From a virus: 36,324 nucleotides of DNA. The stretch covers positions 1 to 36,324 of the IMG/VR virus record IMGVR_UViG_3300038428_000241. The stretch is one strand, 5' to 3'. Position 1 is the stretch's first letter, and each line of letters opens with the position of its first letter. The notes under the pieces are model-generated. The model was not told the origin of the DNA. It did not search any database and was given only the letters and a program-made list of their open reading frames with translations. The position numbers were made by a program, and so were the translations under genes. Positions 1-36,324 of the stretch are shown here, one piece after another.

Positions 1-396
1 TGGCACGGCCCTTCCGAGGTTCTTGGGGTAGTCGATCCGGCTCTCGGGAAACGTCTCGTAGTGCGCGACGTGGATGTCCACGTAGCCCTGCACGTCGGTC
101 ACCTGGGTGACCGTGCGGTTCCGATGGAAGACCAGGCGCAGCGCCTCGCGGAACGTCAGCGACTTCTCCAGGGTGGCGTGACCTTCGAACCACTCCTTAC
201 GGTCCTCGGTCAGAATCTTCTCGGCGAGTACGTAGGTGAATAGCTGCGCAGTGAGGTCTTCGGTCAGCGGGTCGAGCCACACCCTGGGCTCGACGTGTCG
301 CAGCATCTGCCCGGACATGATCTCCTGCGACGCACATGTCAGCCACTCTAGGACCAGCTCTTCGGTGCTCACGGTTTCTTTCTCCGGGGACCTCAT
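1..396 (-). CDS. Hypothetical protein, 3' end beyond window
   Basis: An open frame starts at ATG 396 and runs 132 codons without a stop to the window edge, so the C-terminus is missing. The start overlaps the stop of the upstream small gene as ATGA, the usual junction in this arm. The visible protein begins MRSPEKETVSTEELVLEWL and is mixed alpha/beta, acidic near the N-terminus, with no membrane segment and no motif I recognise. It belongs to the early-type operon of small soluble proteins. I assign no function. That it is a gene rests on the open frame and the coupled start. Confidence 0.75.
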   Translation of the reverse strand, partial: MRSPEKETVSTEELVLEWLTCASQEIMSGQMLRHVEPRVWLDPLTEDLTAQLFTYVLAEKILTEDRKEWFEGHATLEKSLTFREALRLVFHRNRTVTQVTDVQGYVDIHVAHYETFPESRIDYPKNLGRAVP

Positions 397-566
397 AGGA
401 CCTCGTGCTCCTCGACAGTCCAGCTTCCGCGATTGTCAGGCCACTGACCGGGGAGATTGCCCACCGGATTTTCAGCAGCCCTAGCCTCAGCATCACTCTT
501 CCTGTGAAACAGCCCGATCAGCTCGTCGTACTCGAATTCATGCTCCCAGACGGCGTAGACGGTCAT
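393..566 (-). CDS. Small hypothetical protein, 57 aa
   Basis: A 57-codon frame begins MTVYAVWEHEFEYDELIGLF and ends EEHEVL. It is coupled at both ends by ATGA overlaps: its ATG lies in the stop of the Ntn hydrolase gene and its stop lies in the start of the next gene. It is acidic, rich in Glu and Asp, with no membrane segment and no cysteines. Short acidic proteins of this kind are common in early operons of actinobacterial phages. I do not recognise the family. The two overlapping junctions are the main evidence that it is real. Confidence 0.75.
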   Translation of the reverse strand: MTVYAVWEHEFEYDELIGLFHRKSDAEARAAENPVGNLPGQWPDNRGSWTVEEHEVL

Positions 567-1114
567 ACACTCACCACCTTGAAGGGACCCTGCACGGAGC
601 CCACAAGGGCCTCTGCCGCCTCAAGGGCGACCCGGAGTCTCTCCTCCGGTTGCCCTACGCCCCGAAGCGCGTAGAGCGCTCCTTCGGCGTGCGCGCCGCC
701 TGAGCCGATGGTGTAGAAACCCTGTAGGGCACGACCGACTTGGAAGTCCTCGTGGACCATGTAGAGCCGGCCGCGCCAGCCCACCAGAAACGAGCCACCC
801 CGCTCGACGCCATTCTCTAGCTTGGCGAAGCCGCCGTCTTTGAGCGTCTCGCGCACCTCGTCGATGAACACGGTGGACATGAACTCCAGCTCGGCGACTG
901 GGTCACTATCAACCTCGTGCCGCTCAGGCGGGAGCTTCAGCTTGTATCGCAGGAGTTGCCCCATGCGAAAGGAGCTGGTGAAGCCAAACGCGAAATCGTT
1001 GTTCGTCCACACCTTCTCGTCGGCGCGGATGGTCAGGTAGTAGCCATCCGACCCGGCAGAGTCCCCGCCAATCCAGACCTTGCCATCGTACTCAATGCCG
1101 GCGATGCAGGTCAT
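563..1114 (-). CDS. Proteasome-like Ntn hydrolase
   Basis: This 183-residue protein begins MTCIAGIEYDGKVWIGGDSA, which fits the first strands of a proteasome beta-type Ntn hydrolase. Removal of Met would expose Thr2 as the nucleophile, and the 'GGDSA' turn follows at residues 18-22. Later, a Gly-rich 'YTIGSGGAHAEGALYAL' stretch resembles the 'G.G...A...L' helix entrance of beta subunits. The start at 1114 is favoured over upstream starts because it makes an ATGA overlap with the preceding gene and puts Thr next to Met. A role in degrading or processing host or phage proteins is inferred from the family. No ATPase partner is seen here. Confidence 0.75.
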   Translation of the reverse strand: MTCIAGIEYDGKVWIGGDSAGSDGYYLTIRADEKVWTNNDFAFGFTSSFRMGQLLRYKLKLPPERHEVDSDPVAELEFMSTVFIDEVRETLKDGGFAKLENGVERGGSFLVGWRGRLYMVHEDFQVGRALQGFYTIGSGGAHAEGALYALRGVGQPEERLRVALEAAEALVGSVQGPFKVVSV

Positions 1115-1359
1115 CGTCCCTCCAGAGGTAACCGCAGCGCGATCTCGCGAGCACGGCGTTCCCAGTCGGTTTCGAGGGGAGCCCATTCGCCGCCACAGTC
1201 GAAGCAGATCGCCACACCGGCACGAGCACCGGACGTCCACATACCCTCGTGCTCACACGGCCCCCGCGGCTGCCTGCGGCAGTATGTCTCGATCGGCGGT
1301 GGTATCGGAGGGTCCGGCGGACAGTAACCTGTCACAACAAGGCGGATCTCCGTCGTCAT
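1111..1359 (-). CDS. Small protein with paired cysteines
   Basis: An 82-residue protein coupled by ATGA to both neighbours. It has a Pro-rich stretch near residues 14-22 and cysteines arranged as C...C...CEHEG...CFDCGGEW, which could bind zinc. The C-terminus is basic and helical (WERRAREIALRL). No known family is recognised. A small zinc-binding regulator or nucleic-acid-binding protein is possible but unproven. Confidence 0.65.
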   Translation of the reverse strand: MTTEIRLVVTGYCPPDPPIPPPIETYCRRQPRGPCEHEGMWTSGARAGVAICFDCGGEWAPLETDWERRAREIALRLPLEGR

Positions 1360-1586
1360 CGGTCGTTCCCCCGGAGGGCGCGCTTGACGCCCTCAGCAAC
1401 GGCGTCTATGAGGCGCGGCCGGGCAGCAACCCAACCCGGAACGTGTACGCCGATCACGCCGTCGTCATCTTCGGTAACGCGAAGGCCCATCAGCCGCGCC
1501 AGCGCCCGGTCGAACATCACTCGCGGGGGACGGGCCAGCCGGCCTCGATTCCCTGCCGTATTGAGGGGGTCGGACAGGGTCATCAT
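1356..1586 (-). CDS. Hypothetical protein, 76 aa
   Basis: The start at 1586 (Met-Met-Thr-Leu) is chosen because it overlaps the stop of the upstream gene as ATGA. A longer frame upstream exists but reads as a shadow of that gene. The 76-residue product is Arg-rich in its first half (GRLARPPRVMFDRALARLMG) and ends in a helix with acidic and basic residues. No domain is recognised. It is probably a small cytoplasmic protein of the coupled early operon. Confidence 0.6.
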   Translation of the reverse strand: MMTLSDPLNTAGNRGRLARPPRVMFDRALARLMGLRVTEDDDGVIGVHVPGWVAARPRLIDAVAEGVKRALRGNDR

Positions 1587-1990
1587 CCGTGTCCCATCGT
1601 CTCGGGGTCGACACGCTCGCCATCTTGGCGTTCGCGGATCGGTCCAAATACGTAGTCGAGGTGCTCGGTCCTGACGCCGGCAGACGCGCAAATGGCACGG
1701 TCCCGCTCGCAAGCACCGTCGCCGTAGGCTGCGTCGTAGGCTTCCCGGCGAGATGGCGTCGCGTAGATTCCCGAGATCCGCCTGTCGAGCCGGAGCTGAT
1801 AATCCCGTTCTAAGCCTCTGAGTACGCTCAGCTCCAGCCCACCTATAGGATCGGCCTGAATTGGCCACACGCGCCTCAGGAACCACCGCAGACGGGCAAA
1901 TCGAGGCTTACGGTAGAGACCACAGACCCAGGGCGGGACGTCGAATCTTCGGAAGACCTTGGTCGTGTAAGTTTCGGTCGTGTAGTTCAT
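1583..1990 (-). CDS. Hypothetical protein, 135 aa
   Basis: The start is placed at ATG 1990 (MNYTTETYTTKVFRRF) because it forms an ATGA overlap with the previous gene; an in-frame ATG five codons upstream is also possible. The protein has an aromatic and basic N-terminal third (PPWVCGLYRKPRFARLRWF) and a charged, helical remainder. 'YDAAYGDGACERDRAICASAG' resembles the short degenerate motifs of small actinophage proteins but gives no function. No membrane segment is evident. Confidence 0.6.
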   Translation of the reverse strand: MNYTTETYTTKVFRRFDVPPWVCGLYRKPRFARLRWFLRRVWPIQADPIGGLELSVLRGLERDYQLRLDRRISGIYATPSRREAYDAAYGDGACERDRAICASAGVRTEHLDYVFGPIRERQDGERVDPETMGHG

Positions 1991-2136
1991 CGTTTGTCCG
2001 TCCATGAACAGGTGAAGACACGGCCGTAGGGGAGCCGGAGCATCGCGAGGTATCGGCGGCGTCGGAGTACCTCCAGGTTGGCCCAGCCGCCAACGCCGGG
2101 GCGAGTCACGTCCAGTCCGAGTGGGCCGATCCTCAT
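1987..2136 (-). CDS. Small basic protein, 49 aa
   Basis: A 49-residue frame starting MRIGPLGLDVTRPGVGGWAN, with ATGA overlaps at both ends. It contains the basic run VLRRRRYLAMLRLPYGR and no recognisable domain. The upstream extension of the frame is Arg/Pro/Gly-rich and antisense-like, so the coupled ATG is preferred. Function unknown; support comes mainly from position in the coupled train. Confidence 0.5.
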   Translation of the reverse strand: MRIGPLGLDVTRPGVGGWANLEVLRRRRYLAMLRLPYGRVFTCSWTDKR

Positions 2137-2282
2137 TGTGACTTCACGCTCGCTTCCCTGACCTTCCGATCTTCCTCGGCGACCCGTTCGATGAGGGCCT
2201 GGAGCCGCTCGCAGAGAGACTCCCGGAGGATGGACCCGGGAGGGTTTTCCTTCGACCAGCGTGCCTCTGGAAGGGGGGTCAT
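2133..2282 (-). CDS. Small helical protein, 49 aa
   Basis: A 49-residue protein beginning MTPLPEARWSKENPPG. Its C-terminal two thirds look like one amphipathic or coiled-coil helix (ESLCERLQALIERVAEEDRKV). ATG 2282 overlaps the stop of the endonuclease VII gene as ATGA, and its own stop overlaps the next start. Function unknown. A small helical partner of a neighbouring nuclease is conceivable but not shown. Confidence 0.55.
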   Translation of the reverse strand: MTPLPEARWSKENPPGSILRESLCERLQALIERVAEEDRKVREASVKSQ

Positions 2283-2788
2283 GCGGTGACCGTGCCAATC
2301 GGGGTGTGGGAGGCGACGTAGCAAAGCGCGCGTTCTAGGCTCTCGGGAGAATCACCGAGCTGGCCGAGGCCGGCGTTGCAGGAAAAGCAGAGCAGTCCGC
2401 GGATCTCCCCGGTGTCGTGGTCGTGGTCTACTTGTAGGGAGCCCCAGCGGCCGGCTTTAGGCGGTCTACCGCAGATCGCGCAGATGCCACCCTGTCCGTC
2501 CCAGATCACATTGTAGTCGGCCGTCGTGATCCCGTAGCGTTTCTGGAGGGTGTACGCGGCAGCTCTTTGGAGGTAACGAGTGCGCGCCTCGATGTTCGCA
2601 TCGCGTTTGGCCTGATACCGCTCGGTTCTGGTGCGAGCCTCCTCAGGTGAGCGTTCCCTACAGATTTTCGCGTTAGTCCTCTTACAGGGCTTGCACCAGG
2701 GATAGAGACCGTCCCTACGGCTCCGGTCCCGCCCGAACTCGGAGCGGGGTTTCGTCGTCTGACAGCGGGTGCAGTGCTTGATGGACAT
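2279..2788 (-). CDS. Recombination endonuclease VII-like nuclease
   Basis: A 169-residue nuclease with an N-terminal zinc ribbon (C6, C9, C32, C35) and a C-terminal endonuclease VII/HNH core: 'CAIC' at 103-106, 'DHDH' at 121-124, and 'CFSCNAGLGQLGD' near 134-146. The second cysteine pair and Asn138 complete the metal-binding fold. T4 endonuclease VII resolves branched DNA before packaging; many phage relatives act as HNH or homing-type nucleases instead. The start at 2788 makes a TGATG overlap with the upstream HNH-like gene. Resolvase versus HNH-type nuclease cannot be separated by sequence alone. Confidence 0.85.
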   Translation of the reverse strand: MSIKHCTRCQTTKPRSEFGRDRSRRDGLYPWCKPCKRTNAKICRERSPEEARTRTERYQAKRDANIEARTRYLQRAAAYTLQKRYGITTADYNVIWDGQGGICAICGRPPKAGRWGSLQVDHDHDTGEIRGLLCFSCNAGLGQLGDSPESLERALCYVASHTPIGTVTA

Positions 2789-3261
2789 CAGACCACCGGG
2801 ACCCCAGTGTTGGACCGGGCCATCGCTATCTGCCGGCCCGGCTTGGCGACGCGCAGCACAGCCCACTCCGGTGTCGGCAGGCTGTGAATCCCCTCGGTTC
2901 CTCTGTGGTGAAGCCGGCAAAGAGGCTCCAGCGAGTTGACCTGCTCGCCGTGCTCGTTGACTGCGGGCACCCCCTCGACGAATTCCTGGAACTGCTCGTC
3001 CGTCAGGTGCAGCCCGTACGCGGCATTCAGCCTATCTACCGACACGTCGTTGATGTGGGCGAACTCGACGACGCTATGGTGCAGCTCCACCGGTCCCTCG
3101 TGGTAGTCGCTGTCCACCACGCACTTGAGCAGACCCGCCTTCTTGAGACGCGCTTTGGCCTCGCGGAAGAAATGATAGTTCGGATCATTCTCCCGGGGTT
3201 CGTGGGCAGGCCACCTCTCAATGAACCGGATCGTCACGAGCTGTTCATGGGTCTCAGTCAT
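2788..3261 (-). CDS. HNH-like nuclease family protein
   Basis: A 157-residue protein with a mid-protein 'ELHHSVVEFAHIND' (59-72) and later 'LEPLCRLHHRGTEGIHSLP' (111-129). The paired histidines before and after a long helical insert fit an atypical HNH nuclease in which 'HH' replaces the usual DH and 'CRLHH' supplies the second metal or DNA contact. The start at 3261 (MTETHEQLVTIRF) is chosen over the upstream frame, which is Arg/Ser-rich shadow sequence; it overlaps the preceding gene by 8 bases. It sits directly before the endonuclease VII gene. Activity is inferred from the motifs only. Confidence 0.65.
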   Translation of the reverse strand: MTETHEQLVTIRFIERWPAHEPRENDPNYHFFREAKARLKKAGLLKCVVDSDYHEGPVELHHSVVEFAHINDVSVDRLNAAYGLHLTDEQFQEFVEGVPAVNEHGEQVNSLEPLCRLHHRGTEGIHSLPTPEWAVLRVAKPGRQIAMARSNTGVPVV

Positions 3262-3559
3262 GGTGAACGTAGTCCTCGAAGCCGCGATCGTGGATGAGCG
3301 CTTCCATCGCGTCGAGCATGTCCGACTTGGTGATCGCCGCCTCGGTGATCGGGTGCATCGGTCCGGGAGTCCTGTCCACGTAGTGTTCGGGGTCATCCTC
3401 GGCGATGACTGTGAGGATCGGTCCGTGCGAGCGCTCCTGCCGCTGGATGCTCCTGTGAGAGCCCTCCCAGTCGAGCTTGTGTAGAAGTGACTGGAGATTC
3501 CGTCGGGACAATCGGACGACGATCTCGGTAGGCAGGTTATCGCGGATTTCGAGCTTCAT
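3254..3559 (-). CDS. Hypothetical protein, 101 aa
   Basis: A 101-residue acidic protein starting MKLEIRDNLPTEIVVRLSRR with an ATGA-coupled start. A beta-rich N-terminus is followed by a His/Glu-rich helical C-terminus ending FEDYVHHD. No membrane segment, signal or known motif. Its layout resembles small early proteins of actinobacterial phages, but I cannot name a family. Confidence 0.65.
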   Translation of the reverse strand: MKLEIRDNLPTEIVVRLSRRNLQSLLHKLDWEGSHRSIQRQERSHGPILTVIAEDDPEHYVDRTPGPMHPITEAAITKSDMLDAMEALIHDRGFEDYVHHD

Positions 3560-3786
3560 CGTTCCTCCACGGGCTTGTACTTTGCTAGCCGTCGCCGTAT
3601 GCTGTGGTCGCCGGTACGCTCACCTGTCGAGGTGACGCAGTAGTCACCCACCCGCGCCCCGCAGTCCGGACAGGGAAGCTTCCCGGGATCACGGAAGTCT
3701 TCATCCACGTCGATAGCGAGCTGGATGGCCAGCTCCGAGAGTTCCAGACTCTCCTCAGCGAACTCCCGGTACCCCTCGGCGGACAT
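3556..3786 (-). CDS. Small zinc-finger protein
   Basis: A 76-residue protein from ATG 3786, which forms a TGATG junction with the upstream gene. The first half is an acidic helix (EFAEESLELSELAIQLAIDVDED). The second holds a likely zinc site: C39, C42, C50 and H61 in 'CPDCGARVGDYC...GDHSIRRR'. This C-x2-C-x7-C-x10-H pattern followed by arginines recurs in small actinobacterial and actinophage zinc proteins of unknown role. DNA or RNA binding is a reasonable guess. The longer upstream frame is rejected because it overlaps its neighbour out of frame. Confidence 0.7.
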   Translation of the reverse strand: MSAEGYREFAEESLELSELAIQLAIDVDEDFRDPGKLPCPDCGARVGDYCVTSTGERTGDHSIRRRLAKYKPVEER

Positions 3787-4034
3787 CAGTCCACCACCGG
3801 AAGGCCATGAAGGAACCGTTCGAGATCCCAGCGATAGACGACGGGTCCGTGCGGGCCGCAGCCGTCCGGCACGTACTTCTGAAACACGTGATCCCAGTAG
3901 CGCCCCTCGCACAATGTGACGGTCTGTCCATCCATCCACCTCCCGAAGGAATCGAACTGGTCCTTCAGGATTTCGCGCAACTGGGACTCTGGATAGCCGG
4001 ATCGGCAGACAGGGCTGGGTAGAGGATGTGTCAT
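3786..4034 (-). CDS. Hypothetical protein, 82 aa
   Basis: An 82-residue protein beginning [19 protein letters not shown], coupled at both ends. '[20 protein letters not shown]' in the middle and the hydrophobic, Pro/Gly-containing C-terminus suggest a compact beta-rich fold. No catalytic motif is seen. It belongs to the same early operon. Confidence 0.65.
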
Positions 4035-4357
4035 AGCTTCGCCGCCAACTCTTCAGGGGCGTGCTTTTGGAGAAACTGGACAGCGTCCCGAACGCGCTTA
4101 GCTAGCTCTACACTGCGCTTGTTCCACCCCTGCTCCTCCGAGCGCACATTCCCGGGCTCGTAGTTGCCGTCGTTGTCTATACGGTCCAGGGTGTACCCGT
4201 CACCAGGGCATTCGCCTACGTCTTCCAGGAAGGCTCTAAAGTCGGTCCACCTCTCGCACACCGTGATGCCACGGCCGCCGTAATCCTTGTACGCATGAGA
4301 ACTGGGCCTAGTGAAACCGATCTTGGTACCGGGCGGGATCACAGTCGGTCGACCCAT
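4031..4357 (-). CDS. HNH-type endonuclease, 'YKDYGGRGI' family
   Basis: A 108-residue protein from ATG 4357, which overlaps the preceding stop as ATGA. '[16 protein letters not shown]', then '[20 protein letters not shown]' and '[17 protein letters not shown]', are typical of a widespread phage and bacterial family of short HNH-like endonucleases. In these the '[14 protein letters not shown]' stretch forms the active site. Many members are free-standing or intron-linked homing nucleases. No intron or split gene is seen next to it. Length is typical of the family. Confidence 0.75.
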
Positions 4358-4524
4358 CAGGCGGCCCTCGTGTCCCGCAGGGAGGTGCATGGGCGCCCGT
4401 TACGGGTCGTCGCCGCAGCCGCCACGTGAATGGGGCGGGTAGGAGTCGCCCCCGGCTGCCGGTTTACCACGAGCCCGCGACGACGGTGATCACCCGTGCG
4501 GAGCTGCGGCCCATGAAAGTTCAT
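4357..4524 (-). CDS. Small basic protein, 55 aa
   Basis: A 55-residue frame from ATG 4524 ([17 protein letters not shown]) with ATGA overlaps to both neighbours. It is rich in Arg, Thr and Ala and has low complexity, so coding evidence other than the junctions is weak. It may bind nucleic acid, or may simply be a filler frame that keeps translation coupled. Confidence 0.45.
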
Positions 4525-4808
4525 GCTGTCTCCAAGGGATCGTCGTACCGCTGATCCTTCCAGCCGTGCTCGGCCACCGGGCGACACATCGACTCGGGCA
4601 GAACGATCATGCTGATCGGCGGTATTGGCTCGGAGAACATCGCCAGCTCGATCCGTCCGCCCTCAGCGATCACGCGACGGTCTTTGTCGTCTAGCTCGTA
4701 GACGACCCGGATCTGGCCGGGCGCAATGCGCTGGCACCAGAGATCCCCTATACCCGGAGCCGGCCCGCGGTAGATCACGTCGCTGCCCTTGTGACGTACC
4801 GGCCTCAT
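4521..4808 (-). CDS. Hypothetical protein, 95 aa
   Basis: A 95-residue protein starting MRPVRHKGSDVIYRGPAPGI and coupled by ATGA to the metallophosphoesterase gene. The 'QIRVVYELDDKDRRVIAEGGRI' segment suggests paired beta strands. The C-terminus contains single Cys and His residues without a clear zinc pattern. Function is not recognised. The coupling suggests production in step with the metallophosphoesterase. Confidence 0.65.
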   Translation of the reverse strand: MRPVRHKGSDVIYRGPAPGIGDLWCQRIAPGQIRVVYELDDKDRRVIAEGGRIELAMFSEPIPPISMIVLPESMCRPVAEHGWKDQRYDDPLETA

Positions 4809-6073
4809 GCCGTCCTCACGTTGTGGACTACGGGCGGTTTGCGATCTCGGCGGTCGTCGAAGTAGATCCGACTGTCCTCCGTGATACCGTGCTTCGCGCT
4901 GATGAGGAGGACTCTTTGCTGCGGCCTCGAAGCAGCAACGATGTGCTTGGAAAGGTTGTTCCCGCCGACCCAGTCGCCGGATACGAAAAACTCACCACCA
5001 CTACCATTCGGAATGGAGGCAGGTTGATGATGATGCCCGAGCAGACAATAGTCGTAGACCGTTTCCGCCAGGCGCATCGCGCGCCCGTCAAAGCGCACGA
5101 GACCGTAGAAGGGAATGCTCATCTGGCCCTTGATCTCGTCGCCGTGGATCACAAGGAACTTGTGCCCGAGCGTCTCGAACAGGAGCGCCCCGGCCGCCTC
5201 GTTCACCCGGAGGTCTATCGCGTGCTCGCGAAGCGCGTCGAAGATCAACTCGGTGACCAGCCAGTCCCACGAGTAGTCGGCAGGGATGGCGCCGGCACGC
5301 TTGCCGCCGACCTTGCCGTGGTTACCGGGGACTCCGTACAGGGCCACCCGCTGGACGTCGAGGTCCTTGTGCGCGAACTCGATCAGATACCCCAGAGCCG
5401 AGCCCAGCTTCACGCGGAGGTCAAGTACCTGTCGGATCGGGTGCTTTTCCAGCTGCCACGCCTGGCCGGCAAAGATCTGGTCTCCCTCCACGAGATCCCC
5501 GCCAAGCACGATATGCAGCTCCGTGAACTGCGTGGTCGCCGCCCGATCCGCGAGGAGGGCGGACACCTTCTCGACGTAAGCCGCGAGGCGTGCGTCGAAT
5601 ATCCCCTCGTCGAAAGCGCCGCGCCCGAGAGCGACATCCTCGTGGCTGACGTGCTGTCCATACTGAAGGTCGAAGATTGGCAGGACGACGGAACGCTCGG
5701 GGCGCTTCGCCAGGTTCTTCACGCGCGAATCGCGCTTGCGGTAGCTCGGCGTCTTCACCGGCACGCGCGCCGCCTCGACCATCTCGCTCACCCACTCCTG
5801 CCGCTTCCCGAGCAGCTCGACGAGCTTCTTGTGATCGCGGCGTAGCTCCCGCAGCTCGGCGTCCTTCGACGCGAGGGTGAACTGGAGAGACTGGTCCCGC
5901 TCCCCGTAGAACAGAGCCGCCAGCTCTGGGTCCTTCTTGGCCCAGCCCCGGAGCGTCGTCTCGCCCCAGCCCAGGGCGTCGGCCGTCTGCCGTATGGAGC
6001 CGGCGTTCGCGTAAGCCTCCGCAATCACGTCGTTGGATGGCCTGGTCACGGTCCTCCTCGGATTGGTCGCCAT
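4805..6073 (-). CDS. Metallophosphoesterase with N-terminal HTH
   Basis: A 422-residue protein from ATG 6073. Residues about 14-46 look like a helix-turn-helix (SIRQTADALGWGETTLRGW); a charged helix follows (60-105). Calcineurin-like metal motifs come in order: 'DLQYGQH' (D135, H141), 'GGDLVEGD' (192-198), 'GNHGK' (250-254), 'IHGDE' (309-313) and 'GHHHQ' (346-350). The family hydrolyses phosphoesters with two metal ions; the HTH points to DNA as substrate or anchor, so a DNA-processing nuclease or phosphatase is likely. The frame stays open upstream through the repeat array to GTG 6238, so a longer N-terminus cannot be excluded. No strong ribosome site precedes ATG 6073. Confidence 0.8.
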   Translation of the reverse strand: MATNPRRTVTRPSNDVIAEAYANAGSIRQTADALGWGETTLRGWAKKDPELAALFYGERDQSLQFTLASKDAELRELRRDHKKLVELLGKRQEWVSEMVEAARVPVKTPSYRKRDSRVKNLAKRPERSVVLPIFDLQYGQHVSHEDVALGRGAFDEGIFDARLAAYVEKVSALLADRAATTQFTELHIVLGGDLVEGDQIFAGQAWQLEKHPIRQVLDLRVKLGSALGYLIEFAHKDLDVQRVALYGVPGNHGKVGGKRAGAIPADYSWDWLVTELIFDALREHAIDLRVNEAAGALLFETLGHKFLVIHGDEIKGQMSIPFYGLVRFDGRAMRLAETVYDYCLLGHHHQPASIPNGSGGEFFVSGDWVGGNNLSKHIVAASRPQQRVLLISAKHGITEDSRIYFDDRRDRKPPVVHNVRTA

Positions 6074-6079
6074 GCCGGG

Positions 6080-6252
6080 AAAGTTAGACGCCCGACCCAC
6101 ACTCTCTGTTCGTTTGGGTTCCACGGGATCGAAAGCTAGACCCCCGACCGACACCCCTTGCTCGTTTCGGTTCGTAGCCACAAGATCAAAGCTAGGTGGG
6201 CGGGCGACGCACCTTGCTCGTTTGGGGTTCTCGGGCACATCCTCAAACTTAG
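6080..6252 (-). repeat. Four-unit imperfect tandem repeat at gene start
   Basis: On the plus strand AAAG(T/C)TAG-like elements begin at 6080, 6132 and 6188, with a variant AAACTTAG at 6245 (spacing 52, 56 and 57). Between them recurs a (C)TCGTTTGGGTTC-like element followed by GC-rich sequence. On the minus strand each unit reads CTAG-CTTT, then GTG (or ATG in the last), then an AAC-CCC-AAACGA-like stretch. In the open frame this gives protein units of about 19, 19 and 17 residues with 'F-x-x-V/M...N-x-R'. It could be duplicated gene-start sequence, an operator or iteron array, or N-terminal coding repeats. Confidence 0.7.
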
Positions 6253-6329
6253 GCGCGAAGGCGAAACCCGCTTACGACGCCCGGCTGCTAGATCTACGCG
6301 TTAGAGCGGGTACAGAGCTAGCCGGACAC

Positions 6330-6515
6330 TCACGACGCCCTACGGAGCATCCAGAGAAGCAGTGGGATGTCGCGCTTGCTCCTATTGCACGGGCGACAGG
6401 CACTCGTGAGGTTGGCCCATTCGGTTATCCCGCCGCGGGCCACCGGCTCGATGTGATCGACCTGCTCGTGTGGAGCGCCGCAGTAGGCGCAGGGGTCGTG
6501 TTCGAGAAGTGCCAC
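6330..6515 (-). CDS. Mini-HNH endonuclease
   Basis: A 61-residue protein consisting almost only of an HNH core: 'CAYCG' (9-13), 'VDHIEPVARGG' (19-29) and 'NLTSACRPCNRSKRD' (35-49). The two CxxC-type pairs hold the structural zinc and His21 is the likely catalytic base. Stand-alone HNH proteins of this size occur in many phages. It lies 16 bp after the papain-like protease gene and is followed on the minus strand by about 75 bp and the repeat array. Targets are unknown. Confidence 0.8.
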   Translation of the reverse strand: MALLEHDPCAYCGAPHEQVDHIEPVARGGITEWANLTSACRPCNRSKRDIPLLLWMLRRAS

Positions 6516-6531
6516 AGGGCGCGGCCGTCCG

Positions 6532-7326
6532 TTAGCTCGCGCGACGGATACACCAGAAGTCCGAACTCAATTCCGGGTTCCACAGCCAGCGCGCGTCCGA
6601 CCAGTAGTAACCGTCTTCCCCCCAACCTGTGCCCCAGCTATTCCGTTCCTCGAACACGGGGACCTTGAAACGCGTGAGCGAGAAATCCCAGCCGACCGTC
6701 ACGGTGCAGTGCCCGCCGATGAATCCTTCGCTTGGTGTCGGCAGGGGCAGCGGTTCGGTCTCCGGATTCCATGACGGGCTCTCGAAGCGTTCGGGTACGG
6801 CGAAGCCCTTGACGATCGGATAGCCATTGAACAGCGCGGTGCGCAGCGGGGCGCCGGGGGAGATCGGGTTGATCCGCTGGTAGACGATCGCCTCGTGGTG
6901 CTTCGCGTCCGCATACGCCACGGCCGGGGGCCTGACCGCGAACTCCGCAATGTCGTAGGGCCACACGGACTCCGGTGGTGCGCCCTCGCTCGCCACGACC
7001 TTGATGCCGTCACGGATCTGGGCGCCCGAGTCTTCGTTGACGGTTCCCTCGATGACACGCTCGCCGTAATAGACGAACAGCCGGGAGAGCATTAGTTCCG
7101 CCTCGCCCTGTTTCATGCCCGCCGCCATCAGTACCGCAACGATCCCGTTGGCAGTGCAGGAGCCGAGCGCGAGCTGGTTGAAGATCCTCGGCATCTTCTC
7201 CCGCAGCGAGAACTTCGCCGGGAGTTGCACGGCCTTGAGGATCGTCTCGTCGAGGTTGTAACTCCGGTCACGCGGATCGGGCAGATCTGCGATCCATCCG
7301 TAGCCCTTGGTGATCCGGGGCCTCAC
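6532..7326 (-). CDS. Papain-like (C1-type) cysteine protease
   Basis: A 264-residue protein with a clear papain-type active site: Gln51 for the oxyanion hole and Cys57 in 'QLALGSCTANG', His206 in 'GGHCTVTVGWD', and Asn229 in 'NSWGTGWGEDGYYW'. The N-terminal 'GWIADLPDPRDRSY' resembles the leader of bacterial and viral C1 proteases that lack a long inhibitory propeptide. No signal peptide or membrane segment is seen. The start overlaps the holin-candidate stop as ATGA, which places it in the lysis cassette. It may process virion proteins or attack host proteins or cell-wall peptides; the sequence does not decide. Confidence 0.88.
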   Translation of the reverse strand: MRPRITKGYGWIADLPDPRDRSYNLDETILKAVQLPAKFSLREKMPRIFNQLALGSCTANGIVAVLMAAGMKQGEAELMLSRLFVYYGERVIEGTVNEDSGAQIRDGIKVVASEGAPPESVWPYDIAEFAVRPPAVAYADAKHHEAIVYQRINPISPGAPLRTALFNGYPIVKGFAVPERFESPSWNPETEPLPLPTPSEGFIGGHCTVTVGWDFSLTRFKVPVFEERNSWGTGWGEDGYYWSDARWLWNPELSSDFWCIRRAS

Positions 7327-7619
7327 GGCAGGCGGCTCCGGATCGGCAGACCGGCGATCCTCGCCTGCGTGACGGTTTTCCGCTCAAGCTCGATATAAAG
7401 CTGGAATGCGAGCGGGATTACCACTGACGCGGTGCTGACGATCAGCTTTTCGAGGTCCGTGTCACAAAACCCGAGAGCCCCAGCGATGCCGGCGACGGCT
7501 ACCACGAGGCTAATGACGCTGGTCTGTATGGCCGTGAGGTTCACTTGCTTCTCCCTTGCTCGGTAGTGCGCGATATGTGCCTGCTGAAGATCGTGGATGA
7601 CTCGTTCGGCTGTGTTCAT
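7323..7619 (-). CDS. Holin candidate
   Basis: A 98-residue protein with an N-terminal charged amphipathic helix (1-27), a hydrophobic segment at about 28-50 (TSVISLVVAVAGIAGALGF), a short acidic loop (CDTDLEK) and a second hydrophobic segment at about 58-73. The C-terminus is basic (ERKTVTQARIAGLPIRSRLP). Two segments with a short loop and a charged tail fit class II-like holins. It lies between the lysozyme gene (ATGA overlap) and the protease gene (ATGA overlap). The assignment rests on topology and neighbours only. Confidence 0.7.
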   Translation of the reverse strand: MNTAERVIHDLQQAHIAHYRAREKQVNLTAIQTSVISLVVAVAGIAGALGFCDTDLEKLIVSTASVVIPLAFQLYIELERKTVTQARIAGLPIRSRLP

Positions 7620-8479
7620 CTCAGCTCGCGGTCAATCACCCGGCCGCGTTTCAGCCAGCGAGCACAGACTCGGTGGTAGCGACCGCGCCCGTGATAGGGA
7701 GCTACGCGACAGCGGTGGCGAATCAGATCGGCCCGGAGGAGTTCCCGCTCGGCGAGCAGCCTTCGATTCAGGACGTGCTGTCGTATCGCGGTGATGCCCG
7801 TGTCGAGCGAGCAATCGCCGACGAGTCCGTGGCAGTTGAAGTCTTCCGAGAACTGCCAAGCGACGTGTGAGCACACTCCACCGACGCAGCCCGGCGCCGG
7901 CCCGTAGGTCGCAACCCAGACAGGTCTCGTGGGGGAGCCCCCAGGCCAGGTCCCCGGAGCGGAGTAGTCAACCTGGGCGTCATTCCCCATGTCACGCGCC
8001 ACACGGGCGTCGAAGCAAGCCACGAACCCCGCCGGCAGCGGGACCTCCGCATCGGCCACGACAGGCCCAGAGATGCCGCCTACGGCCCTGAGGATCGCTA
8101 CCGTACGGTCTGCCTGCCCCGTACAGCTTCCGGGCCGCAGGAAGGCGTACGCGGCGTCCCACGCCCCTATCTGACGCAGGCGGCGCGCGTTGCAGGCGGC
8201 GGAACGGTCCTGGAGTCCCGTGCCGGCTTCATAGACGCGGAAGGTGACGCCAGGGATACCCTCTTGCCATCTGGGGCAACCCTGGTATTCGCTGACGTCC
8301 GGCAGTAGTGCCCCGCGCGGGGCGTTCAAGCTACCCCCAACGCGGTGGGGGATACAGATCCCCATGACACCGTTCCCGGGCGCTGGGTTACAGGGCGACG
8401 AGGTGGACGGACTGCGAGAGGGCGAGGCGCCGCAACCGGCAATAGCCACCGCGCAGGCGGCGAGGATCATCCGTCTCAC
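7616..8479 (-). CDS. Lipoprotein GH25 lysozyme (endolysin)
   Basis: A 287-residue protein with a lipoprotein signal: MRRM, a hydrophobic stretch, and 'IAGC' with Cys16 as lipidation site. The GH25 muramidase domain follows: 'PDVSEYQG' (D61), 'FRVYEAGTG', 'YAFLRPGSC', the catalytic pair D143/E145 in 'VADAEV', and 'WQFSEDF...GDCSLDTG' near 208-228. GH25 enzymes cut the MurNAc-GlcNAc bond. Residues about 235-287 form an Arg-rich tail that may bind the wall. Having its own export signal, it need not wait for a holin. Extra cysteines could form disulphides outside the cell. It lies 10 bp after the VIT-like gene. Confidence 0.85.
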   Translation of the reverse strand: MRRMILAACAVAIAGCGASPSRSPSTSSPCNPAPGNGVMGICIPHRVGGSLNAPRGALLPDVSEYQGCPRWQEGIPGVTFRVYEAGTGLQDRSAACNARRLRQIGAWDAAYAFLRPGSCTGQADRTVAILRAVGGISGPVVADAEVPLPAGFVACFDARVARDMGNDAQVDYSAPGTWPGGSPTRPVWVATYGPAPGCVGGVCSHVAWQFSEDFNCHGLVGDCSLDTGITAIRQHVLNRRLLAERELLRADLIRHRCRVAPYHGRGRYHRVCARWLKRGRVIDRELR

Positions 8480-8488
8480 TGTTTCCTC

Positions 8489-8926
8489 CTAGATCAGTAC
8501 GCCGGCCAAGAGACTCGCCCCGACCGCCAGCACAGCTCCAACACCGACGATGCCGAACGTCTGTGTGTAACTCTTGAGCGCCCCGTAGGGACGAGCCTCC
8601 GCGATCAGCGCCGCGCAGAGCACGGTGATGACAATCGCGCCGATCCATGCCGCGAGACCGCTCAGGGCAAAGAAGGGGATCGCGGGCGCGATCGAGTACG
8701 TCAGCGTGGCGAGAGCCATCACGGTCGCCCTGCGCAGGCTGCCGCTGAAGTCCGACAGGTACTCAGATCCGCCCATGCTCCAGGCCGCTCCCACCGCGTA
8801 GGCCACCGATGCGATGACAAGCGCCTGGTAGTCGCCCTTAGCAGCGAGCACCACGATCGCCCCGAGCGCAGAGGTCAGACCGTCAGCGCCGCCGAAGATC
8901 GCCTGCTTGAGGTCGTCGCGAGTCAT
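8489..8926 (-). CDS. VIT1/CCC1-like integral membrane protein
   Basis: A 145-residue protein with about five hydrophobic segments. 'FGGADGLTSALGAIVVLA' (11-28) and 'AAWSMGGSEYLSD' (47-59) match the opening helices of the VIT1/CCC1 Fe/Mn transporter family, which have a DG near the start and a 'SM..GEYLS' signature. 'IAPAIPFFAL' fits the conserved 'G..iPl.py' helix. The metal-binding cytosolic insert of VIT1 between helices 2 and 3 is missing; a short 'FSGSLRRATVM' replaces it. The start overlaps the HNH gene stop as ATGA. Position in the lysis cassette suggests a membrane or lysis role, but metal transport is the family function. Confidence 0.7.
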   Translation of the reverse strand: MTRDDLKQAIFGGADGLTSALGAIVVLAAKGDYQALVIASVAYAVGAAWSMGGSEYLSDFSGSLRRATVMALATLTYSIAPAIPFFALSGLAAWIGAIVITVLCAALIAEARPYGALKSYTQTFGIVGVGAVLAVGASLLAGVLI

Positions 8927-9528
8927 GACTGCACACTGAGTTCGCTGGGAAGCCGGGCGCCCTTAGAGATATTGCAGGCTGGGTGGGCAGGCTGAACGTT
9001 GATATACCCGTGTGGGCCACCCTCCACGAGTGGAATTACATGATCAACATGAAACTCCTCGTGAGAGATGAACTCACCACATATTGCCACAGCGCCCACC
9101 GTGCATCTCGTAGACCAGATTGGGGTCTACATCCTCGATGAACTGGTCGCGCTTGCGGGCACGGTATCTCCCAAGGGTCACGCGCCCCTCGGCGCGAGCG
9201 CACGCCTCTTACGAGACGCGAGCCGACTCGTTTCACGGGCTCGCTCCGGGTCGGCTGCCCTTTGTCTTTGTTTACCCAGTCGTCCGATCTCTCGCCATCG
9301 CTCAGGATTGGCCGCGACCCAACGACGGCACTGCGCCTGCATCGCTGCCGAATCTTCGAGATGGCGGCGGCGTTTACTCGCTTTGACCTGCGCGCGGCGC
9401 TCCGGATCTTCGCGATAGCGCTTCCGATCACAGTCCTTACAGTGAGACTGCCTGCCGTCTCGGGTTCGGGAATGCCTATAGAAATTAGTGAAGGGCTGGG
9501 CGATACCGCATCTACTGCAAGTCTTCAT
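8923..9528 (-). pseudogene. HNH endonuclease broken by two compensating frameshifts
   Basis: Frame one from ATG 9528 gives a zinc ribbon (MKTCSRCGIAQPF...CKDC) and a basic helical region, then stops at 9178. Another frame continues with 'VTLGRYRARKRDQFIEDVDP' and 'MHGGRCG' to a stop just after 9085. The original frame then carries 'ICGEFISHEEFHVDHVIPL', 'GGPHGYINVQPAHPACN' and ends at 8923. One missing base near 9180-9190 (a CCCC run on the plus strand) and one extra A near 9085 restore a single protein of about 201 residues. Both outer junctions are intact ATGA overlaps. It may be a recent pseudogene or a pair of sequencing errors. Confidence 0.8.
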
Positions 9529-10106
9529 CTTCTTGACTCCCACGGTGACCGACCCTCGCGCACCTCCTGAAGGCGTACTGCTGCAAGCGTGCCGGGAAGC
9601 GCGGAGAAGTTGGTCGCTACGTTTGTATACCCGTTGACGAGGAGTGTGTAGAGAATGTCATACTCACCAAAGAAGCTCGAAGCGAGCGCAAAGATGAAGG
9701 GCGCCATCACCATCTGCACAATCCAGACGTACGTCAACACAAGATGAAGGCGGTATTGGGTACGTGCGTCCGACGTCAGCGCGTCGAAGACACGTCCGGC
9801 GAGACGGTGATGTGCGGCGCTGGAGCGAATGGCGCGTAGCGCTGCGGAGTGGCCACTAGCCTCAGCGTCCGACACTCCGACATAGTCCGAGCTAGCATTG
9901 CCATACAGGGTGATCTCGATGAGAGCGAGGATCGAACTGGACGCCCAGACGTGCGGCGCGAGAAAGTACACGAGCGGCATGGCGATCATTACCGCGACGC
10001 CCACTGCGGTACCGACCAGGTTGAATTGGTATTGAAATCTCGGGTTACTGTTGAAGTGGCGCAGCAGCCAGATCACCGGGCGTAGCGCGGGTGGTACCTC
10101 AGACAT
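9525..10106 (-). CDS. Multi-pass membrane protein of lysis cassette
   Basis: A 193-residue protein from ATG 10106 (MSEVPPALRPVIWLLRHFN) with hydrophobic segments near 30-51, 56-67, 123-145 and 150-170. A central charged loop (SDAEASGHSAALRAIRSSAAHHRLAG) separates the two halves. Membrane protein of unknown family; it could be a second holin, an antiholin or a lysis-timing partner of the XhlA-like protein, whose gene overlaps it by 8 bases. GTG 10118 is an alternative start. Confidence 0.65.
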   Translation of the reverse strand: MSEVPPALRPVIWLLRHFNSNPRFQYQFNLVGTAVGVAVMIAMPLVYFLAPHVWASSSILALIEITLYGNASSDYVGVSDAEASGHSAALRAIRSSAAHHRLAGRVFDALTSDARTQYRLHLVLTYVWIVQMVMAPFIFALASSFFGEYDILYTLLVNGYTNVATNFSALPGTLAAVRLQEVREGRSPWESRR

Positions 10107-10419
10107 GCACCACCGCAATCACCAAGGCCGCGGTCGAGACCACGCTACAGGCGAGCAGCATACGTCTATGGGTGCGCTCTCTACGTGCCTGTTCGTGATC
10201 GTGGGTGACCTCGGCCGCCAGGGCGTCCTCGGCCTCCGCGCGTTCGACCTTGTCCACCCGGCGTTCCGTGCCTTCCAATCGGCCATACAGACGCGAAAGA
10301 TCGGCCTTATCAGCCTTCGTGTCGAGCTTGGCATTGAGACCGGCGAGTCCCGTGTCGACCTTACCCTCCAGCCGGTCGAGCGTCTGGGTTACGAGGTCCC
10401 AAACCTGGCCTTCTGTCAT
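10099..10419 (-). CDS. XhlA-like membrane-anchored coiled-coil protein
   Basis: A 106-residue protein. Residues about 1-70 form a charged coiled coil with heptad-like Leu spacing ('TLDRLEGKVDTGLAGLNAKL', 'LYGRLEGTERRVDKVER'). A C-terminal hydrophobic anchor follows (MLLACSVVSTAALVIAVVHV). This fits the XhlA/haemolysin-like accessory proteins that cooperate with holins in Gram-positive phages. It precedes the multi-pass membrane gene. Family assignment is by architecture, not a specific motif. Confidence 0.65.
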   Translation of the reverse strand: MTEGQVWDLVTQTLDRLEGKVDTGLAGLNAKLDTKADKADLSRLYGRLEGTERRVDKVERAEAEDALAAEVTHDHEQARRERTHRRMLLACSVVSTAALVIAVVHV

Positions 10420-10440
10420 TGCCCCTCCCCTTCGTCGGCC

Positions 10441-10626
10441 CTATAGCTGAACGGCTGACGCCTTTGCAGTCTGGTTGACTTCCCACTGCTGTCCTGCTGG
10501 AACAAAGAAGGTCGAGAGCCTATTTGCCGCAACCGCTCCACCTTCCACGATGGCAGCAACGACACCGTTAGGCGTGTCGGCGACCGCTTCGCAACGGAGC
10601 CGGAGCGTAGGTATAGGCTTTGGCAT
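10441..10626 (-). CDS. Small hypothetical protein, 61 aa
   Basis: A 61-residue protein from ATG 10626, preceded by a good ribosome site (GGGAGGTCCCGAG before ATG). It begins MPKPIPTLRLRCEAVADTPNG and continues as a hydrophobic, beta-rich chain with one Cys. It is the first gene of the minus-strand lysis cassette and is divergent from the plus-strand collagen-like gene. Its leader and first codons resemble those of that gene in inverted orientation. Function unknown. Confidence 0.7.
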   Translation of the reverse strand: MPKPIPTLRLRCEAVADTPNGVVAAIVEGGAVAANRLSTFFVPAGQQWEVNQTAKASAVQL

Positions 10627-10654
10627 CTCGGGACCTCCCAGGGGTTCCGGGCAC

Positions 10655-10683
10655 GCCCCCGGCCGCGCAAACGGCGCGGGGGC
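10655..10683. other. Strong GC hairpin in divergent region
   Basis: GCCCCCG-GCCG, a loop CGCAAA, then CGGC-G-CGGGGGC pairs 11 bp with one bulged G. It lies between the divergent starts at 10626 and 10771. There is no T-run on either side, so it is not a classic intrinsic terminator. It may be a transcription barrier, an attenuator or a protein site. Confidence 0.6.
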
Positions 10684-10702
10684 CTGATATGATCGTCGTA
10701 AG

Positions 10703-10769
10703 CGTCCTGGAGAGAGACGGCCAGGACGAAACGCACGGAGTAGGGCTCGGACTCCAGAACCGGAGGTCC
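10703..10769 (+). promoter_or_regulatory. Structured leader of collagen-like gene
   Basis: Two inverted repeats precede ATG 10771. CGTCCTGG (10703-10710) pairs perfectly with CCAGGACG (10721-10728). GGACTCC (10749-10755) pairs with GGAGGTCC (10762-10769) with one bulged base, which would bury the ribosome site GGAGG. A TATGAT hexamer at 10688-10693 could be a -10 element, but no convincing -35 is seen. The second hairpin suggests control of translation. Confidence 0.5.
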
Positions 10770-10770
10770 C

Positions 10771-11361
10771 ATGCCCAAGCTCGCAGCAGGTCTCGCAGTG
10801 GTTGTCTCTCTCGCCGTCCCTGCCGTGGTGAGTCATCACTACCTCATCACGAGCACCAGCCAGATCAAGCCGAGCGTGCTACGAACGCTCCGCAGGCCCG
10901 TGCCCATCGTTACGGAGACCGTGACGGGGGCAACTGGCCCTCGGGGGCCTGCCGGCGCTCAAGGGGTTACAGGGCCATCTGGCGTCAGCGTCCAGGGACC
11001 CGAAGGAAAGCCGGGGCCGCAGGGTGTCGGAACGATCGTGGTGAAGGGTAACCTCGTGAAGCAGCCATGCGGCGCTAAGGAATGCGTCGTCTACATCGAA
11101 GAAACGGTGTCCTGCCCCTCCGGTGACATCGCCGAGTCGGGAGGCACCAGCGCCTACAAAATCACCCCGGACGTAGGGTACGAGAAACCCGTCGAGGAAT
11201 TCGAAGGGCTTGTCCCGGAGCACGTAGCGGGAGGCTGGGACGAACCGGCGACGGGCTGGGAAGTGTCCCGCTTCGCCAAACTGCCCGGCACGTACGGCCT
11301 GCCGGGTGAAGAAGCGTGGTACCAGCTTGAGGTCACATGCACGGTGCCGAGTGAAGACTAA
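10771..11361 (+). CDS. Secreted or anchored collagen-like protein
   Basis: The only convincing plus-strand gene. The 196-residue product has an N-terminal signal or anchor (MPKLAAGLAVVVSLAVPAVV, 1-20), then a basic stretch, a collagen-like Gly-X-Y region at 53-87 with one interruption (GATGPRGPAG..., then GPEGKPGPQG), and a C-terminal domain with C100, C105, C115 and a late Cys. 'VSCPSGDIAESGG' resembles the 'C.aG..a.GG' element that follows collagen repeats in some actinobacterial secreted proteins. Ribosome site GGAGG is 4 bases before ATG. It ends 7 bp from the convergent fibre gene. Likely shown on the infected cell or virion; function unknown. Confidence 0.8.
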   Translation: MPKLAAGLAVVVSLAVPAVVSHHYLITSTSQIKPSVLRTLRRPVPIVTETVTGATGPRGPAGAQGVTGPSGVSVQGPEGKPGPQGVGTIVVKGNLVKQPCGAKECVVYIEETVSCPSGDIAESGGTSAYKITPDVGYEKPVEEFEGLVPEHVAGGWDEPATGWEVSRFAKLPGTYGLPGEEAWYQLEVTCTVPSED

Positions 11362-11368
11362 CGGTGGG

Positions 11369-12064
11369 TCAGCGCAGCTTGTAGGTCCAGACGAGCCTAG
11401 TGACGTTTGTAGCTGTCGCCGACCATTTCTCGCCCGCGTTCAGGTCGAAGCTGATCGTCTGAATAGCGGCGAGCCCTTTTACGTTATTCCCCCACTGGGC
11501 GGCCCCTACCTGCACTCCACCGACACTGACGGTCATCGACCCTTCGAGTTCTAGTGCGCCAGCGGCTTCGACCAACACCGACGCGGGCCGGGTGAACGCG
11601 GCAGCCGGGAGGGATTCGGCCGAGGCAAAGGCTTTCTGCGCGACGTAGGCAGTTTCTCGCCTCGGTTCCCCGGCGATGATGAACCAGTTTGCGCCGTTGC
11701 TCTGAAGGACGACGTGCTGATTGGTGGTCAGGATGATGCCGCTGGCACCTTCCACGAAATCACCGTAGATTTTGGCGACCGTCGTGATTTTGGTTTCCGC
11801 GACGGTGGAGAATACGCCAATGATCTGGTTCGCCGTCGCGACGTTTGGCAGCGTTACCGTCTGCGCCGTTTTCGTTAGTTCCCCGAGTTCCCCGGACGCC
11901 GCTTCATACGATGCCGCTCGTTTGTTGATGACGAGCACGTGTTCTTTGAACACCGTCGCCAGCCGCGCCGCGAGTTCTTCAATGTCTGTCGCCCCATTTT
12001 TCACTTCCCCCGCGCTAGTCGGATACGGGAGTTCGAACGGTGCGGCGGTCGTTTTTTCCGCCAT
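11369..12064 (-). CDS. Terminal tail fibre or minor tail protein
   Basis: A 231-residue protein, last of the tail genes. The N-terminus 'FELPYPTSAGEVKNGATDIEELAARLA' is typical of phage fibre and minor tail proteins. The middle ('NQHVVLQSNGANWFIIAGEPRRETAY') and the Ser/Thr/Val-rich C-terminus are beta-rich. No collagen repeat, enzyme or chaperone domain is seen. Its position after tail protein I supports a receptor-contacting role, which is inferred. It starts 9 bp after the tail protein I stop. Confidence 0.7.
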   Translation of the reverse strand: MAEKTTAAPFELPYPTSAGEVKNGATDIEELAARLATVFKEHVLVINKRAASYEAASGELGELTKTAQTVTLPNVATANQIIGVFSTVAETKITTVAKIYGDFVEGASGIILTTNQHVVLQSNGANWFIIAGEPRRETAYVAQKAFASAESLPAAAFTRPASVLVEAAGALELEGSMTVSVGGVQVGAAQWGNNVKGLAAIQTISFDLNAGEKWSATATNVTRLVWTYKLR

Positions 12065-12073
12065 CAGATCCTC

Positions 12074-12685
12074 CTACGGTTCGCCTTCAACGGATTCGCT
12101 CCATTTGAGGCCCGCTTTGACTTCCGACCATTTCTTTCCCGCTTTCACCGCATACCAGGTGTCCAACCGTTCGATCACCGCATACATGATTCCCGCCGGG
12201 ATCGTCAGGTTGATTTCCTTATACACCGCTTCCCCGACGTGCCCTGCCGGAATCAGGATCGCCAGTTCCCACGCCGAACCCGCCGTCAGACTGGGCGTGG
12301 TGCGCTCTAGGATGTAGAACGGGACCGAACCCAGGGCTTTCCTAAGTAGCGCTTCCAGCGATCCCAGCGTTCCTCGCGCCTCGCCGGATTTCGCCAGCAG
12401 CACCGCACGCCATTCCGCTTCCGTGCCGCCAGCCGGTAGCGCCGTCCCCAGATAGTTCGCCAGGTACTCCATAGCGTCCTTCGGACACGTCGCCGGGTCA
12501 AACAGCGTCCCATACGGGGGCACCCAGCCTGCTTCCCCATCCGAGCCGGATTCTTCCGCCAGCGATGACACCGGTTCGAACATCGCCGCTATCGCTTTCA
12601 CGTAGCGTTCCAGATCGGTCTCGCCGGACACCAGCGGCCCGGTGTTCCACGGTGCGAGATGCGTCTGGAATCGTTCCCGGAACAT
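12074..12685 (-). CDS. Tail protein I (P2 gpI-like baseplate protein)
   Basis: A 203-residue protein following the J-like gene by one base. 'VPPYGTLFDPATCPKDAMEYLANYLG' and 'WRAVLLAKSGEARGTLGSLEALLRKALG' match the P2 I / phage tail I family, in which helices packed around a 'R.....G....i..' segment link the baseplate wedge to fibres. The C-terminus repeats a short motif: 'VKAGKKWSEVKAGLKWSESVEG'. It completes the J-I baseplate pair of contractile phages. Confidence 0.8.
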   Translation of the reverse strand: MFRERFQTHLAPWNTGPLVSGETDLERYVKAIAAMFEPVSSLAEESGSDGEAGWVPPYGTLFDPATCPKDAMEYLANYLGTALPAGGTEAEWRAVLLAKSGEARGTLGSLEALLRKALGSVPFYILERTTPSLTAGSAWELAILIPAGHVGEAVYKEINLTIPAGIMYAVIERLDTWYAVKAGKKWSEVKAGLKWSESVEGEP

Positions 12686-12686
12686 G

Positions 12687-14165
12687 CTAGACCGCCGTGA
12701 CTTTCACGGTCGCCGCTTCCGTATACGTCAACGGAGCGGGACCCACCAGCGCCAGATCGGCCGTTTTCGACCCCGGCGCTTCCGCGAGCCCGATCGACAA
12801 CCCGGCGGACCCCGAGGGCACGTACGCAACCCCCGCGACGGCCTCCATCACACCGATCAGCTGGTTGTACCGCAGCAGCCCGAACGCTTCCGTCGCGTTC
12901 AACCACGTCTTCCCGCCCACCGCAGCACCGGACGGGTTGCCATAGTTTGCGGGGGACAGGAACGTTTCCAGGGCGACTTTCACGTTTTCCGCGACCGTCG
13001 CTTCGGTGTAGCCCGGTAGACAATGCACCTCCGCGGTGATCTGGATTTCGTTGTAGGACGGCGGTTCCACCAGCACTTTGAAGTTGATTTCCCGGTAGGA
13101 TTCCAGGTATTTCTGGATCGTCGTGCGCAGCGCTATCGCCGCCGCTTCGCCTTCTTCCGCCCTGGTCTTTTTCGGCAGCTTCACGAACACCGTCACATAC
13201 TTCGGTTCTTCGTATTTGCCGATCACTTCGATTTTGTGTTTCGCTTCCGATTTCAGGGCGGCAGGGGAGATGACCATTTCCGCTGCGGCTTTTTTGCTGA
13301 CGGCCGTCGTGTTCCGCGGCAGGGTCGCATACGTCGCGTCGCCTTCATAGTGCAGCATCGACCCGGGGTGCTTCTGCGGCAGCGACACCGATTCCAAGCT
13401 CACCCCGGTGAACGTCGAAACTTCCGTCAGGGTGGTCGAGCTGTTCGTTTTCGCTTCTATTGTGATCGTTTCCGGGTTGTAGCCATCGATCGCCGTCGCC
13501 CGTTCCACTGCGACCCCAGATGATCCGTACAGCGTCATTTCCGCGAAGTTGCTGGCGGTGATCGGCCTCGGTGCCTGCAGCCGCAGGATCGAGGTCAGCC
13601 GCGCCATGTATTCTTCGTCCGTTTCCTGGTTCACTCCGCCCGAGGTTTCCCCGCTGAACGCGACTTCTTTGACATAGTTCAGACTGTTCACGAGCGACAG
13701 GCCGGAGCTGATGCCGTTGTATTCCGTGCCGCGTTCCACTGCGACGATCTCCACCGTCACCGTCGCCTGTTCCGAGATGGTCGTGACGTTCGATTCGACC
13801 TGGAACGCGAGGCCCGCAGCTTCGAGCTGCAGTCCCGCTTCGATCGTCCGCACCGGGTATTTCCCACCTTCGGGCAGCTGTGTCCACGTCGTAGCGGCTT
13901 TCGCGAACGCCCCTTCGTTATACAGCAGTCCGAACGCTTCAACCCCATATTTCCGGAACGCCGCATCCAGCAGTGTCGAGGCCACGACCGCCGCATCTGC
14001 CGCCATCGTGGAGATGACACCGAGGATGATGATCTCCAGATCGGCTTCCGAGGGCTTGTAGTTTTCCACGCCCCTGGCGACCATTTCCGCTTCGAGCTTT
14101 TCGATGGCGGTGTCGAGCAGCTGCGCCGCTTCAGTGGCGACTTCCACTTTGATGTATTCCGCCAT
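12687..14165 (-). CDS. Baseplate J-like wedge protein
   Basis: A 492-residue protein of the gpJ/gp47-like baseplate family. Features include an N-terminal helical domain ('EIIILGVISTMAADAAVVASTLLDAAFRKYG'-type, residues 45-75), 'GTEYNGISSG', the signature 'SGGVNQETDEEYMARL' near 175-190 with the family's 'GG.d.EtDe..r.Rl' pattern, and the C-terminal 'LPGYTEATVAENVKVALETFL' domain. It sits between gp25-like and I genes as in P2-like and Bacillus PBSX-like baseplates. It forms the wedge that connects hub and fibres. Confidence 0.9.
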   Translation of the reverse strand: MAEYIKVEVATEAAQLLDTAIEKLEAEMVARGVENYKPSEADLEIIILGVISTMAADAAVVASTLLDAAFRKYGVEAFGLLYNEGAFAKAATTWTQLPEGGKYPVRTIEAGLQLEAAGLAFQVESNVTTISEQATVTVEIVAVERGTEYNGISSGLSLVNSLNYVKEVAFSGETSGGVNQETDEEYMARLTSILRLQAPRPITASNFAEMTLYGSSGVAVERATAIDGYNPETITIEAKTNSSTTLTEVSTFTGVSLESVSLPQKHPGSMLHYEGDATYATLPRNTTAVSKKAAAEMVISPAALKSEAKHKIEVIGKYEEPKYVTVFVKLPKKTRAEEGEAAAIALRTTIQKYLESYREINFKVLVEPPSYNEIQITAEVHCLPGYTEATVAENVKVALETFLSPANYGNPSGAAVGGKTWLNATEAFGLLRYNQLIGVMEAVAGVAYVPSGSAGLSIGLAEAPGSKTADLALVGPAPLTYTEAATVKVTAV

Positions 14166-14168
14166 CGG

Positions 14169-14468
14169 TCACCCTATTTCGATCGTGACGCGCCGTGCTG
14201 CGACGTACGCTTCTTCCGCTTCGCTGGCGGTCACCGGCACTTCCGCCCAGCGTTCTATCGCCGTCTGTAGGGGCCGAAGGTTCAATGGCAGGCTCGCGAA
14301 CGTGAGATCCGGTATCCCGAACGGGGGATTGTCTTCGCGTTCCCCTTCGATACAGACACACACGTTGTAGGCACGGTCGCGCCGGTCTGCTTCGCTGTCC
14401 TGCACCACCGTGTTTGCCACGCCGCGGGCGTTGAATGCGAATGGGCTGGCGAGATGCACCGGTTCCAT
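14169..14468 (-). CDS. gp25/W-like baseplate wedge protein
   Basis: A 99-residue protein matching the GPW/gp25 family in length and place. 'HLASPFAFNARGVANTVVQDSEADRRDRAYNVC' (split here by its own turns) is followed by 'NPPFGIPDLTFASLPLNLRPLQTAIERW'. In the family the strand-helix order ends in a loop carrying 'R.....P.fG'. It lies 3 bp before the J-like gene, as expected for the wedge. Family members help start sheath assembly. Confidence 0.75.
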   Translation of the reverse strand: MEPVHLASPFAFNARGVANTVVQDSEADRRDRAYNVCVCIEGEREDNPPFGIPDLTFASLPLNLRPLQTAIERWAEVPVTASEAEEAYVAARRVTIEIG

Positions 14469-14477
14469 GTGGCCTCC

Positions 14478-14744
14478 TTACGCGCGAGTGATCGTCCCAT
14501 CGTCGGCGACGCTGTCCTGCGGGGTCATCTGGTATTTGGGGTTTATCTGGTCACGCCAGAAGGCCCACGCCCCATCCAGTTCGCTTGACGCCTGGTGGAT
14601 CTCTTCTGCGGCCCGTTGGAGCGCATCGCGGCGGGCGACGAGCTGCTGCCGCGCTTTCAGATCGACATCAGAGAGCCGGCGGGGAAGAGGCTTGACCCCC
14701 GGCGATGCTTTCCGTGGTGCGCGTGTGCGTTTTTGCGAGATCAT
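14478..14744 (-). CDS. Small helical tail-region protein, 88 aa
   Basis: An 88-residue protein with a basic, Pro-rich N-terminus (MISQKRTRAPRKASPGVKPL) and a long helix (VDLKARQQLVARRDALQRAA...). The C-terminus is short and acidic. No domain is recognised. It lies between the fibre/spike gene group and the gp25-like gene, so a baseplate accessory or assembly factor is plausible. It is ATGA-coupled to the previous gene. Confidence 0.6.
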   Translation of the reverse strand: MISQKRTRAPRKASPGVKPLPRRLSDVDLKARQQLVARRDALQRAAEEIHQASSELDGAWAFWRDQINPKYQMTPQDSVADDGTITRA

Positions 14745-15067
14745 GTTACCGCCGGGGGTTGTGGCTTTGGTGGATTGGCGATCTCCGTGAAGCTGACCCC
14801 GTAGATAGCTCCCGCTAGAAGCACCGACGGCTCTGCCTCTACTTCGACCTTGTTACTCGTGCCTTCCTGCTCTAGCGTCGCGACCGCCAAGACGTTCTCA
14901 ATCCGTTCATGTATCCCTTCGCTTTCGAGCTGTGCCTTTGCTTCGGCTTCACCCTTACCTCCCGCGGCGAGTTCCGCGAGTTTCTGGGCGTAGATCGGAT
15001 TTGCTTCTTCCTGCGCCAATTCGACTATCTGCGTGCAGCGCATCTTGAGTTCTAATGATTGTGCCAT
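14741..15067 (-). CDS. Hypothetical tail-region protein, 108 aa
   Basis: A 108-residue protein with a helical first half rich in Glu, Ala and Lys (EEANPIYAQKLAELAAGGKG) and a second half with strands and a Pro-rich tail (NPPKPQPPAVT). It starts 8 bp after the large fibre protein stop and ends overlapping the 88-residue gene. Not recognised; possibly a fibre chaperone or a small baseplate component. Confidence 0.6.
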   Translation of the reverse strand: MAQSLELKMRCTQIVELAQEEANPIYAQKLAELAAGGKGEAEAKAQLESEGIHERIENVLAVATLEQEGTSNKVEVEAEPSVLLAGAIYGVSFTEIANPPKPQPPAVT

Positions 15068-15075
15068 TGCTCTCT

Positions 15076-17679
15076 CTATCCGGTGACGGTGACGAAGAAG
15101 ACTTCTTTGCCGGCGGGCGTGAATTCGAGTTCGATTTCCGAGAGGCTGATCGCTTTCCAGAGGTAGCCGGTGAAGAGACCTTCGCCCGGCAGTTCTTTGC
15201 CTGCTTCTTCGTTCTGCATCCCGACCTGCAGCGCTTTCGTTTCGAGGCCGTGTTTGACTTTGTATGCTTTGGTGCCGAGTTTGGTCGTGATCGCCGCCGT
15301 GATCTTCCGGGACACCCCCGCGACACCAAGGACAACCGTGTTTTCGGCACCGCTCGGTTTGGGCGTCGTGGCCGGCAGCACCTTGGACGGTTCGACTGCT
15401 TCCGCTTTGATGTAGCTGGCAACAATGGAGGCGCTCGGCAATGTCAGGGTGCCTTCGACAGTCAGGCCACCGTGCGCTGTTGTCAGTTCTTCGATCCTCA
15501 GCGTCTTTCCGCCGAGTATGCCTTCGGAGAAGTGCCCTTCCCCTGCCACGTCCAGTGCGTAGCCGGGTTTGCCTACACCGATCCCGACCTTGTAGCCAGC
15601 CTTGCCGATTGTGATTGATTCACTCTGTTCAACTTTGGCCTGGTATCCAATGGCTGCCGACTTTGACAGTTTTTCAGAGCAGCTTGCTTCGTACCCCAGC
15701 AGGAGCATTTCGTTGGCGATTTTGACACCGCTACCGACGCCGTATCCGATGCTGAGGTTGCCCGACCCTTCGGTCATTGACGACCAGGCGCCTTCGCCGA
15801 CAAACGTATTCTGGACACCGACCACCAGGCCGCCACCCGCTTTGTAGCCAATCGCGACCGTGCCTTCCACGGCGCGTGCGTTGCCAAGTGAAGATGCTCC
15901 TAGTGCGACGTTCTGGAAGGCGGTCGTCAGCAGACTTCCCGCATTCGCCCCCATGAGCAAGTTGTACTTGCCGGTCGTAATGTTTTTTCCGGCGCCGAAC
16001 CCAAAGAACGTGTTGGTAGACCCCAATGTACAGGAGGCCCCTGCACTAGCCCCAAAGAACGAGTTTTCAGAAGCTCCCGCGCTGGCGAGAAGCGCACGTC
16101 CGGCATTGATGCCGACGGACAAGATGTTTTTCGGTGTGACGGGGGTGCGGACTTCCCACGCCGCTACCCCTTTTTCGTTCTGGACGACCATCGCCGCAGT
16201 CGAGGGGATCAGGTGTTCGACTGTTATTTCTTCGATAGTGCCGACCCATTTTTCGCTGACGTTCACCGTGAAGACCCGGCCCGCTACGCCCGTGCAGAGT
16301 ACCTCCTCCTTTTGTTCACCGTAGTTGCTGAGCGCGCCTGATGACCCGCCGCACCACACCTGGTAGAAGGTGCTCGCGCTCGCCGTGTGACTACCCGTTG
16401 CCAGCACGATTGTCACTAGATAGAGCGCACCCGCCACGAACGGCCCGACCCCTGCTTCTTCCTGGGCTTTCGTGAAGGCGTAGGACAGCGCGACAGTGTG
16501 TCCTGTTTCGTGGTGGGCGTTGACGCCTTCTTCCACCCACCCCGCGCCGAACGACCAGGCGGTGAACACTTCCCAATTGGCGGGCGAGGTTTTCGGCGTG
16601 TGGCCTTTGTTGCCCGCTTCCAGACTGATGTAGCGGTAGCCGCCGCTGCCTTCTTCGACTATGGCCCCTTTGCCATACGTCGTCCCGGCGGCGTAGAGGG
16701 ATACCGCTGTGGTGGACGCACCCTTTGAGATGGCGCCGGATATGAGAGTGGTCCCTAGTTCGGCATCCGGAGAGGCTCCGCGCATCGTCGGCCCACCCTC
16801 AAGCAGCGGGCCTCCTTCCAGCGTCTTCTTGCCCGTGATCGTCTGTTCCCCGGCCAGCTTCACGACGCCCGAGATGTTCAGCTTGGATTCTTCGATCCCT
16901 GCGCCCGCTGCGATGTAGGCGTTAGTGATTTCACCTTCTGCCAACGATGCGGCTTTGATGGATTTCGCCGGGAGGGTGAGGACGCCTTCGACGGTCAGCC
17001 CTCCGTGGGCGGTCGTGAGTTCTTCGACTTTCAGAGTTTTCGATGCGACGAGCGCGCCCTGTGCTTTGAGTTCGCCTTCGAGGGTTGTGCCTTCCTTGAC
17101 TTTGAGCGTCTTTTCGCCCGTGATAGCTTCTGCGACTTTCAGCGTTTTGACGATGGACACCGCTTCAGCGAGCTTGAATTTGGTCCCCGTGAGTTCTAGG
17201 TTTTCGCCAGCGGTGTAGACTATGATTTCCGCGAGCTTTGCCTGGACGGCTACCGACAGCTTCGATTCAGTGACGGCGTGTTCGGCGAGCATCCCTTCCA
17301 GGACGCCCGAGGTGGCGATGTAGAATTCGTTTGATTCCGCGCCGCCGAGCGCCAGTCCACCGGAGGCTTTGGCTTTATATTCTTTGCCGCCGCCTCCACC
17401 CCCGACGTACGGGCCTTCCCACCAGACCACCGTCGCGACTTCCCGTTCATCGAACGCGACCACGCACGCCGCGCCCTGTTTCGGCAAGCTCGAACCGTGG
17501 ATCGCCCCCCATTCACACGGCCCGATGGGCACCGTCGAAGAGTGTTCCGGCACGATCACCCACACCGGTTCAGTGAACCCCGACGGGGCAGGATGCGTCG
17601 TGGAGACGAACCCGTCCACCACCGACCGCTGCGGCGGGCTGGGCGTCAGGGTCCGTAGGGCTGTCGCAGGATTCGGCAT
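15076..17679 (-). CDS. OB-fold spike/fibre fusion protein
   Basis: An 867-residue protein. Residues 36-92 resemble the OB domain of gpV/gp5-type spikes (PIGPCEWGAIHG...VVAFDERE...VVWWEG), followed by a six-Gly linker (93-98). A long beta-rich shaft follows. Residues about 330-371 resemble a CBM5/12-type carbohydrate module ('TTYGKGAIVEEGSGGYRYIS'). Residues about 525-700 carry YadA-like beta-roll repeats ('NTFFGFGAGKNITTGKYN', 'NVALGASSLGN'). A segment at 213-242 is duplicated at 723-752. The last 88 residues are related to the small virion protein at 34477-34851. It probably joins spike and receptor-binding roles, likely as a trimer. Confidence 0.8.
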   Translation of the reverse strand: MPNPATALRTLTPSPPQRSVVDGFVSTTHPAPSGFTEPVWVIVPEHSSTVPIGPCEWGAIHGSSLPKQGAACVVAFDEREVATVVWWEGPYVGGGGGGKEYKAKASGGLALGGAESNEFYIATSGVLEGMLAEHAVTESKLSVAVQAKLAEIIVYTAGENLELTGTKFKLAEAVSIVKTLKVAEAITGEKTLKVKEGTTLEGELKAQGALVASKTLKVEELTTAHGGLTVEGVLTLPAKSIKAASLAEGEITNAYIAAGAGIEESKLNISGVVKLAGEQTITGKKTLEGGPLLEGGPTMRGASPDAELGTTLISGAISKGASTTAVSLYAAGTTYGKGAIVEEGSGGYRYISLEAGNKGHTPKTSPANWEVFTAWSFGAGWVEEGVNAHHETGHTVALSYAFTKAQEEAGVGPFVAGALYLVTIVLATGSHTASASTFYQVWCGGSSGALSNYGEQKEEVLCTGVAGRVFTVNVSEKWVGTIEEITVEHLIPSTAAMVVQNEKGVAAWEVRTPVTPKNILSVGINAGRALLASAGASENSFFGASAGASCTLGSTNTFFGFGAGKNITTGKYNLLMGANAGSLLTTAFQNVALGASSLGNARAVEGTVAIGYKAGGGLVVGVQNTFVGEGAWSSMTEGSGNLSIGYGVGSGVKIANEMLLLGYEASCSEKLSKSAAIGYQAKVEQSESITIGKAGYKVGIGVGKPGYALDVAGEGHFSEGILGGKTLRIEELTTAHGGLTVEGTLTLPSASIVASYIKAEAVEPSKVLPATTPKPSGAENTVVLGVAGVSRKITAAITTKLGTKAYKVKHGLETKALQVGMQNEEAGKELPGEGLFTGYLWKAISLSEIELEFTPAGKEVFFVTVTG

Positions 17680-17685
17680 TGCTAC

Positions 17686-19788
17686 CTACTTTGGTTCGAA
17701 GAACCCCAGGAAATGTTGCCAGGACGCGCCGAGTTCCCTTGTTTTGCCTTTCAGCATGTTCAACGCGGGGTCCTCCAGTCCGACTGCTTCACCATTCCCG
17801 ACACACACCACCACGTGTTCCGTGCTCGTCGGGCTAGGTCCGAAAAAGGCGAGACATCCCGGGGTTTCGCTCCCGATCTTCTGCATTCCCGCGATCAGCG
17901 TCCCCGTGTTTCCGATCGGGTGATAGTTTTGTCCAGAGGGATCTTTCAGACCAGCGGCCTTGTAGCAAAGCTCCGCGAACGCCGAACAGTCCATATACCT
18001 CGGCGACGGTCCGAACAACGTCCCGTTGTTTTCCCGGGCCGGAATCGCCTCTGTGTACTTGTACTTTTCATGTTCCGACCACGCCTTCGAAGCCTGTTCC
18101 GACACGGCTTGCAGGGAAGCTCCCACCGTAGGCTGTTCCGCAACCTTCCCTTCTTCGGTTTCTTCGTATGGGAATCCAGGCGGCTCCATGATCAGCTGAG
18201 TGAACCGATCTTTCAGGTAGGCACGGGTGGCGTCCGTGATGATCCACCGACCGTTCAACGGCCCCGCTACCAGCACTTCCGCGACCTGTCCCCCTTGGTA
18301 CACTGCGGGTTCGCAGACGATGTTGGCTTTGATCTCCGACGGCGACTGCGGGCGGCCGATCCGCGAGCGTTTCTGGACTTTCCCCTTCACCTTATGATCT
18401 TCGAAGTATTCAAGGGACGTATTGTCGAATGTCGCGTTCAGCGGCACCTGAATCACTCCGGTTTCCGTGACCTTCCGGCCACGGCCATCTTCCCGCACCA
18501 CCTTGTTTTCCGACGGCTTGGGGTACACATACGCGACGGGACGCTGTTTGAGCATTTCCGGGCCGCTCAGGTAGAACAGAGACCGCCCGTTTGTGAATAC
18601 TGACCAGTTCACATCCCCCGCCAGCCGCACCATGCAATCCCAGCTGTTCTCGTCCGGATTGGCCGTCGTGCCCCTGGCCACTTCCTGCTGTTTGCTCGCC
18701 GCAGCACCGCCCGCCACGGCTTTGACACCACCGTAGGCGGCGATGATGGTTCTGGCCTCAGCTACCCAGGGACCGTAGTTCGCCGCACCGTTCGTCGGTG
18801 CGCCCGCACCGGACCCCTGCTCTTCCTGGGCGATCCGGTAGGCCGGATACGTCGGGTGGAGCTTCGCGAGCTGTTGGAAGCCGCCTCGGCCGGTCGCACC
18901 GTGCTGGATCGTATAGGACACTTCCTCACTGACATTGCCTATCGTGACGCCCGCGCCTTTCGCGGTCGCCGGTTCGAACTGCAGCAGCCCGCCTTTTTCG
19001 GCCCCAAACCGCGACTCCACGATGCACGAGACGACCAGCGCTTCGCAGGCCAGCTGGGAGATCTTCAGGTGCGCCGCGATCCCCATCACTTCGTTGATCA
19101 GTTCGATCTGGTTCGGGGTCGCAGCCGCACCCTTCACCGTCACCTTCGAGGCGGCGGTGATCCCCGATTCCTTCACGGCGTTCGCCTTCACCGTCGTTTC
19201 GCCTTCCGGTGTCAGGACGGTCTTGCCGGCTTCCTTCGCCGCGGTCAGGCTGTTCTCAAACGCTTCGATGACCTGCAGCTCCTCGCGCAACGCGTCGAGG
19301 ATTTTGTTTTCCCGCTCCCTCGCGCCTTCCACCGAAGGGATCACGTATTTCACGCCCGCTTCGACGCAGAGTTCCCGGATGAACTCCGCTCTCGTGTTGA
19401 TCCCCGGCTTTGACCGCTTGGACCCCCAGTATTCCCGGAGCTTATGGACGATGCTGTCCTCGAACGTCAACACCAGGTTCGGCTGCGACAGCTCGTTCGA
19501 CGGTTCCGCCGCCGCAAGTGTCCATTCCCATTTCGACCCCTGCGGGAATTCGATCTGGATCGCCGGCAGCATCCCTTCCGAGTCGCGTTCGATCAAGGGG
19601 CTGGAGATGATCGACCACTCTGGATCAGCCATGTGCAATTTGATAAAGCTGGAGCCCTTCGTCTGGGTCTCGATTTCGATCTCGCTGACGGCTTCCGCGA
19701 CTTCCTGTTCGGAAGGCCCTTTGCGGCCCTTGACGATCTGGGCGGCGAGGAACGCGGCCTCCTTGGCGACATCCGGGGCGTTAGCCAT
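17686..19788 (-). CDS. Tail hub protein with two cell-wall hydrolase modules
   Basis: A 700-residue protein. Residues 40-150 and about 380-540 resemble XkdQ/gpD-type hub beta domains ('DNTSLEYFEDHKVKGKV', 'LNGRWIITDATRAYL'). Inserted at about 225-350 is a lytic transglycosylase-like module with Glu258 in 'IVESRFG' and 'GGLLQFEPATAKG'. The C-terminus (about 580-700) is an NlpC/P60-type domain with Cys601 in 'YMDCSAFAELCYKAAG' and His658 in 'STEHVVVCVGNG'. The modules would cut glycan and peptide bonds of peptidoglycan during DNA entry. It lies between the spike and LysM-like genes, the normal hub position, overlapping the latter by 8 bases. Confidence 0.88.
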   Translation of the reverse strand: MANAPDVAKEAAFLAAQIVKGRKGPSEQEVAEAVSEIEIETQTKGSSFIKLHMADPEWSIISSPLIERDSEGMLPAIQIEFPQGSKWEWTLAAAEPSNELSQPNLVLTFEDSIVHKLREYWGSKRSKPGINTRAEFIRELCVEAGVKYVIPSVEGARERENKILDALREELQVIEAFENSLTAAKEAGKTVLTPEGETTVKANAVKESGITAASKVTVKGAAATPNQIELINEVMGIAAHLKISQLACEALVVSCIVESRFGAEKGGLLQFEPATAKGAGVTIGNVSEEVSYTIQHGATGRGGFQQLAKLHPTYPAYRIAQEEQGSGAGAPTNGAANYGPWVAEARTIIAAYGGVKAVAGGAAASKQQEVARGTTANPDENSWDCMVRLAGDVNWSVFTNGRSLFYLSGPEMLKQRPVAYVYPKPSENKVVREDGRGRKVTETGVIQVPLNATFDNTSLEYFEDHKVKGKVQKRSRIGRPQSPSEIKANIVCEPAVYQGGQVAEVLVAGPLNGRWIITDATRAYLKDRFTQLIMEPPGFPYEETEEGKVAEQPTVGASLQAVSEQASKAWSEHEKYKYTEAIPARENNGTLFGPSPRYMDCSAFAELCYKAAGLKDPSGQNYHPIGNTGTLIAGMQKIGSETPGCLAFFGPSPTSTEHVVVCVGNGEAVGLEDPALNMLKGKTRELGASWQHFLGFFEPK

Positions 19789-20638
19789 AGACGTGGCGGA
19801 TCGCGTCCAGCGGGATCAGCACCCGCGTTCCCGGCTTGAGCTTCTTGTTCGGGTCGGTGCCGATCTTCCGATTGCCTTTGTTGATCTGGATGGTTTCCTT
19901 CAGCGCTTCGGTTGTTTCGAACGTCTTGCCGCCCATCACATGGATCAACAGTAGTTTCACGGTGTCGTGAGCCGTGCTGGTGGTATACACCTTCCCCTTG
20001 CCTTTCCCCGCAGCTCTCAGCGCCGCGCGTTCCGCAGCCGAGTCGGCCGACGTGCCAGGGGCCGCCACGAGCTGTTTCAGGAACACCGTGGCGAGCTGAC
20101 GCAACCTCGCACCACCACGATCCCTGAGTGGGTTCGCGTCGAACGTGATTCCCCCGGCTTCCCCGTCGATCACCCACAGTAGGCTCTGGAACTGCACCGG
20201 CACCAGCGGGATTTCCTTGCTTTCGTTCGCCGTCCTGATTTTGATCGCCGGGCTGTCACCGAGGGCGTCATGACCGGGAGTGCCGTGGAACGTCCCGCCG
20301 GGTTTCGACTGAGCGCCGCTGGGCCTACCGCGTCCACCCATCCATTCGAGTTCCTGAATTTCCCGCTCGATGTTCCGGGCCTGCCGTGCGCCTTCGGTGA
20401 TCGCCTCGAACCGGATCGGGATCGACAGCTTGATCGGCGGATACCCCTGCAGCACCGTCATCCCCACCCTGAGGGCGCGCGGAAGCGTCATCCATTCCGG
20501 CCAACCGCCAGTGACGGTCGGCGCACCTTCACCCGCCAGCACCGTCACCGTATATTCTTCGAGGATCTCGCCACCCTTGTTCTTCCCCGCGAGCGTGCCG
20601 AGAAACGTGATGTACTGCGACGGGAGCGGGCCGGTCAT
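19781..20638 (-). CDS. LysM-like tail hub spacer protein
   Basis: A 285-residue protein with a beta-rich N-terminal body ('ITFLGTLAGKNKGGEILEEY', 'LWVIDGEAGGITFDANPL') and a C-terminal LysM-like fold near 215-282: 'DTVKLLLIHVMGG', 'TIQINKGNRKIG', 'KKLKPGTRVLIPL'. LysM proteins in this slot (XkdP/gp53-type) link the tape measure end and tube to the hub. Overlaps of 4 bases with the tape measure gene and 8 with the hub gene support a linked assembly role. Confidence 0.75.
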   Translation of the reverse strand: MTGPLPSQYITFLGTLAGKNKGGEILEEYTVTVLAGEGAPTVTGGWPEWMTLPRALRVGMTVLQGYPPIKLSIPIRFEAITEGARQARNIEREIQELEWMGGRGRPSGAQSKPGGTFHGTPGHDALGDSPAIKIRTANESKEIPLVPVQFQSLLWVIDGEAGGITFDANPLRDRGGARLRQLATVFLKQLVAAPGTSADSAAERAALRAAGKGKGKVYTTSTAHDTVKLLLIHVMGGKTFETTEALKETIQINKGNRKIGTDPNKKLKPGTRVLIPLDAIRHVYG

Positions 20639-22107
20639 GGGTGAGCACCCCTCGCGGCCATCTTCGACGTGTAGTGGGCTGAGGATTCGGCGAGGATACG
20701 GGCGGCCTTCGGGTTCCGCGCCACGCCTTCCGCGAAGTGCTTGCCGTCGAGATGCACGTCCACTTTGAGGTGCGCCGCGATCTGGTTGACCGCTTCCGCC
20801 GCCACTTCCTTAGCCATCGTCGACGCGCCCGGCCTGCCACCCAGCGCGGCCTCTTCCTGCAGCGCCGCCATCGACAGTTTGCCCTGTTTCTGTCCGTGGA
20901 ACGGTTCGTATTCGCCTTTACTGTTCTTCCAGATGTGAACCGTCGGGTGCAGGAATTCGTTGATTTCATTGATGTGCTTGTAGGTCTCGTAGATCCCTGC
21001 GAGCGCGAGTGCAAGCGGCGCAAGCTCCGGGGCGATCCCGAGAAGCGCCGGCCCCATCCCCGACAGCGCCGTCACAAAACTCGCGACTTTGCTGACGACC
21101 ATCACCCCGACCAGGCCACCCACGGCGGACTCCACGGCTTTCGTCGGCCCAACGAGTTTTTCAAAGCCCTGCCACAGTTTCGTGCTGAACTTCACGACAC
21201 CTTCGACATCACGCTCCAGCACCCCCCAGGTGCCGTGTCCGTGCTCCAATTCTTTGATCGTCTTCACAAACCACTTGTCCACTTCCAGGATCACTGGCAC
21301 CAGCTGCATCCCCAAGGTGAACTTCAGCCCTTCAAACGCCAGATTAGAGCGGGCCGTCTGTACCTGCAGTTCTTCCAAGTTCCCCAGTTTGATCGTCGGG
21401 AAGAATTCCTGGGCGGCCTTCGTCATCGCCGTCAGGCCCAACGCCCCGCCCTGCAGCACCGTTGAAAGCGACGTGCCACCGCGGCCGAAGATCTGGGTCT
21501 CCAGACGGGTCTTGCGAACCCCGTCCGCCATCCCTTCGAACGCCTTGGTGATCGTTTCCAGCTTCCCCTGTTCCGACAGACCCATGAACTGCGTGAGGTT
21601 GATCCTGAGTTCTTTGAACGCGTTGGCCTGTATTCCCAGTAGGCCCGTCGTCACTTTGCCTTTTTCCGCCGCTGTCATCTGTGCCACACCGTAGGTGTGC
21701 CACTGACGTTCAGCTGTCTGCAGGTTTTTCGCCAGGAACTTGAAAGCCTTGCCGCCTGCTTCCGCGCCGATCCCCCTTGCCTTCAGGGCGGCCGTGTACC
21801 CCAGCGACGCCTGTGCGCCGATGCCGGTGATAGTGTGAAACTTCTCGGTTTCCCCGACGGCTTCCTGCATCCCCGACACGATGTCTTTGATGCCGTACGC
21901 GACGCCGCCAAACCCCAGGGCACCGAGCCCTAGGCCGATCATGTTTTTCAGGCCGCCGAAGCTCTTACCGAGTTCTTTGACGCCTTTGTCCAGATGCTGG
22001 AACTTTGATTCGGTTTTCGACGACTCCGAGCCGGCGTCCCTCATCGTCTTGACAGCCCCCGAGCTGTCTATGACTAGGGTAACCTTGACTTGGCGGCTAT
22101 CGGTCAT
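20635..22107 (-). CDS. Tape measure protein
   Basis: A 490-residue protein of largely helical character. 'DSSGAVKTMRDAGSESSKTESKF' near residue 14 is typical of tape measure N-termini. Hydrophobic Gly-rich helices occur at about 55-75 (MIGLGLGALGFGGVAYGIKD) and about 350-390 (VVSKVASFVTALSGMGPALL). Place after the tail assembly chaperone and before the LysM gene fits. At roughly 0.15 nm per residue, the usual rule, this predicts a tail near 70-75 nm. Short for the family but complete; no protease or hydrolase domain is seen. Confidence 0.85.
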   Translation of the reverse strand: MTDSRQVKVTLVIDSSGAVKTMRDAGSESSKTESKFQHLDKGVKELGKSFGGLKNMIGLGLGALGFGGVAYGIKDIVSGMQEAVGETEKFHTITGIGAQASLGYTAALKARGIGAEAGGKAFKFLAKNLQTAERQWHTYGVAQMTAAEKGKVTTGLLGIQANAFKELRINLTQFMGLSEQGKLETITKAFEGMADGVRKTRLETQIFGRGGTSLSTVLQGGALGLTAMTKAAQEFFPTIKLGNLEELQVQTARSNLAFEGLKFTLGMQLVPVILEVDKWFVKTIKELEHGHGTWGVLERDVEGVVKFSTKLWQGFEKLVGPTKAVESAVGGLVGVMVVSKVASFVTALSGMGPALLGIAPELAPLALALAGIYETYKHINEINEFLHPTVHIWKNSKGEYEPFHGQKQGKLSMAALQEEAALGGRPGASTMAKEVAAEAVNQIAAHLKVDVHLDGKHFAEGVARNPKAARILAESSAHYTSKMAARGAHP

Positions 22108-22628
22108 CGCAACACCTTGAAGTCAGATTCTTCGAACGCCTTTGCCACCGCTGCACCCTCAAGCGCTTCGATTTTCTTTGTATTCCGTTCAGCCGCCGGC
22201 AGTAGATACGGGTTCATCGACTGCGCCACACCCTGCTTCCAGTTACCCGACTGGCCGGATTTCTCGAAGACGGGGTGACGAAATTCTCCACGTTTTGACG
22301 CTGCCGCCGATTTCTGCTTCCCGCGATTCCCCATCTCCAGCAACCCGCCCAACGGCACCTCCGGACCACCGGCCACTACGGACAACCGGGTTTTGGAGAT
22401 CCGTACCTTGATCGTGTCCGGAACGGTCGTGGAGCCCCGCTGAGTTTTACCGTGGAAATGCACCGGCTGCTTCACGATCACCTTCGCGTCCTCAGCCACC
22501 ATCTCCCCAGCCAGCCGCAGGGCGCGTTTCAGTTGCTTGTCGGGATTCCAGCCCCGGAAGTCCTTGGTGAGCTTGCGGAGTTCCTTGGTGTCCACCCCGC
22601 TCTTACCAAGCTCGGTCGTGACAGCCAT
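22104..22628 (-). CDS. HK97 gp10-like tail completion or virion protein
   Basis: A 174-residue protein with 'ELRKLTKDFRGWNPDKQLKRALRLAGEMVAEDAK' at the start, 'TIKVRISKTRLSVVAGG' and 'FRHPVFEKSGQSGNWKQG' in the second half. This order, with a basic helix, beta strands and 'hPvfG....W', fits the HK97 gp10 / virion morphogenesis family. Such genes usually lie nearer the connector genes. Here it sits between the chaperone and the tape measure, overlapping the latter by ATGA, and starts 4 bases after the frameshift product stop. Confidence 0.7.
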   Translation of the reverse strand: MAVTTELGKSGVDTKELRKLTKDFRGWNPDKQLKRALRLAGEMVAEDAKVIVKQPVHFHGKTQRGSTTVPDTIKVRISKTRLSVVAGGPEVPLGGLLEMGNRGKQKSAAASKRGEFRHPVFEKSGQSGNWKQGVAQSMNPYLLPAAERNTKKIEALEGAAVAKAFEESDFKVLR

Positions 22629-22632
22629 GCGC

Positions 22633-22803
22633 TCACCGTTCCCTTCTTTCTATCAGGGCGCGCTCCACCCGATCAGCGACCGCCTCCACCCACAGCACGT
22701 CCTCTGGCTCCCCATCCCAGATCGCCGGAATCATGCTTCCGAGGCCGTTCAACGCACAAAAGGCGGCCAATTCGACGCTGTACGCGAATCGGCCGCCTCT
22801 CAG
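22633..22803 (-). CDS. Tail assembly chaperone long form, -1 frame extension
   Basis: After the slippery site the -1 frame reads 56 further codons to a TGA at 22633-22635: LRGGRFAYSVELAAFCALNG, then IPAIWDGEPEDVLWVEAVAD and a basic end. With the zero-frame part it gives a fusion of about 212 residues, like lambda G-GT. The extension has no start of its own and ends 4 bp before the next gene. The frame is open throughout, and the heptamer is at the exact end of the zero frame. Frameshifting has not been measured. Confidence 0.85.
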   Translation of the reverse strand: MRGGRFAYSVELAAFCALNGLGSMIPAIWDGEPEDVLWVEAVADRVERALIERRER

Positions 22804-23270
22804 TTTCCCGCGATCTCACCATCCACAGCCTCATCCTCACTCACCTGCAGAGCCGATAGCTGCTCGACATGCGTCATCAACGCCAGCTCTGACGGGAAGA
22901 TCAGAAACACGCCCTGCCGATCGGTCTCCGCACCGTCCTCCCCGAGAAAGTCCGCGAGATCCTTCCCGAGCTTCTGCTCCAACAGAACCACCTGGCCGTC
23001 CACATGCGCATCAACGCCCGTGCAGGAGGCGATAAGAATGTCGGCTGCCGCGTCGAGTTCCTTGCCGGCGATGTTCGGGCCGGTCACCGCCAGTCCGATC
23101 TGCCGGCGCTCACGCCACCCCAGCGTCCGGTAGCGCGCCACCAGCTGGCCGCCGTACCCCGGGATGGGAAGCTGATGCTCCACCACCCCGGTGCGCTGTG
23201 CTTTCGCGGCACGTAGACGGTCCCTCAGCGAACCCGCCTGCAACACACCCTCCGTTATCGCACCGGCCAT
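22800..23270 (-). CDS. Tail assembly chaperone, zero-frame form
   Basis: A 156-residue protein between tail tube and tape measure, the position of lambda gpG. It has a mostly helical composition and a charged C-terminus ending DEAVDGEIAGN. The last codons contain the slippery heptamer that leads into the -1 frame. 'GWRERRQIGLAVTGPNIAGKELDAAAD' is compatible with chaperone proteins of myoviruses. It would bind the tape measure during tail assembly and is usually absent from the virion. Confidence 0.82.
   Translation of the reverse strand: MAGAITEGVLQAGSLRDRLRAAKAQRTGVVEHQLPIPGYGGQLVARYRTLGWRERRQIGLAVTGPNIAGKELDAAADILIASCTGVDAHVDGQVVLLEQKLGKDLADFLGEDGAETDRQGVFLIFPSELALMTHVEQLSALQVSEDEAVDGEIAGN
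22803..22809 (-). promoter_or_regulatory. -1 ribosomal frameshift slippery site
   Basis: On the minus strand GCG GGA AAC TGA contains G GGA AAC in the zero-frame phasing required for an X XXY YYZ tandem slip, one codon before the stop. Lambda uses G GGA AAG in the same kind of gene. Re-pairing would be on GGG and AAA. Confidence 0.88.
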
Positions 23271-23294
23271 CTGGTCTCCTCCGTTTGTTAGTTA

Positions 23295-23720
23295 CTACGC
23301 GATTTCGCCGTGTGGCATGACCGTGATCTGCAGTTTCCCCTCTTCCGAGGTGCCCGCTTTATATCCCGGTCGAGTTGGCGTACCGAGAATTCCTGAATAA
23401 ACGATCGGTTCCGAGCCGGGTATCGGTTTCCTTTCCGCGTTGAGATACTGCACGGTCACTTTGACTTCTGCCTGCCCGGCTGCGTTCCACATTTTCTTGT
23501 ATGGTCCGATGAGGGCCGCTTCCCAGGGGCGCGTGAGGGTCCCGAGGGTTGGCTTCGGAAATCCGCCAAGCTCCACTAGGGGCTTCATCCCACCGGGGAA
23601 CGCCTGTGCGCTCTCGGGTGTGTTGTCGAAACCGTCCAGCGAACTCCACGGTTCCTTGTCCCCGAACACCCCCACGATTTCCACGTTGATGAGGGCCTGG
23701 TCTGAACGAATAAATGGCAT
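23295..23720 (-). CDS. Tail tube protein
   Basis: A 141-residue beta-rich protein immediately after the sheath. 'NVEIVGVFGDKEPWSSLDGFDN', 'WEAALIGPYKKMWNAAGQAEVKVTVQYLN' and 'GKLQITVMPHGEIA' fit the small tube proteins of contractile tails. It is about the usual length (140-170). Its position between sheath and chaperone supports the assignment. No Ig-like extra domain is seen. Confidence 0.8.
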   Translation of the reverse strand: MPFIRSDQALINVEIVGVFGDKEPWSSLDGFDNTPESAQAFPGGMKPLVELGGFPKPTLGTLTRPWEAALIGPYKKMWNAAGQAEVKVTVQYLNAERKPIPGSEPIVYSGILGTPTRPGYKAGTSEEGKLQITVMPHGEIA

Positions 23721-23729
23721 CGAACCCTC

Positions 23730-25232
23730 CTAGATGCTTTCCGTGATGGGTGCCGAGATGACGACGAGCGACATTGATTCGACATAGGGGGATAGGCGCA
23801 CCCGGATTTCCGCGTTCAGCTGGCCTTCACTCTCGGTCGTGAGGGTGTTGACGGGTTCGCCGACGTTGACAATGCCGGCTTCCGGCGCGGTAATTCCGAA
23901 GATCGCTTTGGCTTCCCATTGGGTTTTCAGCATCGCCATCAGCGACCCCTGGAACGCCGCGAGCAGCTGACCCCGGCCATCTATGGTCTTGAACAGGTAG
24001 CCTTCCGCGATTTCTTCCCCAGCCCACACGAGGTGCATCCGCTCACGTGACGCCGAGAACTGGCAGAAGATCTTGTCCGTGGAGCGCGGGAGGGCGGACA
24101 CGAAGTCGTACAGCACCGGTTTCCCCTGGCGTTCCGCAAAGGGGTTGATCCCGTTTTCCGCGAGCGTCACCATGTTTTCGTTGCTGAACGTGTTGGTGAA
24201 TCCCGTCACAAACGGGGAGAGTCCCTGACCGGTTCCCGACCACTGCACCCCAGCCGGTGCCGCGGAGTCGTTCCCGGACTTTGCCGCCTGCGCACACAAG
24301 CCCGCCGCAACCGCAGACGCCGCAACTGTGCGGGTCGTGCCGAGAGTGATACCCGGGATGATGGCAGAGGATGAGAAGAAGGCCATGTACCCAGCGATGT
24401 TGTTCGCATAGGTTTTCTTGTTGGTGATGAGGGTTGCAGCCGTCGCCGAGTCTGCGATGTCACAGAGCGCCACCCGGTTGGTTTTCAGCGCGGATTCACC
24501 CATCGCTTTATGGATTTTTTCTTTCGAGGGTTCGCCGGACGTACCCGGGTAGCACAGCTGGCCAGGTCCAAGTGTCTTCGGGAAGAGCGCCGGCCCCGCT
24601 TCAGCGTCCGCTTCCGCGATCGTCGGATTCGTACCCGCCTGCGAGGATTTCATTTTTTTGGCGGCGTAGGTTTCGAGCTGAACCGTCGGTTCTGCCGCGT
24701 ATCCTGCGAGCTGCTTGAATGTCAGCCAGCTCGTGTTGAATTCGGTCAGCGATCCCCACGGCAGCTTTTCCGGCGACGCAAGGTAACCGGTTTCTTCGAT
24801 GACTTCCCCGGCCGCGTTCTTCAAAATAATGTTCGCGGATTCCGCGGCTTTCTTCACGACTTCCAGCGTCCATTCGTTGATGTAGGTGCCGGCATAGCGA
24901 GCTTCCACGCTGATCACTTTTTTGGCCGCGGTGTTCGAGAGTTCATAGCCCGTCGGCTGAGCCTTCACAGTGCTTTTTGCCGCTTCCTGCAGCCGCACCA
25001 CGTAGCACTGGGCGCCTTCAAGCTGGAAGAACGTTTCCACAGCGTCGTACAGTTTCCCGTTGATGGTCGAGCGTTCCCCGTAAGATTCCTTGAACGCCGC
25101 CATACTCTTGACCAGTAGCGGCGTGTAGGGTCCCCATTCGGCTTCACCGATGAAGAACGCGTTGCCAGTGGCGGTGGATGTTCCGGCTGAACCTGCGGTC
25201 TCACCGGTCGTGACCTTGATTCCTAGGGGCAT
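23730..25232 (-). CDS. Contractile tail sheath protein
   Basis: A 500-residue protein starting MPLGIKVTTGETAGSAGTST. 'AFFIGEAEWGPYTPLLVKSMAAF' and 'SYGERS' match the sheath N-terminal domain, in which '.f.G.a.rGp...p..v.s...f...yG' is conserved. The C-terminal region ('NTLTTESEGQLNAEIRVRLSPYVESMSLVV') fits the sheath domain that grips the tube. 'GTGQGLSPFVTGFTNTFSNENM' lies before it. The length is typical. This gene defines the phage as myovirus-type. Confidence 0.93.
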   Translation of the reverse strand: MPLGIKVTTGETAGSAGTSTATGNAFFIGEAEWGPYTPLLVKSMAAFKESYGERSTINGKLYDAVETFFQLEGAQCYVVRLQEAAKSTVKAQPTGYELSNTAAKKVISVEARYAGTYINEWTLEVVKKAAESANIILKNAAGEVIEETGYLASPEKLPWGSLTEFNTSWLTFKQLAGYAAEPTVQLETYAAKKMKSSQAGTNPTIAEADAEAGPALFPKTLGPGQLCYPGTSGEPSKEKIHKAMGESALKTNRVALCDIADSATAATLITNKKTYANNIAGYMAFFSSSAIIPGITLGTTRTVAASAVAAGLCAQAAKSGNDSAAPAGVQWSGTGQGLSPFVTGFTNTFSNENMVTLAENGINPFAERQGKPVLYDFVSALPRSTDKIFCQFSASRERMHLVWAGEEIAEGYLFKTIDGRGQLLAAFQGSLMAMLKTQWEAKAIFGITAPEAGIVNVGEPVNTLTTESEGQLNAEIRVRLSPYVESMSLVVISAPITESI

Positions 25233-25241
25233 AGGCCCTCC

Positions 25242-25880
25242 TTAGAGCGGCGTGATTACAGGTTCACCGACAACGGTGATCGTGTCCTTCGACGATTCTG
25301 GCCATTCCGGATACGGACCTTCGGGTTCCGTCGTTTTCAGCACGGTCGGACCGCCGTTCGGCTTCAGTAGTTCGGTGAATACATGCCATTCCGTGACACC
25401 GACGGCAACGTCCCGGCGTTCGGGGTTGAAGAACTCCACTTTCGGCGCCCCGGTCAGCAGCGTCTCCTCGGCCGCAAAGCCACCCAGACCCCCGTGGTGA
25501 GCGAGAAGCATCGTGGCGGCGGCGAACAAACCGGCGGTTCTCCTCGCCGAGGACTCCGGGTCCGTCCCTTCACGGGAGACGACCACGCATCCAACCTGCA
25601 CTTGCCAGTCCTGGATGTAGATCTGGGCGGAACGCTCGGGTTCCCCTACAGGGTTGGCGTTGACGATTACCGCAGGAACCCACTCCTGCTCCACGGTCTC
25701 CCAGTCGAGCCCACCTTTGTAGCTCTCGGGAGCGGGTGGGCGACCCAGGGCCTTGTGATGTAGGCCGTTCTGTTCCTCCACCGCGTACAGGTACGCCGGC
25801 ATCCATTCCTTGAGCGTGGCGAGGACGGCCTGCTCGACGTTCCAGGGTGCCCTGAGCGGGTTCAGCAGTTCGACGGTCAT
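25242..25880 (-). CDS. Tail terminator or completion protein
   Basis: A 212-residue protein between connector and sheath. It opens MTVELLNPLRAPWNVEQAVL and contains 'AVIVNANPVGEPERSAQIYIQDWQVQVGCVV', then 'TEWHVFTELLKPNGGPT'. An alpha/beta fold with 'v.v.cw..t' at the end fits the gpU/gp17-type terminator or completion proteins. The assignment depends mostly on its place in the gene order. Its ATG overlaps the connector stop as ATGA. Confidence 0.65.
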   Translation of the reverse strand: MTVELLNPLRAPWNVEQAVLATLKEWMPAYLYAVEEQNGLHHKALGRPPAPESYKGGLDWETVEQEWVPAVIVNANPVGEPERSAQIYIQDWQVQVGCVVVSREGTDPESSARRTAGLFAAATMLLAHHGGLGGFAAEETLLTGAPKVEFFNPERRDVAVGVTEWHVFTELLKPNGGPTVLKTTEPEGPYPEWPESSKDTITVVGEPVITPL

Positions 25881-26833
25881 GCGCAGACGGGGGGGCGTCT
25901 CGTGGGAGCGAGCATCGCCTCGGCGTGGTAGGGGAGTGCCACCATCGGCCGCATCGTTTCGTTATCCGCCGCCGCCAAACTGCCACGGCCCACGGCCTGG
26001 GTCGTCTCGAACCACCAGCGGATCGTCTCGATCGCGGCCATGTTCACGTTTTCCGGGACCTGTTCCTGTCCGACGTGATAGACCACGTGTACCGACTGCT
26101 GCGGGTGACTCGGGTCGCTCCAGAACGCGTAGGTTCCCCCTCCAGCGGTCCTGCGGACGATCGTTCCGAGTTCCCCGTGCCCCATCGTCGAGTAGACGGA
26201 CCCCTGCGTCGGGGTGGGAACGAGGCTCAGGTTGTACTCGATAGGCCCGCGGTACTCGCTGACGGCCATCAAGACGAAGATCGGTGAGGCGCCATAGCCA
26301 TAGGACGGGACGTGGCGTAAAGCGATCGTCGAGTGACCGCCTTCATACCATTCGTCATAGGTGGTCGGGAGAATCGGCCCGGTGAGGTTTTCGATCAGCG
26401 GCCGGACGCCCTTGATGAATCGCTCCAGGGTCGCGTCATGCGTATGGTCAGTCGACGGCAGGAACAGGTGGTCCTTGACTTCCGGCAGGCCGACAATCAT
26501 CGCTTCGCTGGCCGTCAAACTCGGCTGCACCTGTACCCACAAGTCACCTTCGGTGGGAAAGGTCATCGGACTGCCGGCGATTTTCGCTTCCCAATTGGCG
26601 AGGTAGTTTCCCGGAACCGCTGTGTCTGATGCGCTCGGCGTGAAGGACACAGTGCCTGCCGCTTTTGTCACAACCGCCGCAGTGCCTTTGAGGTTGAGCG
26701 GTTCCGTGCCAGTGGGAGACCGCATCACGAACTTGACAGATTCGGGTTCGGCGAGTTTCCCGTTGGAGTAGCTCAGTGTGTCTTCAAAAATGGGCAGTGT
26801 TTGCCCCTGGTCGATGGTAAAGTCGGCCATCAT
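25877..26833 (-). CDS. BppU-like Ig domain fused to head-tail connector
   Basis: A 318-residue protein. The first ~105 residues ('FTIDQGQTLPIFEDTLSYSNG', 'VKFVMRSPTG', 'VSFTPSASDTAVPGNYLANW') resemble the N-terminal domain of baseplate upper protein BppU, usually found on baseplates. From about 110, 'MIVGLPEVKDHLFLPSTDHTHDATLERFIKGV' and 'LRHVPSYG...EYRG' fit a gp6-type head-tail connector. The fusion at the connector position is unusual. Met1 and Met2 are both possible starts. Confidence 0.7.
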   Translation of the reverse strand: MMADFTIDQGQTLPIFEDTLSYSNGKLAEPESVKFVMRSPTGTEPLNLKGTAAVVTKAAGTVSFTPSASDTAVPGNYLANWEAKIAGSPMTFPTEGDLWVQVQPSLTASEAMIVGLPEVKDHLFLPSTDHTHDATLERFIKGVRPLIENLTGPILPTTYDEWYEGGHSTIALRHVPSYGYGASPIFVLMAVSEYRGPIEYNLSLVPTPTQGSVYSTMGHGELGTIVRRTAGGGTYAFWSDPSHPQQSVHVVYHVGQEQVPENVNMAAIETIRWWFETTQAVGRGSLAAADNETMRPMVALPYHAEAMLAPTRRPPVCA

Positions 26834-26852
26834 CCACCTCCGGGGTTGGGGC

Positions 26853-28634
26853 TCACGCTTCGCCCCTGCGTCTCTGTTCCGGGCTCGTTACGCCCAGCTT
26901 CTCGTGTGGGCTTGTGACGCCTGGCTTCGTAACCGTTAGGGGTTCCCTTTCGGGCGTGTAGGTTTCTGATGCCGTGAACTTACGGAAGTAGACCTTCGCG
27001 ACGCTTTCCGAGTTCTGCATGGCGTACACGAGACCCGCGCACGCCTTTTCTTCGGAGTCGGGAAGCACGCACCACTGTCCATAGACGTGAGGCAGATTTT
27101 CTTCGTCGATCGCCACTTTCGGGGACCACGTAGCCCCGAAGTCTGAGCTGTAGTGGAAGGCAGGCCAGCCGTTGGTTTCCCAGATGCGCTGCATGAGGAG
27201 TAGCCCGCCGTCTTTGCCCTGGAAGAGTGCCGGCCTGCCGACGTTGTTCCTGGAGGCCATCTCCACCACGTGGGGTTCACTCCACGTCGCTCCTTCGTCG
27301 GTGCTGGACGCCATGCGGCAGTCGTGATCCACATCGTTGCGGAGGGCAACCAGTAGCTTCTTGTGACCTTCGGGTTCCTTTACCCACGAGATGCACGGCT
27401 CTTCCGATGAGTGGATTCCGTCATATTCGGTGATTGGGACACCCGTGGCCCACGTCACTCCATAGTTTGAGCTTGTCGCCGTCGCCGCCCACAGGTACGT
27501 GGTGCTCTGACCTGCATTGCAGCCCTGCTGCCCCATGACGAGATGACCAGGTGCTGACAACTCGACCGCAGGACCGCCGACCGCGCCTCCCATGTTATTG
27601 CCTTCGGTGACTTTGTACGTGAAGTTCGTCGGGATCGTCGCGAACGAACCGAACGTGTTACCTTCGTCGGTCGAGCGGACGCAGCGTATGACCTGGTAGG
27701 TTTCGTTGTCGCTCTCGTCAAAGAGGACGACGACCGAGCCATCTGACAGCACGGTCGCATCGGCGTTGGCACAGCCCGTTTCGGCCCGCAGGGATTTCGC
27801 TATGACGTACGGGACACCCCACGTGGCTCCTTCGTTCGACGATCTCTTCGCGTAGATGACACCGTCTTTTGATTCGTGTTTGCTTTTCACGCAGTACACT
27901 GCCAGCACTTCACCAGAAGGGAGCACGTGCGCCGCACCGGGGAACGCGCAGTGTTCCGTGGGCGCGGCGTGTTCGGCGACGAGGACCCGGCTTCCGACGA
28001 TGGGAACCGTGATCGGGGGATGGCCGGTTTTCCGTTCTTTGGACGCTTCGCCGGAGGCGCCGAAGTTTCGCCACGCGGGTTCACGGCCGATGACCCCAAC
28101 GGCGACATAACCCTTCGTGTAGGTCGAGTCGGTGTCTTCGCGGACGACTTCCCACGCACCCGCTCCGTGTTTGTACCAGGAGATGACTTTGCCCGCGAGG
28201 ACCTGAAAGCCCACCTGGTCGCCTTCACTGGCTTCGCTGATGTTCGATTCGCCGAGGAGGTGGAGGACCCCGTTGTCCATACGTTCCACGATGAAGCCGG
28301 TTTTGTTGAAGGCTACGTAGTGAAGCTGGAGACGGTAGCCGCTCGGACTTTCCGGGGCTGTCACTTTCGTGAGACACGCCCACAGTTCCAGCTCTTCCCC
28401 GGTCCCAGGATGGGGCATCTTATAGATTTCGCCCTTTACCGCAGGCTCGGTGAATTCCCCCGGGCTCCAGTAGTAGACCGCCGTATTTTCGGTCCCGTGG
28501 AGCGAGTGGAAGGCTTCCCCTTCAATCGCTCCCGTGAGAGCACTGTCAAAGAGTTTCCACGCGCCTTCGAGGGAGAGCGGATCTTCTGCGGGGCGGATGA
28601 AGCTGTCGAGGAGTTCAGTCGTGGGAAAGGACAT
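26853..28634 (-). CDS. Sialidase-like Asp-box protein
   Basis: A 593-residue protein. Residues about 15-195 are beta-sandwich-like and could be a concanavalin/LamG-type carbohydrate module. From about 205 a six-bladed propeller is suggested by Asp-boxes at 265-272 (SSNEGATW), 321-328 (STDEGNTF), 388-395 (SSNYGVTW), 443-451 (SSTDEGATW) and 496-503 (SSDFGATW). These mark the BNR/sialidase fold. The C-terminus repeats 'GVTSP' twice. Glycan binding or cleavage is inferred; the catalytic Arg triad and Tyr cannot be assigned by eye. It lies between head and connector genes, so it may be a virion surface glycan-binding protein. Confidence 0.78.
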   Translation of the reverse strand: MSFPTTELLDSFIRPAEDPLSLEGAWKLFDSALTGAIEGEAFHSLHGTENTAVYYWSPGEFTEPAVKGEIYKMPHPGTGEELELWACLTKVTAPESPSGYRLQLHYVAFNKTGFIVERMDNGVLHLLGESNISEASEGDQVGFQVLAGKVISWYKHGAGAWEVVREDTDSTYTKGYVAVGVIGREPAWRNFGASGEASKERKTGHPPITVPIVGSRVLVAEHAAPTEHCAFPGAAHVLPSGEVLAVYCVKSKHESKDGVIYAKRSSNEGATWGVPYVIAKSLRAETGCANADATVLSDGSVVVLFDESDNETYQVIRCVRSTDEGNTFGSFATIPTNFTYKVTEGNNMGGAVGGPAVELSAPGHLVMGQQGCNAGQSTTYLWAATATSSNYGVTWATGVPITEYDGIHSSEEPCISWVKEPEGHKKLLVALRNDVDHDCRMASSTDEGATWSEPHVVEMASRNNVGRPALFQGKDGGLLLMQRIWETNGWPAFHYSSDFGATWSPKVAIDEENLPHVYGQWCVLPDSEEKACAGLVYAMQNSESVAKVYFRKFTASETYTPEREPLTVTKPGVTSPHEKLGVTSPEQRRRGEA

Positions 28635-28643
28635 GGACCTTCC

Positions 28644-29003
28644 TCAGACAAACGCCAGTTGGAACACGGGCGGGGGGCTCACCGCCTTGAACTTGAGTTC
28701 CGTCGTGCCCAAGTACAGTGGTAGGCACGCGAATCCCTGTGCGGGAACCGGGAAACCCGTGGCCGTGGCGCTGAGGTTCGAGCCGAGTTTGAGTTCGGGG
28801 GCGCTCGTCGCCTCAAACGTGAAGAACACCCCGAACGCTACTGCTTCACTGGGGACCTTGACCACGTAGTCGGTGTTGGCGACCAGTTCGATGTTCAGTA
28901 TCTCACTGTTCGCGACTTTCCCCGCCATCGTCGACGGACCGAACGTCACCTGCCCCGACAGTAGGCCGTCGGCCATACCCGAGAGCGTTAGCGAGCCGGC
29001 CAT
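28644..29003 (-). CDS. Small beta-sandwich virion protein, 119 aa
   Basis: A 119-residue protein, rich in Val, Ala, Ser and Phe, beginning MAGSLTLSGMADGLLSGQVT. 'DYVVKVPSEAVAFGVFFTFEA' and 'ACLPLYLGTTELKFKAVSPPP' look like strands of a compact beta-sandwich as in decoration proteins. It lies 2 bp after the 263-residue paralog. Function as a capsid decoration or fibre base is inferred from composition and place. Confidence 0.6.
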   Translation of the reverse strand: MAGSLTLSGMADGLLSGQVTFGPSTMAGKVANSEILNIELVANTDYVVKVPSEAVAFGVFFTFEATSAPELKLGSNLSATATGFPVPAQGFACLPLYLGTTELKFKAVSPPPVFQLAFV

Positions 29004-29005
29004 CG

Positions 29006-29797
29006 CTACACCAGGAGGAAGTACGGTAGTTTTTCCAGCACCGCAAGTGTCGTTTTCAGCGGGTTTTCAGCTTTTTCACCTTGGGTTGCGGCCGGTTTGT
29101 TTGAGGCACCGAGGAACAGCGGCGGTTCGTGACCCGCGATCGTGAGGCCAGATACCGAGTTAGAGACGTCTTTTTTGACCACCTGCCCCAGCAGTTCGGG
29201 GAGTTCCGTTGAGACCAGCACGTAGTTGGCGTAGATGAACCCGTTGGGCGCATTGGCTTCGGTGATGGTCAGAGGCGTTTTCAGCGTCCAGAAGTACACC
29301 GAGTTGGCCGCAATTTCCGTTTTGAGGGCATCGGTGGATTCTGCAAGCAGCGCAGGTTCCGCACCTTTGCCTTCGTATAGTGCCGCCTGCTGGTGGGTGA
29401 TGTTCGCCGTTTTGCTCGCTGAGATAGCGAACACGCCCACTTTGGTGATGACGTCACCGGTACGCACGGGCACTGGCGCCGAGACGCCGTATTCGGTCGC
29501 GACGGCAGTCAATTGCTTGATGGTCGGACCCCAGCCGAGATAGTCCGCGTTCGATCGACCGTAGCGGGAGGCGTTCCCCACCTGCTTGTAGCCGCCAAGC
29601 AGCTGCGCCGAAACCCCGCCGGGTGAGCTTTCCACGCCGGCACCCGGGGACACCTGCGAGGACGGGCCGTTGGAGAGGTTGGCGAGCACTGCCTCTACTT
29701 CGGGAACGGTGATGCCCATGATGTTTGCGATCTCGAACATTTCGTACTTCGCGCCGTAGGCGAGGTCGAAGATGCGTTCATTTTTCAGAATCGCCAT
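29006..29797 (-). CDS. Virion protein, divergent third member of paralog family
   Basis: A 263-residue protein. Its N-terminal 80 residues are unique ('LAYGAKYEMFEIANIMGITVPEVEAVLANL'), resembling a small helical DNA-binding-like domain. Residues about 95-260 match the family of the two ~205-residue proteins to its right. Shared features in order are 'PVPVRTGDVITKVGVF', 'AALYEGK...LLAEST', 'LTITEANAPNGFIYANYVLVS' and a C-terminal 'PYFLLV'. The family is beta-rich and of unknown function; capsid decoration or head fibre seems most likely. Confidence 0.7.
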   Translation of the reverse strand: MAILKNERIFDLAYGAKYEMFEIANIMGITVPEVEAVLANLSNGPSSQVSPGAGVESSPGGVSAQLLGGYKQVGNASRYGRSNADYLGWGPTIKQLTAVATEYGVSAPVPVRTGDVITKVGVFAISASKTANITHQQAALYEGKGAEPALLAESTDALKTEIAANSVYFWTLKTPLTITEANAPNGFIYANYVLVSTELPELLGQVVKKDVSNSVSGLTIAGHEPPLFLGASNKPAATQGEKAENPLKTTLAVLEKLPYFLLV

Positions 29798-29857
29798 ATA
29801 CTGCTCCTGTCTTGACGGTGTTAGAGTGAGCCCATGCGAGCGTTAGCAAGCCGCCCA

Positions 29858-30112
29858 TCAGGCCCTCGCGGCGAAGCCGGCGAGCCGCTGCATCAGCAGG
29901 TCACGCCGTGCCTGGTCTTCCGCGGTCGGCGGTGCCTCCAGTTCCCGCTCGATCACGAGTGCTTCCGCACGGGTCTCCTCGCCGCTCGCGGCGTCTTCCA
30001 CGACGAGATGCACGACCTGCGCGCCCGTCGCCGCTTCCGGGGACGTTGATGCCTTCGTCTTCAGGGTACTGACGGTTGCCAGCAGCACTTTGGACTTCGC
30101 AGACGCAGCCAT
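29858..30112 (-). CDS. Small hypothetical protein, 84 aa
   Basis: An 84-residue protein with Ala/Lys-rich N-terminus (MAASAKSKVLLATVSTLKTK) and a charged helical C-terminus (AEDQARRDLLMQRLAGFAARA). 'VVHLVVEDAASGEETRAEALVIERELE' suggests a beta-hairpin. Start is coupled to the upstream gene. Unknown function; head-region accessory protein is plausible. Confidence 0.6.
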   Translation of the reverse strand: MAASAKSKVLLATVSTLKTKASTSPEAATGAQVVHLVVEDAASGEETRAEALVIERELEAPPTAEDQARRDLLMQRLAGFAARA

Positions 30113-30288
30113 CAGGCCACCCTCTTTCGTTGACGGTATCTAGCGCTTGCGGTCGCCGCACACCGCCGACACCGCCGATGGTGGCGCTTCCCCCGCGTTA
30201 TGTGATCAAGTGGATGCCCAAGCTCGTCTCCAGATTTGCCATATCCTTCACGATTGCAAGGCCCGTCCCACAGCACGCAGTCACCCAT
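30112..30288 (-). CDS. Small zinc-binding-like protein, 58 aa
   Basis: A 58-residue frame from ATG 30288, which overlaps the upstream TAA as TAATG. 'CVLWDGPCNREGYG' and 'HHRRCRRCAATASARYRQRK' hold two Cys pairs around a His-rich basic stretch, as in truncated HNH or zinc-ribbon proteins. It could be a DNA-binding protein or a worn HNH fragment. Placed between structural genes. Confidence 0.5.
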   Translation of the reverse strand: MGDCVLWDGPCNREGYGKSGDELGHPLDHITRGKRHHRRCRRCAATASARYRQRKRVA

Positions 30289-30554
30289 TACGCCACCACC
30301 TCCTCCGGAGAACAGTCGGGGCATCTCATGAGAATCATCCCGTGCTCACAGCGCGGGAGCGGGCGACGGCCCCGGCGTGGTTTCACCGGGACCGCCGTCT
30401 CCAACGGCTCGGGCTCGGTCGTCTCACCGAGCATGGCAAGCTCCACCTTCATCGCCCGCACCATTCCCACGTCACCTCGTGCCCTGGCGTTTGCTAGGGC
30501 CTCGCGGAACATGGCGGACTTACCTTTCCGGGTGGGGGCGTAGATCTGGCTCAC
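30288..30554 (-). CDS. Helical zinc-ribbon protein, GTG start
   Basis: An 88-residue protein. The start is placed at GTG 30554, which overlaps the stop of the preceding virion gene as GTGA, matching the local ATGA style. ATG 30512 is the alternative. The N-terminal half is helical and basic ('MFREALANARARGDVGMVRAM' with one break); the C-terminus has 'PRCEHGMILMRCPDC', a likely zinc ribbon (Cys-x-His ... Cys-x2-Cys). Unknown function. Confidence 0.6.
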   Translation of the reverse strand: MSQIYAPTRKGKSAMFREALANARARGDVGMVRAMKVELAMLGETTEPEPLETAVPVKPRRGRRPLPRCEHGMILMRCPDCSPEEVVA

Positions 30555-31165
30555 TGCAAGAACACCAGCGGCCCACTCACCTTCGACGTGACGGTGCCGA
30601 GGGTCGCTTCCGCCGTAGCACCCAGGCCCGTTCCTACGGTGCCCGCGAGGACTTCCGGTCCTCCCGTGAACCATTCGTACTGGCAGGCTTTCGGGACCGG
30701 TGAGGAGAGCGCCGTCGGGATGGTCACGGCGCTAACAAGGACGAGGACTACGTACACAAACCCTTTCGGTGCATTTTCCGACGTGATGAGCACCGATTTT
30801 TCCAGTTCGAACTTGTACGCTTCGCTTGCTGTGATTGCGCCGTAGTTCTTCGTTTTCGACTGAGCCAGCAGTTTCCCGCCGGCTTTCCCAGCGTAGAGCG
30901 CTGCGAAGCCTGCCGAGACGGTGTTGCCGGCGGTCGCTCCGATGAGGTAGGTGGCGCTTGTGAACACGTCGCCTTCCTGGACCGGGACTGGGACTACACA
31001 CCCGACTTCGGTGGCGGCGAGTGCCCCGTCTTCGAGCTTGGTCAACTTCTGGGTCCACACGTTGCTCCGCGCTGGTACGTCCGACTGGGTGGCGTTCACC
31101 GGCCTCCCGAAGATGAGCCACATGGGATCGTAGGCGCCGTAGCGCCCACTGACTAGATCGGTCAT
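30551..31165 (-). CDS. Virion protein, paralog 2 of tandem family
   Basis: A 204-residue protein from ATG 31165. It begins MTDLVSGRYGAYDPMWLIFG, nearly the same as its upstream neighbour (MTDLVSGRYGAYEPLWRLLG). The pair also share 'NATQSDVPxR', 'VPVQEGDVFT', 'LITSxNAPxGxVY' and 'WFTGxPE' in the same order. Middle segments and the C-terminus differ. A longer frame upstream is an antisense artefact. Function unknown; tandem duplication and location after the capsid gene suggest capsid-associated proteins. Confidence 0.8.
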   Translation of the reverse strand: MTDLVSGRYGAYDPMWLIFGRPVNATQSDVPARSNVWTQKLTKLEDGALAATEVGCVVPVPVQEGDVFTSATYLIGATAGNTVSAGFAALYAGKAGGKLLAQSKTKNYGAITASEAYKFELEKSVLITSENAPKGFVYVVLVLVSAVTIPTALSSPVPKACQYEWFTGGPEVLAGTVGTGLGATAEATLGTVTSKVSGPLVFLQ

Positions 31166-31175
31166 GTCAGCCCTT

Positions 31176-31793
31176 TCAGTAGAGGAAGATGAACGGCACT
31201 TTGGCGATCGCCGTTTCGGTGGCGAGCGTTGCCGACGCCACTTTCGCCGCTTTCTGGGTAGCTTCGACCGACAGCGCTTCAGGGCAACCGGTGAACCACG
31301 GGGTTTTCGACCAGACGGTCGGGACTTCCACACCGACCTCCGAGGGAACAGTCGCAGTTTCCACCACGAGCCCCGCGTAGACATAACCGTGCGGGGCGTT
31401 CGCCGAGGTGATGAGGATGGCCGATTCCAATGTCCCGGTGAAGATTGTGGATTTCACCTGTGCGGCTTCCGAGAAGGTCGTCTGCCCGAGCAGGGTGCCT
31501 TCCGTTTTCGCCGCCGGGGCCGAGTAGACGGCGAAGAACGCCTGCCCCGCAGCACCTTCTTTGGCTCCGATCAGACAGGCGACTTTCGTGAACACGTCGC
31601 CTTCCTGGACCGGCACAGCGACCATCGGCCCTTTTTTCGTGTTGGTGGTCGTCATGTCCACCAGCGTCGAGAGCCCGAGAACCGTGGCGTTGGTGCGAAC
31701 CGGCACGTCGGACTGCGTTGCGTTGGTCGGCATTCCGAGCAGCCGCCAGAGCGGCTCATAGGCGCCGTAGCGCCCCGATACGAGATCAGTCAT
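31176..31793 (-). CDS. Virion protein, paralog 1 of tandem family
   Basis: A 205-residue protein, the first of the tandem pair, with 'MTDLVSGRYGAYEPLWRLLG' at its start and 'PFIFLY' at its end. It is Thr/Val/Ala-rich with no enzyme motif. A ribosome site (AGGAG) lies 7 bases before ATG 31793. Its leader contains two alternative hairpins. It is separated from its paralog by 10 bp. A head fibre or decoration role is inferred. Confidence 0.8.
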   Translation of the reverse strand: MTDLVSGRYGAYEPLWRLLGMPTNATQSDVPVRTNATVLGLSTLVDMTTTNTKKGPMVAVPVQEGDVFTKVACLIGAKEGAAGQAFFAVYSAPAAKTEGTLLGQTTFSEAAQVKSTIFTGTLESAILITSANAPHGYVYAGLVVETATVPSEVGVEVPTVWSKTPWFTGCPEALSVEATQKAAKVASATLATETAIAKVPFIFLY

Positions 31794-31812
31794 TGATTAC
31801 TCCTATGGTTGA

Positions 31813-31857
31813 GGCGACCCGAAGGCCGATGTCAGACCCTTGCGTGTGAGGGTCGCC
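31813..31857 (-). promoter_or_regulatory. Alternative hairpins in leader of virion paralog gene
   Basis: On the plus strand GGCGACCC (31813-31820) can pair with GGGTCGCC (31850-31857), while GACCCT (31835-31840) can pair with AGGGTC (31849-31854). The two stems share bases and exclude each other, as in attenuator-type leaders. No T-run is present. It lies 20-64 bases upstream of ATG 31793. Confidence 0.45.
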
Positions 31858-31925
31858 CTAGCATGGCTTCGCGCCAGGCCCCAGGGGACGGAGGCGCACT
31901 CGGCGATGCGTCGTTGATTTCGCTT

Positions 31926-31993
31926 TCATTTCGCTTGCTTACGCAGGTTGCATTGCGGGTGCGCCGGTTGCACATTGACGTAAGCATGTGGGG
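31926..31993 (-). pseudogene. HNH endonuclease C-terminal remnant
   Basis: A short frame reads 'PPPHAYVNVQPAHPQCNLRK' and stops at 31926. It matches the end of the broken HNH gene at 8923 ('GGPHGYINVQPAHPACNISK') in both protein and DNA. The catalytic half upstream is gone; the frame is interrupted by the hairpin and capsid gene end. It appears to be the scar of an HNH insertion or its loss. Confidence 0.7.
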
Positions 31994-32027
31994 GCGGGCT
32001 CTGGCTCAAGTCAACGAGCCCGCCCCC
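31990..32027 (-). terminator. Perfect 12-bp hairpin after capsid gene
   Basis: GGGGGCGGGCTC (31990-32001) pairs perfectly with GAGCCCGCCCCC (32016-32027) around a 14-base loop, 7 bases after the capsid gene stop. There is no T-run on the minus strand, so it may slow polymerase, protect the capsid mRNA 3' end or partially terminate. Confidence 0.55.
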
Positions 32028-32034
32028 GTTTCGA

Positions 32035-33762
32035 CTAGAAGGCGTAACCGCCGAGGGTCGGTTCCACCGGGGCTTCAGTGAAGGCCGCTGCCACTTTCCA
32101 TGCTTTACCACCGCAGAACTGCACCGACGGCGAGTAACGCACGAGCAGCGACACGTAGGCGTACACCTGGAAGCGGATCTGGAGGGTTCCAGACACGACC
32201 TCCGGGAGCACTCGGGTCCGCAGGTCGGACTCGAACACCCACACGTCGTCGAACTTGGCAGTCAGCCCGTAGCTGTAAACTTCCGAGCCTGACGTTTTGA
32301 GAGTTTTGGCTTCTTTGTCGGTCGCGTACAGAATGCTGGCTGCCGCTTCCGTCGAGCTTGCCTGCGGCAGGATCGGCGGAATGTTCGCCGAGTGGTAGAT
32401 GACCGGTCCGAGTGGCGTCTTCGCGAAGAACCCCTCGTAGGGTGTTTCTGGCTCCATCTCGGCCGCGAGGTTGTAGTTCGGGAAGTCGGTGGCGTTTATC
32501 ATCGGCCGCCCGATTTCCCCGCTCGTTCCGTCCAGGGACGCCGCCAGGAAGCCCGAGAAGGCGGGATTGATGACGTGGTGGACGTTCTGGACGTTGAAGC
32601 GTTCCTTCGCTATGTGCGCCCAGTTCGCGGCCAGCCCGCCGAGGATAACCGCCGGGGCAGTAGCGCTCGTCGAGTTGCGGACACCCGCCGCCCAGTTCGC
32701 CTGCGGGAACAGGCCCTTGATCGTCCCTGCGTTCAGCTGCGTGTAGCTTGTCCCCTGCCCGAACGACACATTCTGATCGAACTTCAGGTTGTAGTCCGCC
32801 AAGAGGTCTTCCTGCACCACCCGGTCGAACACCTGGCCCGGCGACTGCTCGATCAGCTGGATCGCCACGTCCTCCTGGCCCGCCAGCGTCTTTACAGCAG
32901 CTTCGACGTAGGTCGATTCGACGTCCCTCGACGCGACCCCAGCGTTGTCCGCCAACTGCGGCGCGACTTCGGTCCCGACTTTGATCTTCGGAAGTTTGAT
33001 CGTGTCGGTACCCGGGGGCACCGGCAGGTTGCGGCACAGCGGGGCAATAACCCTTCCGGCCCTGAGGGCGGGAATGAAATCATCCTCCACCAGCCACAAC
33101 GGCGGCACGAATTCACCACCGTGACCAGTTTCCCTGGACGGGTTCGCCCGTTTCTCAAACGGGCTCGCTTCGAGCGTCCCACCGAGACCTGGGAAGCTCG
33201 ACCGGAACTCGCGCTCCGCACTGTCGATACCCTCTTCGGCCGCACGGGCGCGTTCCATTTCACGCTGGGGCAGACGGTCTTCCATCTCCCGTCCGTGACG
33301 CCGCAGACGCTCCTCGGCGTCTTTCCAGTCCCCCATGATGCGACCCTTCCAGCCGGTGTCGGTGCAGATGAGGTCGCGGTAGTAGCTAACTTCGTGGGAG
33401 TTGTCTTCCCGGTAGGTCAGCGGCTCTTTGACGTCGGTGACATGAACCCGAGACTCCTTCTCAGCCACCGCACGGCGCTGTGCTTTCTCCTCCTGCTGCG
33501 CGATGCGCTCATTGAGGACCTTCAGCTTGCTCTCAAGATCCTCGGAGGCTGAACGGAACTCGTCCTCAGCGAGGTTGTAGGCATCGCGGTCCGCGTCCGT
33601 GGGGCGCTCGGCCACATCCTCGGCTTTGCTGCGATCCTCGAACTCTGACCGGCGTTTCTCGGCGTCGTCAATGAGCGTGTCCCATTCCGCCCCGAGGGTT
33701 TCCCTGCGCTGGATCAGGTCCTCCAGTAGTGTGGGCTTGGTGATCGTTTCTGTTATTGGCAT
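32035..33762 (-). CDS. Major capsid protein, HK97 fold (copy 2)
   Basis: A 575-residue protein from ATG 33762, preceded by AAAGGA seven bases upstream. Residues about 1-190 are a long charged coiled coil, as in HK97-type scaffold (delta) domains (EDLIQRRETLGAEWDTLIDD, LNERIAQQEEKAQRRAVAEK). The capsid body begins near 'GGEFVPPLWL' (215-224). Typical elements follow: 'NLPVPPGTDTIKLPKI', 'SPGQVFDRVVQEDL', and near the end 'VVSGTLQIRFQVYAYVSLLV'. It ends with a short tail. The gene is followed by a strong hairpin. Related in several blocks to the upstream capsid gene at the right edge. Confidence 0.88.
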   Translation of the reverse strand: MPITETITKPTLLEDLIQRRETLGAEWDTLIDDAEKRRSEFEDRSKAEDVAERPTDADRDAYNLAEDEFRSASEDLESKLKVLNERIAQQEEKAQRRAVAEKESRVHVTDVKEPLTYREDNSHEVSYYRDLICTDTGWKGRIMGDWKDAEERLRRHGREMEDRLPQREMERARAAEEGIDSAEREFRSSFPGLGGTLEASPFEKRANPSRETGHGGEFVPPLWLVEDDFIPALRAGRVIAPLCRNLPVPPGTDTIKLPKIKVGTEVAPQLADNAGVASRDVESTYVEAAVKTLAGQEDVAIQLIEQSPGQVFDRVVQEDLLADYNLKFDQNVSFGQGTSYTQLNAGTIKGLFPQANWAAGVRNSTSATAPAVILGGLAANWAHIAKERFNVQNVHHVINPAFSGFLAASLDGTSGEIGRPMINATDFPNYNLAAEMEPETPYEGFFAKTPLGPVIYHSANIPPILPQASSTEAAASILYATDKEAKTLKTSGSEVYSYGLTAKFDDVWVFESDLRTRVLPEVVSGTLQIRFQVYAYVSLLVRYSPSVQFCGGKAWKVAAAFTEAPVEPTLGGYAF

Positions 33763-33919
33763 ACTGCGTTCCTTTCGGGAGTTTGTCTCTGTGCTTCTCC
33801 CGAGCGGAGAACCGGCCAACACCAGGGCGAGCAGTAAGCTCAACGCCAGTCAGGCGGGGTCCAACGCGGGTAAGTTCTGTGGCCATCAGAGCGGCAAGGG
33901 GCCGGTCGATGGGGAGTAA

Positions 33920-34192
33920 TCAGGGGCTGAGCGGGTCAGAGCTGAAGAGGGCGTAGCAGTAGGTCTCCTGCGGTAGCGTCCGTGTGAACTGGTGTCCCGC
34001 AGCTGCTGTTCCCTGCTTCGTGTCACTGATGAGTACGACTGTGCTACGACGTCGCTCGGCCTCTCTGGCGACCTTTCGTTTCAGGTCGCGTTCGGTGCCG
34101 TCCTCTACGGCGATCCTCTCGACGCGATATGTGCCCTCGCGGAGGCTAGTCGGCAAGGCTTGTACCAGGACTCCCTCAATCGCCAAGAGCAT
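33920..34192 (-). CDS. Small virion protein, paralog of neighbour (90 aa)
   Basis: A 90-residue protein from ATG 34192 (MLLAIEGVLVQALPTSLREG). It shares with the preceding gene 'LAIxGVxVxALPxxLxEG', 'RVE', a basic helix and the ending 'ETYCYALFSSDP'. The frame upstream of ATG 34192 is shadow sequence of the neighbour. The 157 bp after this gene, up to the capsid start, hold no gene; a small hairpin (TTCTCC/GGAGAA) near 33795-33813 is visible. Function unknown. Confidence 0.7.
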   Translation of the reverse strand: MLLAIEGVLVQALPTSLREGTYRVERIAVEDGTERDLKRKVAREAERRRSTVVLISDTKQGTAAAGHQFTRTLPQETYCYALFSSDPLSP

Positions 34193-34466
34193 TCCTGTCT
34201 CCGATCGCTGGTGATGAACTAAAGACCGCATAGCAGTACGTCTCCTCTACTAGCTCCGGTGGATAGGGCTTGTAGAACTCCTCAGGCACCGTTCGCCTTT
34301 TCGGGGCGCTCGTGAGCACCAGCACGGCTCGGCGCAATGCGGCGGTCGTCTCGATCTTGTGTTCCAGTGCTTCCTCGTCGGGGGCTGTTACCAGCTCGAC
34401 GCGGAAGTTGCCTTCGCCGAGTCCCTCGGGAAGCGCAGCGACGTTCACTCCGTGGATCGCAAGCAT
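34176..34466 (-). CDS. Small virion protein, paralog of neighbour (96 aa)
   Basis: A 96-residue protein beginning MLAIHGVNVAALPEGLGEGN. It shares the order and key residues of the following gene, including the end 'ETYCYAVFSSSP'. Mixed alpha/beta composition with a Glu/Lys-rich helix in the middle. It overlaps the next gene by 17 bases. The pair lies between the two capsid genes; a role at the capsid is plausible but unproven. Confidence 0.7.
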   Translation of the reverse strand: MLAIHGVNVAALPEGLGEGNFRVELVTAPDEEALEHKIETTAALRRAVLVLTSAPKRRTVPEEFYKPYPPELVEETYCYAVFSSSPAIGDRNALGD

Positions 34467-34476
34467 GATCTCCCCC

Positions 34477-34851
34477 TCAGCCGATAACGACTATCGCTGC
34501 TTCTTCTGTGGCTTTGAGTTCCGTGCCGAAGATCACTTCGACTTCCGTAGCACTCAAGACTTTGTAGGTGTAGTTGCCCGCGCCAGCGGCCTGCAGGTAG
34601 GGTTCGGTGATCACTTTCGTCGTCACCTTGTACGCCTGCACGATGACGGCGGTAGTGTTGAGTAGGTGTTTGAATTTGTATTTCGTTTCACCGTTTTTGC
34701 CGGTGACGACCGTGATGCTCTTGCGGGCGACACCTGTGTTGGCTACGGCCACTTCGTATTCGCCCCCGGGCGTCGCAGGCTGAGCCGGGACCTTAGCTGC
34801 CGCCGCGGGGACGCTTTCGGCGCTCAGGGGAATGGGGTTACGGACAGCCAT
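34477..34851 (-). CDS. Virion protein related to fibre C-terminal domain
   Basis: A 124-residue protein. From about residue 30 it resembles the last ~88 residues of the 867-residue fibre: 'NTGVARKSITVVTGKNGETK', 'YKFKHLLNTTAV', 'YKVLSATEVEVIF' and a final 'VVIG'. The N-terminus (PLSAESVPAAAAKVPAQPAT) is Ala/Pro-rich. The common domain is probably a small beta-sandwich. It lies in the head region, so head fibre or decoration is likely. Coupled to its neighbour by TGATG. Confidence 0.75.
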   Translation of the reverse strand: MAVRNPIPLSAESVPAAAAKVPAQPATPGGEYEVAVANTGVARKSITVVTGKNGETKYKFKHLLNTTAVIVQAYKVTTKVITEPYLQAAGAGNYTYKVLSATEVEVIFGTELKATEEAAIVVIG

Positions 34852-35147
34852 CAGACTTCCGCCACCGTGACATTGGATTCAGCCGTCGCGGCGAGACCGA
34901 AGACGGAGCCCGTCCAGACCATCGGTCCGACCATGCCGTTCCATGATCCTCCGGACGCGGCGAGGAAGAGGCCTTCTTCGGCCACTGCGGCCTTGCCGAG
35001 TTGGAGATAGATCGAGTTCGCGCTCTCGTTGACGATTTCCAGGCCGTTGCGGTTGAGGTTTGCCGCGACAACAGCGGTGGTTGTCGTTTTGACTTTGACC
35101 TTGGTCGAGGCGAGCGCTTCGTTGGTCTTATTTCCTATAATTGGCAT
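34851..35147 (-). CDS. Small beta-sandwich virion protein, 98 aa
   Basis: A 98-residue protein with 'NLNRNGLEIVNESANSIYLQ' near its centre, a pattern ('anp.R.gL.I.N.s...iyl..G') found in many small phage structural proteins with a beta-sandwich fold. Start and stop are TGATG-coupled to the capsid gene and the next gene. Likely capsid-associated; decoration versus spike base is unresolved. Confidence 0.72.
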   Translation of the reverse strand: MPIIGNKTNEALASTKVKVKTTTTAVVAANLNRNGLEIVNESANSIYLQLGKAAVAEEGLFLAASGGSWNGMVGPMVWTGSVFGLAATAESNVTVAEV

Positions 35148-36324
35148 CAGTGGAAGCCTTCCTGTGTCTTCATGCCCGTGCCTTCTACGACCGAGATGCC
35201 AGAGGGATAGCGTCCGAGAATCGCTGCGACGTAGCGATGCAGCTCGAACCGCGCCGACAGAGAGCCCGACAGCACGTCGAGCTTCACGGACGGTTTCGGT
35301 TCCGAGACCAGGAGTACGAAGTCGGACGGTCGGCAGGCGATCACGACATCCTGTTCCTTGCTCACCCCGAGGGTGGTGGTGATCGCGTCGTCGAAATAGA
35401 CCCCCACACTTCCGAGCCCGGCGTTCGGGAAGTTCGAGTGCGGGTAGTCTTCAATCGATAGCGGTCTGTTGGCACTATCCTCGGAGAATGCGAGCCAGAA
35501 GAAGCGGGACGTCGTAGCTAGCCACGCTTCCGGCGGCAGACGACGTTTCACACCGACCTGCGCCGCTGCCTGGCCGAGGTACGGGATCATCCCCGGACCC
35601 GTCGGATTGGCGGACGTGTAGGTGATTTTGTTGTTCCCCGCGACGTTGATCAATCCGTAGAATCGTTCGTTTTCGCCCGACCCCGCTATCAGTTCGTACT
35701 CGACTTCCGCGTCGAGCGAATCGAAGAGATCCTTGAAGACCACCCAATCCAGATGCGCGCCGGCAGGGGACTGCTCAAGGGCCTGTAGTGCCCAGTCGGA
35801 CATTCCCACGAACGTCGCAGCGGGGGATTTGACGGCTTCCGTTTCGACGTCCTGATCGTCAACCGGAGTACCGGCCACGTTCTGACTCGCGACGGTTCCC
35901 TGCGTCATCCTTGGCAGGTTCACCGACGATACGCCTGGGGGAAGATCGAACGTCGGCGCGAGTCTTTGAATGACCTCACCCGGACGCCTGGCCATAGCGA
36001 ACAGCTCGTTCAGCCAGAGGGGAGGAGCGAACTCACCACCCGTCCCTGCCGTCAGGTTTGGGTTGACGCGGAACTCGACCCCCTCCAGGCTGCGCATCTC
36101 CCGCTTCGGGACGGCCTGCATCTGGCGCATGTGCTTCCTGAGCCGCTCCCCCGCCGCCGTATTGCGACTCTCACGAAGGGCGAGGTCACGGCAGTAGCTC
36201 CGGCGATTCCGGTACTCGTAGATCAGCGGCTCGCCGACGGCGCGATGACCGTTGGCTTCGGCGCGCTCGATGATGGCACGCTGCTCCTGGGTGGGCTCGG
36301 GTGTCGCAAGCTCTAGCGCATCGC
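35147..36324 (-). CDS. Major capsid-like protein, HK97 fold (copy 1), 5' end beyond window
   Basis: The frame is open from the right edge to a stop at 35147, giving at least 391 visible residues; the start is outside. The first visible part is helical ('EPTQEQRAIIERAEANG', 'GEPLIYEYRNRRSYCRDLAL'), matching the scaffold region of copy 2 ('KEPLTYRED...SYYRDL'). The capsid body begins at 'GGEFAPPLWLNELF', and the end contains 'VLSGSLSARFELHRYVAAIL', again matching copy 2. The two are clear paralogs that have diverged strongly. Which is the main capsid subunit cannot be told from sequence. Confidence 0.85.
   Translation of the reverse strand, partial: DALELATPEPTQEQRAIIERAEANGHRAVGEPLIYEYRNRRSYCRDLALRESRNTAAGERLRKHMRQMQAVPKREMRSLEGVEFRVNPNLTAGTGGEFAPPLWLNELFAMARRPGEVIQRLAPTFDLPPGVSSVNLPRMTQGTVASQNVAGTPVDDQDVETEAVKSPAATFVGMSDWALQALEQSPAGAHLDWVVFKDLFDSLDAEVEYELIAGSGENERFYGLINVAGNNKITYTSANPTGPGMIPYLGQAAAQVGVKRRLPPEAWLATTSRFFWLAFSEDSANRPLSIEDYPHSNFPNAGLGSVGVYFDDAITTTLGVSKEQDVVIACRPSDFVLLVSEPKPSVKLDVLSGSLSARFELHRYVAAILGRYPSGISVVEGTGMKTQEGFH

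Follow-up and report, generated by a model that had tools for sequence, protein, structure and literature searches.

To our knowledge, a division of labour between two capsid proteins has so far been published only for phage T4. This phage encodes two diverged HK97-fold paralogues, namely gp23, which forms the hexamers and loses 65 N-terminal residues, and gp24, which occupies the vertices and loses 10 (PMC9958956). The two proteins share ~20% identity, gp24 is thought to have derived from gp23 by duplication (PMC9958956), and T4 makes a separate scaffolding core (PMC3012670). In phage HK97, a single protein, gp5, makes up hexamers and pentamers alike. The scaffold region that is fused to this protein is known as the delta domain. 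Two HK97-fold shell proteins encoded at one locus are also found in the family 2B encapsulin of Streptomyces lydicus, which is a bacterial compartment with randomly mixed subunits (PMC12407261).

Here we describe a pair of diverged HK97-type capsid proteins, MCP-A and MCP-B, that are encoded, like gp23 and gp24, in one phage, here a phage from soil. The window (i.e., the whole stretch of 36,324 nucleotides that was analysed) spans all of the linear IMG/VR record IMGVR_UViG_3300038428_000241. The closest cultured relatives of both proteins (~26–36% identity) belong to mycobacteriophages Bipper, Baka, and their relatives, which have the same portal-protease-MCP module but differ in having a single capsid gene (whichever of our four queries was used, one place was matched in each of 57 mycobacteriophage records). 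Among 50,697 cultured phage records, these 57 were the only ones with a relative, and no dual locus of the MCP-A/MCP-B family was detected. Likewise, literature searches that took in few subscription papers returned no report of this family's capsid pair. The "two major capsid proteins" of a Clostridium phage proved to be an annotation from a brief genome paper, which is not evidence of roles, and a literature match to JBD30 was one of wording only.

Genomic setting of the two capsid genes

The right edge of the window removes just the first 4 bases of the MCP-A gene. Two contigs overlap this edge, L007 (2,079 bp, 99.95% identity) and L008 (434 bp, 99.8%), and they place the GTG start of MCP-A 4 bases outside the window, with a good Shine-Dalgarno-like site (GGAGG); for MCP-B, a Shine-Dalgarno-like AAAGGA lies ahead of the start codon. 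Since near relatives are found on contigs of up to 82.8 kb, the window is probably a fragment of a longer genome. An earlier reading of the window from its letters alone (hereafter the sequence-only reading) had proposed a search of the flanking contig for a portal and a protease, and both were recovered upstream of MCP-A. Specifically, L007 and L008 supply the large terminase, the portal, and a 495-aa prohead protease that are absent from the window, and the protease (phrog_80, 3.5e-44) directly precedes MCP-A. In L007 (2742–4229), it has a CxxCxGxG-type zinc-ribbon-like stretch (CPTCKGTGKIKGGSTKCPDCDGTG) before the protease domain, and L004 and L006 show similar stretches. Between terminase and portal of L007, a 131-aa ORF (1028–1423) resembles a homing endonuclease (AAGFFDGEG motif).

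On the 3' side of MCP-B, the window encodes head-tail adaptor-like, neck or tail-completion, tail sheath, tape-measure-like, and baseplate proteins (Table 1). With genes for a tail sheath, a tape-measure-like protein, and a baseplate, the window phage is, by gene content, a contractile-tailed phage. Its host is very probably actinobacterial. The virion gene block also includes a 593-aa protein (26853–28634) in which a BNR/sialidase-like repeat domain was detected (PF13088, 4.8e-17).

Table 1 Features of the capsid gene region and of the adjoining head and tail genes, in window coordinates.
Feature	Position	Strand	Remarks
MCP-A, short HK97-fold capsid paralogue, 393 aa in full	35147..36324	-	Complete in L007 (4226–5407); ORF inside the window is 35147–36322, open at the edge
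98-aa protein directly after MCP-A	34851..35147	-	Conserved in L004, L005, L006, and L089
124-aa protein	34477..34851	-	Among near relatives, common to L004 only
96-aa small ORF	34176..34466	-	Not found in relatives
103-aa small ORF	33920..34231	-	Not found in relatives
MCP-B, long HK97-fold capsid protein, 575 aa	32035..33762	-	ATG at 33762
205-aa protein	31176..31793	-	Relatives 3' of MCP-B in most dual-capsid loci with enough flank
Head-tail adaptor-like protein	25877..26833	-	phrog_442
Tail sheath	23730..25232	-	phrog_23, 7.8e-26

Four small genes had been placed between the two capsid genes. Four ORFs are indeed present there, but only the one directly after MCP-A is common to most near relatives, and this ORF had no counterpart in L092 when the loci were compared. 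Judging from its position, its product is possibly a decoration protein. By eye, the 96-aa and 103-aa ORFs resemble tandem paralogues (shared EETYCYA.FSS.P ending). With regard to the 205-aa protein, no member of its family was found among the 29 single-capsid loci inspected. This family, to which window ORF 30551–31384 also belongs, is possibly connected with the proposed two-component head. The two window members are tandem paralogues with a MTDLVSGRYGAY... start.

Two paralogues with a predicted HK97 fold

MCP-A and MCP-B share 28% identity over 483 columns (BLASTP, E 9e-29), and both match phrog_2263, "major head protein" (4e-18 and 5.7e-27, respectively), so that their likeness is far above chance; by sequence, the two proteins are paralogues. 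Both ORFs lie on the minus strand at the positions given in the sequence-only reading, and the three motifs on which it drew (EPL.Y...SY.RDL, GGEF.PPLWL, and V.SG.L..RF....YV) are present in both proteins. Matches to Phage_capsid (PF05065) were weak, and at 20.2 and 15.5 bits they lie below the curated cut-off of 24.2; neither protein was assigned to this model.

AlphaFold2 models were built from alignments of the loci found here (43 rows for MCP-A and 42 for MCP-B) and reached a mean pLDDT of 80.2 and 74.1, respectively. Structural comparison with HK97 gp5 (1ohg; Foldseek, VIA-align) gave Z 21.1 for MCP-A (257 aligned, 3.8 Å) and Z 19.9 for MCP-B (267 aligned, 3.8 Å). Both proteins are predicted to adopt the HK97 fold with its spine helix, E-loop, and P- and A-domains, and the E-loop and body layout are alike in the two predictions. 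The structure prediction and structural alignment that the earlier reading had called for are consistent with its view that each protein keeps a complete capsid body. The models are of single chains, which do not tell pentamer from hexamer. When A was compared with B plus the single-capsid proteins, only two positions were clearly separating, and these were without domain signal; a four-residue insertion common to both B groups (window B 466–469) is too short to weigh.

HK97 gp5 is the nearest solved structure by sequence profile (1.8e-9 for MCP-A and 6.6e-8 for MCP-B) and is at or near the top by fold. No T4 chain was among the profile matches of MCP-A and MCP-B at E<=0.01, and T4 5vf3 appeared low in the structural list of MCP-B (Z 16.1), as expected from the shared fold. 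The models also matched chains of encapsulin 9bje (Z 20.4 for MCP-A and 17.2 for MCP-B). However, the presence of terminase, portal, protease, tail sheath, and baseplate genes sets this locus apart from the encapsulins.

The N-terminal region of MCP-A is short

A long helical N-terminus had been ascribed to both capsid proteins. This description fits MCP-B, in which 214 residues precede GGEF, but not MCP-A, in which only 96 do so. In MCP-B, ~110 residues, mostly helix, lie ahead of the EP..Y block and form long helices in the AlphaFold2 model, and the N-terminal region before the body occupies the position of the scaffold of HK97 gp5. This difference extends beyond the window: all A copies with a readable N-terminus start at, or no more than ~40 residues from, the EP..Y block, whereas most B copies have 90–115 residues ahead of it. 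The N-terminal region of single-capsid relatives is comparable to that of B (133–205 residues before GGEF in most, as counted from the preceding stop). Given the short N-termini of A and the B-like N-termini of single-capsid relatives, this comparison indicates that the coiled-coil half of the putative fused scaffold region, which was assigned by position, was lost from MCP-A.

Distribution and history of the capsid pair

We searched viral contigs and bacterial genomes, and the loci obtained were then profile-scanned for A and B. Both genes are carried by ~23 distinct loci, some of them near-identical, and B lies near A in all 23 dual loci. These include near relatives of the window (L003/L004, L005, and L006; A 54–62% and B 57–67% identity), intermediate loci (L089, L092/L093, L160, and L162), a distant group (the L012–L039 series), and an Actinomycetes MAG contig (L137). 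The gene order is portal-protease-A-B in the window group and L160/L162, portal-A-protease-B in ten loci (L012, L013, L015, L016, L017, L023, L025, L031, L039, and L137; L024, L037, and L038 fit this order where the contig reaches), and B-A in L095 and L098. One capsid gene each was found in 113 single-capsid loci, which were defined by portal and protease hits, >2.5 kb of downstream sequence, and one capsid gene. L014 and L018 likewise appear to have a single capsid gene, but each of these contigs starts at the B gene or shortly ahead of it.

Three contigs (L158 2476–5520, L100 409–10089, and L098 85–7586) carry integrase, primase, HNH and/or terminase genes together with an A-clade or A-like capsid gene. 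No tail genes were seen on these contigs, and in L100 a protease follows the capsid gene. It is possible that they are capsid-forming satellites of Actinobacteria.

In a maximum-likelihood tree of the HK97 bodies (65 rows, 307 columns; L100 and L132, which are A-like but long-branched, were left out), all 21 A copies tested fell on one side of a branch with support of 100/99, and did so in every bootstrap tree. The B copies, together with two truncated contigs, formed another side with support of just 75/66, and the single-capsid proteins formed a third. Two deep groups can be recognised on the A side of the tree, and the B side shows the same two, as would be expected from joint inheritance. 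The best explanation for the sequences is that the A/B duplication predates the divergence of all the dual-capsid loci that we found. Alternatively, since the monophyly of B is weak, it is possible that the duplication took place at the base of the family and that A was then lost in single-capsid lineages. Estimates of dN/dS in a close trio of loci (L015/L017/L039) were 0.13–0.15 for A and 0.06–0.12 for B and indicate purifying selection on both copies, while in most pairs conservation is lower for the A body than for the B body (e.g., 61% vs. 75% between the window and L006). By these comparisons, the capsid pair is real, ancient, and conserved.

A proposed two-component shell and its alternatives

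We consider it somewhat better than an even chance that the pair forms a two-component HK97 shell, independent of T4 gp23/gp24, with B in the hexamers and A at the vertices. MCP-B, which keeps the full ancestral layout (coiled-coil scaffold region, linker, and HK97 body), would likely be the bulk hexamer subunit, and MCP-A, from which the coiled-coil half of the scaffold region is gone, would likely be the minor vertex (pentamer) subunit. MCP-A would enter the prohead through contact with MCP-B and the scaffold of MCP-B, and the encoded prohead protease would then trim both proteins. Retention of both copies and loss of the scaffold from the short one suggest that the two proteins have different tasks in building the shell. 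The capsid of two subunits that the sequence-only reading had put forward is supported by both predicted folds, the ~23 dual loci, and the single A clade, and the T4 parallel would favour its split into vertex and hexamer roles. As in T4, the N-terminal region is the shorter one in the putative vertex protein, a prohead protease is encoded, and the tail is contractile (PMC9958956, PMC3012670). This differs from T4 in that we found no sequence relation to the T4 proteins and in that the scaffold region lies within MCP-B, whereas T4 has a separate scaffolding core (PMC3012670). The roles in hexamers and pentamers are known for T4, whereas here we infer co-presence in one shell, hexamer and vertex roles, scaffolding in trans, and cleavage. 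As a GGAGG site precedes MCP-A, an argument for its low copy number from weak translation was dropped.

The main rival to vertex and hexamer roles is random mixing, in which A and B would co-assemble without fixed roles (variable mixed hexamers and pentamers), or in which their ratio would set alternative head sizes. We regard this as a serious but considerably less probable reading. It would be in line with the strong ribosome-binding-like site ahead of A, with the E-loop and body layout common to both predictions, and with the two-component encapsulins of family 2B, which randomly mix two HK97-fold proteins (PMC12407261). However, fixed and different positions are favoured by the 28% identity of the pair and by an A without the scaffold half in every readable case, and T4 gp23 and gp24, with an identity of only ~20%, are not known to mix (PMC12407261).

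It is unlikely that A is located outside the shell lattice, as a ring adjacent to the portal, a component inside the prohead, or a small shell of its own. A does lie between portal and protease in the second group of loci, and the short contigs L158 and L100 have an A-like capsid gene with no B detected, but A retains a whole HK97 body (Z 21.1) at low dN/dS, and no dual locus has its B far from A. We think it very improbable that A represents a second capsid gene that was captured recently or is redundant and that serves no lasting role. Although A evolves faster in most pairs, the A copies form one clade that has diverged together with B, are found in three gene orders at ~23 loci on independent contigs, and evolve under purifying selection. 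Capture of one copy, which the sequence-only reading had offered as its second option, is also weakly rejected by the tree: a tree in which A and B of the window group are constrained to form a single clade is worse by 25 log-likelihood units (p-AU 0.048, which is marginal, the group having been named after the tree was seen). Finally, an artefact that joined two phages in one metagenomic contig, which ends inside MCP-A, is refuted by the independent contigs that carry both genes (including L003/L004, L005, L006, L089, and the bacterial MAG contig L137).

Implications for capsid evolution

By their sequence profiles, MCP-A and MCP-B fall outside the T4 gp23/gp24 lineage, and their working would be T4-like if the hexamer and vertex roles proposed above are right. 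We more tentatively suggest, with a little less than even confidence, that this is a second, independent two-protein HK97 virus shell, in which the scaffold of B would act in trans on a scaffold-less vertex subunit A, and that such shells are widespread among uncultured soil phages and have not been seen in any cultured phage. If true, the existence of another lineage, unrelated to T4 by any detectable sequence similarity, would demonstrate that specialised hexamer and vertex subunits can evolve repeatedly. The many close single-protein relatives (113 loci) open the splitting of a capsid into two proteins to comparative study, and the absence of the scaffold from one partner offers a direct test of a fused scaffold acting in trans.
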